A DNA stretch of 34,034 nucleotides from a candidate division FCPU426 bacterium. Its GTDB lineage: Bacteria; Oederibacteriota; Muellerivitia; Muellerivitales; Muellerivitaceae. The first letter of the stretch is position 1; every line of letters starts with the position of its first letter. The DNA lies in NCBI GenBank assembly GCA_030041545.1, contig JASHNQ010000113.1, positions 1 through 34,034 of the forward strand, read 5' to 3'. Position numbers and translations under genes: made by a program. Under the pieces are notes generated by a model. The model was not told where the DNA came from. It was given only the letters and a program-made list of their open reading frames with translations, and ran no database searches. Of the stretch, positions 1-34,034 are shown one piece after another.

Positions 1-516
1 TCACCAGCCGAGGCGCAAGGTTTGGCGGCACCAGCGCCCGAGAAGGCGCTGGTGCAGGCTCACGACCGCAAACAAATCGAAAAAAGCCGGGACTATCTTT
101 TTAAAGTCCTGGACCGCTTTGCCGACGATCCCAACCTAAGGCCCGCGGTGGGCGGCGAAAAAAAGCCCCGGCCCCTGGTGTTAATGGGTTTTTCCCAGGG
201 GGGTGTCATGTCCTTGGAAGCGGGATTGAACTATAAGGGCAAAATTTCCGCGATCGTTTCCATGAGCGGCTACATGCCCGACCCTTGGGCGACCTTGACC
301 AAGGCCCAAGCGCCTTTTGAAACCCCCATCCTGCTGGTCCACGGCACCCAGGACCAGATTGTTCCGGTCGAAGGATCACGCCAAGCCGCGGAAGCCTTGA
401 AACAAGCGGGGTACCAACCGGTGCTGAAGGAATTCCCCATGCCCCACATGATCACCCAGGAATCCATGGAGGAAGTCTCAAAGTTTCTCCGGCAAACACT
501 GGCCCTGAACCGTTAA
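1..516 (+). CDS. Phospholipase/carboxylesterase-family alpha/beta hydrolase, 5' end outside window
   Basis: The reading frame is open from the first base and a TTG at 22 is only an internal candidate, so the true start lies upstream. The visible part carries the nucleophile elbow G-F-S-Q-G-G (serine codon near 193), a later HGTQDQIVP segment that supplies the acid aspartate, and a C-terminal MPHM segment that supplies the catalytic histidine. Order and spacing fit the small bacterial carboxylesterase/phospholipase family (PF02230-like), cytosolic serine hydrolases acting on short-chain esters or lysophospholipids. Substrate cannot be read from the sequence. No neighbour in the window suggests a pathway. 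Confidence 0.85.
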   Translation, partial: SPAEAQGLAAPAPEKALVQAHDRKQIEKSRDYLFKVLDRFADDPNLRPAVGGEKKPRPLVLMGFSQGGVMSLEAGLNYKGKISAIVSMSGYMPDPWATLTKAQAPFETPILLVHGTQDQIVPVEGSRQAAEALKQAGYQPVLKEFPMPHMITQESMEEVSKFLRQTLALNR

Positions 517-570
517 CACCCTTTTCCAGCGCGGTATTGCCAAAACTTTGATAGTGCGTCAGCTTCAAAA

Positions 571-662
571 TTCCCCACTTTGAAAAAGGGGGGATTAGGG
601 GGGTATTAGCCTTTGACGACAAGACTCACTCCCCCTTTATCCCCCTCTTTCAGAGGGGGAAA
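571..662. repeat. G/C-run inverted repeat, dispersed intergenic type
   Basis: The 284-bp gap before htpX contains a left arm with AAAAAGGGGGGATTAGGGGG and a right arm with TCCCCCTTTATCCCCCTC, roughly inverse complements, plus a short CCCCCTCTTTCAGAGGGGG hairpin. It resembles the G-run/C-run palindromic repeats scattered in many bacterial genomes. No gene is visible in the gap. It could act as terminator of the upstream hydrolase gene. Confidence 0.55.
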
Positions 663-800
663 AGAAAGCACGCCATCAAACTGATCCACTACCGGAACTT
701 TTTGCGTCTTGAAAACCCAGCCTTGGATGAGTAACTTAACCGCGTTGATTTTTCACCCGGTTCATCGTCCTAGTTCAATCCCTTTTTTGGAGGAAGAAAC

Positions 801-1715
801 ATGGTGTGGTTTCGACGCATAGGCTTGTTCCTGATCGTCAATTTGCTGGTGATGGTGACCATCAGCGTCCTCGTCCACGTCCTCGGCCTCGACGGCTTTT
901 TGTCCCGCAACGGGATGGATTATCCCTCGCTGATGGTTCTCTGCCTGGTTTGGGGGATGGGCGGTGCCTTTTTTTCCCTGATGATTTCCCGCTGGATGGC
1001 CAAAGCATCCATGGGGGTGCGGGTTTTGGACCCGAATAACCCGGGAGGGGCCGAGGAAAGGTGGCTGGTCCAGACCGTCCACGGGCTGGCCCAAAGGGCG
1101 GGGCTATCCACCATGCCGGAAGTCGGCATCTACCAAAGCCCGGACCCCAACGCCTTCGCCACCGGGCCCGGCCGGGGCAGCGCCTTAGTGGCCGTTTCCA
1201 GCGGCCTTTTCGGCGCCATGAACCACGACCAGATGGAGGCGGTCCTCGGCCACGAAATGACCCATATCACGAACGGCGACATGGTCACCATGACCCTCAT
1301 CCAGGGCGTGGTCAACTCCTTCGTGTTTTTCCTGGCCTGGGTCATTTCCATTCTCCTCACCCAGGGCAACAGCAATGACCGCCGCGGCGGCAATTACATG
1401 GCCCAGTATTTCGTCCGGCAGCTGCTGCAAATCGTCCTGGGGCTTTTGGGATTCATGGTGGTCATGTGGTTTTCCCGGTGGCGGGAATACCGCGCGGACG
1501 CGGGCGGCGGGCGGTTGACCAACCGGCACCGGATGGCGGACGCCCTGAGGGCGCTTCAAAGATATGTGGACCACCCCAAACCGGCCGAACCGGCAGCCTT
1601 GGCGGCTTTCAAGATATCAGCGCCGGGCGGCTCCTTGTTCGCCAGCCACCCTCCCTTGGCCGAACGCATCGCGCGGCTGGAATCGAATTCAAATTCGGGT
1701 GTTATTTCAGAATAA
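801..1715 (+). CDS. htpX: Membrane zinc metalloprotease HtpX
   Basis: A 304-residue M48-family protease of the inner membrane, involved in quality control of misfolded membrane proteins. Two N-terminal membrane segments (about residues 6-30 and 44-63) precede a cytosolic catalytic domain with the zinc motif HEMTH at 151-155 and the third-ligand region WREYRAD with Glu229. Two more hydrophobic segments (about 165-187 and 206-224) lie between them, as in E. coli HtpX. Length is typical (about 290-300). The ATG has a good ribosome site (GGAGG about 8 bases upstream). The gene stands alone and ends at a strong terminator. Confidence 0.95.
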   Translation: MVWFRRIGLFLIVNLLVMVTISVLVHVLGLDGFLSRNGMDYPSLMVLCLVWGMGGAFFSLMISRWMAKASMGVRVLDPNNPGGAEERWLVQTVHGLAQRAGLSTMPEVGIYQSPDPNAFATGPGRGSALVAVSSGLFGAMNHDQMEAVLGHEMTHITNGDMVTMTLIQGVVNSFVFFLAWVISILLTQGNSNDRRGGNYMAQYFVRQLLQIVLGLLGFMVVMWFSRWREYRADAGGGRLTNRHRMADALRALQRYVDHPKPAEPAALAAFKISAPGGSLFASHPPLAERIARLESNSNSGVISE

Positions 1716-1727
1716 CGAATGGCGCTT

Positions 1728-1761
1728 AAAAAGGGCGGCTCCCAAAGAGCCGCCCTTTTTT
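1728..1761 (+). terminator. Rho-independent terminator of htpX
   Basis: Perfect 11-bp stem AAGGGCGGCTC (1731-1741), 5-base loop, complementary arm 1747-1757, then a T run. The A run before the stem makes it potentially bidirectional, so it could also serve the convergent TPR gene. Confidence 0.9.
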
Positions 1762-1826
1762 GTTGGGGGAAGTTTTTGCCTACAATGAAAGCCGTGGATT
1801 TGTAAACCGCATATTTCCGTTTTGCT

Positions 1827-2885
1827 TTAAGGCCAGTTGACGGGAAGGGAAGTTGGGTGAAACCGTGAGCCGGTTTTTGGGTAAGAAGACGCTTTAGGTT
1901 GAATCCGCCCTTTCTTCAGGGCTTCCACATGCAGGTTCTCCCATGCGAAGTTGTTTTTTATCGAGATGGCCTTGGATTTTTTCCACCAGTTGGTGCCTTT
2001 GGCTATGTGGCTTTTTAAAAACTCTATCTCGGCGAACCCCAGCAGCGAATAAATTCTTCCCCTTGTGTCGCCGGTTTTCTTGAATAAATGATCCGCCTTA
2101 TCAAAGGCCAAACGAGCCCGGGGGTATTGGCCCAGCATCTTGTAGGTCGTGCCCAAGGACCAGAGGGTATAGGCGTAGCTGACCCGGTCGCCGATGGTGC
2201 CGTAAAGTCTTTCGGCCTTGCGGTAGAAAGGGAAGGCCCGGTGGAAACGACCGGCCATGCGCTCCACGTTCCCCAGGCCGCAATAGGAATAGGCGATGCC
2301 AAAGGTGTCCTTGAGGGCGCGCATGCGGCGGTTGGCCTCGCGGTAATACTGGCCCGAATCCGCCCAGCGTCCCAGCATGCGGTAAATACCTCCCAAGGCA
2401 CAGCAGGTATAGGCCACGCCCTCCAAGTCCTTCTTGGCTTGGAACATCCGCAGGGCGGTTAAAAGCTCCCTCAAACCCCTCCGCATATCCCCCGCGATGC
2501 GCCAGGTGCCGCCCAAGGCCCAATGGGTGAAAGCCTGGCCCTGGAGGTCCCGCTCCTTTTGATAGGCGGCGAGGGCCTTTTGGAGGACGGCTAGGGCTTC
2601 CCTTGGGCGGCCGCAAGCCCGCGCCGCCAGGGCCCATCCCACTTGGGCGTCCCAACAGGTTTTCCCGTGCTGGTTCCTGAATAGCCTGCCGGCCGTTTGG
2701 TAATGGGCTAAGGATTGGGTAAAGAGGCCTTGGATCCGCTCCACATCCGCTAGGCCCAAATACGCTTCGATTTTTGATTCGGAATCCAGCCCTTTTTTCC
2801 GCAAAAAGCGCAGGTAAAGGGCTTGGGCCTTTTTGAATTGGGAAACGGCCCGGGCCGCTTCGGCTTTGGCTAAGAAGTCGGTCAT
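1827..2885 (-). CDS. TPR-repeat protein
   Basis: About 352 residues, almost all tetratricopeptide-like helical hairpins with a period near 40, longer than the classical 34. Recurrent pieces include ALGGTWRIAGD, ALGGIYRMLGR, GLGNVERMAGR and SLGTTYKMLGQ. TPRs of this kind bind partner proteins; there is no enzymatic domain, signal peptide or membrane segment, so a cytosolic scaffold or regulator is likely. The frame stays open to a TTG at 2957, but the ATG at 2885 begins a sensible helix and I prefer it; neither has a convincing ribosome site. It is divergent from amtB, and no partner is apparent. Confidence 0.75.
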   Translation of the reverse strand: MTDFLAKAEAARAVSQFKKAQALYLRFLRKKGLDSESKIEAYLGLADVERIQGLFTQSLAHYQTAGRLFRNQHGKTCWDAQVGWALAARACGRPREALAVLQKALAAYQKERDLQGQAFTHWALGGTWRIAGDMRRGLRELLTALRMFQAKKDLEGVAYTCCALGGIYRMLGRWADSGQYYREANRRMRALKDTFGIAYSYCGLGNVERMAGRFHRAFPFYRKAERLYGTIGDRVSYAYTLWSLGTTYKMLGQYPRARLAFDKADHLFKKTGDTRGRIYSLLGFAEIEFLKSHIAKGTNWWKKSKAISIKNNFAWENLHVEALKKGRIQPKASSYPKTGSRFHPTSLPVNWP

Positions 2886-2990
2886 CTTTGAAATCCAGTC
2901 CCGGCAGAAGTGAAGTGATGTTACGTGAAAATCCGAGGAGGTATCCGGAAAAACCAATGAAATAGTTCCGTTCGGTTTTTATCCAAAAGA

Positions 2991-3058
2991 AAGTTAGAAA
3001 TCCCCTAACAGAACGCTAACAACATTTAATGAAGAACCTACATTTTATATATATAAAA
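2991..3058. promoter_or_regulatory. Candidate control region between TPR gene and amtB
   Basis: The AT-rich gap 2958-3206 holds two direct CTAACA copies (3005-3010 and 3016-3021) 11 bp apart, one helical turn, with an inverted GTTAG just before. A perfect 16-bp palindrome follows with half TTTTATAT (3043-3058). Direct repeats at 11-bp period are typical of OmpR/PhoB-type regulators. I found no convincing sigma-54 promoter despite the nitrogen genes downstream. Identity of any binding protein is unknown. Confidence 0.35.
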
Positions 3059-3206
3059 ACAAAAAAGAATGTTCAACAATGACACCGTTTTGATCGGTTT
3101 TTGGCGTTTTATGACCCGATTCATGTTCGGGAGGAGCGCCGGGTGATATTACGGCTTCGATTTAGTCGTTCGGTTCAGTTTAGAAAAATCCGGGAGGAAA
3201 AGAGAA

Positions 3207-4604
3207 ATGGGATTTTTTGAAAAGTTGAGGGCTTTATTCAAACGGCGGACCGCCGCATTGGCCGCGGCCGGTTTTTCCGCCCTGGCCTCGGCGGCGGTGT
3301 GGGCCCAGCAGGCCGCGCCCGTGACGACGGCGGCTTCGGCCGGCGCGTCGGCAGCGGCGGCGCCGGTGGTTTCGGCGGGCTCACCACAAGCCATCAGCGC
3401 GGGGGATACGGCCTGGCTGCTGGCCTCGGCGGCGCTGGTGCTTTTGATGACCCCGGGCCTGGCCTTCTTCTACGCCGGCATGGTGCGCAAGAAGAACGTC
3501 ATGGCCACCATCATGCAAAGCTTCATCATGATCGCCCTGATCAGCGTGCAATGGGTCATTTGGGGTTACTCCCTGGCCTTCGGCCCCGGCAAGAGTTTCC
3601 TGTTCGGGGGCCTGGATTGGCTTTTCCTCAAGCACCTGCCGGACGTGAGCCCGCTGGCGCCCACCGTCCCCCATTACGCCTACATGATCTTCCAGGCCAT
3701 GTTCGCCATCATCACTCCGGCCTTGATCTGCGGGGCCTACGCGGAACGCTTGAGCTTTAAGGGCTTCGTCGTGTTTTCCCTCCTTTGGGCCACTTTTGTT
3801 TATGACCCGATTGCCCATTTGGTTTGGGGCGGGGGGTATTTCGGCTCCTTGGGGGCGCTGGATTTCGCGGGCGGAACGGTGGTCCACATGTCCTCCGGTT
3901 ATTCCGCCCTGGCCTTGGCCCTTCTCTTGGGCACCCGAAAGGGATACGGCAAGGAAAACATGCCGCCCCACAACCTCACCCTGGTGCTTTTGGGCGCCAG
4001 CCTGCTATGGTTCGGCTGGTTCGGGTTCAACGCGGGCTCGGCTTGCGCGGCCAACGCCCTGGCCTGCAACGCCTTCGTGACCACCAACACGGCCACGGCC
4101 ATGGCCGCCCTCATGTGGTGCGCGGTCGAGATGGTCCACCGCGGCAAGGCCACCACTTTGGGAGCGGCTTCGGGCGCGGTGGCGGGCTTGGTGGCCATCA
4201 CCCCGGCTTGCGGTTTCGTGGACCTGATCGGCTCGCTGTGGATCGGGGCGATCGTCAGCATCCTTTGCTACACGGCCATTCAAGTGAAAATTAAGCTGGG
4301 TTACGACGATTCCTTGGACACTTTCGGGGTCCACGGGGTCGGCGGCACTTGGGGCGCCCTGGCGACCGGTATTTGGGCGCTCAAGTCCATCAACAGCGGC
4401 GGGGCGGACGGGGTCCTGGCCGGCAACCCGGGCCAGTTCCTGATCCAACTGAAAACCGTGGGATTCACGGCGGTTTATTCCATCGCCCTCACGGTCGTCC
4501 TTTACTTTATCGTCGACAAGACGGTGGGAATGAGGGTCCATCAGAAGGAGGAAGAGTTGGGGTTAGACCTCTCCCAACACGGTGAGGAAGGGTACCACAT
4601 CTAA
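3207..4604 (+). CDS. amtB: Ammonium transporter, Amt family
   Basis: A 465-residue inner-membrane ammonium channel. An N-terminal signal-like stretch (basic MGFFEKLRALFKRR, hydrophobic Ala-rich segment, then AWAQQA-like cleavage region) and an Ala-rich linker precede about eleven membrane helices. Hallmarks: the Amt signature DFAGGTVVHMSSG with the first pore histidine, the MPPHNL loop, FGWFGFNAGSA, and the second pore histidine in FGVHGVGGTWG. A cytosolic tail after the last helix is where GlnK-type PII proteins plug the channel. The ATG has a strong ribosome site (GGGAGGAAA). Next gene downstream is a PII protein, the usual amtB-glnK pairing. Confidence 0.95.
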   Translation: MGFFEKLRALFKRRTAALAAAGFSALASAAVWAQQAAPVTTAASAGASAAAAPVVSAGSPQAISAGDTAWLLASAALVLLMTPGLAFFYAGMVRKKNVMATIMQSFIMIALISVQWVIWGYSLAFGPGKSFLFGGLDWLFLKHLPDVSPLAPTVPHYAYMIFQAMFAIITPALICGAYAERLSFKGFVVFSLLWATFVYDPIAHLVWGGGYFGSLGALDFAGGTVVHMSSGYSALALALLLGTRKGYGKENMPPHNLTLVLLGASLLWFGWFGFNAGSACAANALACNAFVTTNTATAMAALMWCAVEMVHRGKATTLGAASGAVAGLVAITPACGFVDLIGSLWIGAIVSILCYTAIQVKIKLGYDDSLDTFGVHGVGGTWGALATGIWALKSINSGGADGVLAGNPGQFLIQLKTVGFTAVYSIALTVVLYFIVDKTVGMRVHQKEEELGLDLSQHGEEGYHI

Positions 4605-5039
<435 letters not shown>

Positions 5040-5062
5040 AAAAACGCTTTTTATAATAAACT

Positions 5063-5286
5063 TACGGAACTATACACTTGGCATAACTTGGATGTTAAGC
5101 CTTTGCTTTTCCCCCTCTCCCTTGAGGGGAGAGGGCCGGGGTGAGGGGATTTTCGGGAAGTTAAGCCCCCCTCACCCTACCCTCTCCCGCAATGGTTCGA
5201 CAGGGACATTCGGCTGAGCTCAGTCGAAGCCCTCACCATTTGGGGCGAGGGTTTTTTGTAAGTTATGCCAAGCGCATAGTTCCGTA
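5063..5286. mobile_element. MITE-like element with 27-bp terminal inverted repeats
   Basis: A 224-bp non-coding element. Left end 5063-5089 and right end 5260-5286 are inverse complements with 25 of 27 matches (ends read TACGGAACTAT). The interior holds another repeat family (CCCTCTCCC...GAGAGGG...GTGAGGGG, also seen at 12546-12640) and a TTCGACAGGG/CAGTCGAA inverted pair. No transposase is encoded. Short ends, small size and no coding capacity fit a miniature inverted-repeat element; I see no clear target duplication. It fills the gap between glnK and the deacetylase gene. Confidence 0.65.
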
Positions 5287-5307
5287 CTTTTTTAACCGGA
5301 GAATCCC

Positions 5308-6324
5308 ATGCGTCGCCCCCGGCAGGCCGCCCTTTCCCTCGGTTTTTTCATCAGCGCCTCGGCCCTTTGGGCCGGGGGCCCTTTTCCCGAAGTCCAAGTG
5401 GTCCCTTGGAACGGCCACAAAGCCGCCACTTCCTTGACCTTCGACGGCGGCGACCCCTCCCAGCTGGATGTGGCGGTGCCGGAACTCAACCAACGCCATT
5501 GGCACGGCACTTTTTTCCTGATCGCCAACCATATCGTTCGCAAAGACGAATGGCGGAAGGTCCTGGCTTCGGGGCATGAAATCGGGAACCACACCCTCGA
5601 CCACCAACACGCGAAGGAGCTGGCCTCCGCCGACGAAGAATCCCAGGTCGTCGGGGCCCGGCGTGTCTTGCAAAAAGAATTCGGGATACAGGTTTATACC
5701 TTCGCCTACCCTTTCAACGAGACTTCGCCGGGTTTGAAAAAATGGGTGGAAAGCACCCATCTTTTGGCCAGGGGAGGGAATACGGACCGTTACGAAATCA
5801 CCCCGGACCAGGACCCGGATTGGATGGAGATACCGGCCCGTGGGACATTGACGGATATTCCCCTTTCGTCCTACCGGAAATGGATCGATGCGGACTACCG
5901 GAAAGGGGGCTGGTTGGTCTGGGTGATCCACGGATTGGAAGGAACCCCGTCCGGCGGGGAGCCGATCTCTCAAAAGAATTTCGAGGGAATTTTGGATGAC
6001 CTCCAGTCCAAGGACATTTGGGTGGGAACCTTCCTGGAGGTGGGTTCCTATTTCCGCGCGGAAAAAATTTTTGAGCATGCCTCGGTCAAAGAGGTTGATT
6101 CTGAAAAGGACTGGTCTTGGGACCTGCCGGACCATTTTCCGGACCGGGTTTTCCTGAAACTGCGGCTTGTTCCCTCCGGAGAAAGGGGGGTGGGGAAAGT
6201 GGAATTTCGGCAAGACGGGCGCAAGCTTACGCCTGATTCCCAAGGGATTTATACCATCGACTTCAACCTGAAAGGGCTCACCATGCTCGTCCGCCCAAAA
6301 CTTGGCTCTTTAAATTCACTGTAA
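5308..6324 (+). CDS. Secreted polysaccharide deacetylase-family protein with altered metal site
   Basis: A 338-residue NodB-homology (carbohydrate esterase 4) protein exported by a signal peptide (about residues 1-22, ending SALWA). These enzymes remove acetyl groups from peptidoglycan, chitin or other polysaccharides using a bound metal. Motif 1 usually reads TFDDG; here it is TFDGGD (residues 44-49), so the base Asp46 is present but the metal-binding second Asp is Gly47. Motif 2 is intact (NHTLDHQH, His95 and His99). A beta-rich C-terminal extension follows the catalytic domain (after about 260). Activity is uncertain: some family members tolerate substitution here (PdaA has Asn). The ribosome site is weak. 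Confidence 0.85.
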   Translation: MRRPRQAALSLGFFISASALWAGGPFPEVQVVPWNGHKAATSLTFDGGDPSQLDVAVPELNQRHWHGTFFLIANHIVRKDEWRKVLASGHEIGNHTLDHQHAKELASADEESQVVGARRVLQKEFGIQVYTFAYPFNETSPGLKKWVESTHLLARGGNTDRYEITPDQDPDWMEIPARGTLTDIPLSSYRKWIDADYRKGGWLVWVIHGLEGTPSGGEPISQKNFEGILDDLQSKDIWVGTFLEVGSYFRAEKIFEHASVKEVDSEKDWSWDLPDHFPDRVFLKLRLVPSGERGVGKVEFRQDGRKLTPDSQGIYTIDFNLKGLTMLVRPKLGSLNSL

Positions 6325-6512
6325 ACAAAGGCGGCTTTGGGTCTTAAAGTCATAAAAATTGACACACCTGAAAAATTTCAAGGAATTCGGTCATTCCACC
6401 GATCCTTTGGCCTGGCATTTCCCACCGGAAACTGGTTAGAATTCAACGGAGTTTAACACGGCATGGATCGATTTTAGGACGGATAAAAAATTCTTTTTAA
6501 ATCTAAAATTGA

Positions 6513-6527
6513 ATTAAACCGGTTCAA
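6513..6527. promoter_or_regulatory. Probable LacI-family operator
   Basis: Core AACCGGTT at 6517-6524 is a perfect palindrome with the central CG step typical of LacI-family operators, flanked by TTA and CAA. It lies about 45 bp upstream of the lacI-type gene, in an AT-rich promoter-like stretch of the 6325-6571 gap, suggesting autoregulation. Nothing else is recognised in that gap apart from an isolated TTGACA at 6359. Confidence 0.55.
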
Positions 6528-6571
6528 TGCTGGTATTCGACAAAATTGGATTCGCGTGGGGAGGAACTTAA

Positions 6572-7588
6572 GTGGCAACGATCAAAGATGTCGCCAAAAA
6601 GGCGGGAGTGACGATTGGAACCGTTTCCCGTGTCCTTAATAATAAGAAATGGGTCAGCGAGGATTGCCGGAAAAAGGTTTTAGTGGCCATCAAAGACCTG
6701 CACTACAAGCCCCAGGCCCATGCCCGGCGCTTGCGGCAGAAACATTCCCGCATTTGCGGGGTCATCGCGCCCCACCACACGGCCATTTTCCACAGCCCCT
6801 TTTTCACCCGCGTCATGCAGGGATTGGAGGAAGTAGCGGCGGAAAAGCAGTACCGGCTTCTCCTGCATCCCTTGAACGAAACCGCCCGGGCCCAAGTGTC
6901 CTACCGGGCCCTTTTGGGGGACGGGAGCGTGGACGGCATGTTCGTGCTGAACGCGTGGTCCACGGATGCCTCGATCCGGGAACTGGCCGAGGCCAACGTG
7001 CCCTTCGTGCTCATCAACGGGAAAATCACCGGCCAGGAAGACCTGCCTTACGTGGGTTTCGACAACCGGGCCGGGGTGAAAAAGGCCGTCGACCACATGG
7101 TTCAATTGGGCCATGAGCGCATCGGCATCATCAACGGCCGCATGACCACCACCAACGCCTTGGAACGCTTCCAGGCTTTCCAGGAAAACCTGGCCGACCA
7201 CAAGCTGGAATTCCAAAGCGAATGGGTGGCGGACGGCGATTACGAGGAGGAAGGCGGTTATCGCGCGGCCTTGAAGATTTTGTCGGCCGTGCGCCGGCCC
7301 AGCGCCATCCTTTGCGCCAGCGACTTGATGGCCATCGGCGCCATCCGGGCCCTCCGGGAAAAGGGCGTTTCGGTGCCCCAGGACATGTCCATCGTGGGGT
7401 TCGACAACATGGAGGAAGCCGCCTACCACGATCCGGGCCTCACGACCGTGGCCTTCTCGGCTTACGAAATGGGCAAGCTGGCCGCCCATAAAATATTCCA
7501 GCTCATCGCCGAGGAACCCTTGGAGGAAAAGGCCACTATGCTGCAGGCCGAATTGATCGAAAGGGAATCCACCCGGAAGATCAATTAA
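6572..7588 (+). CDS. LacI-family transcriptional regulator
   Basis: A 338-residue repressor. The N-terminal helix-turn-helix (TIKDVAKKAGVTIGTVSRVLN, residues 3-23) and hinge helix region are followed by a periplasmic-binding-protein-like sugar-sensing domain ending in the usual VGFDNMEEA...LTTVAF segment. The start is GTG, with GGGGAGG just upstream. Length is normal. It stands alone between an operator-like site and a strong terminator. No sugar catabolic genes are adjacent, so the ligand and targets are unknown; the deacetylase upstream is the only carbohydrate gene nearby. Confidence 0.93.
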   Translation: MATIKDVAKKAGVTIGTVSRVLNNKKWVSEDCRKKVLVAIKDLHYKPQAHARRLRQKHSRICGVIAPHHTAIFHSPFFTRVMQGLEEVAAEKQYRLLLHPLNETARAQVSYRALLGDGSVDGMFVLNAWSTDASIRELAEANVPFVLINGKITGQEDLPYVGFDNRAGVKKAVDHMVQLGHERIGIINGRMTTTNALERFQAFQENLADHKLEFQSEWVADGDYEEEGGYRAALKILSAVRRPSAILCASDLMAIGAIRALREKGVSVPQDMSIVGFDNMEEAAYHDPGLTTVAFSAYEMGKLAAHKIFQLIAEEPLEEKATMLQAELIERESTRKIN

Positions 7589-7621
7589 GCCCTGATGGTT
7601 CCGTCGAAACGTCTAAAATAA

Positions 7622-7656
7622 GCCCTGAAGCAAACAGTGCGCTTCAGGGCTTTTTT
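7622..7656 (+). terminator. Rho-independent terminator after the LacI-family gene
   Basis: Perfect 10-bp stem GCCCTGAAGC (7622-7631) with partner 7641-7650, 9-base loop, then six T residues. Confidence 0.93.
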
Positions 7657-7703
7657 ATTGGCCGGAAGGGTAACCGCCCCCGGGAAAACCGCGTAATGGG
7701 GAC

Positions 7704-9494
7704 ATGATGAAACTCCACTGGCTTTTCGGCTTCTTCCTTTTATTCCCCCTTCAGGGGGCCCTGGCGCAGAAGGGTTTGCCGGCCAACAGCGCCCAGGTGG
7801 TCACGGCCCAGGCCTATCCTTCCTTGAAACCGCTCCACCCGGGCACGGTTTTCACCGCGGCGGTGGTCCTGCAAATCCAAGAGGGCTGGCACGTGAACGC
7901 CCATGAGGGCCTGCCCGACGGCTTTATCCCGGTGAACCTGGCGCTGGGCGCGGGCGCCCCCGCCACCTTGTCCTCTCCGCCCCGTTATCCCCAAGGCCAA
8001 CCCGAGTCCCTGGGCGGAGCCGGGCAAAATTTCCCGGTTTACGAGGAAGCGGTCACGCTTTACGCCGACCTGGAACTGGCGCCGAACGCGCCCCAGGGAA
8101 GCTTTTCCATCCCGCTCCAATTGCGGGTCCAGGCCTGCAACAACCAGGTCTGCCTGGCGCCGGCCACCCTGCCCGTCGCGCTTTTCGTCGAGGTGGCGGG
8201 CCTCGACCAGCCCGTGGCCCCCGCCCATCCCGAACTCTTCCAGGGCAACCTGGCCTCCCAAAGCGGCACCGCATCCCAGGAAAACATCATCGCCAAGTAC
8301 CTGAAGGCCAACGGCATCCTTTTGACCTTCGTTTTGATCTTCCTGGGCGGGCTGGCCCTCAACCTGACACCCTGCGTTTATCCCATGATCCCCTTGACCA
8401 TCTCCTATTTCGGGAACCAAAAGGCGGAGAAACCGCTGGTCATCCTGATGAGGGCGGTTTCCTACGTCGTGGGCATTTCCATCACTTATTCGTCGCTGGG
8501 CGTCACGGCGGCCATGACGGGCAAGATCCTGGGTTCCACCCTCCAATCGCCCTTCGTGCTGATAGGGATTTCCATCGTGCTGGCGGTGCTTTCCTTTTCC
8601 ATGTTCGGGCTCTACGAAATCCAGGCGCCCGCTTGGCTCTTGAACAAGATCGCCTCCACCAATACCCAGGGCTGGCTGGGGGCCCTGGGAATGGGCCTGG
8701 TGTTCGGAATCGTGGCCGCGCCCTGCGTGGACCCTTTTTCCATCGGGCTTTTGACCTTCGTGGCCGCCAAGGCCAACCCCTTCCTGGGCTTCATCATGTT
8801 TTTCACGCTGTCGCTGGGGCTGGGATTCCCCTACGTCTGGCTGGGGTTCTTTTCCACCGAGATCCAGCGCCTGCCCAAGTCCGGCATGTGGATGGTTTGG
8901 GTGAAGAAGATCTTCGGCTTGATCCTTTTTGGAATGCCCCTGTATTTCCTCAACCCGCTGCTTCCCAAGGACTTCAACCATTTCGCGGTCCCGTCCTACC
9001 TCTTGGTTTGCGGCCTGCTTTTGGGATGGGTTTTCTCGGGAAAGGGAGTGGCGGGGGGATTCAAACTGTTCCAGCACGGCTTTGGGGTTTTGCTCGTGGC
9101 CCTGGGCCTTTTGGTTTACCGCTCCTGGCCCCAACCCGTGGAACTGCCCTTCCAGAACTACGACCCGGCACTGCTAGAGGAAGCCCAAAAAGAGGGAAAA
9201 CCGGTATTCGTGGATTTTTCCGCCAGTTGGTGCCTGCCCTGCAAGGAACTGGAAGTGAAGACTTTTTCCGACCCGAAGGTGCATGAGGCCCTGAAAAACT
9301 GGGTGCTCTTGAAGGCCGACCTGACCCAATATTCCTCGGCGCCGGTGGAAGAATTAAAGAAGACCTACGGCATCATGGGCGTGCCCACTCTGGTTTTCGT
9401 GGGGGCCGACGGCCAGGAGCGAAAAGGCCTGCGGGCCGTGGGGTTCGTGGACGTGCCCGCGTTCTTGAAGAAGGTTTCCGAAGTGGGTTCCTGA
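7704..9494 (+). CDS. dsbD: Thiol:disulfide interchange protein DsbD
   Basis: A 596-residue inner-membrane reductant conduit that passes electrons from cytosolic thioredoxin to periplasmic thiol proteins. A signal peptide (to about residue 21) leads into a periplasmic alpha domain with the pair Cys145/Cys150 (ACNNQVC). About eight membrane helices follow, with the buried pair Cys224 (TPCVYP) and Cys341 (APCVDP). The C-terminal thioredoxin-like domain has WCLPC (Cys510, Cys513). All six redox cysteines are present. Two adjacent ATGs (7704, 7707) follow a weak ribosome site. Presence implies a periplasm needing reductant for isomerase or cytochrome c maturation; no such partner is in the window. 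Confidence 0.95.
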   Translation: MMKLHWLFGFFLLFPLQGALAQKGLPANSAQVVTAQAYPSLKPLHPGTVFTAAVVLQIQEGWHVNAHEGLPDGFIPVNLALGAGAPATLSSPPRYPQGQPESLGGAGQNFPVYEEAVTLYADLELAPNAPQGSFSIPLQLRVQACNNQVCLAPATLPVALFVEVAGLDQPVAPAHPELFQGNLASQSGTASQENIIAKYLKANGILLTFVLIFLGGLALNLTPCVYPMIPLTISYFGNQKAEKPLVILMRAVSYVVGISITYSSLGVTAAMTGKILGSTLQSPFVLIGISIVLAVLSFSMFGLYEIQAPAWLLNKIASTNTQGWLGALGMGLVFGIVAAPCVDPFSIGLLTFVAAKANPFLGFIMFFTLSLGLGFPYVWLGFFSTEIQRLPKSGMWMVWVKKIFGLILFGMPLYFLNPLLPKDFNHFAVPSYLLVCGLLLGWVFSGKGVAGGFKLFQHGFGVLLVALGLLVYRSWPQPVELPFQNYDPALLEEAQKEGKPVFVDFSASWCLPCKELEVKTFSDPKVHEALKNWVLLKADLTQYSSAPVEELKKTYGIMGVPTLVFVGADGQERKGLRAVGFVDVPAFLKKVSEVGS

Positions 9495-9526
9495 CCCTAT
9501 TTTTCCATCCGCTTCCGCCCTGGACC

Positions 9527-9564
9527 CACGGGCCCTGCCCGTGTAGGGCGCCCTAGAGGCGCCC
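9527..9564. terminator. Tandem hairpins between convergent genes
   Basis: Two back-to-back perfect hairpins: stem CACGGG (9527-9532 with 9538-9543) and stem GGGCGCC (9546-9552 with 9558-9564), each with a 5-base loop. They sit in the short gap between convergent dsbD and the coiled-coil gene. No T run follows on either strand, so termination is inferred from position. Confidence 0.45.
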
Positions 9565-9578
9565 TGAAACCGGATCCC

Positions 9579-10415
9579 CTATAAGTTTTGTTTATCATCC
9601 AGGTTGGGGCGGAATTCCGGGATGGGTCGATTCTCCAACTGTTGTAATTTTTCCTTTGTCCGCTTATCCAGGTCCTCGATCTGGGCATTCAAGTCTTCCT
9701 GCTTTTTGCGGATTTCACCGGCGTCCTTGAAATCGCAATTTTCCCTCGCTTGGAGGAATTCCTTATCCAATTGCAGCCGTTGGTCCAACAGCCCTTTTAC
9801 TTGGTTGAGGTAATCCGTTCCGTCGTTGAGTTCCTGGACTTTCCTTGTGTCGCTTTCCGCCTGGAACTTTTCCTCCAGTTGCCGGTTGTATTCCAGGAGG
9901 CGGTCCAGGTTGAGCTTCTCTAAATTGGACCGCTTCTCCAGAAGGGCCAGTTCCTGGTCCATTTTGCTTTTTTGGGCCGCCTCCAAATCGTTTATATCCT
10001 TCAATAGTTCGCGCGCTTCACGCTTGTCGCCCGAGAGTTTGGCGGCCCGGGCCTGTTTCCGGAGCAGATCCTCCAAGCCCTTGCGGAGAACCCAGTTGTA
10101 AAGAATGCCCGTGTCCGACCTTTGGTCGGCCAAGGCGTTGATTTCTTTTTGGACCTCCTGGACCTGGTCCAGGAGGGGGGTGGGGACCCCTTCGGCGGCC
10201 GTGATGGCGGGGGTTGGAGTCCCCGGGGTTTCGGCCGGGATAGGGCCGGGTGCCTGAGGGGCCGTGGGAGCCGGGGTTGGGGACGCCTGGCCTGCGCTCG
10301 GGGAAGGGGGAGTCGGAACCCCACCCGTGGCCGTGGGAACCGGGGTTTGAGCCGCGAGCAAAAGGGGTGGAACCACCAACCCAAGGAATATCACGGCCCA
10401 AAGCCTTTTTCCCAT
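9579..10415 (-). CDS. Exported proline-rich coiled-coil protein, function unknown
   Basis: A 278-residue protein I do not recognise. The N-terminus (MGKRLWAVIFLGLVVPPLLLA) is a signal peptide. About residues 23-85 are very rich in Pro, Thr and Ala with repeated PTP/APTPS pieces, typical of a flexible envelope-spanning linker. The rest (about 85-270) is highly charged and helical with heptad-like spacing, ending in IPEFRPNLD. A periplasmic or cell-surface structural role is plausible. It is convergent with dsbD; the start ATG has an AAGGGGATC-type weak ribosome site. Confidence 0.75.
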   Translation of the reverse strand: MGKRLWAVIFLGLVVPPLLLAAQTPVPTATGGVPTPPSPSAGQASPTPAPTAPQAPGPIPAETPGTPTPAITAAEGVPTPLLDQVQEVQKEINALADQRSDTGILYNWVLRKGLEDLLRKQARAAKLSGDKREARELLKDINDLEAAQKSKMDQELALLEKRSNLEKLNLDRLLEYNRQLEEKFQAESDTRKVQELNDGTDYLNQVKGLLDQRLQLDKEFLQARENCDFKDAGEIRKKQEDLNAQIEDLDKRTKEKLQQLENRPIPEFRPNLDDKQNL

Positions 10416-10517
10416 TAAATGATCCCCTTTGCTGTTTGGGTTAGCCCCCGGCCCCCCAGGACCGGGCCATCAGGCCAAACTCCATCGATCCGTTCCGGTG
10501 AAGAATATCGCCTGGGG

Positions 10518-11081
10518 TTAACTAAAAACAATAAGCTTGCCCGACTTGATAAATTCCCGCATGTCCCCCGGCATTTCGGCGCTGAAGTCCAGGGCCTTCC
10601 CGGTGAGGGGATGGGCGAAGGTGAGCCGGGAGGCGTGAAGAAGCTGGCGGGCCGCGCCCTCCGGGCTTTTCCAGTTAAGCGCGTTTCCCGCCTTGGCGCG
10701 GCGCACAAAGTCCAAGAACTCCGCGTCGGTCCTTCCGTAAAGCTTGTAAATAAAGGTGTTCTTGATGAAGTTGCCGTCGGCATGGGACGGCAGTCTGCCC
10801 GGCTTGGAGGCCACCAGGAAGGTTTCTTCCTCATGGAGAACGCGGATGTCCCTGTCCACGGGCGGTTCCTGGAGCACCACCGAATAGGCCACCCGGTCGC
10901 CTTTTTTGAGGATGAGGGAGGGCTCCGCCTTTTGCCCGTTCACCCGGATTTTCCCCGATAGGACCAGGCCTTCCCAAGCCTCCCGGGCCTGGTAACGGAA
11001 GCGGGTAGAAAGGTAGTCCAGCAGGGAACTGCCCGCGTGGTTGGGGGGCACCCTGGATTCAAGCGTGGTTTCATCCGGCAT
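10518..11081 (-). pseudogene. RluA-family pseudouridine synthase remnant lacking the catalytic core
   Basis: The 187-residue product starts like an RluA-type enzyme: an S4-like RNA-binding domain (about residues 18-72), then the entry strand of the synthase fold (ETFLVASKPGRLPSHADG, about 87-103). At about residue 114 it jumps from KNTFIYKL straight to YGRTDAEFLDFV, which in homologues lies near the C-terminus just before ARQLLHASRLTFAHPLTG. The intervening part, normally well over 100 residues with the catalytic HRLD aspartate and TGRTHQIR, is missing without any frameshift. No synthase activity is expected. It may be a decaying gene, an RNA-binding remnant, or an assembly error at about 10740. 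Confidence 0.75.
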
Positions 11082-11426
11082 GGAAGTCCTTTAAAGGCAC
11101 CTGGCCCCCGACCCTCAAGTCGGAAGCCAAGGTTTGGTAGTGCCGAGCCGAGGTGCCGAAGTTAACGGAGGCACCCCAATGGGCCCGGCCCAGAACAGCC
11201 GGTCAAACTTAACAAAACCGGAAAGGAATGGGGGTGAAATCGTCGGGACGGAGACCCCCAAAACGGCCGTCCTTCCCGGTCGGGCGGAGGGAGAAGTTTT
11301 AGCGAAGGGAAAAGGCAAGGCGCCTTTCTTTAAAGTGTATTTGTCCTTTTGTTCGCGGCAAAAATGTTGCTGAAACTTCGACGGCCCATTAGAGTTGGTG
11401 GGATATAATTGGGGAAAGGATGAGGG
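11082..11426. other. Intergenic leader of hicAB with several hairpins
   Basis: 345 bp without a convincing gene. It contains GGTGCC/GGCACC arms (about 11150-11175), a TGGGGGT/ACCCCCA pair (about 11227-11260), GGACGG/CCGTCC arms (about 11246-11271), and a good -10 hexamer TATAAT at 11404-11409, 17 bases before the hicA GTG. No convincing -35 element is seen. I recognise no known riboswitch or small RNA. Confidence 0.35.
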
Positions 11427-11690
11427 GTGAGTAGCCGGAAAAAAATACTGGAACAAATCCTGGATGGCCGGTCGGATGCCAACATCCCTTTCAGCGGTTT
11501 ATGCAATCTTTTGGAGGCCTTGGGTTTCCGGGAGAGGGTGAAAGGGAGTCACCATATTTTCGTGAAGGACGGGGTGGAGGAAATCATCAACCTGCAACCC
11601 CAGGGCGGGAAGGCCAAGCCGTACCAGGTCAAACAGGTCAGGGGATTGATTTTGAAGTACCGGTTGGGAGGATTGAACGATGAAAAATAA
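11427..11690 (+). CDS. hicA: HicA toxin (mRNA interferase)
   Basis: An 87-residue HicA-family toxin; these small double-stranded-RNA-binding-fold proteins cleave mRNA. The key histidine lies in KGSHHIF (His42/His43), followed by the conserved strand VEEIINLQPQGGKAKPYQVKQVR and a final helix. The start is GTG at 11427, because the ATG at 11420 runs into a stop within five codons; GGGGAAAGGA provides the ribosome site. It overlaps the hicB start by 11 bases, so the pair is one operon in the usual hicA-hicB order. Confidence 0.9.
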   Translation: MSSRKKILEQILDGRSDANIPFSGLCNLLEALGFRERVKGSHHIFVKDGVEEIINLQPQGGKAKPYQVKQVRGLILKYRLGGLNDEK

Positions 11691-11895
11691 ATACGAAGTG
11701 ATTATTTATTGGAGCGAGGAAGACAAGGCGTACTTGGCCGAAGTGCCGGAGCTTCCCGGCTGTATGGCGGACGGGGAAACTTATGAGAAGGCCTTGAAGA
11801 ACGTGCAAACGATCATCCAAGAATGGATTGAGACGGCCCGCAAGGAAGGGCGGCCCATCCCCGAACCCAAGGGGAGAAAACTGTCCTACGCCTGA
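11680..11895 (+). CDS. hicB: HicB-type antitoxin, short form
   Basis: A 71-residue HicB-fold protein that should bind and neutralise the overlapping HicA. The strand-rich core YEVIIYWSEEDKAYLAEVPELPGC and helix YEKALKNVQTIIQEWIETA are typical. It lacks the C-terminal HTH or ribbon-helix-helix seen in longer HicB proteins, ending instead in PEPKGRKLSYA, so DNA binding by this protein alone is doubtful. A terminator follows at once. Confidence 0.9.
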   Translation: MKNKYEVIIYWSEEDKAYLAEVPELPGCMADGETYEKALKNVQTIIQEWIETARKEGRPIPEPKGRKLSYA

Positions 11896-11908
11896 GGACA
11901 ACGAAGGC

Positions 11909-11949
11909 AAGGCCCGGTGTGGAGAAGAACCGCGCCGGGCCTTTTTTAT
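11909..11949 (+). terminator. Terminator of hicAB
   Basis: Stem AAGGCCCGG (11909-11917) pairs perfectly with 11935-11943 across a 17-base loop, followed by a T run. Confidence 0.85.
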
Positions 11950-11975
11950 TCCCCGCTAAAACGCAGTTGTTCCCA

Positions 11976-12545
11976 TAAGGGATTTTGGCCTTTTTGTGGC
12001 TAGCCCTCTCCAGCGCTGGGGTCTACGCCCCCAATGGGGATTGAATTGTTCGTATTACGAACAATTCAAATAAGGGTTTTTGGGGTATCCCGGCTCCCCA
12101 AGGAATAATTGGAAGCAAGACGGCCCGCCAGGAGTCAGGGTGTCCGCGCCGCGGACAACTCTCCCACCGCCAGGGCTTGAATTGAAAGCATTGCTATCAA
12201 TTCAAATAAGGGATTTTGGCCTTTTTGGGAATAGCCCTCCCTGGCGCTTGGGCCTACGCCCCCAGGAGGGGTGAATTGTCTGCATTGCAGACAATTCAAA
12301 TAAGGGTTTTTGGGGTGTCCCGGTTCCCCAAGGAATAATTGGACGCAAGCCGGTCCGCCAGGAGCCAGAGTGTTCGCGCCACAGACACCTTTTTCCCCGC
12401 TAGGGCTTTAATTGTTACTAATGGTAACAATTAAAATAAGGGATTTTGGTCTTTTCCGGGATAGCCCTCCTTGGCGACGGGGCCTACGCCCCCAGGAGGG
12501 GTGAATTGTCTGCATTGCAGACAATTCAAATAAGGGTTTTTGGGA
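11976..12545. repeat. Alternating A/B repeat array with covarying odd-length palindromes
   Basis: Five units in the order A-B-A-B-A plus the first 15 bases of a third B. A units (11976-12070, 12207-12300, 12437-12530; 94-95 bp) start TAAGGGATTTTGG; B units (12071-12206, 12301-12436; 136 bp) start TAAGGGTTTTTGGGG. Every unit ends in a palindrome with a single central base: 12041-12069 (arm TTGAATTGTTCGTA), 12177-12205 (TTGAATTGAAAGCA, one mismatch), 12272-12298 (TGAATTGTCTGCA), 12407-12435 (TTTAATTGTTACTA, one mismatch), 12502-12528 (TGAATTGTCTGCA). The outer AATTG/CAATT is constant while inner bases change on both arms together. A units also carry a second nested GC-rich hairpin (CCCTCC...GGAGGG enclosing GGGCCTACGCCC). 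No coding capacity is convincing. Confidence 0.9.
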
Positions 12546-12640
12546 GTTTACCCCCTTTCCCTTGAAGGGAGAGGGGAAAGTCTATAAGGCCTATGTCTAA
12601 TACCCTCGCCCCTTGCGGGAGAGGGTAGGGTGAGGGGTGC
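12546..12640. repeat. CCCTTTCCC/GAGAGGG-type dispersed repeat
   Basis: Runs of CCCCCTTTCCCTTGAAGGG and CCCTCGCCCCTTGCGGGAG with GAGAGGGTAGGGTGAGGGG, the same family as the interior of the element at 5063-5286. It directly truncates the third B unit of the palindrome array, so it may have inserted there or the array ends at it. Confidence 0.6.
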
Positions 12641-12723
12641 TTTGATCCGAAAATGAAGTTAACCCCGAGGCCCAGGCCCTAGCCTCTAGCAATCCTACAG
12701 CTCAAAATAAGGGGAATAATGAC

Positions 12724-12744
12724 ATTCTGCAAATTTTGCAGAAT
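12724..12744. promoter_or_regulatory. Isolated odd-length palindrome
   Basis: Perfect 10-bp arms (ATTCTGCAAA) around one central T, the same design as the palindromes of the array about 200 bp upstream. Apart from this and the palindrome at 13024, nothing convincing is seen in 12641-13073. Confidence 0.55.
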
Positions 12745-13023
12745 CATACGGAAAGCCGTAAAAATCGCATATCCAAAAACGTCTAAAAAAAGGCAGTTTT
12801 TAGAGAAGGCCGCCTTTTCGCTCACCGCCTTTGGGACAATCGGTCTATGGCGGACGTCTAAGCCCTGGTAGGGAAAGGTTAGGCTCAAATATTGAAAAGT
12901 GTATTGGGCGAGTTTCATTATTAATCGGGGGAAAGGGTTAGAATCATGCCGTTAAAAGGCACGCCGCTCGATTCCCGGAGGATTTTGCGGTTCAGTTACG
13001 GCCCCAAAAATCTCCCAAGTCTC

Positions 13024-13050
13024 GAACCAGTCACAATTTGTGACCGGTTC
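13024..13050. promoter_or_regulatory. Palindrome upstream of ORF6N gene, candidate operator
   Basis: 13-bp arms (GAACCAGTCACAA) around one central T with a single mismatch, 23 bp before the ORF6N start and just ahead of its ribosome site. The 15-bp core GTCACAATTTGTGAC recurs exactly inside the gene at 13277-13303. An autoregulatory site or an mRNA leader hairpin is plausible. Confidence 0.6.
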
Positions 13051-13073
13051 TTAAAGGAGTTCTAGGAGGAAGT

Positions 13074-13813
13074 ATGTCGGAAAAACCCGGTGAATATTCC
13101 GCCCAGACTGTGGAAGAGCTTATCCTTGTCCTGCGGGGGCAAAAGGTCATTTTGGACTCCGATTTAGCCCGCATTTATGGGGTTCCGACCAAACGACTGA
13201 ACGAACAGGTCCGCCGCAATAAAGAAAGATTTCCACAAGATTTTTCCTTTCAATTAACCTCACAAGAGGCGAAGTATTTGAGGTCACAATTTGTGACCTC
13301 AAACTCAGTGGGTTTGATGCGGTCGCAATTTGCGACCGCATCAAAAAGGAATGTTCGACATCTTCCTTATGTTTTTACCGAGCATGGGGCCATGATGGCG
13401 GCGAATGTGTTGAACAGCCGCCAAGCCGTCAAAATGAGCGTTTTCGTGGCTTGGCCGCCCGAGACATCGAGTCGAGGGCGAAGATTGCCAGTGCCTATTT
13501 AACAGGAAAAGACAATAGGCGAAGGGCCTTCGTGCGGTTGCGGGAAGCCCTTGCCCTGCACAAGGATTTGGCCCGGAAACTGGAGGCTCTCGAAAGGCAA
13601 GTCGGCACCCATGACGTCCAGATTCAAGAATTGTTTGACGCCCTTCGAAAATTAATCCAAGGTCCGGAAAAACCCAAACGCCGCATTGGGTACATCGCCG
13701 AGGAGAAGAGGGCGGTTTACCGAGTTTTAAAGGGGCTGGCCGAAAAGGGTGAGGACCCGTTCAAGGCCGTGATAAAGGGTGACCAGCCCCCCAGTAGCTG
13801 GAAAGATAATTGA
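13074..13813 (+). pseudogene. ORF6N-domain protein gene, frameshifted
   Basis: ORF6N (phage KilA-N-associated) proteins are DNA-binding domains of phages and mobile elements. Codons from ATG 13074 (GGAGGA just upstream) give the conserved start: VEELILVLRGQKVILDSDLA, YGVPTKRLNEQVRRN, FPQDFSFQLT, then YVFTEHGAMMAANVLNSRQAV and KMSVFV. The usual continuation RAFVRLREALALHKDL is present but in another frame from 13523. The 74 bases between (13449-13522) look like an insertion of 3n+2 that breaks the gene. The downstream frame continues to 13813 (LARKLEALERQVGTHD, then PKRRIGYI). The first frame stops at 13502. Both halves might still be made, but the full protein is not. Confidence 0.8.
13277..13345. 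repeat. Two perfect palindromes inside the ORF6N coding sequence
   Basis: 13277-13303: 13-bp perfect arms TTTGAGGTCACAA around a T. 13313-13345: 16-bp perfect arms TTTGATGCGGTCGCAA around a T. They encode LRSQFVTS and MRSQFATA, so the protein carries a tandem RSQF-T repeat. The first shares its core with the upstream palindrome at 13024-13050. Confidence 0.85.
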
Positions 13814-13915
13814 TGGTTCAGCGAAAAGGGGTTGCGGTGAAGAAGATTTTAGGGTTTTTTAAGAGGGAACCACAATTCATGTTGGATTTAATTGACTATT
13901 TTCGGGAGGGAATTT

Positions 13916-14350
13916 ATGGCTGAAAGCAACATAGAGGCTGGAGAAATTATTTCCGCCGATATAAAAGTTGGTGGGCAAGAACAAAAATTGATCATCACTG
14001 AAAATTATGTGAAGTTACATGCAAAGAAATGGATCTACCGAGAGGATACTAGTTATATCCCCCTCAATTCGATTGATTCTATTTTCTTTGGCTGGAAGCG
14101 GCATGTTTTATTGGCTGTGATTGGGTTGGTATTTATTTTGGGATGGCTTGCTGAGCTTGATCGGCATCGGCACGCTGAAGTTTTGTTAATAGTTGGGTTA
14201 ATATTTTTAGGTCTTTTTTGGTTCTATCGGCCCAGCCTTTTGCTAGTTCGCTCTTCCAAAGAGTCATTGGGGGGACAACCCATTTCAACAGACGAGGCCG
14301 AAAAGCTTGTGCAGGAATTAACCAAACTTTTGAATCGGAAAAATGCTTAG
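13916..14350 (+). CDS. Small membrane protein with PH-like N-terminal region, function unknown
   Basis: 144 residues. ATG 13916 is preferred over a TTG at 13892 because CGGGAGGGA sits just ahead. Residues 1-60 form a strand-rich segment (ADIKVGGQEQKLIITENYVKL, then SYIPLNSIDSIFFG) resembling short bacterial PH-like domains. Two membrane helices follow (about 63-80 and 86-103), then a polar tail with AEKLVQELTKLLNRK. Base composition is markedly more AT-rich than the housekeeping genes, shared with the protease gene downstream, so recent transfer is likely. Function unknown. Confidence 0.65.
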   Translation: MAESNIEAGEIISADIKVGGQEQKLIITENYVKLHAKKWIYREDTSYIPLNSIDSIFFGWKRHVLLAVIGLVFILGWLAELDRHRHAEVLLIVGLIFLGLFWFYRPSLLLVRSSKESLGGQPISTDEAEKLVQELTKLLNRKNA

Positions 14351-14427
14351 AGATGATTTGTTTGATAAGGTGTTATCTGTTGTTCAGATACCTTTTTACT
14401 ATTTGACAATTAGTTGGGAGGAAAAAA

Positions 14428-15315
14428 ATGAAAGCAATCTTAATTACAATATTAATTTGTTTAGTTATTCCAAAAGTTAGTTTTTCAGATGACATTATAG
14501 AGAATTCAAATGCTTTTGAACCTAAACAACTTATGCCGGAGTTTATACAAAAAATTCCAGTCTTAATTGAAGTTCCGATTGATGAAAAAACCCAAATTCA
14601 AGGAACTGGCTTTTTTTTGACTAAAAATCAAAAAGTTTATTTCCTAACCGCTAAACACGTTTTAGAAGATTCGAAATATCCTCTAGGCGCTTCAACAATT
14701 ATTCTTACGGCCTACTCAACCCAAAAAGGGTTTTTAAATCAAATACATTGGCGACTTGATTATAAAAAACTTAAACAAAACAATTTGGTTTTGTTTAATA
14801 AAGAAGATAAAGATGTTGTTGCAATAGAAGTAGCAAGAGGGACTCCACCAAAGTTAAATGATGGGATCTTATCTGATCAAAAAAATGGAGATCTTGTTAG
14901 TTCGGTTCCGGATAATGTAATCAAAATGTATAAGGATGTTCTAATTTCAAACGATGTTTATTTATTGGGGTATCCTACATCTTTAGGATTGATAAAAAAT
15001 CCTAGCCTTGATTTGACGAGGCCTCTGCTTAGAAAAGGCATAGTTGCCGGTTTAAACGATTCTTCTAAAACAATTATTCTGGATTGTTTCGCATTTGGAG
15101 GAAATAGTGGAGGGCCAGTTTTCCAGGTCGAACATACCCCCAACATGATTCCAGATTATCCCAAATTTTACTTAATAGGATTAGTCACCCAATACGTGCC
15201 TTATGTTGATCCATATAAAAGTTTGCAAAATGATTTGGAAATGATGATTTTCGCAGAAAACTCCGGCTATTCGATTGTTGAACCCATGGATTCGATTTAC
15301 GAAATGCTTCCCTGA
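14428..15315 (+). CDS. Exported trypsin-like serine protease
   Basis: 295 residues with a signal peptide (MKAILITILICLVIPKVSFS) and a chymotrypsin-fold protease domain. The likely triad is His77 (LTAKHV), Asp129 (KDVVAIEV) and Ser227 (GGNSGGPVF); VYLLGYPTS before the serine block is also typical of bacterial trypsin-like proteins. It would act in the periplasm or outside the cell. GGGAGG lies upstream of the ATG. The gene is the most AT-rich in the window, with AAA/TTT-heavy codons unlike its surroundings, indicating horizontal acquisition. The membrane gene 77 bp upstream has the same bias and may be co-transferred. Target unknown. Confidence 0.82.
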   Translation: MKAILITILICLVIPKVSFSDDIIENSNAFEPKQLMPEFIQKIPVLIEVPIDEKTQIQGTGFFLTKNQKVYFLTAKHVLEDSKYPLGASTIILTAYSTQKGFLNQIHWRLDYKKLKQNNLVLFNKEDKDVVAIEVARGTPPKLNDGILSDQKNGDLVSSVPDNVIKMYKDVLISNDVYLLGYPTSLGLIKNPSLDLTRPLLRKGIVAGLNDSSKTIILDCFAFGGNSGGPVFQVEHTPNMIPDYPKFYLIGLVTQYVPYVDPYKSLQNDLEMMIFAENSGYSIVEPMDSIYEMLP

Positions 15316-15412
15316 TGATATTTCGGGGTGCAATGGGGACTTTACTTTGCATTCTGCAAAACTCTTTTCAGCATCTCCCCATTCGAGAAATGAAAAGTTA
15401 GAAAAGGGCGCC

Positions 15413-15577
15413 ATGTCTCCGGAACAAAACAAGAATTCGGTCAGAATTTCTCAGCTTTTGATGGGCTACACCACCGGGTTCTTTGCCTGGCTGGCGGGTT
15501 TCCATTGCATGGAAGTGGACCCGAACGGGAATGCCCGGCTTTCCTACCCGAAGTTCTCGAAACACTTTCTGATCTGA
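15413..15577 (+). pseudogene. Truncated copy 1 of the MSPEQN membrane-protein gene
   Basis: 54 codons (MSPEQNKNSVRISQLL..., then FAWLAGFHCMEVDPNGN) matching the first 54 residues of the 203-residue protein at 18458, then a stop. The second truncated copy (16939) has the same length and stop context (CTGATCTGA here, CTGGTCTGA there). The leader AAAAGGGCGCC just before the ATG is also shared. It may still produce a small one-helix membrane peptide. Confidence 0.7.
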
Positions 15578-15580
15578 CCC

Positions 15581-15700
15581 CAAAGAATTCTATGTCCCCT
15601 CAATAGCTCTCTGGAAATTCAGTTCCGCTCTTTTGTCCCCGATTCAACCATCCCCGCAGGCCGTGGCGGTTTGTCCCTCCAGTGGTCCGAAATCACCAAG
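15581..15700. other. Diverged duplicate of the hppA 3' end and downstream region
   Basis: By eye, this stretch aligns with 20373-20494 (downstream region plus last codons of hppA) at roughly 70% over about 120 bp with small gaps. Shared blocks include AAAGAATT, CAATAG, AATTCAG, TTTTTGT/TTTTGTC, and GTCCCTCCA from the hppA WRD codons. A shorter piece, CTCAATAGTCCCTC, recurs at 17117-17130. The interval could be an old island with a duplicated target end, or a dispersed repeat. Confidence 0.45.
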
Positions 15701-15732
15701 CAGCCCCCTAGTTGACCCTTCGGCACGTTTTC

Positions 15733-15761
15733 TTGACAGGTTGTCGCAAAAATGCGACAAT
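15733..15761 (+). promoter_or_regulatory. Promoter with embedded operator for the toxin-antitoxin operon
   Basis: TTGACA (15733-15738), 17-bp spacer, GACAAT (15756-15761). The spacer holds a perfect inverted repeat TTGTCGCA / TGCGACAA (15741-15760, 4-base loop), placed so that a bound repressor would block polymerase. The likely repressor is the HTH antitoxin encoded second in the operon. Confidence 0.65.
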
Positions 15762-15794
15762 CCGCTAGTGGAAAGCCAAGAGCGGATTCTGGAA

Positions 15795-16109
15795 ATGTAT
15801 GTCCGAAAGGATGGCAGAATTCCTTATCGGGAATGGTTCCTCGGCTTGAAGGAACATAATCCCGGGGCCGCCATCAAAGTTTCTAAACGTATGGATCAAT
15901 TGGCTTTGGGTGGGTTTGGGAAAAACCGTGTTTTGGGTGGTGGACTAGCTGAATTAAAGATGGATTATGGCCCGGGCTATAGGATTTATATTGGATTGGC
16001 CGGGCCTGTTTTGGTCCTTCTCCTTTGCGGCGGAGACAAAAGGAGTCAAACGCAAGATATCGAATCTGCGCGGAAATATTGGGACGATTACCGCGGAAAG
16101 GGAAAGTAG
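15795..16109 (+). CDS. RelE/HigB-superfamily toxin (HI1419-type killer protein)
   Basis: 104 residues from ATG 15795. The frame is open upstream and a GTG at 15768 is an alternative, but that would be almost leaderless given the promoter at 15733. Family marks: YREWFLGLKEH near the start, LALGGFGKNRVLGGGLAELKMDYGPGYRIY in the middle, and LLLCGGDKRSQTQDIESAR at the end. Such toxins cut mRNA on or off the ribosome. The antitoxin gene follows after 6 bp, the toxin-first order typical of this subfamily. Confidence 0.88.
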   Translation: MYVRKDGRIPYREWFLGLKEHNPGAAIKVSKRMDQLALGGFGKNRVLGGGLAELKMDYGPGYRIYIGLAGPVLVLLLCGGDKRSQTQDIESARKYWDDYRGKGK

Positions 16110-16115
16110 GTAGAA

Positions 16116-16457
16116 ATGAAAAAATCGGCGGATTACCAGGCGTTTCTTATTGAACAGCTTCGTAAAGACGAGGCTTTTCGCGAGGCCTATTTGAACGAGG
16201 CCCTTCAAGATGAGGACCAACGGTTGATCTTGCTGGCGCTTCGGAACGTCGCGCAGGCGACCGGGGGCTTGAACCGCCTTTCAAAGGCAACGGGGCTCAA
16301 CCGACAAAACCTCTACCGAACCCTTTCCAAGGGGGGCAATCCGACCTGGGAAAGAATTAAGAAGATTTTTGACGGGCTGGGCTATCCCCTGCGGGCGGTC
16401 AGTAAGAAAAGCTGGGCCGCGGCTCACGAAAAGCCCGCGGCTTACAAGGTCAAATAG
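16116..16457 (+). CDS. HTH antitoxin (HI1420-type addiction module antidote)
   Basis: 113 residues. Conserved YLNEALQDEDQRLILLALRNVAQATGG, then an HTH (LNRLSKATGLNRQNLYRTLS) and GNPTWERIKKIFDGLGYPLRAV are characteristic of the HI1420-type antidote family that pairs with the toxin just upstream. It should bind the toxin and probably the operator at 15741-15760. GGAAAGTAGG ahead of the ATG is the ribosome site. The tail after residue 95 (KKSWAAAHEKPAAYKVK) is an extra basic extension. Confidence 0.9.
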   Translation: MKKSADYQAFLIEQLRKDEAFREAYLNEALQDEDQRLILLALRNVAQATGGLNRLSKATGLNRQNLYRTLSKGGNPTWERIKKIFDGLGYPLRAVSKKSWAAAHEKPAAYKVK

Positions 16458-16467
16458 CGAAGGGTAG

Positions 16468-16635
16468 AAAGGGGCGCCCGGGTTTTACGCCTTGGGCATG
16501 ACGGTTTCGGACCGGCATTTATTCGCGGTTTTCACCGTTCGAAACAAGCGTATCCGCGTCATTTCCGTGAGGGATATGAGCCGGAAGGAAAGGAAGGAAT
16601 ATCAAAATGCCAAAGAAAAAAATACCCGTCTTTAA
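16468..16635 (+). pseudogene. BrnT toxin remnant, N-terminal half missing
   Basis: In-frame translation after a stop at 16465 gives YALGMTVSDRHLFAVFTVRN, then KRIRVISVRDMSRKERKEY, the second half of BrnT, ending at 16635 and overlapping brnA by 29 bases as in intact brnTA operons. The first half is absent and there is no start codon. The break is at GAAAGGGGCGCCC, the same motif as the leader of the MSPEQN copies, so replacement by recombination at that motif is likely. Confidence 0.75.
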
Positions 16636-16891
16636 GTCGGAAGGCGAGGAAAGGCGGTTTTGGGCCCGCGAGGATTCAGCTGAATACCTCGATTGGGGCA
16701 AGGCGAAACCCGCCGTATTTCCCCATTTAAAGCCTTCACTCAAAACCATTTCTTTGCGGCTCCCCGAATCCATGATCGCGGAACTGAAGGTCTTGGCGAA
16801 TAAAATGGATATTCCTTATCAGTCTTTATTAAAGCTTTTTCTTTCAGAGCGGATCAAAAAAGAACTCGTTACAGCCGGCATCCGACATTGA
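16607..16891 (+). CDS. brnA: BrnA-type antitoxin, now without an intact toxin
   Basis: 94 residues with the BrnA signature: IPVFKSEGEERRFWAREDSAEYLDWGKAK, then a ribbon-helix-helix-like segment LKTISLRLPESMIAELKVLANKMDIPYQSLLKLFL. In intact systems it neutralises the RNase BrnT and represses the operon. Here the upstream brnT is truncated, so it is an orphan; its promoter may also have been lost or replaced. GGAAGGAAAGGAAGG just upstream gives a strong ribosome site. Confidence 0.88.
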   Translation: MPKKKIPVFKSEGEERRFWAREDSAEYLDWGKAKPAVFPHLKPSLKTISLRLPESMIAELKVLANKMDIPYQSLLKLFLSERIKKELVTAGIRH

Positions 16892-16938
16892 GCGCGGATA
16901 GATTGCTATTGATGCGGAAAATGTAAAAAGGGGCGCCC

Positions 16939-17103
16939 ATGTCTCCGGAACAAAACCAAAAATCGGTTGAAATCTCCCGGCTTTTGTTGGGTTACATCCT
17001 CGGGTTCTTCGCCTGGCTGGCGGGTTTCCATTGCATGGAAGTGGATTCCAACGGGAACGCCCGCCTTTCCTACCCGAAATTCGCGAAATACTTCCTGGTC
17101 TGA
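16939..17103 (+). pseudogene. Truncated copy 2 of the MSPEQN membrane-protein gene
   Basis: Another 54-codon copy (MSPEQNQKSVEISRLL..., then FAWLAGFHCMEVDSNGN) ending at the same codon as copy 1. Upstream AAAAAGGGGCGCCC directly abuts the ATG. About 13 bp after the stop begins the CTCAATAGTCCCTC motif also seen after copy 1 and downstream of hppA. The remaining 17131-17218 shows nothing else. Confidence 0.7.
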
Positions 17104-17218
17104 CTTCCAATTTCTCCTCAATAGTCCCTCTCACCTCCGGAAGGCTAATTTCCCTAGAATCCTGTTAGCAAGAATCCATCAGGTTTAATTTATATGAATA
17201 AATAAAATAATACTTATG

Positions 17219-17246
17219 TTGACTATTTGTATTATTTTAATAATAC
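17219..17246 (+). promoter_or_regulatory. Candidate promoter and operator of the mobile mystery A/B operon
   Basis: TTGACT at 17219-17224 is a likely -35. A perfect inverted repeat GTATTATT / AATAATAC (17229-17246, 2-base centre) lies just downstream, and a direct half-site AATAATACT recurs at 17207-17215. The stretch is strongly AT-rich against a GC-rich background. The -10 match is weak. The HTH protein encoded next is the probable ligand. Confidence 0.5.
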
Positions 17247-17253
17247 TTAAATC

Positions 17254-17730
17254 ATGAAAACAAATAAAAAGACCATTATTCTCCAGCGGCATCTGCTGGA
17301 TCAAAAATTCAAAGAACTGGAGGCCCTGCCGGCCCAGCCCCAGTCCGGCTGGCTTAAGGCTGTTCGCGTATCCCTGGGGTTAAGCCTTCGCCAACTGGCC
17401 AAAAGGATGAAGGTCGGTTTGCGTACCGTCGCCTCCATCGAAAAAAACGAGGCCGAGGGGAAAGCATCCCTGGCAACCATTGAGCGTTCGGCCCGGGCCA
17501 TGGGGTGCCGCCTGGTCTATGCGGTGGTGCCGGGGGAAGGGAAGGAATCCCTGGAAAACATCCTGGATGAGCGGGCACGGGCCTTGGCCCGGAAGATCCG
17601 CAACCAAACGGCGCATACCATGAGGCTGGAGGACCAGGAAACCCACGCCGACGACAAGGCTCTCCAAGAGAACACCCTGGCGGCGGAGCTTAAAGCCAAT
17701 GCCGATCCCCGCCTTTGGGAGGATGTTTGA
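17254..17730 (+). CDS. Mobile mystery protein A (HTH antitoxin-like)
   Basis: 158 residues. An XRE-type helix-turn-helix lies at about residues 36-76 (VRVSLGLSLRQLAKRMKVG, then RTVASIEKNEAEGKASLATI), with the family ending ARALARKIRNQTAHTMRLEDQ. The family accompanies a Fic-domain partner on mobile DNA and is considered its antitoxin or repressor. The stop overlaps the partner start by 4 bases (TTGA), giving translational coupling. Confidence 0.88.
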   Translation: MKTNKKTIILQRHLLDQKFKELEALPAQPQSGWLKAVRVSLGLSLRQLAKRMKVGLRTVASIEKNEAEGKASLATIERSARAMGCRLVYAVVPGEGKESLENILDERARALARKIRNQTAHTMRLEDQETHADDKALQENTLAAELKANADPRLWEDV

Positions 17731-18326
17731 GACCGTTTTTCGACGGGTCGGAAGGCCAAACGCCCTTGGATGCCGATGAAACCCTGGGTCTCATTCCCCC
17801 GGCAGTGGCCACCCGTGGGGATTTAAACCTCCTGGAGGAGGCCAACATCGAGCAGGCCCGCCGGTGGGCATTGGAACGCAACCACCCGGAAGTCCTCACG
17901 GATGGCTTTGTGAGGGAACTTCACCGGAGAATGTTCCGGGACGTTTGGCGTTGGGCCGGGACCTACCGGACGAGCGGGAAAAATATAGGAGTTCCTTCGG
18001 AGCAAATCGCCCCCAAGGTGCGGGACCTTTGCGCGGACGCCGTCCATTGGGTGGAAAAGGGGGCCTATCCTTGGGACGAGGCGGCCGCCCGGGTCCACCA
18101 CCGCTTGGTGTCCATCCATCCCTTCGCGAATGGAAACGGCCGCCACGCACGTCTTTTTACGGATGTCTTCCTAAAAACCAACGGACAGGCGGTAGGCAGC
18201 TGGGGGATCCTTCAGGCGGAAAGCGGAAATGAAACCACCCAAGCCTTGAGGAAACGTTACATCGGGGCCCTTCAAGCGGCGGATCGTGGGGACTACGAAC
18301 TTTTGGTTGCTTTTTTGCGTTCTTAA
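17727..18326 (+). CDS. Mobile mystery protein B (Fic/Doc-domain protein)
   Basis: 199 residues from TTG 17727, which overlaps the upstream TGA and follows GGGAGG; a TTG at 17715 is an alternative. The Fic core HPFANGNGRHAR (residues 131-142) is complete, so AMP transfer or a related modification is possible. Earlier segments ATRGDLNLLEEANI and HRRMFRDVWRWAGTYR fit the family. It is probably the toxin of the pair; no inhibitory S/TxxxE(G/N) helix was identified, so inhibition must come from the partner. Confidence 0.9.
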   Translation: MRPFFDGSEGQTPLDADETLGLIPPAVATRGDLNLLEEANIEQARRWALERNHPEVLTDGFVRELHRRMFRDVWRWAGTYRTSGKNIGVPSEQIAPKVRDLCADAVHWVEKGAYPWDEAAARVHHRLVSIHPFANGNGRHARLFTDVFLKTNGQAVGSWGILQAESGNETTQALRKRYIGALQAADRGDYELLVAFLRS

Positions 18327-18457
18327 GCAGGAAGCAAGCGCTTTTAGATTTTAGTCCGTTGTTTAAGAAGTTTTCACCATCCACCTTCGCTCAAGCTTCG
18401 GTGGACAGGCGCGGCTGGTCATTTCAATAACTGAATGCGACGAAGAAAGGGTCCCCC

Positions 18458-19069
18458 ATGTCTCCGGAACAAAACCAAAAATCGGTTGGAATCTCTAAGC
18501 TTTTGTTGGGCTACACCATTGGGTTATTTGCCTGGCTGGCGGGTTTGCATTGCATGGAAGTGGACCCGAACGGGAATGTCCACCTTTCCCTTAAAAAATT
18601 CGCGAAACATTTCCTGAAGGTGTTTCTTTGGGCTTTGGGCATCGGTCTCCTGGCCCAACTCAGCGGGGCTTATTTGGGAAGGTCGGGAAAGTCCCCCGCC
18701 TGGGGGCTGGCGGTGGTCTTATTGGTTTGGGCGGTTTTGTTTTTGGTTTTGAGGTTCGTGAAAAAAGGAAGTTTTTTGTGGGTCCTTCCGGGGTTCCACC
18801 GGTTTTCCTGCTCCCAGTGTTACCAAAGCCAAAGCTTCCGGTTCCAACCCGTTTCCTTCCAGTTGGGCTTTTGGGTGACCTACCTTTGCCCCAATTGCTT
18901 CTGCCTGGTCAACGGCGGGGGGGAGCAAATTGTCTATCCGGTCAAGGTTCCATTGGGCAAATTCACGCCGGGGCTTCTTCAAAGCATTCCGGGGGTGATC
19001 GCCGCGATCGTCCTCGGAACCCTTCCGGGTTGGGCCCTCGCCCATTTTCTTTTGACTAAGAGTCTCTAA
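18458..19069 (+). CDS. Membrane protein with zinc-ribbon-like loop (full-length MSPEQN copy)
   Basis: 203 residues, function unknown. About four membrane helices: roughly 13-31, 52-72, 81-101 and 176-197. Between the last two is a soluble loop with two CxxC pairs, Cys118/Cys121 (FSCSQC) and Cys144/Cys147 (LCPNC), suggesting a bound zinc. The first 54 residues are duplicated at 15413 and 16939. Truncated copies end just where the second helix would begin. The ATG follows AAGAAAGGGTCCCCC; no clear ribosome site except AAAGGG. Confidence 0.7.
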   Translation: MSPEQNQKSVGISKLLLGYTIGLFAWLAGLHCMEVDPNGNVHLSLKKFAKHFLKVFLWALGIGLLAQLSGAYLGRSGKSPAWGLAVVLLVWAVLFLVLRFVKKGSFLWVLPGFHRFSCSQCYQSQSFRFQPVSFQLGFWVTYLCPNCFCLVNGGGEQIVYPVKVPLGKFTPGLLQSIPGVIAAIVLGTLPGWALAHFLLTKSL

Positions 19070-19091
19070 GAAAACTCAAAAACAAAGGCCG

Positions 19092-19287
19092 TTTGAACCA
19101 CCAAGGCACCATGCCGACCCTCCATAAAGCTGTTAAAGGGGTCGGTATAGTACCGATTTCATTAACTCAGTTATGGTGAATCGGCACAAGGGCACCAAGA
19201 AAGGCCAAAGGAATAATCTTGGTTTCGGGTCACTTTTAATCAATTTTTTTGCAGTTCTTGGTGCCCTTGGTGCCTTGGTGGTTCAAA
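19092..19287. repeat. CACCAAGG-type inverted repeat with a nested 75-bp insertion
   Basis: The right arm (19255-19287, 33 bp) is the exact inverse complement of a left arm split in two: 19092-19111 and 19189-19201. Between them lies 19112-19188, beginning TGCCGA and with TCGGCA at 19181-19186, flanked by CA on both sides. The insertion is itself hairpin-prone (TCGGTA/TACCGA; CCATAA/TTATGG). This fills the gap after the membrane-protein gene. Confidence 0.75.
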
Positions 19288-19322
19288 TGGTTTTTTAGAG
19301 CCTCGTAAAATACTGACCCCGT

Positions 19323-19688
19323 TTAGGCCAGGGTGTCCAGGGTCGTTTCGTCGTTGTTGGTTTGGACCCCGGTGGTGGCGTTGGTGTTGGTCGCGTTGTT
19401 ATTGTTGTTCCCCGGGGGATTGATCATCCCGAGGTTGGCGATTCCGTTCAGGTTCCCCTCATTTCCGCCGCCGTGGTGGTGACCGTGGCCACCACCCGCG
19501 TGCCGGGCCATGTCGGCTTGGATGATCTTTGCGAGGTCCTGGGTTCCACCCTGCCCCTGGGCTTGGAGGATGGAGGCCTCAAAAGCGGCGTTATTCACGT
19601 TCGCCGGGTTGGTCCCGTTTCCGAGGGGAAGGGCCGCATTCGCATTCAAGTTGTTGTTGGGGTTGTTCAAATTGACGGGGTTGATCAT
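19323..19688 (-). CDS. Asn-rich protein with His-Gly cluster, function unknown
   Basis: 121 residues and no known domain. The start is well supported: GGAGGTGA lies 6 bases before the ATG. It is very rich in Asn (NNPNNNLNANA, PPGNNNNNATNTNATT), with a central helical stretch (FEASILQAQGQGGTQDLAKIIQADMARHA) followed by GGGHGHHHGGG, a likely metal-binding cluster. There is no signal peptide. The ending TTLDTLA resembles LLNALA of the divergent protein at 19982. TATAAT lies on this strand at 19775-19770. Confidence 0.7.
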   Translation of the reverse strand: MINPVNLNNPNNNLNANAALPLGNGTNPANVNNAAFEASILQAQGQGGTQDLAKIIQADMARHAGGGHGHHHGGGNEGNLNGIANLGMINPPGNNNNNATNTNATTGVQTNNDETTLDTLA

Positions 19689-19769
19689 TCTTTCACCTCC
19701 GGAATGAAATGGTAGGGCTCAGGGTTCAGGTGGATGGCGAGCACCGCCTTTTACCTATTGTTTTTTACT

Positions 19770-19775
19770 ATTATA
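19770..19775 (-). promoter_or_regulatory. -10 hexamer of the Asn-rich protein gene
   Basis: TATAAT on the minus strand, about 80 bp ahead of the start codon; the -35 region is weak. Confidence 0.4.
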
Positions 19776-19882
19776 CGCCATTTCACGGCTTTTTCACCGA
19801 TAGCTTGAGGGCTGGGAAAGCCAGAAAAAACTAGTTACCTGTGTTAAATTTTTTTCAAAATCGGTCTTTTTCAGCCCCCCCT

Positions 19883-19909
19883 TAAAGTTTTAAAGGCTTA
19901 AACCGTTAG
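19883..19909 (+). promoter_or_regulatory. Candidate sigma-28-like promoter
   Basis: TAAAGTTT (19883-19890), 11-bp spacer, then ACCGTTAG (19902-19909). The first element matches the enterobacterial FliA consensus exactly and the second 5 of 8. It would give a leader of roughly 60 bases before the gene at 19982. The context is AT-rich, so chance is possible. Confidence 0.35.
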
Positions 19910-19981
19910 GTTTAGTGGAACATATTTCGCTTTGACGCCGGCACCCAAAGAATTCAGTCTTTACAACAAGGAGACGCGACC

Positions 19982-20362
19982 ATGAATGCCATCTCAGGTG
20001 TGGGATCCAACACCCAACTTTCCAGTATGATCGGTGAAGTTGAATCCGAGGTATCAACCCTTGTCTCCACCCTTTCCTCCGCGGGTTCCACCACGGCATT
20101 AGGGCAAGAAATCTCGAACTTGGAATCCGAGTTTTCGGGTATCCTCTCGGCGTTGCAATCCGATCTTTCGGGCCTTTCCACGAATGGAACGGCCTCCAGC
20201 CAGAAGTTAACCCAAATGCTTCAATTGATCGAGCAGATGTTGAACCAACTCACCATCGAGATAACGCCCTTGGTGAACAACTCTTCCCTCTTCCAGGTCC
20301 AAACCCAAGCCCAAACGGTTTCTTCCACGGCGAATGCCAGCCTCCTCAACGCATTGGCTTAG
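19982..20362 (+). CDS. Small Ser/Thr-rich helical protein, function unknown
   Basis: 126 residues, with a strong ribosome site (AAGGAGA). No signal peptide and no cysteine. Two long amphipathic helices are suggested (about 12-60 and 70-95: EVESEVSTLVSTLSSAG, then LTQMLQLIEQMLNQLTIEI), with a Ser/Thr/Asn-rich composition and Leu-rich heptads. That look is shared by small secreted or filament-forming helical proteins, but I recognise no family. Divergent from the Asn-rich gene across a 293-bp AT-rich gap, and convergent with hppA. Confidence 0.7.
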   Translation: MNAISGVGSNTQLSSMIGEVESEVSTLVSTLSSAGSTTALGQEISNLESEFSGILSALQSDLSGLSTNGTASSQKLTQMLQLIEQMLNQLTIEITPLVNNSSLFQVQTQAQTVSSTANASLLNALA

Positions 20363-20411
20363 GCCAGCGGAAAAAAGAATTTTATTTCCCCCCAATAGTC
20401 CCTCCGGGAAT

Positions 20412-22790
20412 TCAGCCCGCGCCTTTTTGTTCCCGTCTTTTCAATCCCAAACGATGGCGGATGGTGTCCCTCCACTGGCCGGAGACCGACTTGGTACTCT
20501 GGTGGTAACAGCCGGCCAGGATAATGAGGATGCCCACCACGATCATCCAGCTTCCCAGGCTCCATTCCGTATTGCGCGCCAGGATGGGCGCGATGATGAG
20601 CGAAACCAGGTTGACCACCTTGATCATGGGGTTCAAGGCCGGCCCGGCGGTGTCCTTCAGGGGGTCGCCGACCGTATCGCCCACCACGCTGGCCTTGTGC
20701 CGCTCCGAGCCCTTGCCCAGGTTGTGCGCGGGATCCTTGTCTTCGTCCTCGATGGCCTTTTTGGCGTTGTCCCAGGCCCCGCCCGCATTGGCCATGAAGA
20801 CCGCCATCAACTGGCCTGAGAGGATGGAGCCGGCCAGGAAGCCCCCCAGGGCTTCCACCTGCAGCAGGATTCCGACCAAGATCGGGACCAGCACTACCAG
20901 GAGCGCCATGGGCATGAGCTCCCGTTGGGCGGCCAAGGTGCAAAGCTGGACGATCTTGTAATAGTCGGGTTTCACCTTCCCGCTCAAGGCGCCGGCCCTG
21001 AACTGCCGCCGGACCTCCTCCACGATCTTGGACGCCGCCCGGCCCACCGCTTTCAACGCGAAAGAGGAAAACAGGAAGGGAAGAAGGCCCCCCATCAGCA
21101 TCCCCACCAGGACCTTGGGAATGGAAATGCGGATGCCCACGGAGGTGAGCTGCTCGGCCAGGGGAACGCCCACCTGGGCCTGGACGGCGCTGACATCCAC
21201 GATATAGGTGCCGAAAAGGGAGACGGCCGCGATGACCGCCGAGCCGATGGCGACCCCCTTGGTAATGGCCTTGGTGGTGTTGCCGGCCTCGTCCAGGCTG
21301 TTCATGATGCGCCGCGCCGAGGCGGTCTTGGCGTCCTTGCGCTTGGTCCAGGCCATTTCGCCGATGCCGTTGGCGTTGTCGGCGATGGGCCCGAAAGAAT
21401 CCATGGCTAGGTTGTCCCCGGTCAGGGCCATCATGCCCACGCCGGTCAAGGCGATGCCGTAAAGGATGTAAATAAGCCGGTCGGAGAGGGGCAGGGAAGC
21501 AAGGGTTCCGAAGATGGCGTAGGAGACCACCAGGATAAAGGCCACCATCAAAAGCGACCAGGCCGCGGATTCGAACCCCACCGAAAGTCCGGTGATAATC
21601 ACGGTGGCCGGGCCCGTGCGGGTGGATTCCTTGATGTCGTTGACAGGCGCCGCGGAAACCTCGGTGAAATAACGGGTTAAAACAAACAGGACCACCACCA
21701 GAACCGTGCCTAAGGAAACGCAGAAGCAGGGCCGCCACCAGCCTCCGGGGGAGGACTGCAAGTAATAGCCGGCGATGGCAGTGGAGAGGATGATGGAACC
21801 CAAAGCCGAAATGATGAAGCCTTTGACCACGGGGATCAGGGCGTTTTCCTTGGATTTGCCCCTGTCTTTCGCCCGCACCATGACGCCGCCGATGATGGAG
21901 GTGAAGACCCCGCTGGCCAAAACCATGAGGGGGTAGAGGATCCAGGCCATTTGCCGGGTCAACTCGAACAAGGCGATTCCCAGCATGAGGACGGACACGA
22001 TGATGACGCCATAGGACTCGAAGATGTCCGCGGCCATGCCCGCGCAGTCGCCCACGTTGTCGCCCACCAGGTCGGCGATGACCGCGGGGTTGCGGGGGTC
22101 ATCCTCGGGGATGCCCGCTTCCACCTTGCCCACCAGGTCCGCCCCCACGTCGGCGGCCTTGGTGTAGATGCCGCCGCCCACCCGCATGAAAAGGGCCACC
22201 AGGGTGCCCCCAAACCCGAATCCCAAAAGGGCGTCCGGCGCGGCCGTTCCCAGGACCATGAAAACCACGGTTGGGCCCAGGAGTCCCAAACCGATGGTCA
22301 ACATGCCGGTGACGGCTCCGGCCCGATGGGCGGTATGGAAGGATTCGGCGAAGTCCTTGCGCGCGGCCTGGGTGACCCGTACGTTGGCTTTCACGGCCAT
22401 GCGCATACCGATTTGCCCCACGGCTAGGGAAAAAAAGGACCCCATTCCGAAGGCGGCCACCCGGGCCAAACCAATGACGGCCCTGACAGCCTCGGGGGAA
22501 AGGCCCGCGAACCTTTCGAGGGCTTCCTTCGAGGGCGGGATTACGTCAACGGAAAAGAAAAGGGCCACCGCTAAGAGGGCCATGATGGGAAGGATGCGCT
22601 GGAGCTGTTGCTTGAGGTAGGCCTTGGCGCCGTAACTGATGGCCAGCCAGATTTTCTTCATTTCCCGGTCGCCCATGGGCTCCCTCAAAACCAGGGCCCG
22701 CAGGTAAAAAGCGTAGGCCACCGCCAAGAGCGAGATGGCGCAAATGCACCCCAGGGCGGTTTGCTCGAACGGCGAGAGACCTTGCATCAT
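20412..22790 (-). CDS. hppA: Membrane-bound proton-translocating pyrophosphatase, K+-independent type
   Basis: 792 residues, about 16 membrane helices. Couples pyrophosphate hydrolysis to proton export across the inner membrane. Substrate site motifs: DVGADLVGKVE (214-224), DNVGDCAGMAADIFES (244-259) and DNANGIGEM (471-479). Lys507 in GNTTKA marks the K+-independent class, where K+-dependent enzymes have Ala. The adjacent ATG pair at 22790 has GGAAAGG upstream and is preferred to the TTG at 22829. Stands alone; a partial copy of its 3' end lies at 15581. Confidence 0.95.
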   Translation of the reverse strand: MMQGLSPFEQTALGCICAISLLAVAYAFYLRALVLREPMGDREMKKIWLAISYGAKAYLKQQLQRILPIMALLAVALFFSVDVIPPSKEALERFAGLSPEAVRAVIGLARVAAFGMGSFFSLAVGQIGMRMAVKANVRVTQAARKDFAESFHTAHRAGAVTGMLTIGLGLLGPTVVFMVLGTAAPDALLGFGFGGTLVALFMRVGGGIYTKAADVGADLVGKVEAGIPEDDPRNPAVIADLVGDNVGDCAGMAADIFESYGVIIVSVLMLGIALFELTRQMAWILYPLMVLASGVFTSIIGGVMVRAKDRGKSKENALIPVVKGFIISALGSIILSTAIAGYYLQSSPGGWWRPCFCVSLGTVLVVVLFVLTRYFTEVSAAPVNDIKESTRTGPATVIITGLSVGFESAAWSLLMVAFILVVSYAIFGTLASLPLSDRLIYILYGIALTGVGMMALTGDNLAMDSFGPIADNANGIGEMAWTKRKDAKTASARRIMNSLDEAGNTTKAITKGVAIGSAVIAAVSLFGTYIVDVSAVQAQVGVPLAEQLTSVGIRISIPKVLVGMLMGGLLPFLFSSFALKAVGRAASKIVEEVRRQFRAGALSGKVKPDYYKIVQLCTLAAQRELMPMALLVVLVPILVGILLQVEALGGFLAGSILSGQLMAVFMANAGGAWDNAKKAIEDEDKDPAHNLGKGSERHKASVVGDTVGDPLKDTAGPALNPMIKVVNLVSLIIAPILARNTEWSLGSWMIVVGILIILAGCYHQSTKSVSGQWRDTIRHRLGLKRREQKGAG

Positions 22791-23006
22791 GGCGGGCCTT
22801 TCCAAGGCGGGAATGAACCGTTGGCCCAATCGTTGGAACCGACGGCTGGAAACGCGGCCATTTTAATTTAATTGGAAGTCGGCTTGGCAAGTTTGTTTGG
22901 GAAAAGAGGGGAAATAAAAGGGAATCACCTGGAACCGGGCAGCCGGGACTTTGGCCCAAAGAAACGCGTGGACCCAAGAAAAGAGGGGGATTACAACAAA
23001 TGCGGG

Positions 23007-23204
23007 TCAGTCTTCTTCCAAAAGGGCGAATTCCCGCTGGGGCGCGCCGCAGGAAGGGCATTTCTCCGGCAGGCCCTCCTTGCGGTGGATGAGATGACCG
23101 CATTTGGAGCAGCGCCACAACAATTCCGTGGCTTCGGTGACTGCGTCATATTGGTAATGATTCAGGATCTTGATTTTGGGGATGAATTTCACTTCGGTAG
23201 CCAT
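23007..23204 (-). CDS. Rubredoxin-like zinc/iron-ribbon protein
   Basis: 65 residues from ATG 23204 (GAGGTG just upstream; a longer frame to 23231 is less likely). The second half WRCSKCGHLIHRKEGLPEKCPSCG, followed by PQREF, is the rubrerythrin-type C-terminal rubredoxin domain with two CxxC pairs, here without the diiron domain. The N-terminus is short and strand-like (VKFIPKIKILNHYQYD). Probably a small electron carrier or metal-binding protein. Confidence 0.8.
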   Translation of the reverse strand: MATEVKFIPKIKILNHYQYDAVTEATELLWRCSKCGHLIHRKEGLPEKCPSCGAPQREFALLEED

Positions 23205-23331
23205 GGGGCACCTCACATTGGTCTTGTTCATTCAATGTAAGCCCGTTGGAAGGGGTATGGAATGGGGCGTCCTGTTAAATTTAGGAAAACTAGAAACCCG
23301 CAAGGAATAACCGCCCAATTCGCGGCTGACT

Positions 23332-24624
23332 TCAGGAAATCCAGTTGGGAAAGAAAGTCAGAACCACCGACAACAGTCCCAAAAGAATGATGACGGCTCC
23401 CGTGGTAATGGCCAGGAGGTTGGACGGCCAGCGGTTGACATGGTCCCCCAACAATTTCCTGTCATTGGTCAACAGCAGGAGGAAAATCAAAACGATCGGA
23501 AGCAGGAGCGCGTTGCCCGCCTCCACGATGACGGTGATGGTGACCAGCGGGGTGTTGGGGATCAGGACGATGGCCGCGGCCAAAACTACCCCGGCCGCGT
23601 AAAAGGAATAAAAGCGTTTCGCCTTATGGACGCGGTAGTTCAGGCTGTGGGGCCACCCGAATGTTTCACCGAAGGCCCAAGCGGTCGAGATAGCCACCAC
23701 GAAAGCTCCCAGGAAGGCGGCGCTGATCAAGCCCACGGCGAAAAGCGCGCCCGCGTACTGCCCGGCCAAGGGCATCAGGGCGCTTGCGGCCTGGGATGCG
23801 TCGTCGATTTGGATGTGGTGGACATAGAGGGTGGCGGCGGTGGCGATCACGATGAAGGCCATGATCAGTTCGGTCACCACCGCCCCGATGGCCGTTTCCA
23901 GGCGCTCGAAGGGAAGGTCTTTCTCCTTGAGCTGCTTGTCCACCACCGCGCTTTGCTGGTAATAAATCATCCAGGGCATGATGACCGCCCCGATGAGGCC
24001 AATGACCACCAGTATGAAGTCGCGGGTGACGGAATGAATGGGAACCGAGAACAGGCCGCGGCCCACCTCGGCCCAGTCCGGATGGGCCATGAAGGCGGCC
24101 GGTATGAAAAGAAGATCCACGGCGCAGAAAACGAGGGCGATGTATTCCGCCTTTTGGTAGGAACCCGTCATGACGACGAATAAAAGGAGCGCGGCCGAAA
24201 CGGACACGGACAGGATGGGGGGGATGTGGGCGATCCGGGCCGCGCTGAGGATGCCGGCGAACTCGGTGACCAGGGCGGCGACGTTGCAGACGAACAAGAT
24301 GGCGAGGGAGAACCAGGCCCATTTCAAACCGTATTTTTGGCGGATGAGGTAGGCGTGGCCCTTGCCGGTGACGGACCCGAGCCGGGCCGTCATTTCCTGG
24401 ACAACGTAAAGGGGCAGGGCCAGGGCGAGCAGGAGGCCCACCAGCCTATAACTATATTGGGCGCCGGCCACCGCCGCGGTGGTGATGCTGCCCGCCTCGG
24501 TGTCGGCTTGCATGACGATGATGCCGGGCCCCACCACCGCCAGAAAAGCGGCGAGGTGGCGCCACCCGCCTTTAGGTTTTGGAGTGGGGGTTTGAAAGTG
24601 GGAAGGGTTTCGTTTTTGGTTCAT
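23332..24624 (-). CDS. NRAMP-family divalent metal transporter
   Basis: 430 residues, about 11 membrane helices. Family marks: VGPGIIVMQADTEAGS in the first helix, AGAQYSYRL, and IMPWMIYYQQSA in helix 6, with the metal-binding Met-Pro step kept. The usual DPGN in helix 1 is replaced by DTEAGS, so this belongs to a divergent NRAMP branch; substrate (Mn2+, Fe2+ or other) is uncertain. A good Fur-box match 55 bp upstream argues for metal-responsive control. The ATG has GATGGA close by. Confidence 0.88.
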   Translation of the reverse strand: MNQKRNPSHFQTPTPKPKGGWRHLAAFLAVVGPGIIVMQADTEAGSITTAAVAGAQYSYRLVGLLLALALPLYVVQEMTARLGSVTGKGHAYLIRQKYGLKWAWFSLAILFVCNVAALVTEFAGILSAARIAHIPPILSVSVSAALLLFVVMTGSYQKAEYIALVFCAVDLLFIPAAFMAHPDWAEVGRGLFSVPIHSVTRDFILVVIGLIGAVIMPWMIYYQQSAVVDKQLKEKDLPFERLETAIGAVVTELIMAFIVIATAATLYVHHIQIDDASQAASALMPLAGQYAGALFAVGLISAAFLGAFVVAISTAWAFGETFGWPHSLNYRVHKAKRFYSFYAAGVVLAAAIVLIPNTPLVTITVIVEAGNALLLPIVLIFLLLLTNDRKLLGDHVNRWPSNLLAITTGAVIILLGLLSVVLTFFPNWIS

Positions 24625-24678
24625 TCCATCGGTTTTGTCAGGCGTTTTGCCGGGGATCGGAAACCACCAACGATTTGA

Positions 24679-24697
24679 TGATATTGAAAACCATTCT
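24679..24697. promoter_or_regulatory. Fur box upstream of the NRAMP gene
   Basis: 19 bp matching the classic Fur consensus GATAATGATAATCATTATC at 15 positions by eye (here starting GATATTGAAAACC). It lies 55 bp before the transporter start, a promoter-like distance. Confidence 0.65.
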
Positions 24698-24710
24698 CAA
24701 TGTCCAGAAA

Positions 24711-24742
24711 TAAAAAAACCGCCGCGGGAGCGGCGGTTGGGA
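24711..24742 (-). terminator. Terminator of the coiled-coil protein gene
   Basis: On the minus strand: stem AACCGCCGC, short loop, GCGGCGGTT, then a T run, just after the stop of the gene at 24752. Confidence 0.88.
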
Positions 24743-24751
24743 ATACCGGGG

Positions 24752-25150
24752 TTACTTGTTTGGGGCCTGGAACTGACCGGCGGCTTCGTCCACCGCTTTC
24801 CTCAAGTTCGCCACGGCCTCATCCACTCCCTGGCGCAGATCCTTCCAGGCATCCCCGGTGGATTTTTCCAGCTCCAGCAATTTTTTGTACGCTTCGGCCT
24901 TTTGGGCGTCCAGTTTCTTCATTTGGCGGCTGAAGTCATCCCCCGCGGCCTGACCGCCATTTTCCGCGTTTTTTTTCAATCGGGCGATTCGCTTACCGAT
25001 TTTCCTCAAGTCTTTATGGACCTTCACCTCGTAATCCTTTTTCACCTGGTCAACGTCTTGGTTTGTTTTCGTGTCGAGGGAGTCGGCGGCGAAAACCGGA
25101 CCGACGGCCCATCCCATGATCCATAAACCGACGGCAAAAAATCTCATCAT
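24752..25150 (-). CDS. Exported coiled-coil protein, function unknown
   Basis: 132 residues with signal peptide MMRFFAVGLWIMGWAVGPVFA. The mature part is one long charged helix (DVDQVKKDYEVKVHKDL, IARLKKNAE, then EAYKKLLELEKSTGDAW and VANLRKAVDEAAGQF), like small apolipoprotein-type stress proteins. AAGGAGGT precedes the ATG pair at 25150. A longer frame upstream is not needed. Likely periplasmic; function unknown. Confidence 0.8.
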   Translation of the reverse strand: MMRFFAVGLWIMGWAVGPVFAADSLDTKTNQDVDQVKKDYEVKVHKDLRKIGKRIARLKKNAENGGQAAGDDFSRQMKKLDAQKAEAYKKLLELEKSTGDAWKDLRQGVDEAVANLRKAVDEAAGQFQAPNK

Positions 25151-25305
25151 GACAGACCTCCTTTGTCCCTTACCCGAAAAATATTTTGCGAATGGATAAA
25201 GATTTTCCGGGCTAAGGAACCGGGCGCTACTATCGTGATTTCGCGCATCAACTTGAGGGTTTGGCCCTCGTTGGTTCCGGCTAGTCCGGGTTAGGAAGAA
25301 CGGGC

Positions 25306-25551
25306 TCACCTTTTGGCCACCGCGCCCAGGAGGAACAGGATCACCAGGGCGCCCACCACGGCCACCACCAGGTTGCCCGCGAAGCCGTAAGCCGCCAGGC
25401 CCAATTGGCCGAAAAGCCAGCTGCCAAAAACCGAACCCAGGATGCCAATCACCAAATTGCCGGCGATTCCAAAACCCCGGCCCTTTTGGATTTTGCCCGC
25501 CAGCCATCCCGCCAAAAGGCCCACCACTACCACCGTAATCAGACTATTCAT
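25306..25551 (-). CDS. GlsB/YeaQ/YmgE-family small membrane protein
   Basis: 81 residues from ATG 25551 behind GGAGGAGGT. Three membrane helices: MNSLITVVVVGLLAGWLAGK, then GFGIAGNLVIGILGSVFGSWLF and AGNLVVAVVGALVILFLL. The G-rich pattern is that of the transglycosylase-associated (YeaQ/YmgE) family, often stress-induced, biochemical role unknown. The coiled-coil gene 155 bp downstream on the same strand could be co-regulated. Confidence 0.88.
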   Translation of the reverse strand: MNSLITVVVVGLLAGWLAGKIQKGRGFGIAGNLVIGILGSVFGSWLFGQLGLAAYGFAGNLVVAVVGALVILFLLGAVAKR

Positions 25552-25671
25552 AAAGACCTCCTCCCCGATTGAAGGATTCAGCAAGGCCACAACCTGTCTT
25601 TATTCTAGGGAGATGGAAGCACGGAAAGAAAGGAAGGTAAGCCAAGAGCCTCCAACAAAACCCTAAATTCC

Positions 25672-25762
25672 TACCACAAAGTTCACAAAGGACACAAAGT
25701 AAGGACTTATTCTTGGGAAAAATCATTGGTTTTACTTCGCGGTCTTCGTGTCCTTCATGGTG
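25672..25762. repeat. CACAAAGGACACAAAG-type inverted repeat
   Basis: Left part ACCACAAAGTTCACAAAGG and right part CGTGTCCTTCATGGTG are approximate inverse complements. A widespread intergenic repeat style, related in look to the CACCAAGG repeat at 19092. No gene is seen in 25552-25808. Confidence 0.5.
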
Positions 25763-25808
25763 AGAGATGTTTTGTTATGGTGCCTAAAAGGAAGTTAACC
25801 GGTTTACG

Positions 25809-27167
25809 CTATTCGCCGAGCTTTCGCAGGGTATCGAAGGAATAAAGCCCGGTTCCATGGCCGTCGGACCATTGGAAATGGAGGGCGTAGCGGCCCACGG
25901 GCGAGACGGCCAGGATGCGCACGCCGGGGTCAATGGCTTCGATCCGGATCATCCGCTCGCCCGTTACCTCGTTGACGCACTGGGCGCAGGGGCACATGCT
26001 CCTCAAGTAGCGGTTGGGATAGCGCATGACGGCGCCGTCGTCCCAGGTGATGACGGTCACTTGAGGGTCCTCGGTATTGACTTCGCGGGGCCTGGAGGAA
26101 ACCTTGGCGGTGGCTTCGTTGATGATGGAAAGCTGGGAGGCCATTTGCCGGGCCATCAGGTCATAGGCTTTGCCGGAAGGGGAATCCGGATGGGCCGCTA
26201 CCGTGGGGACGCCGTAGTCCCCGTCCGCCGCGATAATGGGTTCCAGGGGAACCTCCCCCAGGAAGGGGACGTGAAGCTCCTCGGCCATTTTCCGGCCGCC
26301 GCCCTTCTTGAAGATGGGCGTCACCTGGTGACAGTGCCCGCACACGAAACCGCTCATGTTTTCCACGATGCCGATGATGGGGACCTGCACCTGCTGGAAC
26401 ATGCGCAGGCCCTTTTGGGTGATGGTGCGGGCCACGTCCTGGGGGGTCGTCACGATGATGGCGCCCGCCAGGGGAACGGACTGGGTCAAGGTGAGCTGGA
26501 TATCGCCCGTCCCGGGAGGCAGGTCGATCAAAAGGTAATCCAAGGCCCCCCATTCCACGCCGGAGAGGAACTGCTGGACCAGCTTGCTGGCCATGGGTCC
26601 CCGCCAAATGAGGGCGGTATCCGACTCCTGCTGCAGCATGCCCACGGACATGAACTTGATGCCGTGCTTCTGGAACGGGATCATTTTTTTCGATATGGGG
26701 TCGGCATCGGGTTGCTGGCCCACCACGCCCAGCATCCGGGGGATGGAGGGTCCGTAAACGTCGGCGTCCATGAGACCGACGGCGGCGCCGGCCTTGGCGA
26801 GGCTTAAGGCCAGGTTGGCGGAAACGGTGCTTTTGCCCACGCCGCCCTTGCCGGAAGCCACGGCGATCAGGTTTTTCACCGTGGGCATATTGAGGTTTTT
26901 GATGCCCGTGGGGGCCTGCCGGACATTGGAGGTCATCCGCACCTCCACGCCGGTGACGCCGGGAAGTTTCTGGACAGCCTCGGCGGCCTGGCTTTTGAAG
27001 AGGTCCTTGACCGGGCAGGCCGGGGTGGTCATCTCGATGTCAAAGGCCACCATGCCGGAATCAATTTTCATGTTCTTGATGAAACCCAGGGAGACGATGT
27101 CCTGGTGCAAGTCCGGGTCTTGGACAACGCGAAGGGCCTTCAGCACATCCTGTTCGTTCACGCTCAT
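25809..27167 (-). CDS. mrp: Mrp/NBP35-family Fe-S carrier ATPase fused to DUF971
   Basis: 452 residues, cytosolic. An N-terminal MIP18/DUF59 domain (about 1-80; DPDLHQDIVSLGF, TTPACPVKD) precedes the P-loop ATPase with the deviant Walker A SGKGGVGKST (105-114) and the DxD region DADVYGPSIP. Cys276/Cys279 (VCGHC) bind the bridging cluster in the dimer. From about residue 366 a DUF971 domain is added (ITWDDGAVMRYPNRYLR...CPCAQCVNE...HFQWSDGHGTGLYSFDTLR), with three further cysteines at 392, 394 and 397. Role: Fe-S cluster delivery. Good ribosome site (AAGGAGA). Confidence 0.92.
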   Translation of the reverse strand: MSVNEQDVLKALRVVQDPDLHQDIVSLGFIKNMKIDSGMVAFDIEMTTPACPVKDLFKSQAAEAVQKLPGVTGVEVRMTSNVRQAPTGIKNLNMPTVKNLIAVASGKGGVGKSTVSANLALSLAKAGAAVGLMDADVYGPSIPRMLGVVGQQPDADPISKKMIPFQKHGIKFMSVGMLQQESDTALIWRGPMASKLVQQFLSGVEWGALDYLLIDLPPGTGDIQLTLTQSVPLAGAIIVTTPQDVARTITQKGLRMFQQVQVPIIGIVENMSGFVCGHCHQVTPIFKKGGGRKMAEELHVPFLGEVPLEPIIAADGDYGVPTVAAHPDSPSGKAYDLMARQMASQLSIINEATAKVSSRPREVNTEDPQVTVITWDDGAVMRYPNRYLRSMCPCAQCVNEVTGERMIRIEAIDPGVRILAVSPVGRYALHFQWSDGHGTGLYSFDTLRKLGE

Positions 27168-27344
27168 GGAAAGGGTCTCCTTGTGTTCGAAGCGAGGTAA
27201 TAAAATCGAATTTCAGGTCAAAAAAAGCAAGGCGGCTTGCTTTCTGCCGGGACAGGGGCGTTATAGTACTGATTCCCTTTCGCGGAGAAAAGTTTATTTT
27301 CGCGTGAAATAAGATAAAATAACCGCTGAAACCACTAACGGCTT

Positions 27345-27539
27345 TCATTGCGAGGAGCTGCCCTGAGGGGAGTTTGCGGCGAAGCAACCCCAGTTCGTGT
27401 TTGTTTTGATAAAAAGGCATATTTAAACTGAGGTTGCTTGGGCCTTCGCCAAAGGCTTCGGCCCACAAGTCGTCTGGCTAGCCTACTTGTCCCCCGTAGC
27501 TTTAGCGAAGGGGGATTCGGCGGGCATTCCTCGCAATGA
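27345..27539. repeat. TTGCGAGGA-type palindromic element
   Basis: Perfect 12-bp ends TCATTGCGAGGA (27345-27356) and their inverse complement (27528-27539), with an inner pair AAGCAACCCCAG (27382-27393) / CTGAGGTTGCTT (from 27428). Interior also has CTTTAGCGAAGGGGG. A non-coding dispersed element of about 195 bp just before the next gene; it may carry or displace that gene's promoter. The remaining 27168-27344 shows no gene. Confidence 0.65.
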
Positions 27540-27559
27540 CAGTTTAAAGGGGCTTTTTT

Positions 27560-30061
27560 ATGAAGGCAGTCATCATGGCCGGCGGGTTCGGCACCCGCAT
27601 GCGGCCCCTCACCATCAACCTTCCCAAACCCATGATCCCCATGGTCAACCGGCCGATCATGGAAATCATCGTGGACCTCCTGAAAAAACACAAGCTGAAC
27701 GACCTGATCAGCGTGGTGTTTTACCAGCCCGAGCTCATTACCGAGTATTTCCATGACGGCGCGGATTTCGGCATCCAGATGATGTACAAGGCCGCGGAAA
27801 GCGACCTGGGAACGGCGGGATCGGTGAAGAACTGCCAGTCCTTGATCGAAAACGAGCGGTTCGTGGTCATCTCGGGGGACGTTTTGACCGATTTCGACCT
27901 GTCCGCCGCCGTCAAGTTTCACGAACAAAACAAGGCCCAAGCCACCATGATCCTGACCCGCGTGGAAAACCCCCTGGCGTTCGGGGTGGTCATCACGGGC
28001 AAGGACGGCAAGATCCAGCGCTTCCTGGAGAAGCCCACCTGGGGCGAGGTTTTCTCCGACACGGTCAATACGGGCATCTATATCCTGGAACCGGAAGTCC
28101 TGGACCTCATCCCGGAAAAGGCCGAGTACGACTTTTCCAAAAACCTCTTCCCCCACATGCTCAAGGAAGGCATGCCCCTTTACGGCTACGTCGCCCAGGG
28201 TTATTGGGCGGACATCGGCAACCTGGATCAATACCGCATCGCGCACCAGGACGTTTTCGCCGGGAAAGTCGAGGTGGCCATCCCCGGCGCCCGCCAAAAC
28301 AAGGTGGGCAAGGAAATCTGGGTGGGAAAGGGAACCCATATTGATCCTTCCGCCCAGCTTTCAGGGACTGTGATCCTGGGCGACAACTGCAACGTGGGCA
28401 AGAACGCCAAGATCACCAACTCCGTTTTGGGGGACGGCTGCCAGGTGGAGGAAGGGGCGACCCTCATCAACGCCACGCTTTGGCGCAACGTCTCCATCGG
28501 CGCGGAGGCCCAGGCCCGGGAATGCGTTATCGCCTCGGGTACCGACGTGCAGGAAAAAGCAAGCATCTTCGAGGGCGCCATCCTCTCGGACAACTGCACC
28601 ATCGGCAAGGAAGCGGTCGTCAAGGCGGGGGTCAAGGTCTGGCCCAACAAGGTGGTGGAGGACGGCGCCCAGCTTTCCACTTCCCTCGTTTGGGGGGACA
28701 AGTGGGCGCGGTCCATTTTCGGGCAGCACGGCGTGACCGGCATGACGGGCATCGACATCACGCCGGAATTCGCCAGCAAGCTGGGGGCGGCCTATGGGGC
28801 GTCGCTGCCCAAGGGTTCCACCATCCTGACCGCCCGCGACATCCACAAAACCAGCCGCATGATCAACCGGGCGCTCATTTCCGGCATCCTTTCCTCGGGC
28901 GTCAACGTGCACGACCTGCAGGAAATGCCCATTTCGGTGGCCCGTTACGCGGTGCCCAAGCTTTCCGACGCGGGCGGGCTGCATACCCGCAAAAGTCCCT
29001 TTGACAAGCAGTTCATCGACATCAAATTCTTCGACGGCCGGGGGCTGGCCCTTTCCTCCGGCAAGGAAAAGGGCATCGAAAATCTTTTTTACCGGGAGGA
29101 TTTCCGCCGCGCCACCATGGAGGAAACGGGCGAACTGGTCTTCCCCCACCGCATGATCGAGTTTTACCACCAGGGATTCCTGGACGCCCTGGACGTGAGG
29201 GCCATCGTGGATTACAAGCCCAAGATCGTCGTGGACTACGCCTTCTCGGCCGCGTCCCCCATTTTCCCCTGGCTGTTGGGCAAGATGGGATGCGATATCG
29301 TGGCATTGAACGCCTATATGGATGAAACCAAACTGACTAAAACCCAGGAGGAATTCCAGGCGTCCTTAAAGCAGCTTTCGGACATCGTCCCGACCTTGAA
29401 GGCCAACTTTGGGGTTTTGTTCGACTCCGGCGCGGAGAAAATCTTCGTGGTGGATGAGAAGGGGCACTTACTGGCAGGGACCGAGCTTTTGGCCCTCTTC
29501 TCCCTTTACACGTATCACCGGCAAAAAGGCGCCAAGACCGTGGTGCCCGTCAACAGTTCCCATATCCTGGACGACTTGGCCCGCGCCAACGGCGGCAAGG
29601 TCCTGCGCACTCGCATCAACTATTATTCCCTCATGGAAGCGGCGACGCAGAAGGACGTGGCTTTCGTGGGCGAATCCGACGGCGGGTTTATCTTCCCGTC
29701 CTTCGCGCCTTTCATGGACGCCATGATGTCCACCGCCAAGCTGATGGAGTTCATCGCCATAGAGGAAAAACCCATTTCCCATTACCTGGACCAGATCCCC
29801 AAGAAGATCCAGGTGAGCCAGAAGGTCCCTTGCTCCTGGGAAATGAAGGGAACGATCATGCGCCAATTGATCGAGGACACGGAAGGCGAGAAACGTGAAT
29901 TGATCGATGGCATCAAACTCACCCAAAACGGGTCCTCCATCATGATCCTTCCCGACGCGGACATGGCCTTGTTCCATGTCAGCGCCGAGGCCGAGAACGA
30001 GAAGAAGGCCCAGGAATTGGTGACGACCTACGTGGACAAAATCAAGAAGTGGCAGGGGTAA
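27560..30061 (+). CDS. Mannose-1-phosphate guanylyltransferase fused to a degenerate phosphohexomutase
   Basis: 833 residues. The N-terminal nucleotidyltransferase (MAGGFGTRMRPLT at 6-18, then LPKPMIPM) is intact and should make GDP-mannose or a related sugar nucleotide. Left-handed beta-helix hexapeptide repeats follow (about 255-375). The C-terminal phosphohexomutase fold (about 385-830) has lost its chemistry: the phosphoserine loop reads HTRKSPFDKQ (475-484) instead of TASHNP, the metal loop DSGAEK (622-627) instead of DGDADR, and the sugar loop GESDGG (704-709) instead of GEESG. This fusion type is known elsewhere; the domain is probably regulatory or structural here. Confidence 0.88.
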   Translation: MKAVIMAGGFGTRMRPLTINLPKPMIPMVNRPIMEIIVDLLKKHKLNDLISVVFYQPELITEYFHDGADFGIQMMYKAAESDLGTAGSVKNCQSLIENERFVVISGDVLTDFDLSAAVKFHEQNKAQATMILTRVENPLAFGVVITGKDGKIQRFLEKPTWGEVFSDTVNTGIYILEPEVLDLIPEKAEYDFSKNLFPHMLKEGMPLYGYVAQGYWADIGNLDQYRIAHQDVFAGKVEVAIPGARQNKVGKEIWVGKGTHIDPSAQLSGTVILGDNCNVGKNAKITNSVLGDGCQVEEGATLINATLWRNVSIGAEAQARECVIASGTDVQEKASIFEGAILSDNCTIGKEAVVKAGVKVWPNKVVEDGAQLSTSLVWGDKWARSIFGQHGVTGMTGIDITPEFASKLGAAYGASLPKGSTILTARDIHKTSRMINRALISGILSSGVNVHDLQEMPISVARYAVPKLSDAGGLHTRKSPFDKQFIDIKFFDGRGLALSSGKEKGIENLFYREDFRRATMEETGELVFPHRMIEFYHQGFLDALDVRAIVDYKPKIVVDYAFSAASPIFPWLLGKMGCDIVALNAYMDETKLTKTQEEFQASLKQLSDIVPTLKANFGVLFDSGAEKIFVVDEKGHLLAGTELLALFSLYTYHRQKGAKTVVPVNSSHILDDLARANGGKVLRTRINYYSLMEAATQKDVAFVGESDGGFIFPSFAPFMDAMMSTAKLMEFIAIEEKPISHYLDQIPKKIQVSQKVPCSWEMKGTIMRQLIEDTEGEKRELIDGIKLTQNGSSIMILPDADMALFHVSAEAENEKKAQELVTTYVDKIKKWQG

Positions 30062-30252
30062 ATTCGTTAGGTGTTAATTTGTTTAAGATGTTTTGTGTCA
30101 TAAAATTTTTTGCCTTATTCGAGGTGTAAAAAATTAAATTTTTGAAGGAGTTCGCCGTTAAGTAATTGGCGGATTTATTGGCTTGCAATTCCGAGCAAGA
30201 ATCCCTATAGTCCTTTGACATTTTCCCTTTTAAATTACTTCGGGTAACAACC

Positions 30253-30486
30253 ATGAAAAACATAATTACTTTTGATCAAACGGCTCAGGGGGAAGTCTTT
30301 GAAACTTTTGATTTGACTGTTGATGGAGATGGTTTTGTTGTAGAAAAAGAATCTAAACAGAGGATTTATTCTCCAGACGGAAATCCAATCGAAGCAAAGA
30401 AATTTGCTGGAGTTAAAAAAGGATCTTTTGTTTTTTTTAACTCTGACCTTCCTTCCCTCATCGAACTAGCCGACAAATTTAAATAA
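30253..30486 (+). CDS. Small AT-rich hypothetical protein 1
   Basis: 77 residues, strand-rich (MKNIITFDQTAQGEVFETFDLTVDG...; YSPDGNPIEAKKFAGVKKGSFVFF). No known domain. The weak ribosome site and AT-rich codons contrast with both flanking genes. It is followed after 2 bp by the next small frame. The gap 30062-30252 is AT-rich, with small hairpins (CGCC/GGCG; CTTGC/GCAAG) and an isolated TTGACA at 30215; nothing else seen. Confidence 0.5.
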   Translation: MKNIITFDQTAQGEVFETFDLTVDGDGFVVEKESKQRIYSPDGNPIEAKKFAGVKKGSFVFFNSDLPSLIELADKFK

Positions 30487-30488
30487 AA

Positions 30489-30683
30489 ATGGATTGGATC
30501 AAAAAGCTTAAAGGCCTTTTTGGATTTAAGATTGATTTAAGACATTTTATTACCATCAATAATAATCATATTCACATTACGAATACCCCTTCTGAGGATT
30601 CCCGGTATAAAAAAGCCGTTACCGGCGATAAGAACGTCAAACTCATCCTCAATACCGCAAAATTTTGTTTCGGCGAAAATTAA
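30489..30683 (+). CDS. Small AT-rich hypothetical protein 2
   Basis: 64 residues (MDWIKKLKGLFGFKIDLRHF...; INNNHIHITNTPSEDSR), with the start 2 bp after the previous stop, suggesting coupling. No recognised domain; basic N-terminal amphipathic helix. Confidence 0.45.
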   Translation: MDWIKKLKGLFGFKIDLRHFITINNNHIHITNTPSEDSRYKKAVTGDKNVKLILNTAKFCFGEN

Positions 30684-30708
30684 AGCCGATCAGTTGAAGA
30701 AAAAGATA

Positions 30709-30897
30709 ATGAACAAAATCGATTCCAATGAAAAGTATGGAATTAAATTTGTTTATGTTCATGGTATCGGAAGAGAAAATGTCAAGAAAGTTGTGAAAAT
30801 AGTTGAAGAGATTACGGTTGAAATTAAAAATTCGAAAGTAAATGTGAACGCGAGTGAAAATGCTATTAACGTTCGAATCTCATTCGAAAAAGATTAA
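30709..30897 (+). CDS. Small AT-rich hypothetical protein 3
   Basis: 62 residues from ATG 30709 (a TTG at 30694 would add five). Alternating helix/strand look (YGIKFVYVHGIGRENVKKVVKIVEEITVEIK, then KVNVNASENAINVRISFE), lysine-rich. No recognised family. Ends 16 bp before the phosphohexomutase GTG. Confidence 0.45.
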   Translation: MNKIDSNEKYGIKFVYVHGIGRENVKKVVKIVEEITVEIKNSKVNVNASENAINVRISFEKD

Positions 30898-30913
30898 GAA
30901 TTAGGAATCCCCC

Positions 30914-32338
30914 GTGGCAAAAATCACTTTCGGAACCTCGGGCTGGCGGGCTATTTTGGCGGAGGATTTCACTTTCGCCAACGTCAAGACCGCGGTGGCG
31001 GCCATCGCCCAGCACTTGCGGCAGACCGGCGAGGCCTCCAAGGGCGTGGTGGTAGCCGGGGATTACCGCTTCCTTTCCGAGGAGTTCATGAAGGCTACGG
31101 CCCAGGTTTTGGCGGGCCACGGTATCACTTCCTATATGTGCCCGGTGGGAACGCCCACCCCGGCGGTTTCCTACGAACTCATCCGACGGGGCGCCGCAGG
31201 ATCCATCAACTTCACGGCCAGCCACAATCCTCCCCAGTACCAGGGATTGAAATTCAACGGTTCGGACGGCGGGCCCGCCCCCGTCCAGGTCACCCTGTCC
31301 TTGGAATCCTTGGCCGAGAGCATCGCGTCCAAAGCCGGCGCGATTCCTGAACTCCCTTATGCCCAGGCCGAGGAAAAAGGACTGATCATCCCTATCGATC
31401 CCAAAGAGGAATATTTCAAACGAATCCGCCAAATCGTCCAGTTGGACGTGCTCCGGAAGGCCCGGATGAAAATCGTGGTGGACGTCATGCACGGCAATGG
31501 AGGCGGTTACCTGGACACGCTCTTGCAGGAGGCAGGCGTCCAATTGAAGGTTTTGCATAACCACCGCGATCCCCTTTTCGGCGGGCACCGCCCGGAGCCG
31601 GGCCCGGAGGAGCTCAAGGAAGCCGTCCAACTGGTGCGCACCTGGCCGGCCCACATGGGGCTGGCCAATGACGGGGATGCGGACCGTTTCGGAATCATTG
31701 ACGCGGACGGGTCCTACATCACTCCCAATGAGGTCCTGGCCATCCTTTTCGACCATCTCTTAAACACCCGCGATTGGAAGGGTTGCGCCGTCCGGACCGT
31801 GCCCACGACCCACCTGATGGATGCCATCGCCAAAGCCCATGACGTGCCCCTGAAGGAAACGCCGGTGGGATTCAAATACATCGCTGAAATCATGGCCAAG
31901 GAAGCCATTATCATCGGGGGCGAAGAATCGGGCGGTTTGACGGTTCATGGCCACGTTCCGGAGAAGGACGGTATCCTGGCCTGCCTTTTGATGGCGGAGG
32001 TGGTGGCCCTGGCGGGTAAAACTTTGAACGCAGTCCTGAAAGGCTTGTATCAACGGTATGGAGGTTTTTATACCGACCGGTTGAACCTCAAGTTGAAAGA
32101 CGGCCTTCAGGAGGTCATGACGACCAAATTGAAGGACACTCCACCCGCCGAGATCGCGGGCCAGAAGGTCGTTGAAATATCCCGGAAGGACGGCACCCAG
32201 TTCATCCTGGCCAGTGGAGAATGGCTGATGGTGAGGTTTTCCGGCACGGAGCCTCTCATGCGCTGCTATATGGAAGCCCGTTCCCCGGAAGGCCTGGAAC
32301 GTTTAAGGACCGCCGGTAAGGAACTCACCAACGTTTAA
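30914..32338 (+). CDS. Phosphoglucomutase/phosphomannomutase
   Basis: 474 residues, alpha-D-phosphohexomutase superfamily. Interconverts sugar 1- and 6-phosphates. All active motifs are intact: phosphoserine Ser103 in TASHNP, metal loop DGDADR (253-258), sugar loop GGEESGG (335-341) and C-terminal phosphate-binding RFSGTEPL. GTG start with TAGGAA upstream. Together with the fusion gene at 27560 it probably feeds nucleotide-sugar synthesis; it likely supplies the mutase step the fused domain has lost. Glucose or mannose preference cannot be told from sequence alone. Confidence 0.92.
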   Translation: MAKITFGTSGWRAILAEDFTFANVKTAVAAIAQHLRQTGEASKGVVVAGDYRFLSEEFMKATAQVLAGHGITSYMCPVGTPTPAVSYELIRRGAAGSINFTASHNPPQYQGLKFNGSDGGPAPVQVTLSLESLAESIASKAGAIPELPYAQAEEKGLIIPIDPKEEYFKRIRQIVQLDVLRKARMKIVVDVMHGNGGGYLDTLLQEAGVQLKVLHNHRDPLFGGHRPEPGPEELKEAVQLVRTWPAHMGLANDGDADRFGIIDADGSYITPNEVLAILFDHLLNTRDWKGCAVRTVPTTHLMDAIAKAHDVPLKETPVGFKYIAEIMAKEAIIIGGEESGGLTVHGHVPEKDGILACLLMAEVVALAGKTLNAVLKGLYQRYGGFYTDRLNLKLKDGLQEVMTTKLKDTPPAEIAGQKVVEISRKDGTQFILASGEWLMVRFSGTEPLMRCYMEARSPEGLERLRTAGKELTNV

Positions 32339-32342
32339 AAGC

Positions 32343-32384
32343 AGCCCTTCGGGAGCCTCAAGGCCCTGAGCTTGTCGAAGGGCT
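32343..32384. repeat. CTGAGCTTGTCGAAGG-type inverted repeat
   Basis: 9-bp perfect arms AGCCCTTCG (32343-32351) and CGAAGGGCT (32376-32384) right after the mutase stop. The inner CTGAGCTTGTCGAAGG is a very common dispersed motif, related to that in the element at 5063. May contribute to termination. Confidence 0.55.
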
Positions 32385-32467
32385 CACGGTTGACAGTCAA
32401 CAGTCGAAAAGATTTAAACATCCTTTCCCCAACCGCGTCCGTCAACGAACGTCATTTCCCAAACCCA

Positions 32468-32501
32468 CCCAAAAAGGCCGGGCAAAACCCGCCTTTTTGG
32501 G
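32468..32501. terminator. Probable bidirectional terminator
   Basis: Arms CCCAAAAAGGC (32468-32478) and GCCTTTTTGGG (32491-32501) with inner GGG/CCC and a CAAAA loop; one bulged base. The A run and T run on either side would let it act on both strands. Lies between the mutase and the cyclase gene. Confidence 0.8.
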
Positions 32502-32552
32502 ATAAACTAACCTCACATCTTTCGATTACCTCTTCAAAAGAGAAGTTTTTCC

Positions 32553-33599
32553 ATGCCTGAAACCTTCCCCGTGGTCAAAGAACTCCAATGGAAGCTCAAA
32601 AACATTGTCACTTTGTTGATCCTCTGGCTTGTCCTGGTGTTGGCGGCGGGCATCACGGCCGCCCAATTTTTCCCCGATTCCTCGGCGACGTATGTTTCCA
32701 TCGCGGCAGGGGCCGCCTTGCTTCTTTTCGCATGGTGGCTCATTCTTTCCTGGCGGATCCGAAACCATGCGGTCTTGGAACTGCAGGAATTGTTAGTCGC
32801 GAACCAAATGATCCCCTACCACTTCGTCAAGCTGAAGGGGTCCATGCCTTGGAGCATTTCGTCCAACCAGAAAAAGTTGCTGGCGGCCTGCGACACCGAA
32901 TGCAAGGCCCTGCGGGAAAAGGTAAAGACCGCCAACCAGACGCTGGAGAAATATGTCGGCACCTCGGTGACCGAGAAAGCCGCGAAAAAGGCGCTGCAGT
33001 CCGAACTGGGCGGCGAATCGCGGCGGGTTTACGTGCTGTTTTCCGACGTCAGGGGCTTCACTCACATGACCGAGCAATTGAAACCCGAAGAAACGGTCGA
33101 CATTCTCAACAAAATGTTCACCGCCATGGAGGAAGTCATCGCCCAAAACGGCGGGGACATTAACAAATACATCGGCGACGCGATCTTCGCCTATTTCCGG
33201 CGGCCCTACGGCAACGAGGGGGAGGCCGCGAAGACCGTCCTCCGAACGGCCATGCGTATGCAGGACCGCTTTGAGGCGTTAAACCGGAATTTCAGCGTGG
33301 CTTACAGCCAGGAGGTCAAGATCGGCCTGGGGATCGGCATCACGGCCGGGGAGGCCATCGTGGGCAACCTTGGCTCCGCCAACCGCATGGAATTCACCCT
33401 GATCGGGGATACCGTCAACATGGCCTCGAGGCTTTGCGGCGTAGCCAAGCACGGGCAAATCCTGGTGAACGAGGGAATGGCCCAGGCCGTCAAGGACACC
33501 TTCGAGCTGTCCGCGCTTCCGCCCATGCAGATCAAGGGCAAGTCCGAGATGCAGACCCCTTACGCGGTTTTGGGCGAAAGGCTGGGCATCGGTCGCTGA
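32553..33599 (+). CDS. Membrane-anchored class III adenylate/guanylate cyclase
   Basis: 348 residues. Two membrane helices (about 16-37 and 46-68), a short coiled linker (KVKTANQTLEKYVG), then a cyclase domain. Both metal aspartates are present (LFSDVRGFT, KYIGDAIFAYF), as are the substrate and transition-state residues in EFTLIGDTVNMASRL; Lys in NKYIGD and Asp in IGDT favour ATP, hence cAMP. Only one catalytic domain, so it should act as a homodimer. No sensor domain except the membrane part. Start ATG with a weak site (AGAAG). Confidence 0.9.
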   Translation: MPETFPVVKELQWKLKNIVTLLILWLVLVLAAGITAAQFFPDSSATYVSIAAGAALLLFAWWLILSWRIRNHAVLELQELLVANQMIPYHFVKLKGSMPWSISSNQKKLLAACDTECKALREKVKTANQTLEKYVGTSVTEKAAKKALQSELGGESRRVYVLFSDVRGFTHMTEQLKPEETVDILNKMFTAMEEVIAQNGGDINKYIGDAIFAYFRRPYGNEGEAAKTVLRTAMRMQDRFEALNRNFSVAYSQEVKIGLGIGITAGEAIVGNLGSANRMEFTLIGDTVNMASRLCGVAKHGQILVNEGMAQAVKDTFELSALPPMQIKGKSEMQTPYAVLGERLGIGR

Positions 33600-33609
33600 T
33601 GCGCCCTCA

Positions 33610-33669
33610 AGTTAGGAGTGAGGAGTTCGAAATTGGGAGTTTAAGGCCTTAAATTCCTGGCTCCTAACT
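33610..33669. repeat. TTAGGAG inverted repeat
   Basis: Perfect 9-bp arms AGTTAGGAG (33610-33618) and CTCCTAACT (33661-33669) in the 83-bp gap after the cyclase gene; a common dispersed motif. Confidence 0.5.
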
Positions 33670-33682
33670 GGAAAGGGCCGGT

Positions 33683-34034
33683 GTGAAATTGAAAAAAAGA
33701 CCCAAACCTAAGCCAGCGGTCCGGGGCCAATCCAACGTTGAAACGGCTTACCGCCATTTCGGGCTCCGGACCGATCCCTTCACCACCCTCGCGCTTCAAG
33801 GCCACGACCTGGATTATTTCGTGGGACGCGCGGCCCTGATCGATCGCCTTCTTTCCGCCATTTTTTCGGTTTCCAACATTGGCGTGGCCGGCGAGCCGGG
33901 CGTGGGCAAAAGCAGCCTTTTGCAGCTCCTGAAAACACGCATCCCCCGGGATTTCCACAGCGTCAGCATCGGGGTCCCGCTGGACGACGCCTCCTATTTC
34001 CTCTCGGAGCTGCTGCGGGAAATGCTGGTGGCCA
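33683..34034 (+). CDS. AAA ATPase (ExeA/TniB-like), 3' end outside window
   Basis: Starts at GTG 33683 (GGAAAGG upstream) and runs off the window end after about 117 codons. A basic N-terminus (KKRPKPKPAVRG) leads into YRHFGLRTDPFTTLALQ, and then YFVGRAALIDRLL, the typical opening of ExeA-type and TniB-type ATPases, and the Walker A motif GEPGVGKSS. The full length and function cannot be known from here; a role in secretion, transposition or signalling is possible. Confidence 0.75.
   Translation, partial: MKLKKRPKPKPAVRGQSNVETAYRHFGLRTDPFTTLALQGHDLDYFVGRAALIDRLLSAIFSVSNIGVAGEPGVGKSSLLQLLKTRIPRDFHSVSIGVPLDDASYFLSELLREMLVA

Follow-up and report, generated by a model that had tools for sequence, protein, structure and literature searches.

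What kind of DNA element ends each of its units in a palindrome, changes the inner bases of that palindrome from copy to copy, and nevertheless keeps the two arms matched? The question is raised by an array within a 34,034-nucleotide stretch of DNA from a little-known soil-dwelling bacterium of candidate division FCPU426 (hereafter the window), which is contig 46 of a 3.8-Mb genome (G000).

Anatomy and setting of the array

A reading made from the sequence alone (the sequence-only reading) had described units alternating between 94 and 136 bp, with palindrome centers at 12055, 12191, 12285, 12421, and 12515, and TRF together with a repeat search of the window reproduced all of these figures exactly. 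TRF reported this as the only array, a 230-bp repeat in 2.5 copies with 84% matches (11975-12544) arranged A-B-A-B-A, and the repeat search returned five 56-nt members spaced 136, 94, 136, and 94 nt apart. All five units lie in one orientation (Table 1). The inner bases (TTCGTA, AAAGCA, TCTGCA twice, and TTACTA) were correctly read, as was the outer AATTG/CAATT, which is constant both in the array and across the family described below. Five palindromes with one central base are indeed present, but only three are perfect: copy 2 (AAAGCA/TGCTAT) contains an A-A mismatch and copy 4 (TTACTA/TGGTAA) a T-G pair. The core of palindrome 4 is identical to that of a copy elsewhere in the genome (G000:C45:5861).

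Every palindrome of the array is followed by a 3' box, with exact pattern matches at 12204, 12298, 12434, and 12528 in addition to that beside palindrome 1. One further box lacks a preceding palindrome; it opens the array and represents a first unit that is truncated. The additional palindrome of B copy 1 has decayed in B copy 2. The second nested hairpin attributed to the A units is present only loosely, as a G+C-rich fold common to A copies 2 and 3 but different in copy 1. DNA folding z scores of the five A and B units were -4.7, -2.7, -4.3, -2.0, and -4.3.

Table 1. Positions of the array, its units and palindromes, and the neighboring ORF6N locus in the window
Feature	Coordinates	Strand	Evidence or remark
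Whole array A-B-A-B-A, period 230	11976..12545	+	TRF and direct repeats
3' box without preceding palindrome, CATAAGGGATTTTGG	11974..11988	+	one-mismatch pattern match
A unit copy 1, 94 bp, palindrome 1 at end	11976..12069	+	
Palindrome 1, arms 14, one central base, core TTCGTA	12041..12069	+	model R1, 76.2 bits
3' box AAATAAGGGTTTTTGG adjoining palindrome 1	12068..12083	+	exact pattern match
B unit copy 1, 136 bp, palindrome 2 at end	12070..12205	+	
Second palindrome in B copy 1, TGTCCGCGCCGCGGACA, arms 8, one central base	12141..12157	+	
Palindrome 2, core AAAGCA, one A-A mismatch (93%)	12177..12205	+	model R1, 75.1 bits
A unit copy 2, palindrome 3 at end	12206..12299	+	
Palindrome 3, arms 13, core TCTGCA	12272..12298	+	inverted-repeat search
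B unit copy 2, palindrome 4 at end	12300..12435	+	
Palindrome 4, core TTACTA, one T-G pair near center	12407..12435	+	inverted-repeat search
A unit copy 3, palindrome 5 at end	12436..12529	+	
Palindrome 5, arms 13, core TCTGCA	12502..12528	+	inverted-repeat search
Noncoding palindrome just upstream of ORF6N gene, one mismatch	13024..13050	+	core GTCACAATTTGTGAC as in gene
ORF6N-domain gene beside array	13074..13502	+	PF10543, 1.9e-32

The array sits in a toxin-antitoxin island with HicA, HicB, ORF6N, HI1420-type antitoxin, CopG antitoxin, HTH, and Fic genes. Plasmid and phage collections contained no DNA match to it, and a search of viral contigs likewise gave nothing. Synteny with four relatives (G001, G002, G003, and G007) yielded no clean empty site, the flanking genes being on different contigs, and we found neither a target duplication nor a mobilizing enzyme for the element. 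Two other dispersed repeats lie in the window. One, of the CCCTCTCCC...GGGAGAGGG type, is very abundant, with many copies per relative, and lies directly downstream of the array (12553-12643); the other, of about 250 bp (19053-19309), also has many copies, above all in G002.

A family-specific element with a free, symmetrical core

A dispersed palindromic DNA element, special to one FCPU426 family (f1), has been amplified locally in tandem to form the array. The element has the layout AATTG-N6-N-N6'-CAATT followed by (N)AAATAAGGG, with the box always on the same side. Other copies do exist, with strong matches in five genomes of this family and nowhere else (G000, G002, G003, G005, and G006), and BLAST, a covariance model (R1), and the 3' box alone agreed in finding them. 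A scan of named genomes with AATTCAAATAAGGGNNTTTGG returned FCPU426 records, nearly all with palindromes, and elsewhere three single matches without one.

The sequence-only reading had also noticed that the inner bases change on both arms together, and this joint change proved to be far above chance, in the array and in the family. Among 20 copies, 10 of 13 pairs showed double changes, and cells changed on both sides numbered 48, compared to a mean of 13.3 in shuffled sets (0/500), so that the arm covariation extends beyond the copies of the array; pairing was 92.7%, compared to 23-42% when the arms were slid, a control that collapses. As this set was partly picked for long palindromes, selection by the box only (AAATAAGGGNNTTTGG) is the fairer test, and there an adjoining palindrome was present in about 17 of 22 family matches (counted by hand, with two matches set aside that we read as HU-type coding sequence). 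Pairwise difference between noncoding copies was 3% in the outer arms and 5% in the box but reached 51-53% for the core and 43-66% for the flanks, indicating that arms and box are constrained in sequence and the core only in symmetry. Between the repeat copies of the array, the core had changed at 7 of 18 pairs and the flanks at 38 of 254 sites (p = 0.016, a value based on few sites), while the outer arms showed 0 changes.

Palindrome counts, which covered about 452 kb of G000 together with samples of its relatives biased toward clusters, also exceed chance: about 403 kb of the window's genome held 35 palindromes with arms of at least 11, compared to 1 in a Markov control. Among palindromes with arms of at least 9, the spacer length peaked at 1 (28, 12, 25, and 8 in G000, G003, G006, and G005, versus 9, 1, 5, and 2 at a spacer of 3); G000 has a second peak at 5.

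The base pairs themselves bear on whether the symmetry belongs to RNA or to DNA. RNA hairpins had been proposed for the array. Whether as hairpins of transcripts or as a family of small RNAs, they might be taken to be favored by the RNA folding z scores of the units (-4.7 to -1.4) together with a weak Rfam match (cow-rumen-3, 30.7 bits). That match is far under the gathering score of 86.7, however, and no Rfam family was found at threshold. A covarying RNA stem should also hold more G-U pairs than the 3 among 241 standard pairs of the 20-copy set (2 of 120 inner cells); the inner pairs of noncoding copies comprised 80 Watson-Crick, 1 G-U, and 3 mismatched. Furthermore, a hairpin loop does not need symmetry up to a one-base center, and the same paired pattern occurs in coding DNA. 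The near absence of G-U pairs and the symmetry to a single central base thus argue for a DNA-level feature, and we consider an RNA origin of the pattern very improbable. Taken together, these data identify a real, family-specific dispersed palindromic element in whose core symmetry itself, rather than sequence, is kept at the DNA level; the core changes freely yet stays symmetrical, possibly with a new class behind it.

Several further features were seen. A MITE-like element of about 170 bp with ends CGGAACTATGCACTTGGC occupies the core position in two copies (L009, ~621-790; L172, ~9893-10063), and two type-A copies in G006 (L078, 15459-15537; L175, 9954-10030) lie at the 5' end of truncated-looking RHS-like frames. 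G005 and G006 carry further palindrome families with constant outer and variable inner pairs (L079, 14278-14705; L081; L175), including TTTAT...ATAAA and GGTTTTACCA... types, mostly with a one-base center; to us, their outer arms recall Burkholderia parS.

In-frame palindromes in ParB-like and ORF6N genes

The same palindrome type occurs in frame in the family's ParB_N-domain genes, after the HTH in what we take, by comparison with ParB, to be an inter-helix loop (LLNTEARALIVRDADNSNKGIWGISD and similar); only ParB-like genes carry it. Group-A genes have the AATTG type; the palindromes of group-B genes are odd but different, and most of them are accompanied by the same box. The palindrome sequence differs between paralogues. 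Most of these genes contain no longer palindrome over their entire length, and the in-frame palindrome is mostly at least as long as the longest obtained after synonymous-codon shuffling. The homologue G004:C329 lacks the palindrome but has a loop of equal length, so that neither can the loop be taken as a clean insertion nor this gene as a clean empty site. Fragments of ParB-like genes can be recognized in some noncoding copies; one in G000 (C22) is identical to the C43 gene across palindrome and box, with about 35 bases unchanged, and differs from it in the flanks.

The ParB-family proteins encoded in the genome match PF02195, with weak TIGR00180 and TIGR04285 matches under NCBIfam cut-offs. 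Multi-copy ParB-like proteins of 450-880 aa, under the ParB and Noc cut-offs, are present in FCPU426 (L064, L057, L075, and others), and the one encoded on C69 has a second ParB-like module. Nothing related to the ParB-like protein was present in the plasmid collection.

The ORF6N gene beside the array presents a parallel case. It contains two in-frame odd palindromes (13277-13303 and 13313-13345) that differ from the array element but are of the same kind. Most ORF6N genes tested in other, distant genomes (L220-L247 and L288-L297), chosen by Pfam match only, carry such a palindrome, with arms of 12-17 at the LRSQIVTS position and sometimes in tandem in-frame copies; after synonymous shuffling, arms averaged about 5. 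Across positions 2-13 of the 24 ORF6N genes with the motif, we counted 283 Watson-Crick pairs, 0 G-U pairs, and 5 mismatches, and the amino acids encoded by the two arms change in step (R/T, I/I, S/V or A, C/G). Ten plasmid ORF6N genes included two with the long form, and short cores were present in others. In Segatella and Legionella fallonii, translation of the core GTCGCAAATTGCGAC follows a different frame and gives VANCD instead of SQIA, which again points to DNA rather than protein. An operator role, suggested by the second copy upstream, was set aside: such a copy was seen in the window, with related copies in G000:C43, but in few of the 24 loci scanned. A literature search found no related description of ORF6N genes with palindromes.

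Proposed copying between arms and competing explanations

From this anatomy we infer that the element is dispersed in the manner of BIMEs or Rickettsia palindromic elements, its arms and box being read by sequence and its core held symmetrical by arm-to-arm copying; we favor this tentatively, at somewhat less than an even chance. Some factor would read the outer arms and box, for spread or for binding. Spread would occur by copying of short stretches that hold the box; in the array, a composite A+B unit would then have been duplicated in tandem. The core sequence would be free, with palindromy kept by template switching in replication, the process of quasi-palindrome correction, allowing the core to change fast without losing symmetry. 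Such copying would explain the perfect arms, the missing intermediates, and the fast joint change, and the nearly binary state of the pairs (80/1/3) is what would be expected if arms were converted rather than mended stepwise, the argument also made for coding palindromes of Nematomorpha (PMC6649704). Template switching is reported to produce multi-base compensatory changes (PMC8794818) and is known to homogenize arms in coding DNA (PMC8604942, PMC8794818, PMC6649704). Two observations speak against copying, however. With fold-back switching, a loop of about 3 nt should escape correction, whereas the spacer peaks at exactly 1, so that inter-strand switching must be assumed; and neutral copying does not explain why gene palindromes are found mainly in two DNA-binding families. 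The lack of an empty site, a target duplication, and a mobilizing enzyme counts against the favored explanation as well.

The one-base center and the preference for genes of DNA-binding proteins instead favor double-stranded dyad sites. Paired binding sites for a dimer had been offered for the array from the start and stay the main rival, in the form of two-fold symmetrical sites, like parS or the KorB operator, of ParB-like dimers whose arms covary as specificities diverge; each paralogue would read its own core, and the in-gene copy would be its own putative site. We regard this as rather unlikely, though to be taken seriously. ParB-family proteins use palindromic sites, those of KorB being odd-centered, and odd symmetry to the central base with a spacer peak at 1 is what such sites would show. 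Nearly all clear in-gene cases of the family are ParB-like or belong to another DNA-binding gene, ORF6N; the ParB-like proteins have weak ParB/Noc similarity and match Spo0J in the PDB set. Noncoding copies also match a resident gene core in two genomes, G000 (C22 and the C43 gene) and G006, where the C23 and C26 copies resemble the C24 and C9 genes. On the other hand, one core per ParB is the rule in ParB-parS and KorB systems, whereas the four symmetrical cores of this one array would need four paralogues, and none equals the two known in-gene type-A cores of G000. Most cores, moreover, are unmatched by ParB-like genes of the same genome; G002 (84% complete) has type-A sites and no detected ParB-like gene, G006 has type-A sites but group-B genes only, and most ORF6N genes outside FCPU426 lack a second copy within 1.5 kb. 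Nor would a symmetrical dimer need a conserved box on one side.

That one-sided box, with a constant foot and a free paired stem, is also the layout of single-stranded DNA hairpin sites for a transposase, relaxase, or recombinase (REP/RAYT-, attC-, or oriT-like). The units fold strongly as DNA, and IS3-type transposase, PIN/RHH, RHS, and other toxin-antitoxin genes are found close to clusters. Yet the base pair beside the single central base is kept, which a hairpin does not need, and we consider such a site improbable. Y1_Tnp (PF01797) is present in G000 and G006 but absent from the copy-rich G003 (99% complete), which led us to reject Y1/RAYT as the mobilizer, and integron integrase (TIGR02249) was above cut-off in 0 of 10 genomes; RNA, integron, and REP/RAYT readings are disfavored. 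The noncoding copies could also be unselected debris, recently scattered pieces of already-palindromic ParB-like genes on which nothing acts. Recognizable pieces are indeed encoded by some, such as LLNPEARGLIGRDSTNSNKGIW (L072, 15093-15371), and L079 (16838-17365, minus strand) likewise resembles group-B genes. With outer arms and box conserved where flanks cannot be aligned, and with array cores changed on both arms after duplication, debris is a slightly poorer prospect still than a hairpin site.

The sequence-only reading knew of no described element with this design, but three known systems come close. BIMEs, which the array resembles, are mosaic clusters between genes in which the spacers separating the palindromic units alternate; unlike BIMEs and the REP/REPIN elements associated with RAYT, whose stem is conserved, the element has a free stem (51-53% difference in the core against 3% in the outer arms) and occurs in G003 without a Y1 transposase, and the single orientation of the five units is a further difference. 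In integron attC sites, too, a paired stem of variable sequence is enclosed by constant outer boxes; no GTTRRRY/RYYYAAC attC cores were seen by eye in the element, which, with the lack of an integrase above cut-off, speaks against an attC origin. Like Rickettsia palindromic elements, the element occurs both in noncoding DNA and in frame in genes (PMC10969869), but those elements are about 150 bp long and enter many unrelated genes, compared to about 40 bp and one gene family here, and their arms are said to lose identity with time (PMC6649704), whereas here the arms stay identical while the core changes. Nematomorpha mitochondria have perfect in-gene inverted repeats with no excess of imperfect ones, for which arm conversion has been proposed (PMC6649704); these are long (up to 284 bp) and occur in many genes, unlike the short palindromes at one fixed site per gene family seen here, and the FCPU426 element differs further in its constant box and dispersed copies.

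Covariation is usually taken to prove a functional RNA; in this element it is present nearly without G-U intermediates, in noncoding and coding DNA alike, and so provides a natural test of template switching versus selection for perfect palindromes. In ORF6N genes, the same pattern recurs across many distant genomes and is open to testing in bacteria that can be cultured, and the need for arm-encoded amino acids to change together is a rare constraint on protein evolution. It is possible, although we think it less likely than the dispersal and copying favored above, that DNA-binding-protein genes of mobile islands (ParB-like genes in FCPU426 and ORF6N genes in many genomes of several phyla) carry a long-kept, in-frame odd palindrome of free sequence, either as a private, co-diversifying tag or as a self-correcting selfish palindrome. 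We found no description of such a class of symmetry-kept, free-sequence in-gene palindromes in the literature. If it exists, noncoding copies such as this array would have been seeded from genes.
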